The notes under the pieces are model-generated. The model was not told the DNA's origin, did not search any database, and worked only from the letters and a program-made list of their open reading frames with translations. DNA of 40,085 nucleotides from a virus: IMG/VR virus record IMGVR_UViG_3300045612_000399, positions 1 through 40,085 of that record; one strand, given 5' to 3'. Positions within the stretch are counted from its first letter, which is position 1. Each line of letters starts with the position of its first letter. This document shows positions 1-40,085 of the stretch, piece by piece. The position numbers were made by a program, and so were the translations under genes.

Positions 1-511
1 TATCAGGCTAAAAACGTTATTGCCAGAAGAAATAGAAATTTACATGCCCGATGTGCCATTGACGACGGCACAGACGATGAACCTAATGCTGAGGTTGACC
101 TTGCAGAGAGGGGAAAAACATTTCACCTGGCAGCATCTAGACGGGGTCTTGAACGATGGAGTAGGGCCGGAGCTTCAAGCGATGGCAGCATCCAGAGAGG
201 AACCATGGGGCATTATTTATACAAATCATGATGTGTTTGCGGCGTGGAGCTGTCAGGCGCTGACAGCCCTGGCGGGCTATGGGCAAGCGCTACGGGGTGC
301 GGGGCCGTGGGATTGGTATCAGTACCCCTATTATTTCCTGGACAACGATATTCACGAACGGCTAGAAAAAGCGGGATACCCCTGCATAGAGTCCGGCTTG
401 GGGCACAAGGTCAGCCATGAGGCAAGCAGCACCATCAGGCTAAATAATAAGCCTGCGGCTCATGGCGTAATCTTTCGAGCTTCAGAGCAGCTATGGAATT
501 CAAGAAAATGA
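1..511 (+). CDS. Glycosyltransferase-like protein, C-terminal part (truncated by window edge)
   Basis: The frame is open to the first bases of the window, so the N-terminus lies outside; the first in-window starts (TTG 20, ATG 44) are probably internal. The residues that remain resemble the C-terminal half of a GT-A type glycosyltransferase: a segment reading IIYTNHDVFAAW (a 'natural' metal-site position), then FLDNDIHERLEKAGYPC followed by a V-H-E-x-S-S-T stretch, which matches the usual 'DxDxxxRLxxAGY ... H..S.T' end of family-2-like enzymes. It would transfer a sugar to an unknown acceptor, perhaps a virion protein or a host glycan. The stop overlaps the start of the next gene (ATGA at 508-511), so the two are co-translated. 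The assignment rests on motif resemblance only. Confidence 0.5.
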   Translation, partial: IRLKTLLPEEIEIYMPDVPLTTAQTMNLMLRLTLQRGEKHFTWQHLDGVLNDGVGPELQAMAASREEPWGIIYTNHDVFAAWSCQALTALAGYGQALRGAGPWDWYQYPYYFLDNDIHERLEKAGYPCIESGLGHKVSHEASSTIRLNNKPAAHGVIFRASEQLWNSRK

Positions 512-1194
512 CCTATGCTCTCTTGCTCTGTGGACAATATCGTAACTTCAGCGATCGCTTGCCATCGCTGAGTGAACACGTTCTCAAACAAGACGACTGG
601 CATATTTACGCCTACTGCCAGGAAGAAGACCCCAAGGACGGGGAACGACTAGAGGCTGATCTGTCGGCATGGCCCCATTCCATCATTTGTGAACCTGTAG
701 CAGATTTTGATGAGGCTGATTACCTCACGGAAAACCCCATCCGCGACTACTACGGAGACTTAACCCCACTGCAGGCCCATCTTAAAAAGCTATGGGGACT
801 TAAGCGAGTAACTGAGATGCTAGAGGATGAGGGGCGAGAGCATCCCCTATGCGTCAGAGCCAGGTTTGATAATGAGTATCTGACCCCGTTAGAACCTCTC
901 GAAAGCTTTGATCCACATTGCCTGTACGTGCCTAAGCATGACAACTGGGATGGCTACCATGATGGGTTTGCCGTAGGTGGTACGCCGCTCATGCTAGCCT
1001 ATGGCACGCTATTCGATACGGTTAGCAACAACTGGCAGGCCACGGGCATGATCAAAGCTGAGTGCCATGTCAAATGGCATCTAGAGTTACTTGGAATAGA
1101 AGTGAGACGGACTTCTATAACGTCACAGAGGATTAGACACGGGGAAGTGTGGGGGCCGTGTTTTCATAGCGATCGCGGCGATATCCTAGACTGA
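508..1194 (+). CDS. Putative glycan-biosynthesis / nucleotide-sugar transferase-like protein
   Basis: About 228 residues. It begins MTYALLLCGQYRNFS and contains VRARFDNEYL followed by a YVPKHDNWDGYHDGFAVGG segment. This layout ('LLCGQxR' at the N-terminus, an R-x-R-x-D motif, then 'vP...n..g..D.fa.g....m..Y..lf') is typical of a family of uncharacterised glycan-related proteins found in surface polysaccharide loci and in phages; the aspartate after RAR is the likely metal/nucleotide-sugar site. I chose ATG 508 because it overlaps the upstream stop as ATGA; ATG 493 in the same frame adds five residues. With the preceding gene it forms a two-gene glycosylation-type cassette on the strand opposite to the structural genes. 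The family resemblance is clear, the reaction is not. Confidence 0.5.
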   Translation: MTYALLLCGQYRNFSDRLPSLSEHVLKQDDWHIYAYCQEEDPKDGERLEADLSAWPHSIICEPVADFDEADYLTENPIRDYYGDLTPLQAHLKKLWGLKRVTEMLEDEGREHPLCVRARFDNEYLTPLEPLESFDPHCLYVPKHDNWDGYHDGFAVGGTPLMLAYGTLFDTVSNNWQATGMIKAECHVKWHLELLGIEVRRTSITSQRIRHGEVWGPCFHSDRGDILD

Positions 1195-1199
1195 GCAAT

Positions 1200-1229
1200 A
1201 AAAAGCCCTTGAGCCTCTAGTCCCAAGGG
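1200..1229 (-). terminator. Hairpin, possible leftward terminator
   Basis: CCCTTG at 1206-1211 pairs with CAAGGG at 1224-1229. Read on the minus strand the stem is followed by CTTTTTATT, as in a Rho-independent terminator. The stem is only 6 bp with a 12-base loop, so strength is uncertain. It may stop leftward transcripts coming through the portal gene and the antisense of 1293-1880. Confidence 0.35.
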
Positions 1230-1292
1230 TCATGTTCTATTCTTTTGGCGCTGCTCAAGCGTCTGGAAACATGATAGCAGAGGAATTAGGAG

Positions 1293-1880
1293 ATGGGTAC
1301 AAAACGCAGAATCAAACAAAAAAAGACCAGCAATGTAGACCCGTTGACGTTACTGGTTAGTCGCTATATTCAGAGAGAGGCAGCCAAAAAGGAATGCCCC
1401 TGGTTTGATTTTTTCTTGGTAGATCTAGGAGAGATGTCGGATTGCTTGCAATGGCTCGGCAAGGAAAGTCTGAGCAAGGAACAGCAGGTAAACAAGTTGC
1501 TAGGTCGGGTTACTCAACTAATTGGCATTCAATTATTTCTTTACTGGGAACAGGAAGACGGGCGAGTATTGTCAATAAAATCAGCCTTGTGGCATGTCCT
1601 AGATGAGACAGCCGTTCTCCACACAGACGGATCAAAATATAGCCATGCGATTGAAATAACTGCTGGCAGAGGGCTTAATTCTGCGCATTTGGCTGAAGAC
1701 CTTGAGGATCTTGCCTTGCGTATTGAATCTGATGATTTTGATAAGGCAGCCATGACTCAGCTTACAAATGAGCATCTTTCTTGGCTGGCCGCCCAGATCT
1801 ATTCCAAGGGCAAGCAACCAACTCCTGAGGGCAAGAGTCCTAGGAATTCCGTTGCTCCAATTCGCCCGCCAGTTATATAG
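1293..1880 (+). CDS. Hypothetical protein (195 aa)
   Basis: The ATG at 1293 is preceded by AGGA and AGG motifs (1281-1292) that can act as ribosome binding site. The protein starts with a basic stretch (GTKRRIKQKKT), has a middle region rich in Leu and Glu with a likely helical character, and a Pro/Ser-rich tail. I recognise no domain. It converges on the portal gene with only 5 bases between the two stops and no recognisable terminator between them, so sense and antisense transcripts probably overlap here. Confidence 0.6.
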   Translation: MGTKRRIKQKKTSNVDPLTLLVSRYIQREAAKKECPWFDFFLVDLGEMSDCLQWLGKESLSKEQQVNKLLGRVTQLIGIQLFLYWEQEDGRVLSIKSALWHVLDETAVLHTDGSKYSHAIEITAGRGLNSAHLAEDLEDLALRIESDDFDKAAMTQLTNEHLSWLAAQIYSKGKQPTPEGKSPRNSVAPIRPPVI

Positions 1881-1885
1881 AGCTT

Positions 1886-3409
1886 TTAGGCTTCTTCGGC
1901 GTCATTGGAGGTTTCCGCTTGGGCATTGTTTTTGGCTTCTCTTTCGTCTGAGGCATTGGCTTGTTCCTCTATTAATATCCCGTTAGAGATCGCTAGCGGG
2001 GTTGGCATCGCATTGGCTTTCTCAGCTTGTACCCGCTCCATGATCTCTTCTACGTCAGTATTCGGCGGCAACTGTTTACCCATCTTGAGCAGTTCTAACA
2101 GGGTTCGATGGTCGATCGCTCCCTGACTCCAGAGGTTCAACAGGGATCCCATTTCCTGAGCATCTAATGGTTGGGTCAGCAGCGACTCATCCTGAACCAC
2201 CTGGGCACCGCTACTATCTTCGCTTGTGAACAGACACCAATCACGGATCAGCGACAGGATAGCCTGCGCCTTAGTCCGGGCGAACCCATTTAGGCTGGCG
2301 CTGGCTCTGGTGGCTGATAACCACGCTTCAGTGGCGCTACGCTCAACCGTGCCACCGCCCAAGAACCCTACGCCTTCCTCGTCTATTTCCCGTTTGGTCT
2401 GCTCGATGCTAGTCTGTAGCGATTGGATGCCCGAACCGCCAATCTCGACCACTCCCACCTCATCAGCACTGCCCCCTTCAGGATTGCGAGATAGCTCTAT
2501 GACATGATTAGGGCCAAAGACGATCGGTGGTCGTTGATCGAAGGGCAGATCAGAAACCCTGTAAACCGTGGGGGCATTAACCCGATACTGAATCGTGTCC
2601 AGGTTGCTTTCTTGCCTAAATAGCTTGATATTGAGTTCGGCTGCCTTGAGCAGAAAGGGCAACTGTGGATCGAGATCGCTAGGGAATGGTGCGGAAATAT
2701 CGGGGTAGGCAATGAGGGGTATTCTCTCAATAGGGGCCGTCATCTCTTGAACAGGCACAGCCTCGCCGCGATCGCTCAACCTAGAAACCGATAGCGAGAC
2801 ACCCTCAGGCATCAACCTAAATGTGTGATAGTAAGCTTGTTTTTTCGTGCCATAAGCGCCGTCCGGTTCTTCTTGGTACGCCTGGATGGTTACTTGCGCC
2901 AGGGTTACGCGCCCTTGCCTAACCTCGGTTCTCCAATTTAAGACATTACGCCGATCTATCAGCGTCCATTGTGGATAGGTTCTCGGATCGGCGGCTGTAC
3001 GGTCGGCCGCTTCATCGAGAGATAGCCTCACGTTATTAGTGAGGATATAGCATCCGCCATCCCTCAGGGCTAACTCGTCAGCGTGACGGAAAAACCCCTT
3101 AAAATCAGCGCCAGTGCCATTTAACCCCAGGCCGTCTTCGTTCGCCTGCTCAAAGCTGGCAGGCAAGTCCTCAACCTCAAACGAGGTCAGCAGCCCGCTA
3201 ATGCTTTCAATCTGACCACGGAATTTGTTATTAAAAACTGCCCGATCTACGCGATCGTCATAGGCGATCGGGGGTTCCTGAAAAGCCCGTGGAAGATAAT
3301 CGCCCTTACGCAAATACAATCCGTTCCAGCAATCTAGAACCAGCCGTAACGATGGCTGTAGGAATGCTAGCGACGGATGTTGATAGTTAGGATGCTTAGG
3401 ATCGTTCAT
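1886..3409 (-). CDS. Phage portal protein (DUF4055-like)
   Basis: About 507 residues. The portal is the dodecameric ring at the unique capsid vertex through which DNA enters and leaves. Evidence: it follows the large terminase directly; size is normal for a portal; it has a segment NNKFRGQIESISGLL like the conserved 'R..I....GLi' region of DUF4055 portals, a central LNIKLFRQESNLDTIQYR helix-like segment with 'VNAPTVY', and a C-terminal tail rich in Glu, Ala and Asn. A TTG at 3433 overlaps the terminase stop and would add 8 residues; ATG 3409 is the more usual start but neither has a strong Shine-Dalgarno sequence. No capsid or protease gene follows it in the window, which is unusual. Confidence 0.8.
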   Translation of the reverse strand: MNDPKHPNYQHPSLAFLQPSLRLVLDCWNGLYLRKGDYLPRAFQEPPIAYDDRVDRAVFNNKFRGQIESISGLLTSFEVEDLPASFEQANEDGLGLNGTGADFKGFFRHADELALRDGGCYILTNNVRLSLDEAADRTAADPRTYPQWTLIDRRNVLNWRTEVRQGRVTLAQVTIQAYQEEPDGAYGTKKQAYYHTFRLMPEGVSLSVSRLSDRGEAVPVQEMTAPIERIPLIAYPDISAPFPSDLDPQLPFLLKAAELNIKLFRQESNLDTIQYRVNAPTVYRVSDLPFDQRPPIVFGPNHVIELSRNPEGGSADEVGVVEIGGSGIQSLQTSIEQTKREIDEEGVGFLGGGTVERSATEAWLSATRASASLNGFARTKAQAILSLIRDWCLFTSEDSSGAQVVQDESLLTQPLDAQEMGSLLNLWSQGAIDHRTLLELLKMGKQLPPNTDVEEIMERVQAEKANAMPTPLAISNGILIEEQANASDEREAKNNAQAETSNDAEEA

Positions 3410-3423
3410 GCTCTCAGGATTCC

Positions 3424-4911
3424 CTATCCCCAATAAGCGGTAGATTGAGCCATGCCTATCGTGCGGGTTGCCATTAGGTCAGTGATGGCCCAAACTAGTG
3501 CATCAAGACGGTTTGGCGATTTCATACCCGGTTGCCACGTACATAACTCCCGTTCTAAGTCCGGGAACGTCCCCACATGATGCACCCGCCCATCTTGATA
3601 AAGCTGGTGAACGGGTTCAGCCCTGACGATCTTCCCCCGGCTAGCCGTTACCTCTTTCACTCCGACACCTGGATCAACGTTGCGAATTCCAGACTTAACC
3701 ATATCGCCGCCATAGTTTGTTTCCACGACTAGCGTATCGGCGGCGATGCCTTGGCAGCGATCGCAAGCGCGGCGCATCCACTCATCAGGCGTGCCATACC
3801 CGCTATCATCATGCAGCACATAGTAGTGGTCATCAAAACCACGGGCTACGGCTACAATTCCCGCCTCAGTAGCGCCGCCTGGGGGGTCAACACCAATGAC
3901 CACACGACGCAACCGAGGGGGAGCAGATGACACTCTATAGGGGTCAAGATCACGCGACCGATCCCACAATCCACCAGCAGGCTTATCCTCATGTTGTGAT
4001 TCGGTCAGGAAGGTAGGCAAACCCCAGGCGTTAATTTGTCGCTCCACCACATCCAGCCCTTGACCTTGTGCCCATGTAGGTTTACCCCCCGTCACCCGAT
4101 AGTAAACGCCCTCTGGCGTTACCACGCGATCGCACTCCAGGCCAATAACCGCCGGTTCCTGCGTGACATGAGCGCCTAGCAAAATCTCGGCTCGACCATC
4201 AGCAATCCGAGCGATCACACTGTCTTTATGGATTCTGTTCTGGACAAATAGAACAGTTGCATCAACTGAACCCGCTGGCAGAATTGCGCTACTGATGGTT
4301 ACTAGTTTTTTAAGGACGGCCTCTGGGCTATCGTGTTCTCCATCAATATCGTCCAGAATAATCAGATCCGGCCTGTTTTCCTCCCATCGAGCACCCCGAA
4401 CTCTGGCATTCAGTCCCACCCCCAGCACCGAAAAACCATTAGCAGTCTGTAACTGTTTAGCCGTCCAGTTAACAGAAGCGCTATAGGCGTTAACAGCTCG
4501 ATGGAGGCCGATCTGCTCCAGCAGCGCCGCAATGTTTTGTACGTGGTCGTCTGCTTGGTCTTGGGTGCCACAGACGTAGAGCGCAAAACGCCGTGTCAAC
4601 GCACAGGCAAGATAAGCACAGGCCTTTTCAGCAATATCCGACTTTGCCCCGCCACGGGGCCATATCTCTAGACGACTTTGGGCCGGCTCTCCTAGGCGTA
4701 AGCTTGATGCCCAATTCCATACAGCCATGTGGCGATCGCCTGTTGGAATTCGAGCGGCTGGCAAAACTCTTTGCAGGAATGTAGATGGATGCTCACCGGG
4801 CAACGGTCGGAGGTTTTCAGGCAATGCGACGTGTCGCTTTTTGCAGCGACGGCGCTGCTCTATCTCAACCAGCACCCTGAGCCGCTGGTTATAGCTAACC
4901 GAGCTAACCAC
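3424..4911 (-). CDS. terL: Terminase large subunit
   Basis: 495 residues. It is the ATP-driven DNA-packaging motor and headful or site-specific nuclease. The N-terminal ATPase has a Walker A variant WPRGGAKSD near residue 85 and a Walker B LIILDDIDGEHDS near residue 185. The C-terminal RNase H-like nuclease shows VVIGVDPPGGATEAG (first acidic residue), DTLVVETNYGG (second) and RLDALVWAITDL (third). GTG start with AAAGG upstream; its first codons overlap the end of the small terminase gene by 8 bases. The motifs are complete and the enzyme should be active. Confidence 0.92.
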   Translation of the reverse strand: MVSSVSYNQRLRVLVEIEQRRRCKKRHVALPENLRPLPGEHPSTFLQRVLPAARIPTGDRHMAVWNWASSLRLGEPAQSRLEIWPRGGAKSDIAEKACAYLACALTRRFALYVCGTQDQADDHVQNIAALLEQIGLHRAVNAYSASVNWTAKQLQTANGFSVLGVGLNARVRGARWEENRPDLIILDDIDGEHDSPEAVLKKLVTISSAILPAGSVDATVLFVQNRIHKDSVIARIADGRAEILLGAHVTQEPAVIGLECDRVVTPEGVYYRVTGGKPTWAQGQGLDVVERQINAWGLPTFLTESQHEDKPAGGLWDRSRDLDPYRVSSAPPRLRRVVIGVDPPGGATEAGIVAVARGFDDHYYVLHDDSGYGTPDEWMRRACDRCQGIAADTLVVETNYGGDMVKSGIRNVDPGVGVKEVTASRGKIVRAEPVHQLYQDGRVHHVGTFPDLERELCTWQPGMKSPNRLDALVWAITDLMATRTIGMAQSTAYWG

Positions 4912-5368
4912 GGGCTAACCTTTCTAACTCAGCGTCAGTAAGGCTAGACAAATCAATCTCTTGCCGTTGAGTAGCTAAACCCTCGGTCAATCGTTCGTAT
5001 TCCAAGGCTAACCGCAGGATAGCGGTGGCTTCGCTTGGCTTCAGGCTAGCCGGATCGTAAGACTGAAAAGCGCGCATAGCGATAGCGCCAATCTGTCTCA
5101 GCGCTTTGCTGTGCCGGGTCAACATTTCAGCAGTGTCGATGATTTCGTTGGCCTTCCTGATTACGTCATCCACCTCTGGAGTGACAGCCTGCGCAAGTGC
5201 AATGGAATTGTACTGGAATCGACGGCGCTGATCAGGCCAGTCATGTTGGCTGCTGCGGTTCCTGAGCGCTGAGTACGATGGCGCGCCCTGTACTTCTGAG
5301 ATTTCGACAAGCTCCATACCCTGGATGTATTTACGTCTCCACTTGTCCCAATCGACTTTTTTGCCCAT
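4904..5368 (-). CDS. Terminase small subunit-like DNA-binding protein
   Basis: 154 residues, directly upstream of and overlapping the large terminase gene. The N-terminal part (WDKWRRKYIQGMELVEISE, then a YSALRNRSSQHDWPDQR segment) has the form of a helix-turn-helix followed by the 'xxWpxqR' motif common in small terminases; the rest is helical with a basic-to-acidic transition and a short C-terminal SSLTDAELERLA helix of the type that contacts TerL. It would recognise the packaging site and load TerL. ATG start lacks a good Shine-Dalgarno sequence. Identification is by position and general features. Confidence 0.7.
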   Translation of the reverse strand: MGKKVDWDKWRRKYIQGMELVEISEVQGAPSYSALRNRSSQHDWPDQRRRFQYNSIALAQAVTPEVDDVIRKANEIIDTAEMLTRHSKALRQIGAIAMRAFQSYDPASLKPSEATAILRLALEYERLTEGLATQRQEIDLSSLTDAELERLARG

Positions 5369-5432
5369 GGCTAATGAGTGCGATTAATAAGTAACTCTAA
5401 TTTCAGTATGCCCCATTCAAGGTTAAGTCGCC

Positions 5433-5557
5433 TTAATCGCGTGATACTCCGACCTCCCTTGCTGTATCAACTTGTGTCACTCCATCAGCAAGCAAGGCGA
5501 TCGCTTTTATTCGTATCCATGAGGTTGGGGTGCTGATTACCGATGGAATAGTTGATC
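5433..5557 (-). pseudogene. Helix-turn-helix remnant upstream of the small terminase gene
   Basis: Between the methyltransferase stop and the small terminase start, one minus-strand frame reads IRIKAIALLADGVTQVDTA followed by REVGVSRD and then stops at 5433-5435. This is a good helix-turn-helix signature of the 'aLLadGvtq..aAr.vGVsr' type. There is no ATG, GTG or TTG at a suitable place, and after the stop the adjacent frame continues as RLRRLNLEWG. It looks like a decayed or frameshifted DNA-binding protein, perhaps an earlier small terminase copy. It could also be chance or a sequencing indel. Confidence 0.35.
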
Positions 5558-5558
5558 T

Positions 5559-6863
5559 TCAAAGGTGTCCGGCTAGTTCTGCAACTCCGCCCGTGTATTC
5601 TTCCCAACGCCGCAGGATGACCTCTGTGTATTTTGGCGTTATCTCTAGTCCGTAACAGATCCGATCATTTTTCTCGGCAGACAAAAGAGTTGTTCCGCTC
5701 CCCAGAAAGGCATCGAAAACAATATCGCCCTTCTTACTGGAATTAAGTATCGCATTGTCAACCAATTCGACAGGCTTCATGGTGGGATGGGAAGAAGATG
5801 CGAGAGGTTTTTTTACAGGCCAAATAGTGGTCTTAAATTGTCCCTCCCCATAGAATATGTGCTTTTTATTCCAGGTATACAAAATCCCTTCGTGCTGATA
5901 CTCGTAGTCAAGCCGCCCCATGGAAAAGGTAGGTTGCAGCTTGTCCCACAGAATGAGATGTTTTGTCTGAAGTCCAGATTCCCCCATCATCGCAACTACC
6001 ATTGACATCAGGGGAGGGCAAGTAGCAAAGCAAACATAATAAGAACAGTGATCCTGAGATTGAGACTTGATCGCCTTGAATACTTTCACTAATTTTGCCC
6101 CAAGATCGTCAATGGGAATGTCGTCATCAACTATGCCTGAATCAACTCGCGAGCTCTTATCGAATTTGTTCAGTAAGGCATTCTTGCCCCCAACATCGAC
6201 GCCATAAGGTGGGTCGGTAAACACAAGATCGATTTTATTACCATTCAGCAATCTAGCAATAGCCCCATCGGCACCGCTATCACCACAGGCTAAACGGTGC
6301 CTACCTAGCGCCCATATTTCGCCTACCTTGCAGCGTGGTTCAATCTCGCCTTGCTCTGTCCGATCTATCAGATCTACAGTGGTCGTTTCATCTTCCTCTT
6401 CAGTGGGTAGCTGTTCCTCCTCAACATTCCACTCTGCCATTTCCTCTGGAAACCACATCGTATCTATGTCAATCGCACCCTCTGAATTCCACTCCTCCAA
6501 AACTTCAGTGTCCCAATTAAGGCTCACTTCAGCAACGCGATTAGCATAGACAGAGGCAAGCCTAGCTTTAGGATCATTCGCCGTAGCAATATCGGTACGC
6601 CTGAGAATAACCGGACGGGTGCCATCGGTATCGACCACGATAGGCTTAACGCCATCAAAAACCGTGGCAATTTTTTCCAGACGCAAGGAACCATCAAACA
6701 TTTCACCATCGGCGGCACACGTCGCGGCTCCAATCCACCCCACCTTTTGCAACGACTCCTCAAGCATTCCCTCACCACGAGGGCTATGCCGATTTGCGTT
6801 GATTTCCTGTGGCCTGAAATTGTTGATCTCTTGTTCCGATATAGCGTCGTAAATATCAGTCAT
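5559..6863 (-). CDS. ParB-like / DNA (N6-adenine or N4-cytosine) methyltransferase fusion
   Basis: 434 residues. The N-terminal ~125 residues are ParB/sulfiredoxin-like ('INANRHSPRGEGMLEESLQ', 'GSLRLEKIA', 'YANRVAEVSLNWD'). The C-terminal part is a DNA methyltransferase: VFTDPPYGVDVGG near residue 217 is the catalytic DPPY motif and DAFLGSGTTLLSAEK near residue 381 is the AdoMet-binding motif, so the order is catalytic then cofactor motif (beta class). Such ParB-MTase fusions are common in phages and probably modify phage DNA to evade restriction. No restriction partner is visible. It is the first gene of the leftward packaging operon. A TACAAT-like -10 (revcomp of 6889-6894) lies upstream without a clear -35. 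Confidence 0.85.
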   Translation of the reverse strand: MTDIYDAISEQEINNFRPQEINANRHSPRGEGMLEESLQKVGWIGAATCAADGEMFDGSLRLEKIATVFDGVKPIVVDTDGTRPVILRRTDIATANDPKARLASVYANRVAEVSLNWDTEVLEEWNSEGAIDIDTMWFPEEMAEWNVEEEQLPTEEEDETTTVDLIDRTEQGEIEPRCKVGEIWALGRHRLACGDSGADGAIARLLNGNKIDLVFTDPPYGVDVGGKNALLNKFDKSSRVDSGIVDDDIPIDDLGAKLVKVFKAIKSQSQDHCSYYVCFATCPPLMSMVVAMMGESGLQTKHLILWDKLQPTFSMGRLDYEYQHEGILYTWNKKHIFYGEGQFKTTIWPVKKPLASSSHPTMKPVELVDNAILNSSKKGDIVFDAFLGSGTTLLSAEKNDRICYGLEITPKYTEVILRRWEEYTGGVAELAGHL

Positions 6864-6939
6864 GTGTTACAGGGTTAACGTTCTTCTCATTGTACCGACA
6901 AAAACAAACCCCCCCCGCAAAGCGAGGGGAGGGAACATT

Positions 6940-7131
6940 ATGAACACTTCAATTTTGCCAGAAGTTCTCACATTTTGTGAGAACTTCAAGTCACAGCTAC
7001 CACGGCGGCAAAATATGGATCATGTGGCTAGAGCGCTCAGTTCGCCTGCGGGCATTCTGCAGATCGAATTCTACGCCTGCAATGGGGATAACTTCGTCTG
7101 GGGTGCCCATAAATGTTTGCTCGTTAATTAG
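6940..7131 (+). CDS. Small hypothetical protein (63 aa)
   Basis: The ATG at 6940 has a strong GGGAGG ribosome binding site at 6928-6933. The product starts MNTSILPEVLTFCENFKSQL and has three cysteines but no family I recognise. A 27-base perfect palindrome (6961-6987) lies inside its first codons, so the region may be regulatory in addition to, or instead of, coding. A longer frame from 6862 exists but its upstream part crosses a G/C homopolymer and lacks a ribosome binding site. Confidence 0.45.
   Translation: MNTSILPEVLTFCENFKSQLPRRQNMDHVARALSSPAGILQIEFYACNGDNFVWGAHKCLLVN
6961..6987. repeat. Perfect 12-bp inverted repeat (operator or stem-loop)
   Basis: GAAGTTCTCACA (6961-6972), a TTT centre and TGTGAGAACTTC (6976-6987) form a perfect palindrome. 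It sits about 100 bases upstream of the leftward methyltransferase/terminase operon and inside the start of a small rightward ORF. It suits a dimeric repressor site; in mRNA it would form a stable hairpin 20 bases after the start codon. There is no T-run, so it is not a standard terminator. Confidence 0.5.
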
Positions 7132-7201
7132 TTGAGGGGTAGTTGCACCGCAGTCAATGAATGGAGCTTGCAATTCCTGATCGCTGGTTCGACTTCGGCC
7201 T

Positions 7202-7240
7202 CCCCCTCACAAACCATTGTACTCATAGCTTGTGAGGGGG
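7202..7240. repeat. 11-bp G/C-rich inverted repeat downstream of nblA
   Basis: CCCCCTCACAA (7202-7212) pairs perfectly with TTGTGAGGGGG (7230-7240) around a 17-base loop. The stretch 7132-7290 contains no convincing gene. On the minus strand it lies 50 bases past the nblA stop and could end or stabilise that transcript, although no T-run follows. Confidence 0.4.
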
Positions 7241-7290
7241 TAATCGCCTAATCGCGGTCAAAATCGCTAAAACCCTTCCCGACAAAGGAT

Positions 7291-7521
7291 TTAAGGGTAA
7301 TCGCCTGATCCGTCTGGGTTGATGGGTATCGACAGATCGCCGTTAGGGGCGATGCCCCATTCATTCATCAGAATGTGCCTGTAAAAGTTCTCTTTCTCCA
7401 TCTGATGCTTATAGAGCTTTATCAGGAATTCTTGAGCTTGCTCCAAGCTCATCCTGTTTACCTGATCTTCAAACGACCTGAGACTAAATTGCTGCTCTAG
7501 CGTTAGTGTTGTGGGGTTCAT
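7291..7521 (-). CDS. nblA: NblA, phycobilisome degradation adaptor
   Basis: 76 residues. NblA dimers bind phycobiliproteins and bring them to Clp protease, so that the light-harvesting antenna is dismantled. The sequence matches the family along its whole core: LTLEQQFSLRSFEDQVNRM, then SLEQAQEFLIKLYKHQM and EKENFYRHILMNEWGI, including the hallmark SLEQAQ and the K-x-N-x2-R/K-H-x-L segment. A 20-residue tail rich in Pro and Gly extends beyond the usual end. ATG start with GAGGGCGG upstream. It is divergent from the sigma/KilA-N gene, with starts 35 bases apart. As an auxiliary metabolic gene of a freshwater cyanophage it would free amino acids and change energy capture during infection (established for the family, inferred here). 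Confidence 0.88.
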   Translation of the reverse strand: MNPTTLTLEQQFSLRSFEDQVNRMSLEQAQEFLIKLYKHQMEKENFYRHILMNEWGIAPNGDLSIPINPDGSGDYP

Positions 7522-7556
7522 GATCCGCCCTCAATATATTTTCAGAGATTTTAGCA

Positions 7557-8417
7557 ATGATCGTTGACCTGCATAAGCAAAGTCCTATGCTATCCAGTAG
7601 CTTACTGATGTCTCCCCCGTTGGTAGCTTGGATAGCTAGCCTGCCATCCCCTGAGCAGATACACAAAATTTTTATTGAACAACGGAACCAGATAGCGATC
7701 GCTAACAAAGGGCTGCTCTACAAAATCGTCAATAGATTTTCTCGAAAAAACCAGATCCCCCTAGAAGATCTGGAATCTGTTGGGATGATTGGACTACTTA
7801 AGGCAATTGAATTATTTGAGCCAGAGCGAGGCTATCAGTTTAGTAGTTACGCAGGCGCCAAGATCAGAGGGGAGTTGCTGCACTATCAGCGAGACAAGTG
7901 TAGTCCTGGCGGCCTGAAAATACCTCGCAGATGGACTGACCACAAGGGCAAGCTAGAGAGGGGGGAGCCTTGCCGCGCCGTGCCAGATAACGAGCGGGCC
8001 GACGCATTGGAGGCGTTGAAATATCAACAGATTGCTAGCCTAAATCGTCAGCCATCTGAAGACGGATCAGGGGCAATACCAGATAGAAGGATGTCAGGCG
8101 ATCCCAAGCTGACCAGTCTTGACCTATGCCATTCTTTAGGATTCCAGACGCGGCAAGGATATTTCAACGCGACAAGGGCATGTAAAATTATCAACCCTAG
8201 CAAAAGACCCTATGATTTCCTGAGATTAACTGGCACACGCAGGAAGAAACTGGCACAAAATACGGGCAAATCCCGCATTTTAAGAAAAAGGGGCAGAGAT
8301 GGCTCGACCTGGCTACATTATGAGCTTGCCGCCGATTTCATGATCTGGCTATCGCCTGAAAGCCGAGATAAGTTGCTATCAGTATTAAGTGCTGAGCTAG
8401 TCGATCTGTATGATTAG
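7557..8417 (+). CDS. Sigma-70 region 2 / KilA-N fusion protein
   Basis: 286 residues. Residues ~40-114 match sigma-70 region 2: RNQIAIANKGLLYKIVNRF, then DLESVGMIGLLKAIELFEPE and RGYQFSSYAGAKIRGELLHY, i.e. the core-RNA-polymerase and -10 binding part. A short LKIPRRW segment recalls the start of region 3, but there is no region 4. Instead residues ~185-280 resemble a KilA-N domain: GYFNATRACKI, YDFLRLTGT, then GSTWLHYELAADFMIWLSPE. KilA-N is a DNA-binding domain of large DNA viruses and phages. The protein may direct host RNA polymerase to phage promoters, with KilA-N replacing the -35 reader. ATG 7557 lacks a clear Shine-Dalgarno sequence; ATG 7608 would leave both domains intact and give a longer divergent promoter. 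Confidence 0.8.
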   Translation: MIVDLHKQSPMLSSSLLMSPPLVAWIASLPSPEQIHKIFIEQRNQIAIANKGLLYKIVNRFSRKNQIPLEDLESVGMIGLLKAIELFEPERGYQFSSYAGAKIRGELLHYQRDKCSPGGLKIPRRWTDHKGKLERGEPCRAVPDNERADALEALKYQQIASLNRQPSEDGSGAIPDRRMSGDPKLTSLDLCHSLGFQTRQGYFNATRACKIINPSKRPYDFLRLTGTRRKKLAQNTGKSRILRKRGRDGSTWLHYELAADFMIWLSPESRDKLLSVLSAELVDLYD

Positions 8418-8420
8418 TGA

Positions 8421-8693
8421 ATGAGACAAGGCGTAAAAAAAGTGGAACTTCAGTTAATCACCGGATCTGGAAATCTAGACAATTCGGGGGCACCCTGCGC
8501 ACCCATACTGGAGTCGTTTTCTGGCGATCCGCACCCTAACGTAGTGCCAGGACTAGATGCCTCTCTGTGCAGGTGCTCTGAGTGCCTACAGAGATCACCT
8601 ACAGGTATCTGGTGGGTAAACCAGCAGATGCGAGAAAAACTCTGCCCATCCCGGAAACGAAGACAAAAGACAAAAGCCCCCTTACTGGAGTAA
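8421..8693 (+). CDS. Small Cys-rich hypothetical protein (90 aa)
   Basis: Starts 3 bases after the sigma/KilA-N stop (TAGTGAATG), so it would be translated by coupling; there is no separate ribosome binding site. Near residue 50 it has LCRCSECLQRSPTGIWW and a later Cys-Pro, which could bind zinc. The C-terminus is basic (RKRRQKTK). A GC-rich hairpin (8676-8700) overlaps the stop. The opposite strand also has an open frame here, so coding status is uncertain. Confidence 0.45.
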   Translation: MRQGVKKVELQLITGSGNLDNSGAPCAPILESFSGDPHPNVVPGLDASLCRCSECLQRSPTGIWWVNQQMREKLCPSRKRRQKTKAPLLE

Positions 8694-8752
8694 GAGGGCC
8701 GGCGTGTTGGAGTGTCAAGTTTAGCCCCTTGAGTATAAATCAATTTCTCAAG

Positions 8753-8787
8753 AAAAACTCCCACTACTTAGCAATGGGAGTTTTTTT
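8753..8787. terminator. Bidirectional Rho-independent terminator
   Basis: AAAAACTCCCA (8753-8763) and TGGGAGTTTTT (8775-8785) form an 11-bp perfect stem with an 11-base loop; seven T residues follow on the plus strand and five on the minus strand. It separates the rightward sigma/KilA-N operon from the leftward 82-residue gene, which converge here. Confidence 0.85.
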
Positions 8788-8813
8788 GCGTGCGTTGCTA
8801 TCAAAACCATAAC

Positions 8814-9062
8814 TCAAAACAGATCATGGCGCCCCGCTCCCCACTCTCCCTGGTCAATCCGCTGATCGTAGCCAGCTAAGTAATCGCAATGGGAGAAAGC
8901 GGGCCGCTGCCCAAACAGAGCATCAGCAGATCCTAGTCGCCGCCACTCCGCAGAGGTACAAAGGTCAAAGCCATGATCTTCAACTGGCGGAGTATCCCAA
9001 CGACGCTCAACAACCTTTACGCCAAACACATCCAATTCTTGAAACACAAAATCTTCAAACAT
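8814..9062 (-). CDS. Hypothetical protein (82 aa)
   Basis: The ATG has a good ribosome binding site (AAGGTGAG, 2-3 bases before the start). The product is acidic at its N-terminus (FEDFVFQELDVFG) and rich in Asp, Trp and His later; no family recognised. It is divergent from the RHH regulator and shares with it the symmetric promoter/operator at 9108-9158, so the two are probably coregulated. Confidence 0.6.
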   Translation of the reverse strand: MFEDFVFQELDVFGVKVVERRWDTPPVEDHGFDLCTSAEWRRLGSADALFGQRPAFSHCDYLAGYDQRIDQGEWGAGRHDLF

Positions 9063-9107
9063 AACTCACCTTTTCTTAAGTCTCTGTGCCCCTGTTATTA
9101 ACCATAG

Positions 9108-9158
9108 TACCATTGTTTCTCCACTGTCGCAATGTTGACACAATGGAGAAATAATGGT
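9108..9158. promoter_or_regulatory. Symmetric divergent promoter with 25-bp palindromic operator
   Basis: The arms of this ~50-bp inverted repeat match at 21 of 25 positions; the core ACCATTGTTTCTCCA (9109-9123) matches the complement of TGGAGAAATAATGGT (9144-9158) at 14 of 15. Each arm carries a sigma-70-like promoter: rightward TTGACA (9135-9140), 17-base spacer, TAGTGT; leftward TTGCGA, 17-base spacer, TACTAT. The -35 boxes lie back to back at the centre. A dimeric regulator bound here would control both genes; the RHH protein encoded just downstream is the likely candidate (inference). Confidence 0.6.
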
Positions 9159-9191
9159 AGTGTCTAGGTGTTGACTGACTAGGGGGTGTCA

Positions 9192-9371
9192 ATGGGCAAA
9201 AGCAAAGAAAAATCTATGGGTTTACCTGAAAAGCGGGCATTTCAGATCTATCTGAATGTAGCCACGATCGAGATATTGCGAGAGGCGGCCCAAAAAAGTC
9301 GCCGATCTATGTCCGGCTATGTAGAGCATTTAATATTGCTAGACGCAGGGGGCAACCCAGGAGTAGACTGA
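9192..9371 (+). CDS. Ribbon-helix-helix (CopG/Arc-like) regulator
   Basis: 59 residues from ATG 9192, which has AGGGGG five bases upstream; GTG 9186 is less likely because it overlaps that site. After a Lys-rich start the sequence LPEKRAFQIYLNVATIEILR forms the beta strand and first helix of an RHH fold, and RRSMSGYVEHLILLDA the turn and second helix. Dimers of such proteins bind short inverted repeats with the beta ribbon. It probably represses its own divergent promoter at 9108-9158. A strong terminator follows. Confidence 0.7.
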   Translation: MGKSKEKSMGLPEKRAFQIYLNVATIEILREAAQKSRRSMSGYVEHLILLDAGGNPGVD

Positions 9372-9398
9372 ACAAACCGAGGGGTGCCTTACGACAAA

Positions 9399-9432
9399 AA
9401 ACCCTCGGTAAAATTACCGAGGGTTTCATTCA
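9399..9432 (+). terminator. Intrinsic terminator after the RHH gene
   Basis: AAACCCTCGGTAA (9399-9411) and TTACCGAGGGTTT (9414-9426) form a 13-bp perfect stem with a small loop, followed by a moderately T-rich stretch. It separates the RHH gene from the early operon that starts at 9451. Confidence 0.7.
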
Positions 9433-9450
9433 ATTAAGGAGACAGAGACA

Positions 9451-10257
9451 ATGAAAACGCCGCATGAAAAACCAGCAATTTCTATAAGTCATCCGTTGCC
9501 ATACAGTATAGCAGGTAAGTCTGTATTGAAGTGGCAATTCAAGTACAAGCATGGGCAAAATCCCCTGAAGCATAGTCTAGAAAGACAATTTCCAGACGGG
9601 CTAACGATTAAAGCCTACCAGCCCCCCGACTCGAATACATTGGAGGGATCCGCCTATTATTTGGGCTTCGTAGAGGTGGAGGGAGAATTCGTGCCTGACG
9701 ATTCTTTCAGGTCAGCGATCATGATCCTGGATAGCGAGATCCCGGTACAGTGCTGGGATGCGTGGTTTAGATACGGTAAAGTTGTCCTCGATTATGAATG
9801 GCTAGAGCCTTTTGTTTGCATAAAATCACTAGAGCCGCGCGAGCCAGAGCAACCACAGGAGCAGGTGGCAAGACAAGAACATCCGAGAGAGACAGACTTT
9901 GCTGGAAAATTCCAGCCTGCGAGAATTTGGTCAATGAACAGTATGTTTGATCGTCCAGACAATACAACAGAGATAGAGGTGGTTGAAGAATTTCAACTAA
10001 GGCAGTTGTCAGCAGGGGCGCGAAGGATGGCCGAAGCCTGGATCATGGACGATTGCTACGACTTGGTGTCCGGGCACGACGATCTTATCCACGTGGATGA
10101 CTACACTGAGGATCTGGTTGAGTCAGATATCCCCCTCCTGCAACAGATACAGGACGTAGTTCGACGGTCTGGAGCTACTAATCTACGAACTGCGGAGTAC
10201 ATCATCAATCTAGAAGCGCGGTTAGCCAGACTAGAGAGAAAAATGGAGCGCTCGTAA
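9451..10257 (+). CDS. Hypothetical protein with C-terminal domain shared with the next gene (268 aa)
   Basis: ATG preceded by AGGAGACAG. The N-terminal ~130 residues are of unknown type with several Trp/Tyr residues (QCWDAWFRYGKVVLDYEW), followed by a Gln/Glu/Arg linker around residues 130-150. The C-terminal ~80 residues (from ARRMAEAWIMDDCYDL to NLEARLARLERKM) are clearly homologous to the next gene product, sharing 'W-I-x-D-x-CYDL', 'VRRSGAxNL', 'AEYIINLEARLxR'. The last part is probably a coiled coil. Function unknown. Confidence 0.7.
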   Translation: MKTPHEKPAISISHPLPYSIAGKSVLKWQFKYKHGQNPLKHSLERQFPDGLTIKAYQPPDSNTLEGSAYYLGFVEVEGEFVPDDSFRSAIMILDSEIPVQCWDAWFRYGKVVLDYEWLEPFVCIKSLEPREPEQPQEQVARQEHPRETDFAGKFQPARIWSMNSMFDRPDNTTEIEVVEEFQLRQLSAGARRMAEAWIMDDCYDLVSGHDDLIHVDDYTEDLVESDIPLLQQIQDVVRRSGATNLRTAEYIINLEARLARLERKMERS

Positions 10258-10295
10258 GCGCACAGTCTACCAAAGGCAATAGAAGGAGAAAGACA

Positions 10296-10577
10296 ATGAC
10301 TGAAGAATTTGACCTGAATAGCCTATCGGAAGTGGCATCACGCCTTGCTGAGTATTGGATCAAAGATCCCTGCTATGACCTGTGGAGCGCGGTAGAAGAT
10401 GCCGAGGGAGCAAGCAGCTCAGATGCAGCCCTTTGTCGCAAGATAGATGAGGCCGTGCGGCGGTCTGGGGCCAATAATCTGATAGCGGCTGAGTACATTA
10501 TCAATTTAGAAGCTCGGCTAACCCGAATAGAAGAGAAGCTCTCTATGTTGAGCGGGGGCCACGATGCAACAAGCTAG
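10296..10577 (+). CDS. Hypothetical protein, paralogue of the preceding gene's C-terminal domain (93 aa)
   Basis: ATG preceded by AAGGAG. The protein corresponds almost entirely to the C-terminal domain of the 268-residue protein: ASRLAEYWIKDPCYDL, VRRSGANNLIAAEYIINLEA and RLTRIEEKL, ending in a short coiled coil that would favour oligomers, possibly mixed ones with the longer paralogue. Function unknown. It overlaps the next small gene by 14 bases. Confidence 0.7.
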   Translation: MTEEFDLNSLSEVASRLAEYWIKDPCYDLWSAVEDAEGASSSDAALCRKIDEAVRRSGANNLIAAEYIINLEARLTRIEEKLSMLSGGHDATS

Positions 10578-10716
10578 CCAACAGCTCAGCCTTGTGGGTA
10601 GTTCTCCTGAAGCGCCACGCGATCGCCGCGTGGCTAATGACTACTATCCTACCGACTGGAGCTGGCAGAATCAGGGGCTTACTAATCCGTTTCAATACCT
10701 AATCGACTGGAGATGA
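10564..10716 (+). CDS. Small hypothetical protein (50 aa)
   Basis: ATG 10564 with GGGGG just upstream. The short product begins MQQASQQLSLVG and contains NDYYPTDWSWQNQGLTNPF, a composition typical of folded protein rather than noise. It overlaps the previous gene end and its own stop overlaps the next start as ATGA (10713-10716), which supports translation. Function unknown. Confidence 0.5.
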   Translation: MQQASQQLSLVGSSPEAPRDRRVANDYYPTDWSWQNQGLTNPFQYLIDWR

Positions 10717-10907
10717 AGATGACACTCTACAAAGGAAAAGCGGTTCTGGTGAGCCAAAGCTTTTTGAGGCAGATAATCCGATACACGGGGAGCAGCAAAG
10801 AGGAAATTGAAGAGAAGGCGCGTGAGGATTGCGTTTACTACGGCTCAAAATTGGAAAGCCTCACATTTGAGGAGATGTCGGCTGAGTTATCAGAGTTAGA
10901 GGCGTAA
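10713..10907 (+). CDS. Small hypothetical protein (64 aa)
   Basis: Start overlaps the preceding stop (ATGA); an alternative ATG follows two codons later. Basic N-terminus (KMTLYKGKAVLVSQSFLRQI), acidic helical C-terminus (LTFEEMSAELSELEA). No family recognised. Part of the early rightward operon before the replication initiator. Confidence 0.5.
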   Translation: MKMTLYKGKAVLVSQSFLRQIIRYTGSSKEEIEEKAREDCVYYGSKLESLTFEEMSAELSELEA

Positions 10908-10983
10908 AACAGCAAACAATTCCGACCCTTCAGGGCATCTACAGTAGAAATCGAAAATTAAGATTAGCGAGAGCGAGTCAGAC

Positions 10984-11922
10984 ATGTCTACGATCCACTG
11001 GTTTAAGTGCAAGCATTCAATTCCCGACGATATCAGAATCCGCAGTTTCACCCCCGCCCAGAAATGGGGATGGTTTTCAATCCTGTGCCTAGCCAGTCAA
11101 TCGAAGATTCGGGGCGTCGTGAACAACGACGAAGAAGACATATCAGCCTATCTTGGCTTCAGTACAGACGAATGGCTCATTTTCAAAGAGAAACTGATCG
11201 CTAAGGGCTTAGTTCTTGTGAACCCAGATGGCAGCCTTTTTATCGTTGATTGGGAGGAGGAGCAGCAGAGACCATCTAGCGCAAAGGAGCGCGTTAACGA
11301 GCGCGTAAAGAAGCACAGAGAAAGCAAAAAAAAGGCTGGCGCAACACGTAACGCGGATGAAACGCGATGTAACGCGGAGTGTAACGCGGATGAAACGCGA
11401 TGTAACGCGACAGATAAGAGTAGAGTAGAGGAGATAAGAGTAGAGGAGATAAGAGAAGAAGAGATACATTCTGATCTTTACTCTCACATTCCGGATCCGG
11501 AAAGTGAGAGTGTAACAGCAAGAGAAGAATTTGTAACAGGCAAACTTGAACAGGGTGTAACGCTCTCGCCAACACTCACCCCTGTTCAACAAACTGAGCA
11601 AAGGTTTCGAGGCCAAGACTTTTTGCCGCCGTGGAAAATCGGCACTGGCCCTAACGACTGGAGTGAGCCAGTTCTGACGCTTGTGTCGGGATGGATGAAT
11701 TCTATGCGGAGGGGAAGGGGCCAGCCCCAGGCTACGAGAGCAGATGCGATCGCGTACATCTCCAAGCGATCGCACCCGGAAGCCGAAGGACACCAGGCGC
11801 TTATTGAGCGGATCAATGAGCTTATGAGCCAAGGCTCGACAGAGCAGACCGTTTCAACGGCTCGACAGCAGTGGAAAGAGGAAAAAGCGAAAAGGAGACA
11901 GGCGAATGCTAACCTTCGATAA
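10984..11922 (+). CDS. Phage replication initiator (DnaD/O-like, winged-helix N-terminus)
   Basis: 312 residues. The N-terminal ~90 residues (IHWFKCKHSIPDDIRIRSFT, then KWGWFSILCLASQSKIRGVV and a 'L-V-L-V-N-P-D-G-S-L-F-I-V-D-W-E' end) have the pattern of winged-helix replication proteins of phages, followed by the typical 'SSAKERVNERVKKHRESKKK' linker. A low-complexity middle section (residues ~120-160) contains the repeat NADETRCNA and several 'EEIR' units. The C-terminal ~90 residues (WSEPVLTLVSGWMNSMRRGR onwards) are a second helical domain. The DNA encoding the middle section holds direct repeats, a purine-rich tract and a palindrome, resembling the lambda origin inside gene O. It probably binds this origin and recruits the helicase loader. 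Confidence 0.7.
   Translation: MSTIHWFKCKHSIPDDIRIRSFTPAQKWGWFSILCLASQSKIRGVVNNDEEDISAYLGFSTDEWLIFKEKLIAKGLVLVNPDGSLFIVDWEEEQQRPSSAKERVNERVKKHRESKKKAGATRNADETRCNAECNADETRCNATDKSRVEEIRVEEIREEEIHSDLYSHIPDPESESVTAREEFVTGKLEQGVTLSPTLTPVQQTEQRFRGQDFLPPWKIGTGPNDWSEPVLTLVSGWMNSMRRGRGQPQATRADAIAYISKRSHPEAEGHQALIERINELMSQGSTEQTVSTARQQWKEEKAKRRQANANLR
11348..11511. other. Candidate replication origin inside the initiator gene
   Basis: Six octamers G(T/A)AACGCG start at 11348, 11359, 11369, 11381, 11392 and 11402, about one helical turn apart, arranged as two 33-bp tandem units. They are followed by a tract at 11412-11466 that is almost entirely A and G with scattered T, itself built of repeated GATAAGAG and TAGAGGAG units. 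Then a 32-bp near-perfect palindrome (ACTCTCACATTCCGGA at 11480-11495; one mismatch) follows. Iterons, strand-asymmetric easily melted DNA and palindrome in this order are the parts of the lambda origin. The repeats could also be a by-product of a low-complexity protein linker. Confidence 0.55.
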
Positions 11923-12460
11923 CTTCAACGGAGAGCTGGCTGACCTTTGCCAGATTAAGGGCTGGCGTATTCTTGACTCTTCGGCTTCAAGAGCGTTATA
12001 CGAACAATTCCCGGACAATATTGACCTGGCTTTGTTTTTTGAGAGCGTGTCGGCCATTATTGCCAGCGAGGAAAGAGGAAGCCCTAGTACGCTGCTGCAC
12101 ACATACCGGGCGCTAGAAAGGGCCAAGGTTGACGCGGCGCGATCCACAGAGCGACTGGAGCAGGAACGCCACCTAACGGATGGAATCGACCTAGACGAGA
12201 GGACTACAGCGATCGCTCAGTTCTGTCGCCAGCAGCGGGCGATACGTGAGGGCACTAAACCCAAATTCAAGGCCCAGTGTCCCCACTTACAGGATGATGG
12301 CCTACCGCTTTGCGAAGACAGAGGACTGCGGCCCCTTGGGGTTCTGCCCCGGCTCTGTCTCTGTTGGCATGAGTGGTACATTCGCCCTCTGACAGAGGAG
12401 GACAAGAAAAAGGCCACTTCACCCGTTGTCGCGGCCAGACAGATCGGCTTGCTGCCATGA
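11906..12460 (+). CDS. Putative replication accessory protein with Cys cluster (184 aa)
   Basis: Starts inside the end of the initiator gene (17-base overlap) with AGGAGACAG upstream. The N-terminal half is helical (LTFDNFNGELADLC, SASRALYEQFP, SEERGSPSTLLHTYRALERA). The C-terminal half has spaced cysteines and a histidine (QCPHLQDDGLPLCEDRG, then RLCLCWHEWY) that may bind zinc. In phages the gene after the initiator is often a helicase loader, but there is no P-loop here, so this is not a DnaC-type ATPase. Function unknown; replication role inferred from position. Confidence 0.6.
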   Translation: MLTFDNFNGELADLCQIKGWRILDSSASRALYEQFPDNIDLALFFESVSAIIASEERGSPSTLLHTYRALERAKVDAARSTERLEQERHLTDGIDLDERTTAIAQFCRQQRAIREGTKPKFKAQCPHLQDDGLPLCEDRGLRPLGVLPRLCLCWHEWYIRPLTEEDKKKATSPVVAARQIGLLP

Positions 12461-12663
12461 GCGTCACTGACACGCTGATAGAAACCCGCTGGCAGTGTGA
12501 GGCAGAATTAAACCGCCTGGGGCTAACGTGGAAAAGTCCCCGCGTCAAGCTTTATATTATCCGCCTAGCACAGGCTGATGGGCGGATAAGCGATGGGATA
12601 CTGGCAGACCTGTCTCTTGACGCGATGAGGGCCATGCTGAAAAAACTCAGGGACGCAGAGTAA
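12457..12663 (+). CDS. Small hypothetical protein (68 aa)
   Basis: ATG 12457 overlaps the upstream stop as ATGA, which decides the start over an earlier in-frame codon at 12373. The protein (MSVTDTLIETRWQCEAELNR, later LYIIRLAQADGRISDGILAD and LSLDAMRAMLKKL) is helical with a possible small DNA- or protein-binding fold. Function unknown; part of the replication operon. Confidence 0.6.
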   Translation: MSVTDTLIETRWQCEAELNRLGLTWKSPRVKLYIIRLAQADGRISDGILADLSLDAMRAMLKKLRDAE

Positions 12664-12706
12664 GATTACCTAGGGGAATATCCCCATTACTTAGGAGACA
12701 GACAAG

Positions 12707-13312
12707 ATGACAACTCAAGAAACCGCCCCAAACTTAATTGTTCTGAGAGAGATTTCAGATAGTTTGAAGCTAATCGCCCAGGCATTGTCCCCTGATAAGC
12801 TGGGAATTCAGCCTTACTCAACGGTCATCTATGCGAACCCAGACGGTGGTTCCGGATGGTATACGCTAGGCGATGCTGACGGCGCCGGGGTCAGAGAAAA
12901 GCAGCACGTTAAAGGCACTGTAAAGGGTTACTTAGCTGACCTTTCCTTCATAACCAAAACAACCAACAACGGAGAGAGCGAGAAAATGCGGCTCTCTCTA
13001 AACTGTGGGGCGAGTGGCTACGTGATTATTGAGGCTGGCGCTGATGCCAACTTTGCAAAATCGCTTCTCTATCAGCTTCTAGCTGTGAATCCAGCAGATC
13101 TAGAACTGTTGAAGAAGCCCGTCACCATTGGCAGTTATGTCAGCAGGACTAAAAAAGGATTCAGTCTTTTTTCGTTACTGACTCTGGCTAATGGAGAGAA
13201 GCCCTACAAACCATGGGACGACAATGATGATCTAGAGCAACTAAAGAAAGACGCGCTTGTTATCGTCAAGACGGCTGCTGGCCTTGATACTGCTGGGTTC
13301 GATCCGGCGTAA
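12707..13312 (+). CDS. Possible single-stranded DNA-binding protein (201 aa)
   Basis: ATG preceded by AGGAGACAG; a small hairpin (GGGGA, ATA, TCCCC at 12673-12685) lies just before it. An N-terminal helix (NLIVLREISDSLKLIAQAL) is followed by beta-rich sequence with alternating hydrophobic residues (VKGTVKGYLADLSFITKTTN, KMRLSLNCGASGYVIIEAGA, VTIGSYVSRTKKGFSLFSLL), compatible with OB-fold strands, and an acidic segment (WDDNDDLEQ). Position after the initiator fits an SSB or recombination helper, but I see no decisive motif. A strong terminator follows, so it ends the replication operon. Confidence 0.45.
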   Translation: MTTQETAPNLIVLREISDSLKLIAQALSPDKLGIQPYSTVIYANPDGGSGWYTLGDADGAGVREKQHVKGTVKGYLADLSFITKTTNNGESEKMRLSLNCGASGYVIIEAGADANFAKSLLYQLLAVNPADLELLKKPVTIGSYVSRTKKGFSLFSLLTLANGEKPYKPWDDNDDLEQLKKDALVIVKTAAGLDTAGFDPA

Positions 13313-13332
13313 GCCTGTTGCCTTGACCATAA

Positions 13333-13366
13333 AAACCCCCTGAGATGACCTCAGGGGGTTTCTTGG
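13333..13366 (+). terminator. Strong intrinsic terminator
   Basis: AAACCCCCTGAG (13333-13344) pairs perfectly with CTCAGGGGGTTT (13350-13361) around a 5-base loop. Ends the replication operon that starts at 9451. Confidence 0.8.
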
Positions 13367-13433
13367 TATCTACCCTTTACTATTTTAGCCCAGCCATAAA
13401 TCTAGAGATAGAATCTAGGCAAGGAATACAGAT

Positions 13434-13664
13434 GTGCTTATGGAATACCGTTGTACCATAACTGAGGAGTCTTATAACAAGTACTTCCACCAGGAATGCT
13501 GGTGCTGTGGCCAGCGCATCCAGCTAGACCCAGAGGACTCGATCGCTGTGTGCTTGTCGAAGAAAGGGGATAGCGATCGCCATATTTACTATTCAGAGCT
13601 AAGGCTTATTTTAGAGGCTTTCGAGGTGCTACTGCCCATCCCGCCCTATAAATTTAAAGAGTGA
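13434..13664 (+). CDS. Small Cys-containing hypothetical protein (76 aa)
   Basis: GTG 13434 is chosen because AAGGA at 13421-13425 is 8 bases upstream; ATG 13440 is the alternative. A cluster HQECWCCGQRIQL could bind a metal. C-terminal part is hydrophobic and Pro-rich (LEAFEVLLPIPPYKF). It precedes the EAL gene by 8 bases and is probably cotranscribed with it. Function unknown. Confidence 0.6.
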   Translation: MLMEYRCTITEESYNKYFHQECWCCGQRIQLDPEDSIAVCLSKKGDSDRHIYYSELRLILEAFEVLLPIPPYKFKE

Positions 13665-13672
13665 GCAGTTAG

Positions 13673-14740
13673 TTGCATAACCCTACCTACCGCTACAATC
13701 TAGAACGACGCAAGGTGCTCTGGATGAACCGTGCGGCTGAGACTTTTTTTGGATATGCTCACTCATATTTGACTAAGCTCAAATCGGGACTACTGGAGCT
13801 GGTTGTATTTCCAGACGATCTAGGGATGGCCTATGACCACCTAGAAATAGCTCGAAAACTAGCAGATGGGGAAACACACTGCTGCGCCCTGCGAGTTATT
13901 CCAGGAAACTCAATATCTTCTCTGACAGCAAAGTTTTGTTATATCTGCGTAGAGCATGACGGGGAGCAGGCTGTCGAGATTGAGGTTTACGTCTATAAGA
14001 TGCCGACGTATGAGTACGATATGAGAAACTTGCTTAAGATGGCCGTTCCACGCGGTGAGCTGGTCTTGTACTATCAGCCAATTTGCGATCTAGCAACTGG
14101 CGAACTGTGCGGCTATGAGGCGCTGGCTAGATTGAAACGGGGCACAGAAATCTTTGCTCCTAACTTTTTTCTGCCGCATTTAGACGGGCAGTTAGAAAAA
14201 GACTGGGTTGCACAGCAGATCGATCAAATCGGCGTAACCCTGGATAAGCTGCCCCCTCCGCTTTGGGTTAGTCTGAATGCGTCTGAGCAGGTTTTAGCAA
14301 CTGGGCTGCTAATCACTTTATTGGAAGGGCATCGCCACATAGGGCGGATCGGGATCGAGGTTTTAGAATCAACTAGCCTATCTTGTCCAGATGCCGTGAA
14401 AAACCTTCACCTGCTAAATACAATGGGAATCATTCTTAAGGCAGACGATATCGGGAACAAGGAAACTGGCGGAGGGCTAGACCGTCTACTAGAAGAAGAT
14501 TTATTCTCGGTTATCAAGCTTGACGGCGAGCTAACCCGTCACTTGAATGAACCCAAAAAGGCGAGTATCACAAAACACCTGCTGGGTATCGCTTCTGAGG
14601 CCAGGCTAAAAACTATTGCGGAGTGGGTGACCAGCGCGCCACAGGCTGAATGGTTGGGTCAGCATGGCTGCTTGATGGGTCAAGGCGAACTCTACGGCAT
14701 GCCAGGGCCCTTGGTTTTTGATGACGATTCAGATCGGTAG
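13673..14740 (+). CDS. PAS-EAL cyclic-di-GMP phosphodiesterase
   Basis: 355 residues from a TTG start, 8 bases after the previous stop. Residues ~8-105 resemble a PAS sensor domain (RRKVLWMNRAAETFFGY, then LVVFPDDLGMAYDHLE). Residues ~115-350 form an EAL domain with the catalytic set present: E149 and R153 in GYEALARLK, N202 in WVSLNAS, E229/E232 in IGIEVLES, D258-D259 in LKADDIG, K282 in SVIKLDG, E317 in TIAEWV and Q337 in LMGQGELYG. It should hydrolyse cyclic di-GMP to pGpG. The loop after DD departs from the usual DDFGTG (here DDIGNKETG). There are no membrane segments, so it acts in the cytoplasm. A phage enzyme of this kind could change host motility, biofilm or light-signalling state. 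Confidence 0.85.
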   Translation: MHNPTYRYNLERRKVLWMNRAAETFFGYAHSYLTKLKSGLLELVVFPDDLGMAYDHLEIARKLADGETHCCALRVIPGNSISSLTAKFCYICVEHDGEQAVEIEVYVYKMPTYEYDMRNLLKMAVPRGELVLYYQPICDLATGELCGYEALARLKRGTEIFAPNFFLPHLDGQLEKDWVAQQIDQIGVTLDKLPPPLWVSLNASEQVLATGLLITLLEGHRHIGRIGIEVLESTSLSCPDAVKNLHLLNTMGIILKADDIGNKETGGGLDRLLEEDLFSVIKLDGELTRHLNEPKKASITKHLLGIASEARLKTIAEWVTSAPQAEWLGQHGCLMGQGELYGMPGPLVFDDDSDR

Positions 14741-14774
14741 CTGTGCTAGGATCAAGGCATGACATGATTTTACC

Positions 14775-14816
14775 AAAGGGCTACCCTGTCTTTCCAACAA
14801 GGGACAGCCTTTTTTT
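14775..14816 (+). terminator. Intrinsic terminator after the EAL gene
   Basis: CTGTC and GACAG with flanking AAAGG and CCTTT form an interrupted stem (six-base bulge on the left arm), followed by a T-run at 14809-14816. Confidence 0.6.
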
Positions 14817-14824
14817 ATTGCGCT

Positions 14825-14864
14825 CAAAAAATATGGCTCAGACGCAATAGAACGCCTGAGCCAT
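14825..14864 (-). terminator. Intrinsic terminator for the leftward XRE operon
   Basis: ATGGCTCAGACG (14833-14844) and CGCCTGAGCCAT (14853-14864) pair with one mismatch around an 8-base loop. On the minus strand the stem is followed by ATTTTTTG. It ends the operon 17162-14909. Confidence 0.75.
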
Positions 14865-14908
14865 CCGAGAAATCTACAGGAAATCTCTTCATCCACCAGC
14901 AGCTTACA

Positions 14909-15208
14909 TTATCGACGGGAATTACTCAAGTCCTTGAGTAGATCGGCTACTGCCTTAGCGTTTTCCTGCAAAGTTGGCAAATACTTCAGTGGGATGCGCC
15001 CCGCGCTTAAGCATAGCTCTAGCTCGTCTAATTCCAAAAAGCTGGCTATCGCGTAAATAACGTCAGCTTTGGGCTGGTACTTGAGATCTCCCTTCTCTGC
15101 ATGAGATACATGGCTTTTTGTTATCCCCGCAAAGTCGCCCACATCTTTCTGAGAGTATCCCTTAGCTTGCCTTGCCTCTTTGATCGCCTGTCCGAATGTT
15201 TTAATCAT
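14909..15208 (-). CDS. XRE/Cro-CI family repressor (99 aa)
   Basis: ATG with AGGAGACAG upstream. Residues ~5-60 are a classic helix-turn-helix: FGQAIKEARQAKGYSQKDVG, then DFAGITKSHVSHAEKGDLKY. The remaining part is helical (SFLELDELELCLSAGR, ENAKAVADLLKDL). Three TTGAGTA heptamers lie immediately upstream and the same heptamer forms a palindrome in its last codons, so autoregulation is likely. Size fits a Cro-like protein or a short repressor without cleavage domain. Confidence 0.8.
   Translation of the reverse strand: MIKTFGQAIKEARQAKGYSQKDVGDFAGITKSHVSHAEKGDLKYQPKADVIYAIASFLELDELELCLSAGRIPLKYLPTLQENAKAVADLLKDLSNSRR
14923..14940. promoter_or_regulatory. Palindrome of the TTGAGTA motif in the 3' end of the XRE gene
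   Basis: TACTCAAG (14923-14930), TC, CTTGAGTA (14933-14940) is a perfect palindrome made of the same heptamer that is repeated upstream of the gene. It may be a repressor site, although it lies within the last codons. Confidence 0.35.
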
Positions 15209-15217
15209 GCTGTCTCC

Positions 15218-15240
15218 TACTCAATTACTCAACTACTCAA
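15218..15240. promoter_or_regulatory. Three direct TTGAGTA heptamers upstream of the XRE gene
   Basis: TACTCAA (minus strand TTGAGTA) begins at 15218, 15226 and 15234, an 8-base period, between the nuclease stop and the XRE ribosome binding site. A direct array this close to the start could be an operator for the XRE protein or a translational control element. Confidence 0.4.
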
Positions 15241-15712
15241 TGCTTGGATCGATCAGATCAGCCAATTCAACGGGAATGATTATCGGGTGCCATTTCTTTT
15301 TCTTGCTCCCGCGCTCTACCTGAAGCTGTCGCCAGCCCCAGATCTCGATCCGGTTTCCAGGAACAGAAAGCCAAACTCTCGCAACCTCTAAGCGATCGCG
15401 CCGGATCTTTTCCCGGCGCTTATTAACGTCTCCCCCCACACACGCCTGAACCGCTAAAAGCCCTGCGGCTGGCTGGATAGCCAAGATATCTATAAAACCA
15501 AACAGGTCTTGTCTTATTCGCGCGTGAGGGTTCCAGTGCTCGACTACTGCGATGTGCTGATAGCCCTGTTTTTTTAACAGCGCTATCGTGCGCTGAGTTG
15601 GAGATACGCTAGCTTTTCGCCGTTTCGCGGTAACTGGGGTTTGAAGTTCATTCATTGACGTGCCATGATTCGCTTCTCTGTGGCTTTTTCTTGTTTGAGG
15701 GCATGCCTGCAT
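15233..15712 (-). CDS. PD-(D/E)XK / VRR-NUC-like nuclease (159 aa)
   Basis: I chose ATG 15712 because a strong AAAGGAG site lies before it; an in-frame ATG at 15733 lacks one as good. The core reads IALLKKQGYQHIAVVEHWN, then RIRQDLFGFIDILAIQPAAG and LLAVQACVGGDVNKRREKI. This matches small phage nucleases with an N-terminal helix, an aspartate in 'GFIDIL' and a Q-x-x position where the usual E-x-K stands, followed by a basic helix. Such proteins are Holliday-junction resolvase-like or recombination nucleases. The missing Glu/Lys pair leaves activity uncertain. It follows the DndC-like gene by 44 bases and is probably in the same operon. Confidence 0.6.
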   Translation of the reverse strand: MQACPQTRKSHREANHGTSMNELQTPVTAKRRKASVSPTQRTIALLKKQGYQHIAVVEHWNPHARIRQDLFGFIDILAIQPAAGLLAVQACVGGDVNKRREKIRRDRLEVARVWLSVPGNRIEIWGWRQLQVERGSKKKKWHPIIIPVELADLIDPSIE

Positions 15713-15756
15713 TCTTTTATCTCCTTTAGCCATGCTTTCGCTACCTTAGTCCTGCC

Positions 15757-16956
15757 TTACGATGTGATTTCAATCGATCTTTCCAGCTCGCCAAGTTCAT
15801 ACTGACTTGCCTTGGGGAAAGTTCTGTCCAAGATCATTTTTTGTATCAACTCAACCTCTTCAGGCTGAATTAAAACGTATGGCGTCAGCCCTTTTTCTAG
15901 TGCTAATTTTGTCGACTCTGCTTGCAATCCCAAGATTGCATCTAGTGCCCATTGACGAGCCGCCAAAGTCAAACAGCCTTTCTCTCCGTTCTTTTTGCGA
16001 TGCCTGAAAGATTCATCCCAGCGTAGCCGCCAATAAATATCAGCCAAGCGAGTAAAAGGAGCTAAGTGAGTCCAGCGATCTTGCAATATGACCGTTTCTA
16101 GAGCTTTGTCTATTCGGGGTTTTTCTTCGTTGGCTGTGGTCACTAATGGGCAACCGATGCACCCAGTTCTACTGTTCAGCGGTTCATCATTTTCGGGATC
16201 GTAGTCGCCCATTCCATACGTTTCGAATACCCCATCAATAGGGTACCCGTACTCATATTTGGCTTCCACTAGCCAGTCCCAAACATTGCAAACACGCCAG
16301 TGTAATAGAGGCGACAACTTGTATCCTGTCCCGCTCTGGTTTTTGTGAAACCAACCTTGACCACATTCTCCATCTTCTTTATTGCAGCTAGTCGTAATTA
16401 TTCGATCCCTGGCAATGCTTTCTCCCTTACGGATACCGTCAATTCCTAAGAAATCGTTGCCATATTCAGATCTGATCGCTAAACAAATTGAATCAATTTT
16501 TTCTGCCTTAAGACGATTTGTACACCACCTGAAACGATTGTGTGGAGGAGGATAACCCTTACCTAACATGGTCACAAAAAACCGCTCGGTTTTGGGTATC
16601 GTGGTTTCAAGCTGTGGTTCAGTCCGGCGGATCTGCCATCCCTTGGCTTGAAGATGATCGAGCAAACGGTTCGCCGAATCGAGCAAGGACGGCAGCTCCA
16701 TTAATGTATTGCAAAAAACCAGGATTTTACTTGATGGTGATTCAATTTGCTCTGTGGCAATAAGCCAATCGATCAGTGTGGCGGTTGCCGTAGAATCCTT
16801 TCCCCCTGAATAGCCAATAACCCATGCAGAGAGATTGCTGCCATACGTATTGAGGGAGTTGATAGTTAAATCAATTGCCTCTTGCAAAGACAGCAACATT
16901 GATCTTCCGGCTTCGGTGTGCCGAAAAATGTCTAGCTGGGTATGCTTTTTCGCCAC
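15757..16956 (-). CDS. DndC-like / PAPS reductase-family ATP pyrophosphatase
   Basis: 399 residues. The ATP-pyrophosphatase P-loop is IGYSGGKDSTATA (SGGKDST at residues 50-56). Further family marks are LGKGYPPPHNRFRWCTNRLK (C145) and SRTGCIGCPLV (C266, C269), with additional C191 and C198, so a metal or Fe-S cluster is plausible. The 'GKGYPxPxxxFRWCTxRLK' plus 'RxGCxxCxxV' combination is closer to DndC of the DNA phosphorothioation system than to CysH, which reduces PAPS. No dndA, dndD or dndE homologue is visible. It may work in DNA or RNA thiolation or in sulfur metabolism. It begins 23 bases after the zinc-ribbon gene and precedes the nuclease gene. Confidence 0.75.
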   Translation of the reverse strand: MAKKHTQLDIFRHTEAGRSMLLSLQEAIDLTINSLNTYGSNLSAWVIGYSGGKDSTATATLIDWLIATEQIESPSSKILVFCNTLMELPSLLDSANRLLDHLQAKGWQIRRTEPQLETTIPKTERFFVTMLGKGYPPPHNRFRWCTNRLKAEKIDSICLAIRSEYGNDFLGIDGIRKGESIARDRIITTSCNKEDGECGQGWFHKNQSGTGYKLSPLLHWRVCNVWDWLVEAKYEYGYPIDGVFETYGMGDYDPENDEPLNSRTGCIGCPLVTTANEEKPRIDKALETVILQDRWTHLAPFTRLADIYWRLRWDESFRHRKKNGEKGCLTLAARQWALDAILGLQAESTKLALEKGLTPYVLIQPEEVELIQKMILDRTFPKASQYELGELERSIEITS

Positions 16957-16979
16957 AACTTAATCCTCACGAAGTAATC

Positions 16980-17162
16980 TCAGCAGCTTTTCTGTACTCT
17001 GCCTGATTTGGAGATCGCGTTCTTAAATGCGACCGTTCTTTGGCAACCATGACAGTTCACTTTCAGTGGATCGTCCGTGACCTCGTCGGGTTTTTCACTG
17101 CCCATGCCGCACGCATGATAGCCAAGCGCCGGGTTTTTATAGTGAATTCGAGGTCTGTACAT
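16980..17162 (-). CDS. Small zinc-ribbon-like protein (60 aa)
   Basis: Begins MYRPRIHYKNPALGYHACGM and continues with DDPLKVNCHGCQRTVAFK. The 'YHACG ... VNCxxCxRT' pattern is that of short phage and actinobacterial zinc-ribbon proteins of unknown role. It is the first gene of the cassette with the DndC-like protein and nuclease. The ribosome binding site is weak. Confidence 0.6.
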   Translation of the reverse strand: MYRPRIHYKNPALGYHACGMGSEKPDEVTDDPLKVNCHGCQRTVAFKNAISKSGRVQKSC

Positions 17163-17199
17163 GAGCTTTCTTAGCCTCTGTCGGGGTTTTCCCCCCTAG

Positions 17200-17709
17200 T
17201 CACACGATAGTGGGGGGGGTGCTGATATCGTTAACCCCTGCCACTGAATTAGATCTACGTAGATCCGAGAGAGCCTTCTCTAGCTCTGATAAACGATATT
17301 GAATCAGTGCTAGGCACCCTAGTACACGACTAGTGTTATTGATATCGCGGACGACTTTATCTGGGCAGCACATAGCAGTAGCCATCGGATGGTTAACCTC
17401 TATGGCCTTCATGAGTGTAGGCATCGAAACGATCAGGATATCTCCTGGTTTTACATCATCAGGTATCCCGTGAAGGCCCAGGAATACTGAATTATTAAGG
17501 GGTACTTCAACTCCTTCATCTAATTGAAGGGGAGACGCTTCTTTTACACAAGAAGAGATGTGCGCTACTCCACTTGAGGGGAAACTAACTATGGGTTTCC
17601 CTGCCACCGCAGAGGCACCCCATCCCCTAGCGTCTATCTGTTGAAGATCCAGAAAGGCTTCGGGGGAATAAATATCGACAGCGTGAGGCGTCAAATTGAT
17701 AACTTTCAT
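17200..17709 (-). CDS. Phage 'LTPHxV'-family protein of unknown function (169 aa)
   Basis: ATG with AAGGAGA upstream. It opens with MKVINLTPHAVDIYSPE, the hallmark of a family common in phages that is usually annotated as hypothetical, and has the matching later segments VSFPSSGVAHISS, GDILIVSMPTLMKAIEVNH and VVRDINNTSRVLGC. The C-terminal ~35 residues (LIQYRLSELEKALSDLRR) look like a coiled coil added to the family core. Biochemical role unknown. A promoter with flanking symmetry lies upstream (17738-17779). A C/G-rich inverted repeat (17192-17218) overlaps its stop. Confidence 0.65.
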   Translation of the reverse strand: MKVINLTPHAVDIYSPEAFLDLQQIDARGWGASAVAGKPIVSFPSSGVAHISSCVKEASPLQLDEGVEVPLNNSVFLGLHGIPDDVKPGDILIVSMPTLMKAIEVNHPMATAMCCPDKVVRDINNTSRVLGCLALIQYRLSELEKALSDLRRSNSVAGVNDISTPPTIV

Positions 17710-17737
17710 TTTTTCTCCTTGGCTTGTGCCTGTTTCA

Positions 17738-17779
17738 ACGATAGCAAGGGTTGTTTATATCGTCAACCCCCACTAGTGG
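17738..17779 (-). promoter_or_regulatory. Promoter with overlapping inverted repeats for the LTPHxV gene
   Basis: On the minus strand TTGACG (17766-17761), a 17-base spacer and TATCGT (17743-17738) form a sigma-70-like promoter. GGGTTG (17748-17753) and CAACCC (17764-17769) are an inverted repeat that covers the -35, and CCACTAGTGG (17770-17779) is a perfect palindrome just upstream. The arrangement suggests repressor control. Confidence 0.5.
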
Positions 17780-17780
17780 A

Positions 17781-18077
17781 TCAGTCGCTCAAAAATCTAC
17801 GTAGATCCGCGATCGCCTTCTGAACTTCCGCTCCGTCATCGGAAGATTCCAGTACTTTCAACGCAAGCTCCATCTCCCCCTGTCGCTGAGTGAGTTTCTG
17901 ACGGACTAGCGCCTTTGTCTCTGCTGCCTCTATTCGAGAAATCTCTAGAAGCAGCGATTGAGACAGCATCCCTCTGACTATCTCCGGCCAATCGCGGCCC
18001 GTTTCTTGTGCAATACGATCCACCATCGCCCACATTTCAGGGGGCATCGTCAAGAGCCTGGAAGGGTTTTGAGGCAT
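17781..18077 (-). CDS. RHH-like DNA-binding protein with coiled coil (98 aa)
   Basis: ATG with AGGAG upstream. Residues ~5-50 (SRLLTMPPEMWAMVDRIAQE, then RDWPEIVRGMLSQSLLLE) have a short strand followed by two helices, as in ribbon-helix-helix proteins. The C-terminal half (AAETKALVRQKLTQRQGEME, then KAIADLRRFL) is a likely coiled coil. It is divergent from the membrane/ATPase operon and adjoins the GGCTAT/ATAGCC palindrome, which is a plausible binding site. Confidence 0.55.
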   Translation of the reverse strand: MPQNPSRLLTMPPEMWAMVDRIAQETGRDWPEIVRGMLSQSLLLEISRIEAAETKALVRQKLTQRQGEMELALKVLESSDDGAEVQKAIADLRRFLSD

Positions 18078-18113
18078 TTTTGCGGAACTCCTAATTTAGG
18101 ACAAGAATAGCAT

Positions 18114-18156
18114 GGCTATGGTCGGGCTATAGCCATGCTATAGCCTGACCATAGCC
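18114..18156. promoter_or_regulatory. Nested, mutually exclusive palindromes built from GGCTAT/ATAGCC
   Basis: GGCTATGGTCGGGCTATAG (18114-18132) and its complement CTATAGCCTGACCATAGCC (18138-18156) match at 18 of 19 positions around a CCATG centre. A second palindrome overlaps it: TAGCATGGCTAT (18109-18120) with ATAGCCATGCTA (18129-18140). The two cannot form together. Hexamers GGCTAT or ATAGCC occur five times. It lies between the RHH-like gene and the promoter of the membrane operon. Confidence 0.7.
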
Positions 18157-18163
18157 TAGCTAG

Positions 18164-18192
18164 TTGCAAAGTAATAGAGGCCGTGTTAAAAG
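18164..18192 (+). promoter_or_regulatory. Promoter of the membrane/ATPase operon
   Basis: TTGCAA (18164-18169), a 17-base spacer and TAAAAG (18187-18192) each match the sigma-70 consensus at 4 of 6 positions. The AGTGAAC array begins 2 bases after the -10, so the expected start point lies inside the array. Confidence 0.45.
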
Positions 18193-18194
18193 AT

Positions 18195-18238
18195 AGTGAA
18201 CAAGAGTGAACGTTCACTCTTGTTCACTCTTGTTCACT
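18195..18238. promoter_or_regulatory. Array of five AGTGAAC heptamers with 10-bp period (operator or iterons)
   Basis: AGTGAAC starts at 18195 and 18205; its complement GTTCACT starts at 18212, 18222 and 18232. The first four make a perfect 34-bp palindrome (18195-18228) and the fifth extends it. The spacing within each orientation is 10 bp, so bound dimers would line up on one face of the helix. Placed over the likely transcription start it suits a repressor; iterons of a plasmid-type origin are an alternative. Confidence 0.7.
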
Positions 18239-18264
18239 GTTTTGGCTGTATCTACTGATTTCTC

Positions 18265-18510
18265 ATGAATACCCCTGTCGACATCTTTTTAAGTGAGCCT
18301 CAATTCAGGCAACAGGTTTGCTGGTTGCTGGGGCGATCGCTGAGCAAGACGTGGGTTTATCGGTTGAGATCTGATCTGAACTTTACCGGGCTTTTGACCT
18401 ATGACCACGCGAAGGCGCTAGCCTATTACGCTCAGTTACGCAGGGCCAGAGTAGACCAGCCAACAGCGATAGCGAAGACGATTCAATTTATTGAGGAACA
18501 TGGACTATGA
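18265..18510 (+). CDS. Hypothetical protein, possible DNA-binding (81 aa)
   Basis: First gene of the membrane/ATPase operon. The middle (LLGRSLSKTWVYRLRSDLNF) and later LLTYDHAKALAYYAQLRR suggest a small helical DNA-binding protein that could read the AGTGAAC array just upstream. No strong family match. Its stop overlaps the next start (ATGA). Confidence 0.55.
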   Translation: MNTPVDIFLSEPQFRQQVCWLLGRSLSKTWVYRLRSDLNFTGLLTYDHAKALAYYAQLRRARVDQPTAIAKTIQFIEEHGL

Positions 18511-18911
18511 GCATCGCAGATGAGGTTAAGGGTAAGTCTCGGCCTGTCGGCAAGGCTGGCGGTGTATCTAGCGATCTATCGCTGGCGCTGAACGAGCAAG
18601 TCCAAGCCCAAGTCGATTCAATGGTCAATGCTGCGAATGTAGCCCACATGAGCATTGAATATGCATCAGATCAGTTAGCAGGTTATTTCAGCGATGTCCT
18701 GAGTGGACGAAATCTGCTGGAGCGCACGATGCAGAAGGTTCAGGAGCGTATCAAAGAAGAAGGCTGCGTAACTATTGAGTCGGAAACAGTAAACCCGGTG
18801 GTTAATCTGCCTCGTCTTTCCTTCCGTGGATTTAGTTTTAGGAGTCTGTTTTCCGCTGGCAGCCCCGACAACCCTTTTCTACTCGGTGGGAGTGAAGAGG
18901 GGGATGGCTAA
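18507..18911 (+). CDS. Hypothetical protein (134 aa)
   Basis: Start overlaps the upstream stop (ATGA at 18507-18510). N-terminal part basic and Gly-rich; the middle is helical (ALNEQVQAQVDSMVNAANVA, then LLERTMQKVQERIKEE); the C-terminal part is Ser/Gly/Phe-rich and disordered-looking. No domain recognised. Its end overlaps the next gene. Confidence 0.5.
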   Translation: MSIADEVKGKSRPVGKAGGVSSDLSLALNEQVQAQVDSMVNAANVAHMSIEYASDQLAGYFSDVLSGRNLLERTMQKVQERIKEEGCVTIESETVNPVVNLPRLSFRGFSFRSLFSAGSPDNPFLLGGSEEGDG

Positions 18912-19068
18912 CCTCACAGATAACACCAGTGAGCTGAAGTGGGTGGGAGGATTCGCCCTTATGGTCGGCATTTTGTTTGGCTACTACTTGGGATGTCATC
19001 AGGGCGATGTAGAGCCGTCGGTAAGGGGTTTAGCTGTTTCATTTGTGGAGGTTGTAGTAGGTGAGTGA
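18904..19068 (+). CDS. Small single-pass membrane protein (54 aa)
   Basis: ATG 18904 with GAGGGG upstream. One clear membrane helix, KWVGGFALMVGILFGYYLGC, near residues 12-31, followed by an acidic stretch. It overlaps both neighbours and belongs to a string of small membrane proteins that precede the ATPase. Confidence 0.55.
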   Translation: MANLTDNTSELKWVGGFALMVGILFGYYLGCHQGDVEPSVRGLAVSFVEVVVGE

Positions 19069-19528
19069 ACTAATTTGCGAAGAACTGATAGCCCGCCCCT
19101 CGGAAATTCAGGGCTGGACTCAGTACGGATTCATTAACGATTCCGGTGAATTTGAGCCGCTATATGGCCTGGAGTCAGGGCTGAGCCTTCATTCAGCCCT
19201 GTACTACCTGGATGCCGCTGGAGTTTGCGACATTGGCGGGCAGTATCAAATGGGGCAACCCGTCCCGGTTGAATCTGCCCCTCTTGTCGTTGCAAATAAC
19301 ATTGAGGCGGCACCAGCCATTGCCACCGTAGAGGTTCCGCCTACTCCAGTCTCTCAAGTTGAGGCAAATCCTGTAACTGAAGCGTCTGGCGGTGCTTGGT
19401 TTATCGGGATAGCTTTCGCGTTGGCGCTGGGCGCTGCTGGGGTTGTTTGGTCAGCCAAACAGCGATCCAAAAACGATCCAACGCCTGGGGTTAAAATGCC
19501 GAATCCATTTAATAAGGGGGGGGATTGA
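19061..19528 (+). CDS. Single-pass membrane protein with Pro/Ala-rich linker (155 aa)
   Basis: GTG start overlapping the previous stop. Residues 1-80 form a small soluble domain (GWTQYGFINDSGEFEPLYGL) with several aromatic residues, then a Pro/Val/Ala-rich linker (about residues 85-115) and one membrane helix (AWFIGIAFALALGAAGVVWS) before a short basic tail. The layout suggests a soluble domain held away from the membrane. No family recognised. Confidence 0.55.
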   Translation: MSELICEELIARPSEIQGWTQYGFINDSGEFEPLYGLESGLSLHSALYYLDAAGVCDIGGQYQMGQPVPVESAPLVVANNIEAAPAIATVEVPPTPVSQVEANPVTEASGGAWFIGIAFALALGAAGVVWSAKQRSKNDPTPGVKMPNPFNKGGD

Positions 19529-19529
19529 C

Positions 19530-20009
19530 ATGGACAAAGATGAGCTATTGATGTGTGCTCTCGGCTTCGTGGTAGTTGGCGCTGTGATTTTATCTGGTGG
19601 TAGGGATTCTGTTGGAAGCTTTCTACAGTCCAGTAGTGAAATAAAGCAACTCCGGGACAACACAGCTAAAGAGGCTGTTATCTCCGCGTCGCTACAGGAA
19701 TCTGTGAGCGATCGCGCGCAAATCGCCTTGCAACGGTTCCAAAATGGCTGCGTTGTCCACCTTCAGCGTGCCGAGTATCAACGCCCTGAGGATGTGGCTG
19801 TTGGGGCTGTAACAATGGAGTTCAGGCCCATCTCAGAAGGGGAAAGCCCGATCAACTGGCAGACTGGGCAGCCATATTCTGAGGGTACTGTTTTGTGTGA
19901 CTGGTTGGGTGGTGTAGGGGTCATTCAAGGCGGAACGGTCACAGACTACTCTTTCAGCGGCACGGACGTTTCGGATTTGGTGCGCAAGAACGTGGAGAAG
20001 TTTCAGTGA
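19530..20009 (+). CDS. N-terminally anchored membrane protein (159 aa)
   Basis: ATG 19530 has a G-rich site (AAGGGGGGGG) 6 bases upstream, which decides the start. Residues ~5-23 (ELLMCALGFVVVGAVILSGG) are a membrane anchor or signal anchor; the rest is soluble, first helical (LRDNTAKEAVISASLQESVS) then beta-rich. It could be periplasmic. Function unknown. Confidence 0.55.
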   Translation: MDKDELLMCALGFVVVGAVILSGGRDSVGSFLQSSSEIKQLRDNTAKEAVISASLQESVSDRAQIALQRFQNGCVVHLQRAEYQRPEDVAVGAVTMEFRPISEGESPINWQTGQPYSEGTVLCDWLGGVGVIQGGTVTDYSFSGTDVSDLVRKNVEKFQ

Positions 20010-20497
20010 AATACCTCTTTCTGGTTATCGCGGCATTGATCGCCGTGTCATCAGCGGCGGCCTACCATGAGCTAGGGCTGAAACTATTTGGCTTTCTTGG
20101 GGGAGTGGGCGCGATCGCTGTTTTTGCCCTAGTTCAGGGGTTTGAATTGAAACCCATCTTCCTGACAGGAGGGCACTGCAATATTTTTGGTGGTCTGTCT
20201 AAAGCTATAGCTGGACGCCCTGCCAACTTACCGGAGACTGACCCAGAGGAATTACTTGATGCCTCTGCTTGGGCCACTTTTGGCTATGCGGTTGATTTTG
20301 TTGCCGGACTCATAGTATGGCCTGTAGTTGATAATTGGGCGCTAATCAGAGTAGGAGGGCTGACCTACCCTGATGTCAACCTTAAGCATTTAGGGATGAT
20401 CTTAGCCTGTGTTTTCCTGTTGCAATGGTGCGTTCAGCAGTATTTGAGGCGGGGCGGAAAGCTGTTTAAGAGGATGGGAGCTAATGTCAAGCGCTGA
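20006..20497 (+). CDS. Polytopic membrane protein (163 aa)
   Basis: GTG start overlapping the previous stop, with GGAGAAG upstream. Membrane segments: KYLFLVIAALIAVSSAAAYH, then LFGFLGGVGAIAVFALVQGF, a region around WATFGYAVDFVAGLIVWPVV, and MILACVFLLQWCVQQYL, so about four. Short basic C-terminus. No family recognised; likely part of the same membrane complex as its neighbours. Confidence 0.6.
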   Translation: MKYLFLVIAALIAVSSAAAYHELGLKLFGFLGGVGAIAVFALVQGFELKPIFLTGGHCNIFGGLSKAIAGRPANLPETDPEELLDASAWATFGYAVDFVAGLIVWPVVDNWALIRVGGLTYPDVNLKHLGMILACVFLLQWCVQQYLRRGGKLFKRMGANVKR

Positions 20498-20927
20498 TAA
20501 AGAGATAAAAACTCTGATTCCAGGAAGTAATGGTGAGTATGTTCGCCATCTACTCCAAATTCATTTTGCTGGAAAGATCCCCAAAGCCCATGTGCCTCTA
20601 GGGATCATTGGTTTTGTTTTAACTGCCTCAATCTCAACAATGCCGGGGCTGCCATTTGCGGCGGCGGCGCTATTCGCTTTTGACGCGGCCAGGAGACTCA
20701 GGAAGAATCGCAGACTTGTAAGCGCCGCTTATGCCGATCCGTCTGTCCTCTATATGCGACTGAAGCCAGACGAGCAAGAAGTAGTTCGTAATTTCTTCAG
20801 TCGCTATCCCATGGAATTGCCCGCAGGAAGAATGAGGCCGGATAGCCAAAAAAAGGACTCGGCCCCTCAGCAGAAACAGCAGCAACAGAAGGGGCAGCAA
20901 CAGCAGCAACAGAAGGCAGCAAACTAG
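20484..20927 (+). CDS. Membrane protein with C-terminal poly-Gln tail; likely 0-frame part of a frameshift fusion (147 aa)
   Basis: ATG with GGGAG upstream, overlapping the previous gene. One or two membrane segments (VPLGIIGFVLTASISTM and a short Pro/Ala-rich PGLPFAAAALFAFDAA) lead into a basic and helical cytoplasmic part (RRLRKNRRLVSAAY, LKPDEQEVVRNFFSRYPMEL). The zero-frame end is a Gln-rich tail of about 25 residues. At codons CAA-AAA-AAG (20847-20855) the frame crosses a slippery heptamer; a -1 shift there continues without a stop into the ATPase at 21727. Either both products are made or the tail is an artefact of a one-base deletion in the A-run. Confidence 0.65.
   Translation: MSSADKEIKTLIPGSNGEYVRHLLQIHFAGKIPKAHVPLGIIGFVLTASISTMPGLPFAAAALFAFDAARRLRKNRRLVSAAYADPSVLYMRLKPDEQEVVRNFFSRYPMELPAGRMRPDSQKKDSAPQQKQQQQKGQQQQQQKAAN
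20849..20895 (+). promoter_or_regulatory. Candidate programmed -1 ribosomal frameshift signal
   Basis: The heptamer A-AAA-AAG (20849-20855) is in the zero frame of the upstream gene, as required for a -1 slip. After a 6-base spacer, GCCCCT (20862-20867) can pair with AGGGGC (20890-20895), a GC-rich stem around a 22-base loop. The -1 frame has a stop at 20843, just before the slip site, and then stays open through the ATPase. Confidence 0.55.
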
Positions 20928-20974
20928 ACTCACAGCAACTCCCTGCTCCATTTATAGAATTCCTGTCCAAACAG

Positions 20975-21727
20975 TTGCATTTGTTGATTGCCGCTACGAC
21001 TGGTAGCGGCAAGACCTGGCTACTGCGGGCGCTGGCTACCACGCTGTCTAATCGTGGGGCGAGTATCGTTATTTGTGATCCCAAGGGTAGTCGGTGGGGC
21101 GCTTTATCCCCTGCTGTCGTGAGGGTTCAGGCAGCAAACGATTTCCTCGAAGTCTTGAGATCTGCTCATAGAGAATTGCAGCGCCGTAGCATTCTCCTTA
21201 GTCAAGACAAACCCGTAGGTTCCCATGTTTGGGCGATCTTTGATGAGTGGATATTGATAAGGGGGAAGTGCTCTACCTTAGAGGCATCTGAACGAGCAGA
21301 AGCAGAAACCTTGCTGCTGGATATTATTGCCGCAGGGCGAGAGTTAAATATTCATCTAATAATTGTCAATCAATCTCACTACCTGGGAGATCTGTCGCTA
21401 TTAGGCAACAAAAATACGTTTAGTTCTGGACTAAGGGACAACCTTTGCACGCTTGGCCTTGGTTGCAAGCATACCTACGACAACCAGGGCAACTCAATAA
21501 GGGGCAATAGTAAAACGATTGACTCTATGCTGGCGGATCCGGCACTCGTCAAGCGCCGGGATGATAGACAGAAAGCCATGGAAGCATACGCCGATATACG
21601 CGATCGCGTAAATACAAATAGGGTCTTCTGTATATACGCTGATCAGATCTATGTCGGTGCAACGCCTAATATTGAAATTCCTGAGCTGAGCAGCCTGCAG
21701 CCGTTCGGTAGATACACAAATAGGTAA
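20975..21727 (+). CDS. FtsK/HerA-like DNA-translocase ATPase (probably expressed by -1 frameshift from the upstream gene)
   Basis: From the first possible start (TTG 20975) 250 residues. Walker A is LIAATTGSGKTWLLRA, followed by CDPKGSRWGAL; Walker B is HVWAIFDEW; a later AGRELNIHLIIVNQS is a sensor-like strand. This fits the FtsK/HerA/TraD class of hexameric DNA pumps, in a form seen on cyanobacterial plasmids. The TTG has no ribosome binding site and lies only seven residues before Walker A. The same frame is open and looks coding upstream (PAPFIEFLSKQLH) back to a stop at 20843, with no ATG, GTG or TTG. So the protein probably begins as the upstream membrane protein and reaches this frame by a -1 shift, giving a membrane-anchored ATPase as in FtsK. 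Confidence 0.7.
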   Translation: MHLLIAATTGSGKTWLLRALATTLSNRGASIVICDPKGSRWGALSPAVVRVQAANDFLEVLRSAHRELQRRSILLSQDKPVGSHVWAIFDEWILIRGKCSTLEASERAEAETLLLDIIAAGRELNIHLIIVNQSHYLGDLSLLGNKNTFSSGLRDNLCTLGLGCKHTYDNQGNSIRGNSKTIDSMLADPALVKRRDDRQKAMEAYADIRDRVNTNRVFCIYADQIYVGATPNIEIPELSSLQPFGRYTNR

Positions 21728-21815
21728 CAGACATACTTAGCTGAGACACATTAAACATCCGTGCACTTTATGATTGACACGGACAAAGAAATGGAAAGGA
21801 TTTCCTTTATAACAG

Positions 21816-21863
21816 AAAGCCCTTCCTTGAGCTGGTGACTCAAGGAAGGGCTTTTGTCTTTTT
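21816..21863 (+). terminator. Strong intrinsic terminator after the ATPase operon
   Basis: AAAGCCCTTCCTTGAG (21816-21831) and CTCAAGGAAGGGCTTT (21839-21854) form a 16-bp perfect stem with a 7-base loop, followed by TTGTCTTTTTG. A smaller palindrome (AAAGGA, TT, TCCTTT at 21795-21808) precedes it. The rest of 21728-21929 holds no gene. Confidence 0.85.
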
Positions 21864-21869
21864 GTAAAC

Positions 21870-21904
21870 CCAGAAAGCGTCCTAGCTAAAGATCTGCTTT
21901 CTGG
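21870..21904 (-). terminator. Hairpin after the FHA gene
   Basis: CCAGAAAGC (21870-21878) and GCTTTCTGG (21896-21904) form a 9-bp perfect stem. On the minus strand it lies just past the end of the leftward late operon and is followed by GTTTAC, a weak T-tract. Confidence 0.45.
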
Positions 21905-21929
21905 ACTAGGCACATGGGCATTATAGCAC

Positions 21930-22547
21930 TTACCGCAGATGCAGCCACAGCACGATTAGAAAAACCGCGATCGCTATCAGCAACATTCGCCAGAGCCATT
22001 CTGAAATTGACCTGGGGCCATTCATCAGTAGGCGGTAGGCGGCTTCGACTGGGCTATTGATGGTATCTGTTTGGGCTGGTGGGGTGGCGGCTTTCCGTTC
22101 CAGTTCAGCAGCGATCGCCTTTTCTAGGGTTACGTTGACGGTTGGAGTATCGTCTTCAAAGTCATCCTCCTCGCCGCTCCAGGTCTCATCAATTGTGCTG
22201 GTAGCAACAAAACCTTTATCGCTGAAACCGAATAGATAGGTTGCTCCATCATTGACGTTCTGCCATGAGTCAGATAGCGCTATTTTTTCCTCTCGAACCA
22301 TCTTGTATGTGGGGTTTCGGCCAATGTGCATTAGCTGCCACTGATCGCGTTGATACTCTGTTAAGCATCTAAGCTTTGCTTGCTGGCGGCTAACAGATGG
22401 ATGATCAATATCAATGTCGGGTTTGTTTTTAGGGGTTGATCGACCGATGATCCATTCTTTCCCCACATCAAAAGCATCCGTGTCCAGGATTCGGGGTTCT
22501 GGTGCAAGTCGATCGCCGTCAAAAAATGTTAACGAGAGTCTAGCCAT
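21930..22547 (-). CDS. FHA-domain protein with C-terminal membrane anchor (205 aa)
   Basis: ATG 22547 is preferred because GGAAGGAA stands before it; an ATG at 22571 adds 8 residues. Residues ~30-110 are a forkhead-associated domain: EWIIGRSTPKNKPD, then DHPSVSRQQAKLR and a WQLMHIGRNPTYKM segment. FHA domains bind phosphothreonine; GR and SR are present, but the usual His of S-R-x-H is Gln. An acidic and Thr-rich linker (SGEEDDFEDDTPTVNVTLEK) leads to a C-terminal membrane helix (WRMLLIAIAVFLIVLWLHL). It is the last gene of the late leftward operon. A tail-anchored FHA protein is unusual in a phage; a link to host Ser/Thr kinase signalling is inference. Confidence 0.75.
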   Translation of the reverse strand: MARLSLTFFDGDRLAPEPRILDTDAFDVGKEWIIGRSTPKNKPDIDIDHPSVSRQQAKLRCLTEYQRDQWQLMHIGRNPTYKMVREEKIALSDSWQNVNDGATYLFGFSDKGFVATSTIDETWSGEEDDFEDDTPTVNVTLEKAIAAELERKAATPPAQTDTINSPVEAAYRLLMNGPRSISEWLWRMLLIAIAVFLIVLWLHLR

Positions 22548-22598
22548 GAGTTCCTTCCCGTAGTGAATCATGCCCCCGTCATCAGAATTCCCTACTGA

Positions 22599-23855
22599 CT
22601 AGACAGGTAAGCCTGTTGCTGTAGTCTCGCCAAACCACTGAATACTAAATTGATGGTTATTTGCTCCAGAAAGGTTGGCTACTAAGGCCGTGTTGCTGCT
22701 TAGTCTGATCTCGGTACCAAATGGATAAACCTCTGAAAGTCCGATCCCGTCTGCGGTCGTTCGGATAATAGCTAGCGTGGACCCTGCCGCGCCGTCTTTA
22801 ATCAATATTGTTGTAGCGTTAGCTGTTATGTTTTGTACTCGGATAGCACGAATACAAATCCGAACCCCAGCGCCCTGGGCACTGATTAACGTATTGTCTC
22901 CGCTACTCCCCGCCGTTGTTCCCAAAAACTGCTGATTTGGGTAAAGACGCGCCAGGAATCGCTTATACAGAGAATTCAGGCTAAACGTCCCAGTATTGGA
23001 GGTAGCCGCCGCGTCTGACGTAGGGCCAATGCGATCGCTTACTCCTACTAATGTTGTCTCTGTCGTTGCCCCGGTGGGCAATGAAACCGTCCCAGTTATG
23101 TTAGTAACGTTCCATGCTCCAGACTGTGTGGCGGCTACTGTTCCATCCACGGTTAGGCTTCCGCCGCCGTCGGCAACATTCCAAGTTCCAGACTGTGTAG
23201 CGGCTACCGTCCCAGACACCGTAACAGCCCCGTCCACTGTGATACTGCCACCACCGTCCACGATCGTCACGTTGGGAATCGTAACGATATCGACCTGCAT
23301 TTCAGTGCCACTAACCGCCCCCGCGATCGTCGTTAGTGAGGCGTTGCCACTAGTCTGAAGGGCTGATGTAGCCGCTCCAGTAGGAAGCGAAACTGTTCCC
23401 GTGACGTTGGTGACGTTCCACGCACCGGACTGGGTAGCGGCAACAGTGCCAGACACCGTGAGAGTGGGAGCCGAAACAATATCGACCTGCATTTCAGTGC
23501 CACTAACCGCCCCCGCAATCGTTGTTAGTGAGGCGTTGTCTACCGTGATGCTACCACCGCCATCCGCAAAGTTCCACGTTCCAGACTGGGTAGCGGCAAC
23601 AGTGCCAGACACCGTGAGAGTGGGAGCCGAAACAATATCGACCTGCATTTCAGTGCCAATAACCGCCCCCGCGATCGTCGTTAGTGAAGCGTTACCACTG
23701 GTCTGGAGAGTTGAAGTGGCAGGGTCAATCTGTGTACCGCTTGTGTTTTCTACTCTGTGGGTCACTCGGTAGGCATTGGCCCCATTAGTTCCATCTCCGT
23801 CTGCCTTGACATAAACAAGGTTACCGTTCCCGTCTTTAGCTGCTAAATTAGCCAC
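22599..23855 (-). CDS. Repetitive fibre-like structural protein (418 aa)
   Basis: GTG start with GGGGGAAG upstream. Residues ~20-260 consist of near-identical beta repeats (SGTVAATQSGTWNV, LTTIAGAVSGTEMQVDIV, ADGGGSITVD) of the kind found in many phage and phage-like structural proteins. The C-terminal ~130 residues (SLYKRFLARLYPNQQFLGTT onwards) form a separate, non-repetitive beta-rich domain. It is likely a virion surface or fibre component. The DNA carries long direct repeats (see 23281-23710). Confidence 0.6.
   Translation of the reverse strand: MANLAAKDGNGNLVYVKADGDGTNGANAYRVTHRVENTSGTQIDPATSTLQTSGNASLTTIAGAVIGTEMQVDIVSAPTLTVSGTVAATQSGTWNFADGGGSITVDNASLTTIAGAVSGTEMQVDIVSAPTLTVSGTVAATQSGAWNVTNVTGTVSLPTGAATSALQTSGNASLTTIAGAVSGTEMQVDIVTIPNVTIVDGGGSITVDGAVTVSGTVAATQSGTWNVADGGGSLTVDGTVAATQSGAWNVTNITGTVSLPTGATTETTLVGVSDRIGPTSDAAATSNTGTFSLNSLYKRFLARLYPNQQFLGTTAGSSGDNTLISAQGAGVRICIRAIRVQNITANATTILIKDGAAGSTLAIIRTTADGIGLSEVYPFGTEIRLSSNTALVANLSGANNHQFSIQWFGETTATGLPV
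23281..23710. repeat. Long direct repeats inside the 418-residue fibre gene
   Basis: A segment of about 75 identical bases followed by ~35 near-identical bases occurs at about 23428-23540 and again 156 bp further at 23584-23696, with a partial third copy at 23286-23350. The 156-bp unit encodes 52 residues. Such repeats can expand or contract by recombination. Confidence 0.7.
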
Positions 23856-23865
23856 TTTCTTCCCC

Positions 23866-24078
23866 CTACATTACCGCTAGCGTTACAGAGTGATTTTGAT
23901 CGGAAAAATCAAAACTGATATTGATATTGATTATGATGAGTACCCCTATCTCTACCCCATCGATCAGCACTCCCCAGACGAACGCGGCAAGCGGCACCCC
24001 TGAGGCAGCTATCGCCCCACCAGCAGGCACCCCGCTTAATGTGTAACTGGGTAGCTTATTCCCGATCACTTGGCTCAT
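23866..24078 (-). CDS. Small structural-region protein (70 aa)
   Basis: ATG overlaps the end of the upstream gene (ATGA). Hydrophobic middle (PLAAFVWGVLIDGVEIGVLI) that may be beta-rich rather than a membrane helix. No family recognised. In the tail/fibre operon. Confidence 0.5.
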   Translation of the reverse strand: MSQVIGNKLPSYTLSGVPAGGAIAASGVPLAAFVWGVLIDGVEIGVLIIININISFDFSDQNHSVTLAVM

Positions 24079-24512
24079 ACCTCATCAACTCCCATATATC
24101 CCTGTCGGGCAACAATAAAATAGCCATCGAAGAACTTAGTACCTAGAAAAGTTCGATAGTAATCCGCCGCCCCTACGGGTTTGATGTACCAGGCATACCC
24201 GTATCGCACTGACTCAGCCTCACCTAGTAGTGTCACTAGTTGAGCGCTGGTGAACTGGGCAAAAACGCTAGTCACTGTAGCTGTATTGGTTAACCTGGTC
24301 AGGCCCGCGCCTACCGATAGCGTTAGTTCTGGGATATCTGCAACCGGAGAGGCAGCCCCTTTGCGATCTAGCTCTTGTTTAAATACTCGGAGTTGAATTG
24401 AGGCGTTAGTAAAATCTGTTGTCGTGTCCAGTGCGTTCCTGGTAAACGTAGCTAGCAATGGCTCAGACGTTGCCCCAACTGTAATGATTTTCTGATCTAG
24501 ATAATCACTCAT
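24075..24512 (-). CDS. Hypothetical structural-region protein (145 aa)
   Basis: ATG 24512 overlaps the upstream stop as TGATG, with GGAGGT 8 bases before it; a GTG at 24518 is less likely. The protein looks beta-rich (NASIQLRVFKQELDRKG, ESVRYGYAWYIKP), in keeping with a small tail or fibre-associated domain such as those that describe a 'value per step' in baseplate operons. Function unknown. Confidence 0.5.
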   Translation of the reverse strand: MSDYLDQKIITVGATSEPLLATFTRNALDTTTDFTNASIQLRVFKQELDRKGAASPVADIPELTLSVGAGLTRLTNTATVTSVFAQFTSAQLVTLLGEAESVRYGYAWYIKPVGAADYYRTFLGTKFFDGYFIVARQGYMGVDEV

Positions 24513-24793
24513 CAGCACTCACCTCCTTCAATGGATAGCTGAGCCGCTAGACTCTCAATAGAAACAATTCCCGCCAGTGTCACGATCGCGATCTCAGCCG
24601 CCAACGTTTCAATCTGTATTTCTCCCGCCAACGAAACAAGCGAGGTAGCCGCCGCCATCGTTTCAACTTGAAAGCCACCAGCCAGTGAAACAACCGATAG
24701 GCAGGGCAGGAAATTAACGATAACAACCGTTATCAACCCAGGATGCAGCCCTAGAGGGTAGATGGTTCCTTGTATGCCAAGTGGATAGAGCAT
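24512..24793 (-). CDS. Hydrophobic protein with three 18-residue repeats (93 aa)
   Basis: After a hydrophobic N-terminus (HPGLITVVIVNFLPCL) the protein repeats an 18-residue unit three times: VVSLAGGFQVETMAAATS, LVSLAGEIQIETLAAEIA, IVTLAGIVSIESLAAQLS. Such short beta/helix repeats suggest a fibrous or beta-solenoid element. Overlaps both neighbours by a few bases. Function unknown. Confidence 0.5.
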   Translation of the reverse strand: MLYPLGIQGTIYPLGLHPGLITVVIVNFLPCLSVVSLAGGFQVETMAAATSLVSLAGEIQIETLAAEIAIVTLAGIVSIESLAAQLSIEGGEC

Positions 24794-25416
24794 TAGATCG
24801 GTTCCCTCCAGTAAGCATCCTGTGGACTAGTCGCAGGCGTAACCCCGTCCTCCTTGTATAGCTCAAAGGTTGCCACAACATTCCCCGCCTCATCGTATTG
24901 AGTAGCGAGAGGAGGGGATACGGAGTAATCCATCTTGAACCGCCCCACACCAGCCGCCTCGGCCTTCCTTAAGCTGGACATCGTTAGCGCCCCATAGGTC
25001 GTCAATGCCGTAGAGACTGCGTTCTGAGTGGCTATGTTGTCCAACGGGACAACATAGCTAGAGGTAGGCAATCGACTACTAACGGCCGCGTCCAGATTGT
25101 CTAGATTGGCGGCTCTGCCACTGGTCAGCCTGACTAGCAAGGTAGTTACGCCGCTAGAGTCGGGAAGAGTGTTTAGTCCGATGAACTGTGTCCCGTCCCA
25201 ATATGAAACCCCAGCGGTTCCGATCAGTTGGTTGGTCGCGTCATAGAACAAAAAAGCATAGTAGCCAGCAGCGCCGCTCATATCCCCAGCGTAAACCCCA
25301 CCTGCCCCAGTCACCTCAGCCAGTGGGATCGAGCTGCCTAACGTCGTGCCTTGAATGGTTCGAGCATATAGCCCGCTTAAGCTGGGTTCTCCAATCACTA
25401 GCTTTATCTCGTTCAT
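24793..25416 (-). CDS. Hypothetical structural-region protein (207 aa)
   Basis: ATG 25416 chosen: the sequence TTGGAGGTAACC before it carries the GGAGG ribosome binding site, so the in-frame TTG at 25428 is not the start. Contains YYAFLFYDATNQLIGTAG and a RAANLDNLDAAVSSRLPTS segment; the 'LDaaVSSR' stretch is common in phage baseplate/fibre proteins. Probably a tail-tip or fibre component. Confidence 0.55.
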   Translation of the reverse strand: MNEIKLVIGEPSLSGLYARTIQGTTLGSSIPLAEVTGAGGVYAGDMSGAAGYYAFLFYDATNQLIGTAGVSYWDGTQFIGLNTLPDSSGVTTLLVRLTSGRAANLDNLDAAVSSRLPTSSYVVPLDNIATQNAVSTALTTYGALTMSSLRKAEAAGVGRFKMDYSVSPPLATQYDEAGNVVATFELYKEDGVTPATSPQDAYWREPI

Positions 25417-25418
25417 GG

Positions 25419-27047
25419 TTACCTCCAAGCGGCTGGAATGCTGGCGTAGTTTGACAGTGAGGTGCCGCTGTGATTACGAAAACAAGCACTACTATTGGAA
25501 ACTCCACCCGTTCCATAGTTACAGTTCCACAAGTCAGGGGCCGTCCCTTGAGGCCCAGTGGGGGTGAATCTGAATGTGTCCTTGAAGTTTATTGTTTTAT
25601 TGAGGAACCGTGTGCTTTGCTCCCCAGGATTATAAAAAATATCGGCTGTGATAACTGCGGCGCAAGAGGTTATAAAAAAGGTGCCCTGGAAATTAGTGGC
25701 TGCTGTGTTGTTACGGAACAGACCCGCAGGAATAGATCCTGTTAGTCCAGTACAAACATTGAAAGTATTTTCAAAGGTAGCAACTGCTGTATTGCTATCA
25801 AACAGTCCCGAAGGAATAGATGTTAATCCAGTGCAGCCAGAGAAAGTACTCGTAAAAGTAGTAACCGCTGTATTGGTGGCAAACAACCCTGACGGAATTG
25901 AACCCGTTAGTCCAGTGCAGCCAGAGAAAGTACTCGTAAAAGTAGTAACCGCTGTATTCAGGCGGAACAGTCCCGCTGGGATTGCCCCGGTTAGGTTGTT
26001 GCAACTGTGAAAAGTCTCCGAAAAGCTGGTGACCGCCGTGTTTGAGTTGAACAAACCGCTAGGGATAGATCCGGTTAAAGCACTGCAACCTCTAAATATT
26101 TGGTAGAAAGTAGTAACCAATGTATTGTTATTAAAAAGCCCTGATGGAATTGATCCGGTCAACCCGCCACAGTTGTAAAGTACAGAGCTAAAATTAGTAA
26201 CCAATGTATTGTTATTGAATAATCCAGACGGAATAGATCCGGTTAAACCAGAACAGCCCTCAAGTGTACTAGCGAAAGTAGTAACTGCGGTACAGGCGCT
26301 AAATAAATTGCTAGGAATTGATCCGGTTAAGCCGCTACAACCTTGAAAAGTTGCGGAAAAAGTAGTAACTAATGTGTTATTGCTAAACAATCCAGACGGA
26401 ATTGATCCGGTCAATCCGCCACAGTTTTGAAATGTACTAGCGAAAGTCGTAACTGCGGCATTAGTGCTAAACAGTCCAGCAGGAATAGAACCAGTCAGGC
26501 CAGGACAACCTGTGAATGTCTGAAAAAAAGTAGTGTTTCCCGTGTTAAGACTAAACAGCCCCGATGGAATTGATCCGGTTAGGCCAGTACAGTTGGCAAA
26601 AGTATTTGAAAAGCTGCCTGCTGCCGGATTGTGATCGAACAGTCCAGACGGAATACTTGTTAGCCTGGCGCAATTGCCGAACAGGCTAGCAAAGCTAGAC
26701 AGCCCCGGAAAATTACACATCACCCCGGTGGAAATCAAGCGGTTTCTGGTAGTGGCGTTACTCCCCAAGCGGAAAGAGCCACCAGAGCTAAAACTGCCAC
26801 TAATTTTTATTGTATAGGTGCCCGCGTTAGTGTACGTTTTCGTCTTTTGGCCCGTTGTCGTGTAGTTATTGTTGGTACTATCGCCCCAGTCAACCGTAAT
26901 ATTGATGCCAGAGCCAGACGCGATATTGACGGTGTAGTCTTCGTTTGGCGCGGATGTGACAACCGTCAGATCCCATGTGGTAGGAGCCGCCGATGCCGCC
27001 ACAGGGCTGATCAAATTCCCTAAGCTTCGCCCCTGAAGTAGCGGCAT
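25419..27047 (-). CDS. Adhesin-like tail protein with about 13 leucine-rich 28-residue repeats (542 aa)
   Basis: Residues ~20-110 contain a PKD-like beta domain (NITVDWGDSTNNNY, then TYTNAGTYTIKISG). Residues ~120-480 consist of about 13 copies of a 28-residue unit with consensus TF..TF.GC.GLTGSIPSGLF..NTAVT, related to BspA-type leucine-rich surface proteins. The C-terminal ~60 residues (GTAPDLWNCNYGTGGVSNSS) are typical of a surface-exposed cap domain. It probably binds a host surface ligand. Located in the fibre gene cluster. Confidence 0.65.
   Translation of the reverse strand: MPLLQGRSLGNLISPVAASAAPTTWDLTVVTSAPNEDYTVNIASGSGINITVDWGDSTNNNYTTTGQKTKTYTNAGTYTIKISGSFSSGGSFRLGSNATTRNRLISTGVMCNFPGLSSFASLFGNCARLTSIPSGLFDHNPAAGSFSNTFANCTGLTGSIPSGLFSLNTGNTTFFQTFTGCPGLTGSIPAGLFSTNAAVTTFASTFQNCGGLTGSIPSGLFSNNTLVTTFSATFQGCSGLTGSIPSNLFSACTAVTTFASTLEGCSGLTGSIPSGLFNNNTLVTNFSSVLYNCGGLTGSIPSGLFNNNTLVTTFYQIFRGCSALTGSIPSGLFNSNTAVTSFSETFHSCNNLTGAIPAGLFRLNTAVTTFTSTFSGCTGLTGSIPSGLFATNTAVTTFTSTFSGCTGLTSIPSGLFDSNTAVATFENTFNVCTGLTGSIPAGLFRNNTAATNFQGTFFITSCAAVITADIFYNPGEQSTRFLNKTINFKDTFRFTPTGPQGTAPDLWNCNYGTGGVSNSSACFRNHSGTSLSNYASIPAAWR
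25730..26700. repeat. 84-bp tandem repeats encoding 28-residue LRR-like units
   Basis: The word GATCCGGT recurs at 84-base intervals (for example 26152 and 26236) and marks successive units of the adhesin gene; one unit is 81 bp. Copies differ by a few bases each. Confidence 0.75.
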
Positions 27048-27610
27048 TAGTTTAGTTCTCCCTGCACAAACTCAGGGGTAACTCGCTCTGTTAGCCCTAA
27101 TTGCTCGTATCGTGGCGGTTGTTTTAAGAGCGGTTGCCAAGATGGATCAGGAACCGTCGCAGTCTTGTCGATTTCACTACTAATAGCGATCGCTGTTTCT
27201 GGAGATAGGTGTAGGCGCTGTACCAGTATCGTCGTTAGTGCTGCTAGGGTACCCGTTTGACCACCCTCGACTAGATATCGCACCGCCGCCAGAAACGGCA
27301 TTTCTCCAGTAGCGATCGCATTAAAAGCATTAGCTACTGAATCAATTGCCGATTCCGTGACCGATTGGTTTTTGTAGGAATCGGAGAGGTAAACCGAGAA
27401 TGAGGGGAGGCTTAAAATGCTAGCCTTTTCCTCCCTGGTGAGCACCCCTAGTAAGGATTCCATTGTGATCGGCACACTGACCATAACCTGCCCCTGAGCG
27501 TCAGGGTTTGGGATGGTCGGCTCATGGTTAAGCCATTCAGCGATCGCCGGGTAGTCCTGGCCGAGCGCGGCCAGTTCCGGCGTGGCGTCTATCAGTTCTT
27601 GTAGGGTCAT
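27047..27610 (-). CDS. Hypothetical structural-region protein (187 aa)
   Basis: Mostly helical, acidic (MTLQELIDATPELAALGQDY, EEKASILSLPSF, NAFNAIATGEMPFLAAVRYL). Resembles helper proteins that accompany fibre genes, perhaps a chaperone, but I recognise no family. Its stop overlaps the adhesin start by one base, consistent with coupled expression. Confidence 0.5.
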   Translation of the reverse strand: MTLQELIDATPELAALGQDYPAIAEWLNHEPTIPNPDAQGQVMVSVPITMESLLGVLTREEKASILSLPSFSVYLSDSYKNQSVTESAIDSVANAFNAIATGEMPFLAAVRYLVEGGQTGTLAALTTILVQRLHLSPETAIAISSEIDKTATVPDPSWQPLLKQPPRYEQLGLTERVTPEFVQGELN

Positions 27611-27660
27611 ATTGTCCAGTAATCTCTACTGTCAATATTCCCTGTTGCTAAATGGCGTTT

Positions 27661-28644
27661 TTAGGACGGCTCTAGATACTCGCACTTCTGTGCTAAATAA
27701 ACATAGCCATCAGGGGGATACGGGATATCCATATCAACTATTTCTATTAGCTCTATAGAGGGAATAGCCGGATCTATCTCATAGTGAAAAATCTGACTGC
27801 CCGAAACATAATAAAAGGTATTTCCTTGCCATGAACCGCGTCTGTTCCCTTCAAATGTGACAAGATCATCTGGATTATTGACGATAGTTAATGATCTTGG
27901 GCCTACCTCCCCCACCTGAAAATACCAAGGGTTGGGGAATACACCCAGCACGGCTTGTCGGTCGTTCCGAGGAAAGAAGTCATCAGTGCTAGTGCCAGCA
28001 CGATAGTCCAACCAACCATCACGGGCTGGATTAGTTGCAGGTAACACAAAACGCTCAGCAAATTCAAAAATATTAGCAGGACGATTGTAGGAATAGCTAT
28101 CTACCTGTCCGTTGAAGTCACGACTAAAAGATGTCGCTCTTGTAGTTGACTGAGCCAGTCCCTCCTCGGTTTCGTCTACGGAGTTTCTAAACTGTCCCCA
28201 CGAACCGTTATGGACTTGTGGAGTCATTTCTAGCCTAGGCCGACCGAGAGTCCAGAGATCGAACTCATAATATGAGGAACTGTTTACAGATGAGGGGTAG
28301 GTGCCTTCAAAAAATTTCAGGTGTGCTCCCGGCCCTGCCACTGCACTGTTATCTGTAGGCAAGAAGGCGGTTACTGCAACAGAAAAGCTAGGGCTACCAT
28401 AATTGACCGTAAAGGCGTAATCCCATATGTCGGTAGCCAGGTTTACCCGTTCGTAGAAGCGGGGCACTCCGTCCAGAGGTAACCCCAATTCTTGCAGTGC
28501 GCCAACATCGAGCGGCGTTGTTTCTGCATCCCTGACCTCGACCCCTTTCAACACAAACAAGCGATTGTCAGATATCCGCCTAAACAAAAAACTCATGATG
28601 GCAGTGCGACCGGAAGCATACCAAATATGTCCCAGGATGTTCAC
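27661..28644 (-). CDS. Hypothetical structural protein (327 aa)
   Basis: GTG at 28644 overlaps the upstream TAG; ATG 28596 (MSFLFRRISDNRLFV) is the alternative and fits a folded start better. Rich in aromatic residues and beta-forming segments (YYEFDLWTLGRPRLEM, NTFYYVSGSQIFHYEI). Likely a virion or receptor-binding component by location; no family recognised. Confidence 0.5.
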   Translation of the reverse strand: MNILGHIWYASGRTAIMSFLFRRISDNRLFVLKGVEVRDAETTPLDVGALQELGLPLDGVPRFYERVNLATDIWDYAFTVNYGSPSFSVAVTAFLPTDNSAVAGPGAHLKFFEGTYPSSVNSSSYYEFDLWTLGRPRLEMTPQVHNGSWGQFRNSVDETEEGLAQSTTRATSFSRDFNGQVDSYSYNRPANIFEFAERFVLPATNPARDGWLDYRAGTSTDDFFPRNDRQAVLGVFPNPWYFQVGEVGPRSLTIVNNPDDLVTFEGNRRGSWQGNTFYYVSGSQIFHYEIDPAIPSIELIEIVDMDIPYPPDGYVYLAQKCEYLEPS

Positions 28645-29420
28645 TAGACGGGCCTCAAGGTGACAGTAGCGATCAAAATTCCTTCGCCCGCGCTGGTCAC
28701 GTTTAGAGCCAAGTAGCCCCCCGCATCTAAAACGGTTTCGCCTAAGACGACGGCCCCGCCATTTATTAGCAGTGCCCCGGTTCCTGTTGTCGCGGTAGTC
28801 CCGTCTGAGTTCTTGTTCTGTAGTTGCAGTGTTTCAACTATTCGCGGAATGTCGTTTGATCCGATCACAGGATACTGCTGAACCGCTGGGCGTTGAATCC
28901 CAACTGTTAACAGGTTGGTCGCGGCGCTGATGACTTCCCACGCCCCATCTTCCGTCCCAGCGGCGCTAGTTCTCCATTGATAGAGTATCCCCGCATTGTC
29001 CCTAAAATAATGGTCTTGGGGATAGCGCGGGGGAAGCTTGATTCCCGAATCATCCCCTTCTCTGTCGTTGGGGTCAAATGTACCGCGCTGTGGCCCTCGA
29101 TCCGCTGCGATCTGCCCCAGGTCGTTAGCAACATTCTTGAAGGCATCAGAGACTTCTTTTCGCAATGCCTCTAAAGAAGGCATCCCGTCTACAATCCCAT
29201 CGTTATTGGGGACACGCTGACCACTTGGAGCAGATCCACTGGTCGCACTGCGTCGCAACGGATAGCCATCGTTTCCCCCTAGCTGACGATAACGACCGCC
29301 GCCTTGAGAGTAGGTTGTACGACTGGCGCGATCGCTGTTAGAACGACGACGCGCTTGACCTCGCTCTAAGCGACCGGATTGTGAATCAAGTGCGCGTCTT
29401 AAGGCTCTAGATTCCGGCAT
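28644..29420 (-). CDS. Hypothetical structural protein with Arg/Ser-rich N-terminus (258 aa)
   Basis: Residues 1-70 are basic and disordered-looking (ERGQARRRSNSDRASRTTYS). Residues ~80-110 are a helix (LEALRKEVSDAFKNVANDLG). The C-terminal part is beta-rich and resembles fibre shaft or head-attachment domains (ALLINGGAVVLGETVLDAGG). Overlaps neighbours by one base on each side. Likely a fibre connector. Confidence 0.5.
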   Translation of the reverse strand: MPESRALRRALDSQSGRLERGQARRRSNSDRASRTTYSQGGGRYRQLGGNDGYPLRRSATSGSAPSGQRVPNNDGIVDGMPSLEALRKEVSDAFKNVANDLGQIAADRGPQRGTFDPNDREGDDSGIKLPPRYPQDHYFRDNAGILYQWRTSAAGTEDGAWEVISAATNLLTVGIQRPAVQQYPVIGSNDIPRIVETLQLQNKNSDGTTATTGTGALLINGGAVVLGETVLDAGGYLALNVTSAGEGILIATVTLRPV

Positions 29421-32182
29421 TATGTGAACTGTCCTCCCGTATCCTTTAACCCGGCTACGCTACCAGGAAAGTAGCTAGCCTCAATTCCCCCGCTGTACGT
29501 GTTAACTACAGAATTGCCCGTAATCAGATGCTTTTGGCAACCAGTGGCAGGCGATCCACTGAAAGCGATGTCATAGCCAGCCCAGAGCGCGGTAGTTTGC
29601 AACTCCGTGAAAATCGAGAACTTTGGGGAGCCAGATAGCGTAACGGTTATTGAGTCGTTTAGCGAGATTCCCCCGCCAGATCTTTCCCGATAATGCCTAG
29701 CAGAATTATTGCTAACCCCAGCGCCACCGCTGATCGTGTAGTTGGTCAGGACAAAGATTGAGCTATTGGTTTCCGCTTGTATATGGGCACAAAAAACATT
29801 GCTGTTTGCCAAGGCGCCAAAGTTCACCGTGTCCAGTTTGATCTCGGCAAAATATTGAGTTCGTAGGGCAATATTCCAACTGCCATTAGTTGAAAGATTG
29901 ATATGAGTAAGGGTTACGCTTTTCAGCGTGACGCCTTGAACGTTTTTCGCTTCAACCAAGGCGCGAGCATCAACGCCATTATCAGCCAGATCGCCACTGC
30001 TTTGAAGAATGCCGCCGTTAAAGTCAAGAACTAAAGCTCCTCCCCCTACAGGCTTTTTCATGATCAGAGAGGCTGCCTGGTTCCAGGTTTGGGCGGCTAC
30101 GCCTGCTTGAATCGTCACTGTGTAGCCACCATCATCAATTCTGGATGCTGCATCGATCGCTCCCTGCCAAGTGAGAAAAGCGCCCACACTGTTATTGGTT
30201 AGTCCGGTGTTGCTGTCGTTGCCATCGCTTCGCACATAATAAGTGCGGTTTGCGGCAAGAACTGCCCGCCCGCCACTAACAGAGTCCGATCCGGCAACAT
30301 CGCCAGGGAAAGTTGCCGATCCGCCAACCACAGTAATGATTGAAGGATAGCTTGAATTGAACCTCTGTCCAGTGGCAGATCCGACATAGGTTTGATTGAC
30401 GGCTAAAATCCGACCGCTTCGTGCTGCGTAAGCGAAGGCGAAAGCGAAGGCGGGCGTACCCGTAACCCCAACAGTGTAAGAACTTTCAGCCCCTAAGCGA
30501 ATATAGCCAGCGTCATAGACTTCGGCATGGCTATTACCGCCGCCACTGATTGAATAATTGCTGATCGTTTGAATAACGGCTTCCGCGCCTGCAATCATGT
30601 GACTGTAGGCAGTGGGCCCAAAATCGCAACGATCAATCTCAATAAAAATATTGGGAAGAAACGTCGCATTGACAGCATGACCTGTCCCCGTTGTCTGGAT
30701 TTTTAAGCCCCGCAATTGATAGGTTGAGGCTACCGAACTGTTACCACCGAAAGCGTCGTTATTGGTCGTTGAGACAACAACATTGCTGGGCGTTGCCGGA
30801 TCGCCTTCAATGATGATCCGAGTAAACCCAATCACTTGCTTAAACTGCACTGGCGTCGTGTAAGTACCCGTCCGAACCTTGATTATGCCTTCATAAAGCC
30901 CCCCACCGTCGATCGTGGTCAAGACATCGATCGCCTTTTGAATGGTCAGGAACGCTCCCCCTGCCGTATTAGTCAGTCCGCTGTTACTGTTATTGCCATC
31001 ACTTCGCACATAGTAGGTGCGGCTAGCAGTAAGAACTTCCCGCCCGCCATCTCCGCCTCCCGCGCCGCTCCCTACCTGGGTTTTAGATCCAGATGAGTTA
31101 ATCGTGTAAAGTTTGCTATCGGCACTGTCAGCAAATAAGACGAGCGTTCCGGCTGCTGGTGTACTGGGATCTGAACTTTGCTCAGTGAAATTAATAGAGC
31201 TGGCGGCTGATACTGACCCGGTAGCCCCAGCCGAACCAGTCGCCCCCTTAATGGAAACAGTCAAGGCGGTTGCTACGCCATCAGCAAAGTTGCCAGTGTG
31301 GGATTGATAGGTTACAGGTACCGTTCTATCAGAACCGTTGTCTACAACCGCGCCGGAAACCGCAAAATAGGCTTTATTTCCGGCACTGTTGGCAGTCATC
31401 AGTATTAGTTGAGATCCTACAGATAAGCTGGCTAAGATCGCTTCGATTGCCGCACCATCTGCATCGGTTTCGGAGATAAAAAGGTTGGTAGTCGATGCGA
31501 TCGCTGCATTGTTAAACCTAATCTCGCCAGACGCGGCCCCGGCGCTTGTTCCCGTGTCAAAGGTAAGCGCAATTCCCCCGGCGCTCCCCGTATTCCCTCT
31601 AGGAATAGTAAAGTTGAAGGTAGCAGCGCTTGAACTGCCAACGTTGGTCACAGTAGCTCCACTGCCCGCCGCGCCAGTGGTCACGGTGCCTACCGCGATC
31701 GTTGCCGCCGTTCCAGTAGCTCCAGTGTTGCCTCTAGGAATAGTAAAATCGAAAGTGGCAGCGCTTGAACTGCCTGCGTTAGTCACCGTTGCACTGCTAC
31801 CCGCCGCGCCAGTGGTCACGGTGCCTACCGCGATCGTTGCCGCTGCCCCCGCTGCTCCGGTTTGCCCCTGCGGTATATCAAAATCAAATACAGCAGCGGA
31901 CGTAGTGCCGACGTTGGTCACAGTAGCCGGGTTACCCGTCGCAACTGTCGTCACATCCCCCACTGAGATAGTCGCCGCCGTACCCGCTGCACCGCCGCCA
32001 ATCAGAGTCAAATCACCTAATGAGGTTCCCGTACTGCGGTAAAGCTGCTCTGGTGACACATCTGTTCGCACATAAAACACGCCGGATTGGGTAGGAGTAA
32101 ACGCCGTAGGTGATCCGGTAAACGTAAGCGCTTTGCTAGGGTGTAGCGCCGCGCCGGACAACGCATTATGCTGTACGCTCAT
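29420..32182 (-). CDS. Tail fibre/spike with collagen-like and two beta-helix modules (920 aa)
   Basis: Residues ~60-200 hold three 45-residue repeats built around TAATIAVGTVTTGAAGS and AATFDFTIPRGNTG, a fibre shaft type with G-x-T-G turns. Two related modules follow, beginning TYYVRSDGNNSNSGLTN near residue 390 and TYYVRSDGNDSNTGLTN near residue 660. Each has the form of the N-terminal part of a right-handed beta-helix (pectate-lyase fold) as in phage spikes. It is directly downstream of the tail hub gene. It should bind or degrade a host surface glycan. Confidence 0.7.
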   Translation of the reverse strand: MSVQHNALSGAALHPSKALTFTGSPTAFTPTQSGVFYVRTDVSPEQLYRSTGTSLGDLTLIGGGAAGTAATISVGDVTTVATGNPATVTNVGTTSAAVFDFDIPQGQTGAAGAAATIAVGTVTTGAAGSSATVTNAGSSSAATFDFTIPRGNTGATGTAATIAVGTVTTGAAGSGATVTNVGSSSAATFNFTIPRGNTGSAGGIALTFDTGTSAGAASGEIRFNNAAIASTTNLFISETDADGAAIEAILASLSVGSQLILMTANSAGNKAYFAVSGAVVDNGSDRTVPVTYQSHTGNFADGVATALTVSIKGATGSAGATGSVSAASSINFTEQSSDPSTPAAGTLVLFADSADSKLYTINSSGSKTQVGSGAGGGDGGREVLTASRTYYVRSDGNNSNSGLTNTAGGAFLTIQKAIDVLTTIDGGGLYEGIIKVRTGTYTTPVQFKQVIGFTRIIIEGDPATPSNVVVSTTNNDAFGGNSSVASTYQLRGLKIQTTGTGHAVNATFLPNIFIEIDRCDFGPTAYSHMIAGAEAVIQTISNYSISGGGNSHAEVYDAGYIRLGAESSYTVGVTGTPAFAFAFAYAARSGRILAVNQTYVGSATGQRFNSSYPSIITVVGGSATFPGDVAGSDSVSGGRAVLAANRTYYVRSDGNDSNTGLTNNSVGAFLTWQGAIDAASRIDDGGYTVTIQAGVAAQTWNQAASLIMKKPVGGGALVLDFNGGILQSSGDLADNGVDARALVEAKNVQGVTLKSVTLTHINLSTNGSWNIALRTQYFAEIKLDTVNFGALANSNVFCAHIQAETNSSIFVLTNYTISGGAGVSNNSARHYRERSGGGISLNDSITVTLSGSPKFSIFTELQTTALWAGYDIAFSGSPATGCQKHLITGNSVVNTYSGGIEASYFPGSVAGLKDTGGQFT

Positions 32183-32183
32183 C

Positions 32184-34121
32184 TCAAACCATCTCCACTA
32201 CTGGACTACTACTTTCGTAAACAGGGGTGGCCCCATCAAGAATCGCTACGCTCGTTATCGGGATTGATGGGGGGTTTGGCTCCAGCAGGGTTGGAGCCGC
32301 TGTCGTCCCAACTAGGATCCCTGTCCCGATCGCTGTCGCTCGATCTGCGCTATGCCCAAAAGCAATGCCATCTATTCTATAGTGACGAATTGAGCCGTCA
32401 ATCATTACAACATCAACAGGAAAGAGTGGGGGTTGAGATAGTAGGGTTTCGTTGACGGGAAATTCAATGAGCGCCGCTCGGTGCCGTCCGGCTATTAACT
32501 CAATATGCTTTTGAGCAATCAATTCACATTGGCTATCACTAAACCCGTACTCTATCGGATAGAGCCGTTTACGAGTGCGACCACTGCCGCCGCCTGGAAG
32601 CGTATACGCGGCTTCCCCCGTGAATTCAATATCTTTGATAGCGCTTCCGCCGTCCCAGATCTCGGCCTTAGGCGGTTGCTCGTTGCCTGTGCTGCTGGTG
32701 CTGCTGCTGCCACTGGTCAGCGACCCTTTGGGGCTGGCCTCTGGGCTACTGTTTTTTGTCGTCTTGGGATAACGAACAGTTTCCGTGCGTCGCCAGCGAT
32801 CGCCGCCCTTGTTCTCCCAGGTCGTCTTTTTTTCTCTGAATAGCTTCATCGTGAGCACTGGAGCGTTCCAGACGTATCCATTACGCAACGACTCATCAAT
32901 GAGATACTGCATCCTGTGGCCCTGCTCGACTATTTGAGTAATGGTGTCGTCCGTATCTGAGGCATAAGTATAGGTCGTGACGTTCTGCTCAGTTAAGTCC
33001 ATGACCGCCGCGTTAGTCCTAGTGGGAAAAAAGGTAAAGCGAGGCTGTCTAATGTTTTCAATAACTTCAGTAAGCCTCCCTCTCTTGGTCAGGTCGTAGC
33101 CTTTTATCGTTTCCGTCTTTTTCCAGACACGCGGTACACAGGGGGACATCCTGCTTGTGTAGGCGATATCTTTGGCGGTGGCGGTGGGCGGGGACTCTTC
33201 GGTTACGGTAGTCCGGTGGACAACTTCGTCAGCATCCACCTCCCAACGGATCACGGTAGTGGTTCTACCGATCAGCCCCTCCCCTGGGCACAACACGCCG
33301 CCGTACTCGTAGGGTTCGCGATCGCCTGTCACTGTCACAATATCAATGATGGGCTGCTCTACCTCTTCTGTGGCGGCCCCTGGGCCTGCTACTCTCACCA
33401 ACTCAGGAGGGCTGCCTTCAACCTTAGTGGGGGTATAGGTGACCTCGTTACTCCCTAGTGTGATTGTGATGGCTGGTGCCGCTATCGACAGGTTTAACGG
33501 AGCAGAAACAATATTGCCGCTGGCATTCTGATAGATATAGCGAAAATCGTTGCAATGGGCGATGTTGCCCGCCTGCTGAATAAATGAACCGTTAGCGCCT
33601 TTCCCCTCAGGGAACGCGAGGGAGTAAGGCCATGTGCCCAGGCTAATGATGCCTAACGGGATCTCGTTAGCAACCAGCAGGTTAGTTGCGATCGCGGCAC
33701 AGCCTAGCGCTGTGCCTACCTCAACCCCAGTCTCATCCCTATCAAATTCATAGGTATCATGCCACGCCATTCGACAGCCCAGGGAAACGGTCAACCCCTC
33801 TCCTGGTACTGGGAAATCGGGTTCTTCCAGGATGAATAGTCGTCCATGGGGATGATCAACCCATCCCGTCCCGGCGTTGTTTCTACACTGAACCCTGACA
33901 GTTTGGCCCGGTCGCCAGCGTGCTGGGTTGTCGTAGGGGTCAATGCTTTCAGGGTTGCTAGCCACACTGGAAACGATCAGAGTGGCGTCAATAACCAGCA
34001 AACCAGATTCATCAACACTACTGATAGAGCTAGAAAAGTCAGCTATTGACGCCGACCAATCTTGCTCGTCAGCGCCAATCAAAACGCGAAGTAGACGGCT
34101 AGAAATATCAACGCTGCTCAT
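32184..34121 (-). CDS. Tail-tip / baseplate hub-like protein (645 aa)
   Basis: It starts 4 bases inside the previous gene (ATGA) and is followed by the fibre gene. The N-terminal part (DISSRLLRVLIGADEQDWSA, then RWRPGQTVRVQCRN and GRLFILEEPDFPVPGEGLTV) is beta-rich and has the 'displacement of reference frame' style typical of tail hub proteins. A Ser/Thr-rich low-complexity loop (SLTSGSSSTSSTGNEQPP) interrupts the C-terminal half. The position after the distal tail protein fits a hub. No lysozyme or peptidase motif seen. Confidence 0.65.
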   Translation of the reverse strand: MSSVDISSRLLRVLIGADEQDWSASIADFSSSISSVDESGLLVIDATLIVSSVASNPESIDPYDNPARWRPGQTVRVQCRNNAGTGWVDHPHGRLFILEEPDFPVPGEGLTVSLGCRMAWHDTYEFDRDETGVEVGTALGCAAIATNLLVANEIPLGIISLGTWPYSLAFPEGKGANGSFIQQAGNIAHCNDFRYIYQNASGNIVSAPLNLSIAAPAITITLGSNEVTYTPTKVEGSPPELVRVAGPGAATEEVEQPIIDIVTVTGDREPYEYGGVLCPGEGLIGRTTTVIRWEVDADEVVHRTTVTEESPPTATAKDIAYTSRMSPCVPRVWKKTETIKGYDLTKRGRLTEVIENIRQPRFTFFPTRTNAAVMDLTEQNVTTYTYASDTDDTITQIVEQGHRMQYLIDESLRNGYVWNAPVLTMKLFREKKTTWENKGGDRWRRTETVRYPKTTKNSSPEASPKGSLTSGSSSTSSTGNEQPPKAEIWDGGSAIKDIEFTGEAAYTLPGGGSGRTRKRLYPIEYGFSDSQCELIAQKHIELIAGRHRAALIEFPVNETLLSQPPLFPVDVVMIDGSIRHYRIDGIAFGHSADRATAIGTGILVGTTAAPTLLEPNPPSIPITSVAILDGATPVYESSSPVVEMV

Positions 34122-34633
34122 ACTTCCACCGCTGTAAATGTGAGTTGTCGCGCCTGTTGCAGGTCATCAGCCCATAAGCCCAAGTATTGATCCCAATCTC
34201 CGTCTAGTTGCAACTGGATTGAGAAAACCCCGTACCCTTTCCGGTTGTTAGCGCCCCATGAGGGAGTAGTTTCAGCCAATAAAACGCGGCTATTGTAACC
34301 CGTCTGATAAACGACCGGATCAATTTCGTCAATCAGTCTCAACGCTCCCCCCGCCTGTTTTTGATAGAGGGCCAAAGCATAGATCTGGTCAGCCTGATCG
34401 CGGCTCACCCAAGGGGCCAGCGTCCAGATAAATCGGGGTGCCCAGGCACCGCCTTGAATTGGAGTAGTGCCCCAGATACTCGGTTCCCCCGCACTGTCAA
34501 ATCCGAAAGCGGCGCGGCTAGAGAGGGGTGCGTCTTCCCCTGCCTCTGATAACGCGATCGCTGTGATGGGAGATGAGGCGAATGTTGTTGAAGATACGCC
34601 TGGGATGCCAATAGTAATCTCTCCAATAGCCAT
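34118..34633 (-). CDS. Distal tail-like protein (171 aa)
   Basis: Directly after the tape measure (start overlaps its stop by one base) and before the hub, the usual place of a distal tail protein. Beta-rich with many aromatic residues (WAPRFIWTLAPWVSRDQADQ, VFSIQLQLDGDWDQYLGLWA). No closer family recognised. Confidence 0.6.
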   Translation of the reverse strand: MAIGEITIGIPGVSSTTFASSPITAIALSEAGEDAPLSSRAAFGFDSAGEPSIWGTTPIQGGAWAPRFIWTLAPWVSRDQADQIYALALYQKQAGGALRLIDEIDPVVYQTGYNSRVLLAETTPSWGANNRKGYGVFSIQLQLDGDWDQYLGLWADDLQQARQLTFTAVEV

Positions 34634-37600
34634 TAGAACGCCCTCCCCCTGCTAAGTTTGCGAATTTGCTCTAGCTGTAGCGCCGCCATATCCTGAATTG
34701 GCTGAGCCGTAGTTAGATGATAGGTGGGAGACTGGGCAACGCGACGGCCCCGCCGAACCTCTCTTATCAGTGTGTCTAACTGAGCCTCCAATCTGCCCGT
34801 GTTGTTGCTTAGGGTGCCTGCGATCGCGGGGTTTCCCATCAAGGCGGTGGTTTGTCGTGCTGTAGCGACATAGCCCGCTCTAGACGGATAAATCAACTCC
34901 GGCCCTTCTTCCCCCACTAGGTACGGCTGCCCTGGCTGGATGGGGCCACCTAAGCGCCTAGGGGTGGGCGCGATGCCTTGCTTGGCTGACTCTAGAATAT
35001 TCTTGACCTGTTGAGCCGTCTGCAAGTCTAGTTGACGCTGTTGAGCCTTGAACGCCGCTTCCGCCGCTTGCTGTTCCTGATCGAACGTCCGTTCTAGTTG
35101 TCGTTGCTCATCCTTGAACGCTCGTTCTAACTGCTGCTGTTCCTGTTCAAAAGCTTGTTCTAGCTGCCGCTGTTCCTCATCAAATTGCCGTTCTAGTTCC
35201 TCCTGTCCACTGCGGAATTCCTCTTCGTCTAGTCGCTGTTGCTCCTCAAATTGCCGCTGTTGTTCCTGCTGAGCCTGTTCAAACTCTTCAGATCTTGCCT
35301 GTAACTTTTCTTCAAAATCCTGTCGCGCTTGTTCTAGAGGGCTAAGGGCAACTTCGTCTGAGCGCTGCGATAAAACAGAGCCCCGCTGACCCAGCACTTC
35401 CGACTCAATTTTTCGGCGCTTTTCAAGCTGCTGATCTTCTAGCTTGAATTGTTCCTTAAGGGCACGCCGTTGTTCTTCGTCAGCGGCCGCTTCAAGCTGA
35501 ACGCGCCGCTCAACTTCATCCGTGAGCACGTCAAACTCGCGGTTACCCTGGTCGCGCTCGGCGTCCAACTGCTTCTGAAATGCCCGTTGTTTTGCCTGCT
35601 GTTGATTGTTAAACGCATCCTGCGCTGCCTGCTGCTGGCTATTGAATGCGTCTTCCGCTGCCTGCTGCTGACTGTTGAATGCGTCTTCCGCTGCCTGTTG
35701 GCTATCTTGAAAAGCGGCTTCTTTCGCCCGTTGTTGATCGTTGAATGAATCCTCGGCCGCCCGCTGGCGATTCTCGAAAGCGTCAGACTGAGCCTCTTGC
35801 CCCGCATCAAACTGCGCCTGGGCTGTCTCCCTGGCTGTGTCCCGCTCCCGTTCGATTTGCTCAACGATTTTATCAGCGGCTTCTTCGGCTGCTTCGATCC
35901 GTGCCTTTTCCGCTGCCTCTTGTGCCGCCACGTAGCTCTGAGCGATCGCTACTCGATCTGAGGCAAGATCCGATTCTATTTGCTGAATAGCATTGGCGAC
36001 CGAGGCAGCCTCTTCCTCGCTCAATCCGCCCCCTGATTGAATTGCCTTTAGCTGGTCTAAGTATTTTTTATTTTGGTTGACCCGATCTTTCAATGCGGTT
36101 TCTTCCAGAGCCGCTACATCCTCGGCGCTGGCCCCCTCCTCTAAGCGACTGGCGATCAGGTTTTTGTTATCGGTTTCAATCTTTTCGAGAGCAGCGTTAT
36201 TGGCATCAGCTAATTTCTTCAGCCGATCTTCGACCGCTTCCGCTTCCTCTTCAGACGGCCCCGGCAATGCTGCTTTTTGATCATTCAAGGTTGTAGCTGC
36301 TTGCTGCAAATTGTTAAAAGCGCCGCCTAGGTTGTCGATCGCCTCTTTAGACAGGCCAGCTCCCTCTTTTAACTGATTAAGCCCCGCTGCATCCGCCCCA
36401 CCAATAGCGCCCACTCCCTCAATTAACTTGTCAATCTGGGCTAACAATGGTTCCAGTAAAGGGATAAACTCTCCAATTGTGTCGATCGCTTGACCTACTG
36501 CCACAGGCAACAGACCGAACATCTCCATCAACCCTCGCATTGCCTCAGTAACCAAGTTGATTGTGGAAGGGAATTTGAGAAAGCGATCGATATTGTCCCC
36601 GACGACTGGCAGCCCCTCGGCGGAATTAACAAGCTGCGTCAATCCGTCAGCCAATCCGATCAGGAATTGGATTGTGCCGCCAATGGCTTGAATGACAGTA
36701 GCTAGACTCTCTATCTGCCCTGCTATCTGCTCAATGTTGCCCTCTTCGGCTATAAAGGCTGTCACTGCGTCAATGATTTGAGCAAATTGATCTACCGCCT
36801 CATTAGCTAAGGTTGCAAAGGCAGCCCCTAGCTCCTCTGCGATCTCCGGGTTCCCCTCCAGGACTCCTTGCAAGCGCTCTGATGCGTCTGTGATTGCGTC
36901 AAACCCGTCAAAGTTTTCGCCCACATTGGCGAGGATTTCTGTGAACTCTTGCAGTAGCCCCGATGTCAATGGCTGAAAAGCTTTGAATACGGACTCCTGA
37001 AAGCGCGTAAAACTGTCCGCGATATTAGAGACAATGCCGGGAATGGTCTGGCTTTGGGCTGCCATAAGGCCCCCAAAGCGACCGCCTTCTGCAGTAAGGC
37101 TAATAAATGCCTGCTCTAGCTCGTCAAACCCGACTTTTCCCGCAGAAACCAGATCTCTTACTTTGCTTTCAGATACGCCAAACTGAGCCGCCAATTCTCC
37201 AATAATGGGGATGCCTCTCTCAGTCAATTGGTTGATGTCCTCAGCAAACAGCCTTCCTTGAACTCTCGCCTTGCCGTAGATGGTAGCGAGTTCCCCAAAA
37301 TCCGTGTTGACACCTGCGGAAACATCCCCGACCCGTCGCAAAGTCTCGATCAGGTTTTCCTGTTCAAAGCCAAAGGCTATTAATTGCTGCCCCGCTGCTC
37401 TCACCTGAGGCAGTTCAAAGGGCGTCGTGGCGGCAAAGTCGCTCAAGTCTGACAGAGTAGCTTTTGCTGCATCAGCGCTACCCAGCATCGTAGTAAAAGC
37501 CACTTCTGCCTGTTCCGCCGCGCCGCCTACCTGCAAGGTCTGTCCAGCAAACCCGACGATCGCTTGTCCTAGAGATCTCACAGCGCCCGTTACAGCCTGG

Positions 37601-37890
37601 ATAGCTGCAAAAGCCCCAGCACTCGCCAACCCTGCTAGAGCACTATTCAACCCTTGGGCCTTCCCTGACACGGCCCCGGTTGTTTTTTCTAGTTTTAATA
37701 ATTCATTAGTAATCTGCTTAATTTCAGCGTCACTAAGGTTATAGGCATCCTGTAACGCCTTGGCTGTATTAGCAACCCGCTTGTTCTGCTCTTGGAGCTT
37801 AACGACTTCGTCGTTGATTTTCTTAATCTCACGAACAGTCTGGGGGCCGCCTGTCGCTCCAATTTTGATGCCTAATAATAGATCAGCCAC
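34633..37890 (-). CDS. Tail tape measure protein (1085 aa)
   Basis: Longest gene in the window. N-terminal tape-measure domain around residues 70-330 (LAGLASAGAFAAIQAVTGAV, AEVAFTTMLGSADAAKATLS, FAEDINQLTERGIPIIGELA). The middle is hydrophobic and helical. Residues ~670-790 and ~850-960 are extremely Gln/Glu/Ala-rich with an 11-residue period (QQQAAEDAFNS; LERAFKDEQRQ). The C-terminus has the family's PYLVGEEGPELIYPSRAGYV motif. It sets tail length and is threaded through the tail tube. At about 1.5 angstrom per residue it implies a tail of roughly 160 nm (inference). Confidence 0.92.
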   Translation of the reverse strand: MADLLLGIKIGATGGPQTVREIKKINDEVVKLQEQNKRVANTAKALQDAYNLSDAEIKQITNELLKLEKTTGAVSGKAQGLNSALAGLASAGAFAAIQAVTGAVRSLGQAIVGFAGQTLQVGGAAEQAEVAFTTMLGSADAAKATLSDLSDFAATTPFELPQVRAAGQQLIAFGFEQENLIETLRRVGDVSAGVNTDFGELATIYGKARVQGRLFAEDINQLTERGIPIIGELAAQFGVSESKVRDLVSAGKVGFDELEQAFISLTAEGGRFGGLMAAQSQTIPGIVSNIADSFTRFQESVFKAFQPLTSGLLQEFTEILANVGENFDGFDAITDASERLQGVLEGNPEIAEELGAAFATLANEAVDQFAQIIDAVTAFIAEEGNIEQIAGQIESLATVIQAIGGTIQFLIGLADGLTQLVNSAEGLPVVGDNIDRFLKFPSTINLVTEAMRGLMEMFGLLPVAVGQAIDTIGEFIPLLEPLLAQIDKLIEGVGAIGGADAAGLNQLKEGAGLSKEAIDNLGGAFNNLQQAATTLNDQKAALPGPSEEEAEAVEDRLKKLADANNAALEKIETDNKNLIASRLEEGASAEDVAALEETALKDRVNQNKKYLDQLKAIQSGGGLSEEEAASVANAIQQIESDLASDRVAIAQSYVAAQEAAEKARIEAAEEAADKIVEQIERERDTARETAQAQFDAGQEAQSDAFENRQRAAEDSFNDQQRAKEAAFQDSQQAAEDAFNSQQQAAEDAFNSQQQAAQDAFNNQQQAKQRAFQKQLDAERDQGNREFDVLTDEVERRVQLEAAADEEQRRALKEQFKLEDQQLEKRRKIESEVLGQRGSVLSQRSDEVALSPLEQARQDFEEKLQARSEEFEQAQQEQQRQFEEQQRLDEEEFRSGQEELERQFDEEQRQLEQAFEQEQQQLERAFKDEQRQLERTFDQEQQAAEAAFKAQQRQLDLQTAQQVKNILESAKQGIAPTPRRLGGPIQPGQPYLVGEEGPELIYPSRAGYVATARQTTALMGNPAIAGTLSNNTGRLEAQLDTLIREVRRGRRVAQSPTYHLTTAQPIQDMAALQLEQIRKLSRGRAF

Positions 37891-37898
37891 AGTCCCCC

Positions 37899-38501
37899 CT
37901 AACTAGCGTTCCAGTCGCGTCTTAGTTGCTGCTTAGCGGCGCTCAATATCGCCTTGTCTTTCTGTTCCTGGCTAGCAAGTGCCCATCCCTTCTCGCCAAT
38001 CGCGTAGAGCAGATCACGCGCTGGCTGTGATTTGGCAAGGGTCACGGCATCCGCTAAGTTCCCCTCACAGACGGCGGCAATCGCGGCTAGCAACTCAACT
38101 CGACTAGATATCGGTTCACCGCCTAACAGTGGCGGGTGCCTCGGCTCATAGGGTTTGTTCAGCGCCGTGAGCGGGGCCGTGGTTTCTGAATCCAGCGGAA
38201 ACAATAACCAGCCCACCATCTTAGGCGTTGTCCAATCTCGCTCAATACCGTTTAGATCAAGACAGCGATCGCACTCATGCCGAAAGCGAGAGTCTTCTAA
38301 ATAGAGCTGATCCAAGCTGTAGTCGTCTGGGGATTCTTCTAGTAGCAAGTTCAATCGTTCTAGTCGTTCCCAAAACTCATGCCAGCCGTCAGCCGAACAG
38401 CCCCAGACCTGACGATAGTGCCCCCTGCGATCGCGGAACTCTAACGCCCCACATCGCAGCAGACGATAATCAAAACCGTCATTGTCAGAGATCCACGGCA
38501 T
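37899..38501 (-). CDS. Putative tail assembly chaperone (200 aa)
   Basis: Placed between tail tube and tape measure, where siphoviruses encode tail assembly chaperones. Acidic and helical with Trp/Tyr residues at the start (DGWHEFWERLERLNLLLEES, YSLDQLYLEDSRFRHECDRC) and a helical C-terminus (LLAAIAAVCEGNLADAVTLA). I see no slippery site or second frame that would indicate the usual G/GT-type frameshift. Assignment by position. Confidence 0.55.
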   Translation of the reverse strand: MPWISDNDGFDYRLLRCGALEFRDRRGHYRQVWGCSADGWHEFWERLERLNLLLEESPDDYSLDQLYLEDSRFRHECDRCLDLNGIERDWTTPKMVGWLLFPLDSETTAPLTALNKPYEPRHPPLLGGEPISSRVELLAAIAAVCEGNLADAVTLAKSQPARDLLYAIGEKGWALASQEQKDKAILSAAKQQLRRDWNAS

Positions 38502-38509
38502 AGCTCAAC

Positions 38510-39295
38510 CTAGGTCAGCGTGTTGAGGTTCAGGATTCTAAACGGCTTATCCCAACCAGAGGGAGTAGAAAGACCACAGACAACAGAAACAGTGGGAACA
38601 GCATCATCAATCGTGATGGTTGGATCCTCGCTAATTGTCGCTTTCGGGATGTGTATTTTAGTGCCTGCGGAGAGACTGGGGATAAAGATGGTGCCCCAAA
38701 ACTCAAATTCTCCCCACAAGGAAGCACCAGACGGCCCGCCCAAATCCTGGACTGAAGTAGCTGTAGCAAAGGCAGTATAGGCAACGGGTGCCCCAGCCTG
38801 GGCAGCGTTAAACGTAAGCAGGTTGTTTGCTAACTGGACTTGACCCGCGCTAGGCGCACCGCCCGCAACGGTCAGGGTTTGACCCGCTTGCCCCCAAGCG
38901 CCGGACTGTGTAATGACAACGCTCATGCTAGTTAGGTTGGCAGTCACTACAGACGTATCCGCGATCGTATAGGCGGGGGACGTGGGCACCGTGCCATACT
39001 TGAGGGTAGGAATAGCCACACTGGAAGCGGTGCGCGGGAATTGGTTTAGGGCAAATCCCAAATTGCCCCAATCAATCTCGTTATAGGAAAGGGTAAAGGT
39101 GTAGCTGGTGCTGCCCTTAACGGTCGTGGCAGTAACCAACTCGCCAGAGCTATTAAATTTCTGGGACTCCTTTGACGTTGATTCTGATGTCAACTCAAAA
39201 GACAGCAGCCCCAAGACAAGCATTTTCTGATCATTGGCGGCGGTGCCAGAGAACGCCGTGGTGCGGATCCACGGATCGCCTATGCCCTTAAACAT
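38510..39295 (-). CDS. Major tail tube protein (261 aa)
   Basis: Beta-rich, with a typical size and position upstream of the tape measure. It contains FELTSESTSKESQKFNSSGE and STSYTFTLSYNEIDWGNLGF, the kind of 'x-T-S-x-x-x-x-K' strand pairs found in tail tube proteins, and a Gly/Ala-rich insertion (TLTVAGGAPSAGQVQLANN) resembling an Ig-like surface domain. It should form the hexameric rings of the tail tube. Confidence 0.65.
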   Translation of the reverse strand: MFKGIGDPWIRTTAFSGTAANDQKMLVLGLLSFELTSESTSKESQKFNSSGELVTATTVKGSTSYTFTLSYNEIDWGNLGFALNQFPRTASSVAIPTLKYGTVPTSPAYTIADTSVVTANLTSMSVVITQSGAWGQAGQTLTVAGGAPSAGQVQLANNLLTFNAAQAGAPVAYTAFATATSVQDLGGPSGASLWGEFEFWGTIFIPSLSAGTKIHIPKATISEDPTITIDDAVPTVSVVCGLSTPSGWDKPFRILNLNTLT

Positions 39296-39335
39296 AATCT
39301 ATCCTCGCTCTAAAACTGTTTAGTAGCAGTATTCC

Positions 39336-39779
39336 CTATCTCGGGGGCTTACTCTGAATGACAAGACCGAAGCGTGCATCTAGGCGATAGTCAGCGTCAT
39401 TCTCTCCCGGAGGGATGATCTCAGCGCCGCCCCAAGAAAGGAAACAGCCCGCTAGTCCCTCTACCCCGGTCAATGACCAGCCCGTTAATCGTTGATACAG
39501 CAGATCAGCTACTTGATTGCGGAGGGTTAGGGAATTCGCCGATATTCGGGCATTGAGGGTTATCGTCTGAGTTATCTGACCACTAACGCTATTCCCTTTT
39601 CCCTGAATGGGACTCCAAGCAATCCAGGCCAGCGTCACACTATTGCTAGCCACAAAGCCCGCCTCAGCGCGGCTATCGGGCAACCCTTGAACCGCCACAC
39701 CCAGATCAATTACTGGCTGTAGTCGGGTTCTCATTTCTGGGATGAGCGCCTCAGTAGCGCTAAAGAAATTAGGCAGCAT
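39336..39779 (-). CDS. Tail terminator / neck-like protein (147 aa)
   Basis: Starts MLPNFFSATEALIPEMRTRL and continues with beta strands (SVTLAWIAWSPIQGKGNSVS, QTITLNARISANSLTLRNQV), then a helix and 'GWSLTGVEGLAGCFL'. This resembles Gp37/tail-terminator proteins encoded between the HK97 gp10-like neck protein and the tail tube. It would cap the tail tube and join it to the neck. Confidence 0.6.
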   Translation of the reverse strand: MLPNFFSATEALIPEMRTRLQPVIDLGVAVQGLPDSRAEAGFVASNSVTLAWIAWSPIQGKGNSVSGQITQTITLNARISANSLTLRNQVADLLYQRLTGWSLTGVEGLAGCFLSWGGAEIIPPGENDADYRLDARFGLVIQSKPPR

Positions 39780-39783
39780 GGCG

Positions 39784-40085
39784 TTAACGTCCTTCTAGAT
39801 AAGCAAGAAAAGCCGCTTCAGCGAACGGCCCCACTTTTTTCTCAAAGCCCTTGAAAATATTACGCTCTGGTAGTCCTGGATGATTGACCTGACGAGCAGA
39901 GCGCCATCCACTAGCCGTATAGAAATTTAAGCGCTTGCTCTTGCGAGGTCGGATCATGCGCGGAGCAGTACCCAGCATCACCCATGGGGCATACTCTAGA
40001 TTAGTCCCGATCTGAACTTCGGCGGCCCCCGTCCGGGCATAGGAGATACTAGCCAGTAGCGCCCCATCCCGGCGCAAGATGCCCC
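39784..40085 (-). CDS. HK97 gp10-like neck/tail-completion protein (5' end outside window)
   Basis: The frame is open to the right edge and a TTG at 40077 is not the likely start, so the true start lies beyond the window. The sequence RRDGALLASISYARTG, EVQIGTNLEYAPWVMLGTAP and RPRKSKRLNFY matches the conserved 'LraSI.y......v.iGtn..YApyve.GT' core of gp10-family proteins. The capsid genes expected upstream are outside the window. Confidence 0.75.
   Translation of the reverse strand, partial: GILRRDGALLASISYARTGAAEVQIGTNLEYAPWVMLGTAPRMIRPRKSKRLNFYTASGWRSARQVNHPGLPERNIFKGFEKKVGPFAEAAFLAYLEGR

Follow-up and report, generated by a model that had tools for sequence, protein, structure and literature searches.

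The window, a 40,085-nucleotide stretch (40 kb) making up an unclosed IMG/VR virus record (IMGVR_UViG_3300045612_000399), contains a single ATG-initiated open reading frame in which a sigma-70 family module is followed by a KilA-N domain (Table 1). This fused gene forms the left edge of a plus-strand cluster that also holds a DnaD-like replication gene and a gene for an EAL-domain protein. To its left, on the minus strand and divergent from it, lie the adjacent portal and TerL genes and then the methylase gene, beyond which the fused gene is found; the tape measure gene and the rest of its block lie to the right, also on the minus strand. Divergent nblA begins 35 bases upstream of the fused gene. 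HIP1, an octamer signature of cyanobacteria (GCGATCGC), occurs 35 times in the window (positions 1–40085) as compared to 0.7 expected copies, while none was found in the examined stretches of two TerL relatives (L004 and L005). Judged by this octamer, the host is a HIP1-rich cyanobacterium, and nblA likewise marks a cyanobacterial host, upholding the cyanobacterial phage setting given in a preliminary description of this DNA. A near-identical contig (L003) ends at about window position 7130, short of the fused gene.

The EAL-domain gene of the plus-strand cluster (13673–14740, +; Pfam E 5.6e-31, residues 121–344) is of the c-di-GMP phosphodiesterase type, and an EAL domain is unusual for a phage genome. 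Between an 82-aa minus-strand ORF and the plus-strand cluster sits an inverted repeat (9108–9159) with 25-nt arms of 84% complementarity, a 2-nt gap and a TTGACA box in the right arm, which looks like a candidate operator-promoter. Dense nested palindromes occupy positions 18108–18243 between divergent ORFs, one of them perfect and 34 nt long (AGTGAACAAGAGTGAAC/GTTCACTCTTGTTCACT). A PAPS-reductase family gene (15757–16956, −) matches DndC (PADLOC E 1.8e-35) and also phage PAPS reductases, and could be a DNA-modification or counter-defence gene, and an FHA-domain protein is encoded among the structural-side genes (21930–22571, −; Pfam E 2.2e-6).

Table 1. The fused gene, its parts and its neighbours in the window
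Feature	Position	Strand	Size or evidence
Portal protein (DUF4055 / phrog_145)	1886..3433	-	
TerL (terminase large subunit)	3424..4911	-	PHROG phrog_38 E 3.2e-54; Pfam Terminase_6C
DNA methyltransferase (N6_N4_Mtase), ParB-like N-terminal match	5559..6863	-	
nblA (phycobilisome degradation)	7291..7521	-	Pfam NblA E 9.8e-22
Fused gene, sigma-70 region 2 + region-3-like part + C-terminal KilA-N	7557..8417	+	286 aa
Sigma-70 region 2, predicted core-binding and -10 reading module, residues 40-115	7674..7901	+	Pfam PF04542, PDB sigma chains, model
Region-3-like helices, residues 116-165	7902..8051	+	Alignment, model helices, structural matches
Disordered linker, residues 166-194, at region 3.2 position	8052..8138	+	Model pLDDT
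KilA-N domain, residues 195-279, at region 4 position	8139..8393	+	Pfam PF04383, own profile, Mbp1 match

When the fused protein was compared with Pfam-A, two domains scored above their curated cut-offs, namely Sigma70_r2 (PF04542; residues 49–114, E 1.4e-11, 44.4 bits versus a cut-off of 24) and KilA-N (PF04383; residues 199–274, E 3.1e-9, 37.1 bits versus a gathering score of 23.8, and 39.1 bits in a search of the whole record), and nothing else was returned up to E 1. Region 4 (Sigma70_r4) was absent at this threshold, with KilA-N there instead; Sigma70_r3 also gave no Pfam-A match, though the predicted structure matches sigma70 and sigmaS through region 3 (see below). A KilA-N profile of our own set the domain limits listed in Table 1. 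PHROGs provided independent agreement with this division, the sigma factor family phrog_351 covering residues 42–165 (E 6.5e-25) and the transcriptional regulator phrog_129 residues 197–268 (E 1.3e-5), with an additional match of the KilA-N part to phrog_1136 (E 1.3e-6). Many sigma chains of the PDB matched the first part in a sequence search (phmmer), and the best NCBIfam models were SigF and SigB/SigF/SigG, far under their cut-offs. The preliminary description had assigned the N-terminal half to sigma-70 region 2 and the C-terminal ~95 residues to KilA-N, and had noted region 4 as missing; each of these assignments was borne out. The sigma module and KilA-N stand in this order in one continuous frame: among the six possible frames, the annotated one had the highest score in each of the ten 50-codon windows, with a weak codon signal in the KilA-N half (only ~0 bits per codon), and the KilA-N part retains its conserved residues (AT, TWLH, LA, W, S). 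Synthesis of a separate KilA-N product from an internal ATG (residue 179, at the linker) is not supported, as AAGG directly abuts this codon and leaves less space than a normal ribosome site has. A role in defence was also discarded, the match to MzaA covering region 2 only and that to PDC-S22 being weak.

An AlphaFold2 model, built with an alignment of 43 viral fragments, predicted region 2 with confidence (pLDDT 95–98), followed by a pair of region-3-like helices at residues 124–134 and 144–163 (pLDDT around 75), a disordered stretch at residues 168–185 (pLDDT below 50) and a KilA-N fold with its strands and helices at mixed confidence (pLDDT about 70 to 93). The structural search was made with residues 21–170 only, and the KilA-N fold rests on pLDDT together with sequence profiles. 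Solved sigma factors aligned from residue 21 to about residue 170. Region 2 matched domain 2 of SigE (Z 14.0 with an rmsd of 1.3 over 78 residues), and longer matches to Escherichia coli sigma70 354–500 (Z 14.1, rmsd 3.8 over 132 residues) and sigmaS 82–220 (Z 12.3, rmsd 3.1 over 122 residues) ended at approximately residues 161–172. Because these longer matches extend past region 2, the position of region 3 is filled too. In the alignment, KIPRRWTDHKGKLER comes after region 2 in the fused protein, as KFPSRWREQWGKVQRL does in relatives, and the region-3-like part opens with KIPRRW-x4-GK, the counterpart in a TerL-linked clade of phage sigma factors (see below) being KFPSRW-x4-GK. The −10 reading face of region 2 is kept, and the model suggests that region 3 is at least partly kept as well. 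The sigma part had first been described as region 2; this region is present, but the region-3-like helices that follow it had been overlooked. Profile and structure checks of both halves, as initially proposed, found the KilA-N similarity and no region 4, the region-3-like helices ending before the linker.

KilA-N is a widespread viral domain, kin to fungal cell-cycle regulators and common in phage regulators, though its role in phages is poorly known. With the C-terminal part alone as query, tblastn recovered proteins annotated as KilA-N from HK97, Klebsiella and Pseudanabaena phages. A profile of this part and five relatives matched the DNA-binding domain of Mbp1 in the PDB (E 9.3e-5), consistent with the relationship between KilA-N and APSES domains described in the literature (PMC4862756), and the KilA-N domain of the fused protein is predicted by this homology to bind DNA. 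The conserved AT and TW-H residues are shared with phage KilA-N proteins (HK97 gp73, the Pseudanabaena phage PA-SR01 and Pam2 proteins, and BstA). In contrast, these proteins carry KilA-N N-terminally, followed by another stretch, whereas here it forms the C-terminal end of a sigma protein. A second scan of genome contigs, led by KilA-N, yielded 40 loci labelled Pseudomonadota, in which matches were confined to the KilA-N part and the preceding linker.

The fused architecture is unique in the collections searched. Among 50,697 phage records and 72,556 plasmid records, tblastn gave no place with 80% of the query covered, scans of viral contigs with either half alone gave no match, and a search of genome contigs found no relative of the fused protein. 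The only match of the first scan (L002) was due to chance, the peptide RWTDHKGK belonging to an ORF other than a sigma gene. In the full-text literature, with most subscription journals outside its scope, no paper joined KilA-N, sigma factor and fused, and the one text with both KilA-N and sigma-70 describes separate genes. The earlier remark that no protein of such architecture had been described agrees with these results across the collections and papers searched. Each module was known already; their union in one protein, with KilA-N at the place of region 4, was not. The fusion rests on only one metagenomic contig.

Alignment scans of IMG/VR identified a clade of phage sigma genes located behind TerL, often directly before the portal gene, an order equal to the arrangement published for P-SS2 (TerS-TerL-group 3 sigma; PMC2784084). 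In a phylogenetic tree, the sigma half fell on the P-SS2-like side with support of 89/92 and on a long branch, and it is likely, although not certain, to be kin to this TerL-linked clade. The RW-x4-GK start of region 3 is common to the fused protein and the freshwater part of the clade, and the portal protein of the window belongs to a family also found in sigma-clade phages. Like the group 3 sigma of P-SS2 (ORF 003, ACT65565) and its clade, the fused protein displays region 2 homology and no recognisable Pfam region 4, and is the product of a phage sigma gene beside terminase genes; P-SS2 also has a cyanobacterial host. However, the clade sigmas are without KilA-N, their C-terminal part being another helical domain, and their genes are co-directional with TerL, whereas the fused gene runs divergently from it at a distance of 2.6 kb. 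By tblastn, the sigma half matched Cylindrospermopsis phage Cr-LKS4 best (43.8% over residues 40–128). The sigma factors of this phage and of Microcystis phage MaAM05 share region 2 with the fused protein but have a region 4 and no KilA-N, region 4 being strong in MaAM05 (E 1.4e-15, same kind of scan) and below cut-off in Cr-LKS4.

Among the clade sigmas tested, Pfam region 2 was present and Pfam region 4 was not found. In a model of one member (L229), regions 2 and 3 led through a loose linker into four short helices, which could be superposed on the sigma70 end only with a high rmsd. With hhalign, neither the C-terminal part of the clade nor KilA-N was significantly similar to canonical region 4. 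This modelled C-terminal part may be a degenerate region 4. As the tested members of this related phage clade are also without a recognisable region 4, that region may have been lost before the fusion arose, and what KilA-N displaced may have been a degenerate tail instead of a working −35 reader. The initial proposal that KilA-N stands in place of the −35 reader is partly sustained: KilA-N does occupy the region 4 position, but the tail that it replaced may have been degenerate already.

A search for co-occurrence of Sigma70_r2 and KilA-N, suggested at the outset, revealed the two as separate neighbouring genes and no second fusion. A downstream KilA-N gene on the same strand was present in 5 of 23 informative clusters of the sigma clade, counted from a scan with sigma patterns only and hence not selected for KilA-N, while the two modules shared one frame at none of 133 sigma loci and at none of at least 162 KilA-N loci. 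By rough arithmetic, about 0.03 KilA-N genes would be expected by chance in 23 stretches of 2.2 kb, based on 50 sigma-bearing virus records (about 3.4 Mb summed) with only 2 KilA-N genes not of the clade-linked kind. In all, 13 clade contigs carry a separate KilA-N gene that is co-directional with sigma and lies 0.2 to 2.1 kb behind it; contig L231, where KilA-N lies upstream of sigma on the other strand, was left out of the count. Two phages, L233 and L234, are 96% identical through TerL and sigma, and their similarity stops at the KilA-N start codon and resumes in the last part of that gene, indicating that the domain has been exchanged between relatives. The swapped KilA-N alleles (L233:3713–4402 and L234:2389–3105) have an N-terminal cysteine-rich, zinc-finger-like part. 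Such a cysteine-rich part is found in the separate KilA-N genes of other phages, and the interval is shared with other variable genes. Modules that are adjacent in some genomes and fused in another often cooperate. This argument is weakened here because the neighbouring interval takes up other genes too, and the sigma/KilA-N linkage may reflect an insertion hot spot.

The scores of both domains above curated cut-offs, the PHROG matches, the predicted folds, the clade kinship and the recurrent sigma/KilA-N linkage argue that the fused protein is, on balance, a phage promoter-specificity factor of the sigma-70 family with region 4 replaced by a KilA-N DNA-binding domain. Region 2 would dock on the clamp helices of the host polymerase β′ subunit and open a phage −10-like element, the region-3-like helices may assist at an extended −10, and KilA-N, on its flexible linker, would bind a phage-specific upstream site and thereby choose promoters. 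We infer in this way that the protein would bind core polymerase, bind DNA through KilA-N, select promoters and drive genes from them. The tie to late genes supposed in the preliminary description was a guess; the fused gene neighbours nblA and is divergent from the methylase, terminase and portal genes. That a viral sigma can do without region 4 is shown by phage T4, whose gp55 works with a separate gp33 on the β flap tip (PMC7892883); this split sigma is reminiscent of the fused protein in that the role of region 4 is supplied by another module. However, gp33 is a separate flap-binding protein and T4 late transcription needs the gp45 clamp, whereas here a DNA-binding domain is fused and nothing points to a flap binder. 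The β flap is also held by sigma region 4, and we know of no KilA-N domain that binds it, which counts against the promoter-specificity reading, as do the single contig, the poorly known role of KilA-N in phages, the weak codon signal of the KilA-N half and the potential insertion hot spot. Tentatively, the fused protein could be a domain-swapped sigma in which KilA-N replaced the −35 reader, giving a new promoter class on phage DNA only; in sister phages, separate sigma and KilA-N proteins may cooperate, with KilA-N as the missing upstream specificity part of the whole region-4-less clade and alleles exchanged between close relatives. The clade phages may not need KilA-N, since their C-terminal part may be a degenerate region 4.

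An unlikely alternative function is that of a sigma-like competitor or appropriator. Region 2 would take the host core and displace host sigma, and KilA-N would anchor the complex to phage DNA or an operator; no −35-like element would be read, and transcription would be shut down or localised instead of promoters being chosen. The absence of region 4 and its flap contact would suit this role, as would the annotation of phrog_129 as a transcriptional regulator and the occurrence of KilA-N in numerous phage regulators as well as in BstA, an abortive-infection protein (PMC8585504). However, the −10 reading face and region-3-like part that have been kept would be needless for a mere competitor, and the sigma gene of the clade is a normal viral component of the packaging region. 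It is improbable that the fusion is neutral or a recent accident, with a mobile KilA-N gene placed in frame behind a sigma gene already without region 4 and a tail that adds nothing: the frame is open, with no stop across both domains and the linker, conserved KilA-N residues have been kept, and both domains are predicted to fold with fair to high confidence, although KilA-N genes recur in the variable interval behind sigma in related phages, their alleles change from the start codon in phages otherwise about 96% identical (L233 versus L234), the KilA-N half gives little codon signal and no second example was found. An assembly error joining two genes of different phages is very improbable, for while there is a single metagenomic contig, its near-identical counterpart stops before the gene and databases may omit near copies, the junction shows no stop or frame change and the best coding frame runs throughout, the base composition of both halves is near the whole-window value, and a random join keeps strand and frame in only ~1/6 of cases and must also fall in the linker.

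Promoter choice by sigma factors relies on region 2, which reads the −10 element, and on region 4, which reads the −35 element. As a promoter-specificity factor, the fused protein would be a natural sigma whose region 4 position is taken by an unrelated DNA-binding domain, and would show that the upstream part is exchangeable. It would also give a ready test of what else region 4 does apart from reading DNA, and would link KilA-N to a role in transcription, with the sister phages that encode both modules as separate neighbouring genes as an available comparison. If true as it looks, this would be a new way to redirect host transcription.

Follow-up and report, generated by a model that had tools for sequence, protein, structure and literature searches.

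The question raised by this locus is whether a cluster of short repeats inside a viral gene is the replication origin of the virus and which part of the encoded protein would read those repeats. The DNA analysed is an IMG/VR virus record of 40,085 bases (here called the window, meaning the whole stretch), in which the following features are of concern:

10984-11922 (+), initiator or replisome-organizer gene, a 312-codon ORF for a protein of 312 aa (PHROGs and tblastn)
11053-11244 (+), winged helix-turn-helix core, residues 24-87 (AlphaFold2: helices 24-39, 50-57 and 61-73, strands 77-79 and 85-87; block pLDDT 87-95)
11275-11358 (+), long basic helix, residues 98-125, the proposed iteron-reading element (AlphaFold2, and pairing of helix and iteron classes in homologues)
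11348-11376 (+), iteron unit 1: GTAACGCG at 11348, GAAACGCG at 11359, GTAACGCG at 11369
11381-11409 (+), iteron unit 2: GTAACGCG at 11381, GAAACGCG at 11392, GTAACGCG at 11402
11410-11466 (+), strand-asymmetric purine tract, the proposed unwinding element, 86% purine and 63% A+T
11480-11511 (no strand), palindrome of 16+16 bases with one mismatch and no loop
11512-11562 (+), extra GTAAC half-sites: GTAACA at 11512, GTAACA at 11533 and GTAACG at 11557 (spacing 21 and 24)
11546-11589 (no strand), exact 10-bp inverted repeat, 11546-11555 with 11580-11589

The six octamers, the purine tract, the 32-bp palindrome and the 10-bp inverted repeat described in an earlier sequence-only reading of this DNA were all confirmed inside the ORF at 10984-11922, and this anatomy is established from the letters themselves; the three extra half-sites, one of which (GTAACG at 11557) sits in the loop of the 10-bp inverted repeat, had been overlooked. 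The octamers, G(T/A)AACGCG, start at 11348, 11359, 11369, 11381, 11392 and 11402 (spacing 11, 10, 12, 11 and 10), occupy two reading frames and are the sole exact matches in the 40,085 bases on both strands. The two units, at a 33-bp repeat, are identical in 29/29 bases, so the six octamers are partly one recent duplication and not six independent events. The window's most purine-rich 57-mer starts at 11412, and the whole initiator gene has, for comparison, 59% purine and 50% A+T. The score of the palindrome at 11480-11511 was reached by 0/200 codon-order shuffles, and two stronger palindromes are present elsewhere in the window (18114-18156 and 21816-21854). As a core part of the origin this palindrome was rejected, since it is not conserved in relatives, having mean scores of 5.77 versus 5.10 (26 genes) and 5.96 versus 5.20 (53 genes). 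A search of 10900-12700 with Rfam gave 0 matches.

Six near-copies of one octamer in 130 bp were obtained in 0/100 synonymous shuffles and 0/100 codon-order shuffles, and any exact hexamer occurring three times at 9-13 bp in 5/2000 codon shuffles. When the window was divided into 79 overlapping 1-kb stretches, 8 had comparable hexamer arrays, with this array itself accounting for two. The one-mismatch copies of GTAACGCG in the whole window numbered 29 versus 21.6 expected, a number reached by 9/100 shuffles, so there is no clear excess of them in the window and only their clustering is unusual. Within the gene, GTAACG/CGTTAC occurs 5 times versus 1.2 expected (reached in 0/200 synonymous resamplings). 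Because the three-octamer unit is exactly duplicated, these single-gene statistics overstate the array, and it is the relatives that decide.

The encoded protein belongs with phage replisome organizers, having matches below 1e-4 to four PHROGs families for replication initiation and DnaD-like proteins (phrog_9474, E 9.7e-8; phrog_10469, 5.2e-7; phrog_3926, 1.8e-6; phrog_13246, 1.4e-5). Pfam gave nothing above threshold, and Phage_rep_org_N (PF09681) was absent among its matches up to E 1. With tblastn, 11 phage records from Streptococcus, Enterococcus and Pseudomonas were found (best E 5e-6), the matches covering ~145 aa from the N-terminus at 24-31% identity. Close relatives were sought among viral contigs (3 pattern stretches) and genome contigs (26), and none was present there, so that the case for the window depends on homologues 20-30% identical. 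The ORF that follows the initiator (11906-12460), where a lambda-type origin would have a helicase-loader gene, had no PHROGs or NCBIfam match and a sub-threshold Pfam match only.

The AlphaFold2 model (15 rows, mean pLDDT 69) has a winged helix, a long basic helix and then poorly modelled parts, which supports the winged-helix replication protein of the earlier reading. In the basic helix, block pLDDT is 87-88 for residues 101-120, and the motif RVKKHR (R107-V-K-K-H-R112) is encoded at 11302-11319; the coding part of this helix lies directly upstream of the first iteron and partly overlaps it. A second model, of the homologue L286 (31 rows, mean pLDDT 76), has the same order, with the wing, a helix at 106-133, a disordered part at 141-161 and a C-terminal domain. 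Such DNA-free models do not display the proposed DNA contacts of the basic helix. Foldseek with the window model gave no match at E 0.001 or below; weak matches to RepA_N initiators ranked first (the initiator structure 4pta, E 0.012), followed by an unrelated proteasome chain. Solved structures sought by sequence numbered 0 for the Firmicutes-type relatives described below, with one chance-level match for the window protein.

Relatives were sought in viral contigs using N-terminal domains only, in two sets: A4, of Streptococcus or Firmicutes type (80 loci, 79 of at least 450 nt, 59 nonredundant), and A5, a second type exemplified by ydaU of the E. coli Rac prophage (80 loci, 78 kept, 58 nonredundant). 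As 4/8 of the A4 seeds and 5/5 of the A5 seeds came from a scan for GTAACG, the fractions of genes with arrays are not population estimates. The top hexamer clustered at least three times on either strand was GTAACG, in 25/59 A4 and 45/58 A5 genes; among hexamers with at least two copies it ranked 9th (A4) and 2nd (A5), behind purine hexamers of the tract. The array lies almost always at gene nt 350-450, in A5 also at nt 100-200, and the density of GTAACG per kb was 3.2 (A4) and 8.3 (A5) in the gene versus 0.30 and 0.34 in the flanks. Against the synonymous expectation, GTAACG/CGTTAC was counted 155 versus 42.3 times in the 59 A4 genes and 362 versus 68.0 times in the 58 A5 genes (0/200 resamplings each), with copies in more than one reading frame, in many genes on both strands, and mostly 10-12 bp apart when consecutive. 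In 93% of 27 and 85% of 54 genes the array is followed by a purine tract, the corresponding figures for codon-shuffled stretches being 19% and 6%; the window did not pass this test as scripted (22/36), because its last half-site follows the tract. The conserved place of the array and its constraint at the DNA level are thus established across these homologues. Additionally, 57/58 nonredundant A5 genes (in L328-L407) have at least two extra GTAACG copies in the part coding for the N-domain, ~200 bp before the linker array.

Among named genes, 13/21 (the window counted) have at least three GTAACG copies, including phi11, Rac ydaU, one Listeria phage and two Pseudomonas phage groups, and 8/21 have none or one (epsilon15, Bacillus 055SW001, Ruminococcus phiRM10, Oenococcus S13, Vibrio 1.211, r1t, TP901-1 and Tuc2009). 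The Pseudomonas phages D14H and P54 have 1/3 GTAACG copies in the linker. Relatives having the protein and lacking the repeats, which the sequence-only reading had named as evidence against an origin, do occur (32/59 A4 genes without two GTAACG copies), but most of them have another short repeat at that place; in several genes without GTAACG such repeats precede the purine tract, as GTCAC in phiRM10 and Vibrio 1.211 and CAACCAAATG in Tuc2009. A mixture of TAACGCG and AAACGCG like that of the window was found in 4 viral contigs, in one of which (L486) it lies inside an ORF before a purine tract. In two relatives (L278 and L525) the linker resembles an inserted HNH-type endonuclease, which is how we take its CxxC...H motif; in L278 it lies near the GTAACG copies, a possible homing element in an origin.

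The sequence of the iterons varies among A4 genes, and so does that of the basic helix. The helix motif was spotted by eye before counting, and its loose form [RK][VQIAML]..[HYWF][RK], sought at residues 85-150, was present in 27/27 A4 genes with at least two GTAACG copies and in 1/32 without (Fisher p 6e-16, relatedness ignored), the lone exception (L317) having one GTAACG and further GTAAC copies. The window has the same pairing, with RVKKHR of the RVxxHR class encoded just before the array at 11348-11409. Other pairings in A4 were YMxxYR with CTAAC (16/19), RDRxYQxxR with TCGTC (5/6) and RERIARKR with TCGCC (2/2). Fresh loci were then tested with the regular expressions frozen (80 loci, 1 too short, 34 outside A4, 29 nonredundant). 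A classed helix was present in 19/29, and these had the expected core in 16/19, an unclassed core in 3/19 and the core of another class in 0/19; the helices of the other 10/29 fell outside the expressions, 7 of them accompanying CTAAC. In A5 the loose motif was missing from 10/54 GTAACG genes and present in 2/4 genes with fewer copies; a strict aromatic rule was dropped, as V, A, S and R also accompany GTAACG there. A tree of the N-domains requires at least 18 changes of helix class and 21 of iteron class; this tree is poorly resolved (5/55 inner branches starred), and the 2 independent pairs on those branches gave a sign test that was not significant. Taken together, these comparisons point to an iteron sequence that tracks the basic helix after the wing and not the winged helix.

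Near-identical initiators that differ at this place were also present. L286 and L297 agree in 296/301 alignment columns up to the end of the wing, in 71/148 over the helix and iterons, and in 434/457 thereafter; residues 1-100 are identical, yet RVARYR accompanies GTAACG in one gene and YMREYR accompanies CTAAC in the other, so that a block of ~148 columns was replaced and the wing left unchanged. In a second pair, L269 and L299, the wHTH residues 1-100 are again identical and the wing DNA is 84% identical, which marks a separate swap event. A wing unchanged over residues 1-100 thus occurs with two iteron types. Among 163 pairs with wings at least 93% identical, 159 share both classes, 4 differ in both and 0 in one alone; the count was made on the A4 loci before removal of redundancy, together with the fresh set, and near-copies are among the 159. 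One of the four (L293/L509) differs only because L509 fell outside the classes, an artefact, which leaves 3 genuine pairs representing two swap events. The joint change of helix and iterons is established from these alignments. As the two are adjacent, linkage alone could account for their joint swap; the recurrence of the same motif with the same iteron elsewhere is unexplained by linkage.

Such recurrence was observed when viral contigs were scanned at the DNA level for three GTAACG copies (at least 120 loci). The matches listed gave 68 loci with a usable sense ORF (66 nonredundant), and a GCAATG set, planned as control, gave 120 loci, 76 and 68, respectively. Within 40 residues upstream, the strict motif R[VQ]..[HYWF]R was found in 28/66 ORFs among the GTAACG matches listed, versus a background of 0.5% elsewhere in these ORFs and 1/68 in the GCAATG set (Fisher p 1e-9). 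Among the matches listed, the 28 ORFs form 12 groups whose N-parts have no mutual blastp match at E 1e-3, and the 38 ORFs without the motif include tail-like proteins with GNVTGNV repeats as well as possible initiators. PHROGs profiles were run on 66 ORFs from 80 of the listed GTAACG loci and on 71/74 ORFs from 80 control loci (L180, L197 and L066 left out). GCAATG failed as a control hexamer, since 11/71 of the scanned ORFs match the primosomal phrog_9327, and it became a second case; GTAACG as the sole phage iteron was likewise rejected, as GCAATG is also present in initiator genes. A second iteron group is present among the loci L129-L247, where initiator genes with an A..RW helix have GCAATG arrays. 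This helix was found in 18/68 of the GCAATG set and 1/66 of the GTAACG set (matches listed), although the pattern was chosen after viewing the same set and the associated p-value lacks independence.

Origins inside initiator genes are already known case by case. The sequence-only reading had called this site lambda-like, and a passage of PMC7466680 places the lambda origin inside the initiator gene, with iterons and then an AT-rich tract mid-gene. What holds of that likeness is the order, with iterons inside the initiator gene followed by an A/T-rich, strand-asymmetric tract. The remainder does not hold, as lambda O has no significant similarity to the window initiator (blastp best E 4.4) and no basic helix before its iterons (WCIPQN there), the four annotated lambda iterons are 18 bp at a spacing of 20-24 bp whereas the window has 8-bp cores spaced 10-12 bp, and the palindrome is not conserved among relatives. 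The layout recurs in Tuc2009 rep2009 (orf16), annotated in its record as 'contains origin of replication'. Its linker region has CAACCAAATG repeats (gene nt 364, 375 and 457) and a tract rich in GGATAG; however, this iteron is another sequence, there is no GTAACG, and the likeness drawn here is one of layout. Rep2009 and TP901-1 ORF13 are described in part of PMC8965321 as binding repeats within their own genes that serve as origin; no such array was found at the corresponding place in TP901-1 rep. SPP1 gp38, in a section of PMC6316719, binds oriL direct repeats inside gene 38 beside an AT-rich unwinding element, a layout like that of the window, compared by description only. Organizers of the Phage_rep_org_N type (Streptococcus, Enterococcus, Staphylococcus, Listeria, with ydaU as a second type) have in many cases the same hexamer at the same place and then a purine tract; the N-domain of the window protein is ~20-24% identical to theirs in alignment, but it has no Pfam match and its host is probably cyanobacterial.

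Joint replacement also has precedents. For pSK41-type RepA_N initiators, part of PMC5703833 describes Rep boxes mid-rep with a dispensable linker and, in pPR9, a domain and origin replaced together; the unit replaced there is ~500 bp with the whole N-terminal domain, whereas here it is ~148 columns and the wing is kept. Geminivirus iterons differ between close relatives and bind the cognate Rep, as stated in a portion of PMC12548392, but that replication is of the unrelated rolling-circle type, with iterons outside the gene. Full-text searches on this theme, covering open-licence papers and few subscription journals, turned up neither a helix-to-iteron pairing nor GTAACG as a shared phage iteron, which is weak evidence of absence.

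Based on the position-conserved iterons constrained at the DNA level, the purine tract in homologues and the literature on Tuc2009, TP901-1 and SPP1, the earlier proposal of an origin inside the initiator gene is well supported, and the window site is very probably the phage origin. The suggestion that the protein binds its own gene is plausible. A GC-skew inflection, one of the checks proposed with that reading, did not fall here, as the cumulative skew follows gene direction and has its turns near 7 kb and 22-23 kb, not at 11.4 kb. It is considered highly likely that the origin lies where the gene encodes a flexible linker and works as follows. The initiator would bind the GTAACG iterons, about one helical turn apart, through the basic helix at ~98-125 (RVKKHR), several bound copies would open the adjacent purine-rich, A+T-richer tract, and the C-terminal part would recruit a helicase or loader; the wing may supply affinity without sequence choice or have some other role. 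Binding, unwinding, loading and replication at this site are what we infer from the comparisons above.

Other explanations were weighed against this one. The repeats could be a coding feature, a low-complexity linker grown by slippage and without a DNA function, for which the exact recent duplication of the 33-bp unit and the tolerance of linkers for repeats could be cited; nevertheless, the excess over synonymous nulls in 59 + 58 homologues, the use of two frames, the copies on both strands in many genes and the 10-12 bp phasing make this extremely improbable, and a repeat selected at the protein level was rejected on that excess. Iteron arrays elsewhere can also serve as operator, incompatibility or partition sites, so this array could be an operator of its own or another promoter, or one of the latter sites, and not an origin. 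Yet the sole promoter-like site in 10200-12700 is at 12529, ~1.1 kb off (the number found not being above shuffles), and the array lies within the gene, with a purine tract after it like that of Tuc2009, so that this function is regarded as very unlikely.

A stronger contender accepts the origin but assigns the reading of iterons to the winged helix or the whole N-terminal domain, the basic helix being carried along by recombination as a neighbour. Wings commonly bind iterons, the Rep of pSK41 using its winged helix according to part of PMC5703833, and the swapped block spans helix and iterons together. It is, however, difficult to reconcile with wings identical over residues 1-100 that have different iterons in two independent swaps, and one motif with one iteron over 12 N-part groups (among the matches listed) also speaks against it, although a travelling cassette could yield the latter as well; reading by the wing is thus held to be unlikely. 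Returning to the basic helix as the reader, the comparisons suggest one small cassette, inherited and exchanged as a whole, that joins a short protein segment with the DNA repeats read by it. The broader proposal, somewhat favoured on present alignments, is of a portable cassette of ~150 bp containing basic helix and iterons, in which the helix and not the winged helix would set specificity, which, its two parts being neighbours in one gene, would swap as a unit between initiators unchanged in other respects, and which would follow a helix-to-iteron code common to phages whose hosts are Gram-positive, Gram-negative and probably also cyanobacterial. The code proposed is RVxxHR-GTAACG, YMxxYR-CTAAC, RDRxYQxxR-TCGTC, RERIARKR-TCGCC and possibly SAxxRW-GCAATG. 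If true, a great number of phage and prophage sequences would directly reveal their origins and origin specificity, it would account for how close phages could keep their origins apart, and there would be a clear model of joint change in a protein and the DNA that it targets.

A prediction from this code is that the E. coli Rac prophage has its origin in ydaU. This gene (L413, 1201-1989) contains six GTAACG/CGTTAC copies and a purine tract. Rac is said in a passage of PMC3945230 to have an active origin, oriJ, and this may be located in the ydaU array.

Regarding the host, the HIP1 sequence GCGATCGC occurs 35 times in the window (1-40085) versus 0.64 expected, and part of PMC4390886 describes HIP1 as commonly frequent in cyanobacterial genomes, making a cyanobacterial host likely. 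The search with the window terminase gave 1 genome locus and 62 viral loci; two relatives (L423 and L424) have 0 HIP1, and a contig of 4,960 bases (L422) encodes a terminase 100% identical to that of the window and, judged by this gene, is from the same or a very near phage. A tblastn search with the initiator against the terminase loci and the 4 contigs with the TAACGCG/AAACGCG mixture gave no match at E 1.

Elsewhere in the window, the strongest palindrome (18114-18156) adjoins 2.7 copies of GTTCACTCTT (18212-18238) before a rightward gene cluster, and 18114-18238 is a candidate operator, promoter region or second replication site. The palindrome at 21816-21854 lies between gene blocks of opposite direction. 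The gene inventory also includes a ParB-like part and a DNA methyltransferase in one protein (5559-6863, -), Sigma-70 region 2 fused to a KilA-N domain (7557-8417, +), an EAL-domain protein of cyclic-di-GMP type (13673-14740, +, E 5.6e-31) and a PAPS-reductase/DndC-like gene (15757-16956, -). Tandem repeats of 84 bp and 135 bp are present at 25717-26516 and 31596-31927, respectively, on the stretch of leftward genes.

Follow-up and report, generated by a model that had tools for sequence, protein, structure and literature searches.

In E. coli dnaX, the tau and gamma proteins are long and short forms of one gene, and their site combines the heptamer A_AAA_AAG with an upstream SD-like element and a downstream hairpin. 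In transposases of the IS3 and IS1 families, a longer, active protein arises when ribosomes shift by -1 at A_AAA_AAG or a related heptamer and continue in a second frame. In tssM of Citrobacter rodentium, an A-run within the gene for a membrane protein leads to truncated and full-length membrane proteins. The TcpA-type conjugation coupling proteins (pCW3) are FtsK-like motors.

The locus described here lies in a virus record from IMG/VR that is 40,085 bases long; the whole of this record, which we call the window, was analysed. The locus shares the heptamer, a possible SD-like stimulator, a downstream stem and a proposed pair of long and short products with dnaX. It differs from dnaX in gene family, in that the shift in the window would give the long form, in its weak hairpin, and in being known from sequence alone; the layout in the relatives of the window is dnaX-like, since a shift there would lead to the short form. 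As in the IS3 and IS1 elements, the proposed shift would join two frames into a longer protein; however, this is not a transposase and its relatives do not have the split. The tssM run is A11 and acts in transcription, whereas the window has A7. TcpA was the top PDB fold match of a low-confidence model of the ATPase encoded here, at 18-21% identity, and the present gene belongs to a phage.

A split gene in a tailed-phage record

Matches to portal, terminase, and tape-measure proteins give the window the gene set of a tailed phage. Its portal protein is 64-65% identical to those of four IMG/VR contigs and about 30% identical to those of Synechococcus siphophages (e.g. S-CRES3 and S-CBS2). On the basis of this portal resemblance, a cyanobacterial host is likely.

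Several other genes of this phage-like record were recognised. An EAL-domain protein (13673-14740; Pfam EAL, E 5.6e-31) could act on host cyclic-di-GMP. A DndC-like protein of the PAPS-reductase family (15757-16956) scored 120.8 bits against NCBIfam DNA_S_dndC, under the cut-off of 290.4, and no further dnd genes were recognised among the proteins scanned. An FHA-domain protein with a hydrophobic C-terminus (21930-22571) is encoded on the opposite strand directly past the cassette that contains the split gene. The gene at 22599-23855 encodes a repetitive protein in which SGTVAATQSGTWNV-like units recur, and the tail-side genes include 25419-27047, encoding a long protein built of GLTGSIPSGLF-type repeats.

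The split gene and its surroundings have the following features; the SD-like element, the heptamer, and the Walker motifs were read from the sequence, and the stem arms from sequence and folding.

18265 to 20497, plus strand: upstream cassette genes, for a small DNA-binding-like protein, a soluble protein, and small membrane proteins (hydrophobic segments), with homologues in the same order in the relatives G003 and G005
20484 to 20927, plus strand: frame-0 ORF of 147 aa, with an N-terminal membrane anchor, a linker, and a Gln-rich tail past the slip site
20834 to 20837, plus strand: SD-like GAGG, a possible stimulator, 11 nt upstream of the heptamer
20846 to 21727, plus strand: -1 frame ORF, linker and HerA/FtsK-like ATPase, 53-56% identical to relatives
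20849 to 20855, plus strand: slippery heptamer A_AAA_AAG, in phase, inside the A7 run at 20848-20854
20862 to 20867, plus strand: 5' arm (GCCCCT) of a weak 6-bp stem
20870 to 20917, plus strand: CAG/CAA-rich linker repeat, a 24-nt unit present twice, which reads as Gln-rich in frame 0 and as Ala/Thr/Glu-rich in frame -1
20890 to 20895, plus strand: 3' arm (AGGGGC) of the weak 6-bp stem
20993 to 21016, plus strand: Walker A, ATTGSGKT
21227 to 21247, plus strand: Walker B region, VWAIFDE

A sequence-only reading of the window had described two frames that overlap at a slippery heptamer, and this observation was confirmed throughout. The frame-0 ORF crosses A_AAA_AAG in the canonical X_XXY_YYZ phase, inside the two-frame overlap; the A7 run is followed by GG and the frame-0 codons are AGC CAA AAA AAG GAC. 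Frame 0 stops at TAG 20925-20927. In the -1 frame, the TAG at 20843-20845 is followed by open sequence up to TAA 21725-21727, and the overlap of the two frames is 82 nt. The ATPase frame does lack a credible start, as had been stated: its sole listed start is the TTG at 20975, ahead of which no ribosome-binding site is visible in the sequence. The SD-like GAGG had been left unmentioned. Joined through the -1 frame, the product of the window would be 414 aa long.

The 147-aa ORF has a hydrophobic segment at residues 41-59 and is 34-39% identical to the N-terminal part of a single ORF in the relatives. By its profile matches, the ATPase is placed in the HerA/FtsK superfamily and falls outside FtsK/SpoIIIE proper: it scored 31.0 bits against the HerA profile DUF87 (cut-off 23.2), with Walker A and B present, and stayed below the cut-off of 24 for the FtsK_SpoIIIE profile (19.3 bits, and 17.3 bits in a second scan). 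Structure predictions from three to five sequences had pLDDT values of 42.5 and 48.7, too low to serve as more than a lead. Several of its cassette neighbours are small membrane proteins, judged by their hydrophobic segments. It could be guessed that the predicted motor transports DNA through a membrane. A defence role, read from a weak mad8 match, was set aside, as the match covers only the ATPase core.

The fused gene of the relatives and its linker

The homologue search covered the whole IMG/VR records behind the portal relatives. In two of these, both halves share one open frame, which is 433 codons long in G003 and 425 in G005 (430 and 422 aa from the ATG); a third, G008, has the same cassette, with a gene whose only interruptions are the record ends. 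Between the window and the relatives the ATPase is 53-56% and the anchor 34-40% identical, and the cassette homologues that were detected keep the same order in G003, G005, and the window. Because the continuous ORFs of the relatives hold both halves, a fusion of anchor and ATPase is well supported, whichever way the frames of the window are joined. The proposal that the two are one protein was borne out, as the relatives have an ordinary start and the same gene order; the homologues keep the membrane partner in frame, and none was found to be a partner-free ATPase with an ordinary start. The split arrangement itself is unique to the window, the relatives encoding the fusion in frame 0.

No close relative spanning the A7 run was found among viral contigs (by protein, alignment, and DNA-pattern searches) or genome contigs, and phage and plasmid records held no close match to the A7 locus. 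G001 and G006, contigs that belong to the phage of the window, stop short of the split gene. A split ORF in G003 (L021:7085-7660) was considered as a second frameshift and set aside; a real gene may lie antisense to it.

The unbroken gene of the relatives has a slippery site of its own. At the start of the linker there is an in-phase C_CCA_AAA, followed by 6 nt and a 9-bp stem, CCCCCUCUG-GAGA-CGGAGGGGG.

L007:1407 to 1441 (in G005; the same in G003 and G008): C_CCA_AAA and 9-bp GAGA-loop hairpin, candidate frameshift site

This GC hairpin has a z of -2.46, and it is the strongest behind any in-phase ORF heptamer of the records (81 in G005, 57 in G003); it is matched at 0.04% (G005) and 0.12% (G003) of sampled codon positions, values to be read with the knowledge that the three relatives are mutually close, hence nearly one observation, and that the hairpin was picked out post hoc. 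In all three, the -1 frame has a stop 3 codons before C_CCA_AAA and then runs for 52 codons, ending ahead of the ATPase. From the heptamer to this -1 stop, synonymous differences numbered 4/48, 3/53, and 5/50 for the three pairs, as compared to 86/313, 60/242, and 74/236 elsewhere (permutation p 0.0009-0.002 per pair, the pairs being non-independent and the cassette mosaic). Recombination within this mosaic cassette may be the cause of the low synonymous change. No SD-like element was seen upstream of C_CCA_AAA in the relatives. In E. coli, C_CCA_AAA shifts without stimulators, and A_AAA_AAG is likewise frameshift-prone (PMC4066793).

An ungapped alignment of the window with the relatives, begun at the AGC codon that precedes the slip site, has a CCCCTC arm at the same codon position in both, preceded by the heptamer and a 6-nt spacer. 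This suggests that the two slip sites match in codon position, within a region of low complexity.

Alternatives to a programmed shift

The likelihoods given here and below are our judgement and were not computed. The strongest alternative, to which we give not quite an even chance, is that an ordinary fused gene was broken by the loss of one base, in the A-run or at another point of 20846-20927, through either an assembly error or a real recent mutation, and that nothing is programmed. It is favored by the continuous ORF of the relatives, and the split is known from a single sequence; in the GeneTack survey of prokaryotic frame transitions, such singleton frameshifts were mostly indels or sequencing errors (PMC3711429). 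The A7 run is also the longest homopolymer of the split gene.

As a null for the overlap we used random one-base deletions in the other genes of the window. These left a median two-frame overlap of 73 nt, so that the 82 nt of the split gene is ordinary. An in-phase A_AAA_AAG occurred in the overlap of 0.5% of random deletions and any slippery heptamer in 4.8%. Among deletions within A/T runs of at least 6 the counts were 1/30 and 7/30, respectively; an indel located in the A-run itself would therefore make a slip-like heptamer less remarkable. An SD-like GAGG at comparable spacing (11 nt) has a chance of about 6%. The stem that had been proposed (20862-20867 with 20890-20895) can form, 6 nt past the heptamer, but it is not stronger than chance (z -0.57): 67% of 60-nt CDS windows fold equally well or better, and downstream folding at A_AAA_AAG ranks 10th of the 51 heptamers in the window. 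Downstream structure is absent from some proven bacterial -1 sites. Codon usage in the overlap does not tell the coding frame, and Rfam gave no frameshift-element matches. By itself, the split in the window is indistinguishable from a one-base indel.

On the other hand, no second frame break was found among the window genes that match relatives. In IMG sample 3300044997, two contigs align with the window along stretches of about 4.9 and 5.6 kb and are identical to it there save for a few bases at the contig ends; these 10.5 kb contain no indel, with a dozen homopolymers of at least 6 inside, while the A7 run lies outside the matched stretch. This agreement argues for an accurate window sequence, with the assembly possibly not independent of that of the window. 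An old inactivating mutation is unlikely because the ATPase frame is without a stop through 293 codons. A one-base deletion also leaves the coincidence of the window slip site with the slip-and-hairpin site of the relatives to be accounted for. As a separate observation on sample 3300044997, it holds the same-phage contigs L040 (G006) and L041 (G001), nearly identical to the window over the 10.5 kb, and L042 (G007), a 90% identical sister; the differences cluster at the ends of the contigs, a pattern suggestive of assembly breaks at points of strain variation.

RNA polymerase could instead slip on the A7 run, so that some of the mRNA would carry one extra A and yield the same 414-aa protein with an identical junction peptide. 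A poly-A precedent exists in tssM of C. rodentium (PMC4256274); however, that site is A11, transcriptional slippage usually requires runs of at least 8 (PMC3711429), and the C_CCA_AAA site of the relatives has no such run. We consider this explanation very improbable. Reinitiation of a separate ATPase at TTG 20975, which lies 47 nt past the stop at 20925 and just before the strand preceding Walker A, is hardly credible given the lack of a visible ribosome-binding site, the match of the ATPase reading upstream of this TTG (to 20957) with the relatives, and the fusion of both domains there.

A candidate slip site between anchor and motor

The explanation that we favor, with confidence about evenly divided for and against, is that phages of this group have a -1 frameshift site between anchor and motor, with the long form encoded in frame 0 in the relatives and reached through the -1 frame in the window. 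The locus would then be a single gene in which a cyanophage-like virus encodes a membrane-anchored HerA/FtsK-like motor, and the -1 site would lie in the linker of this motor. In the window, most ribosomes would pass A_AAA_AAG in frame 0 and make the 147-aa anchor with its Gln-rich tail, while a minority would slip into the -1 frame and make the 414-aa anchored ATPase. In the relatives the arrangement would be inverted: frame 0 would give the motor of 422-430 aa, and ribosomes slipping at C_CCA_AAA, ahead of the strong hairpin, would produce a motorless anchor that ends in a 52-aa tail. In both lineages one message would thus provide an anchor without a motor and an anchor with one. We infer that slipping occurs and that both products matter.

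The sequence-only reading had interpreted the split as a frameshift with two products, and this is partly supported. The relatives have a slippery heptamer and a very strong hairpin at the corresponding position of the linker, and the window has its SD-like element; a short and a long product are therefore plausible for the family. The support is weaker for the window, where the split is a singleton and the stem weak. More doubtful than probable, and suggested tentatively, is the further step that the outcome of the shift was inverted in evolution, leading to the motorless form in the lineage with C_CCA_AAA and a hairpin and to the full motor in the lineage with A_AAA_AAG and an SD-like element.

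If a frameshift site is not the explanation, the split is a single indel in one contig and the hairpin of the relatives is the sole thing left to explain. If it is, a slip site has been retained in this family while the frame of the long product was swapped, and the phage could adjust the proportion of membrane subunits with and without a motor, all made from a single message.
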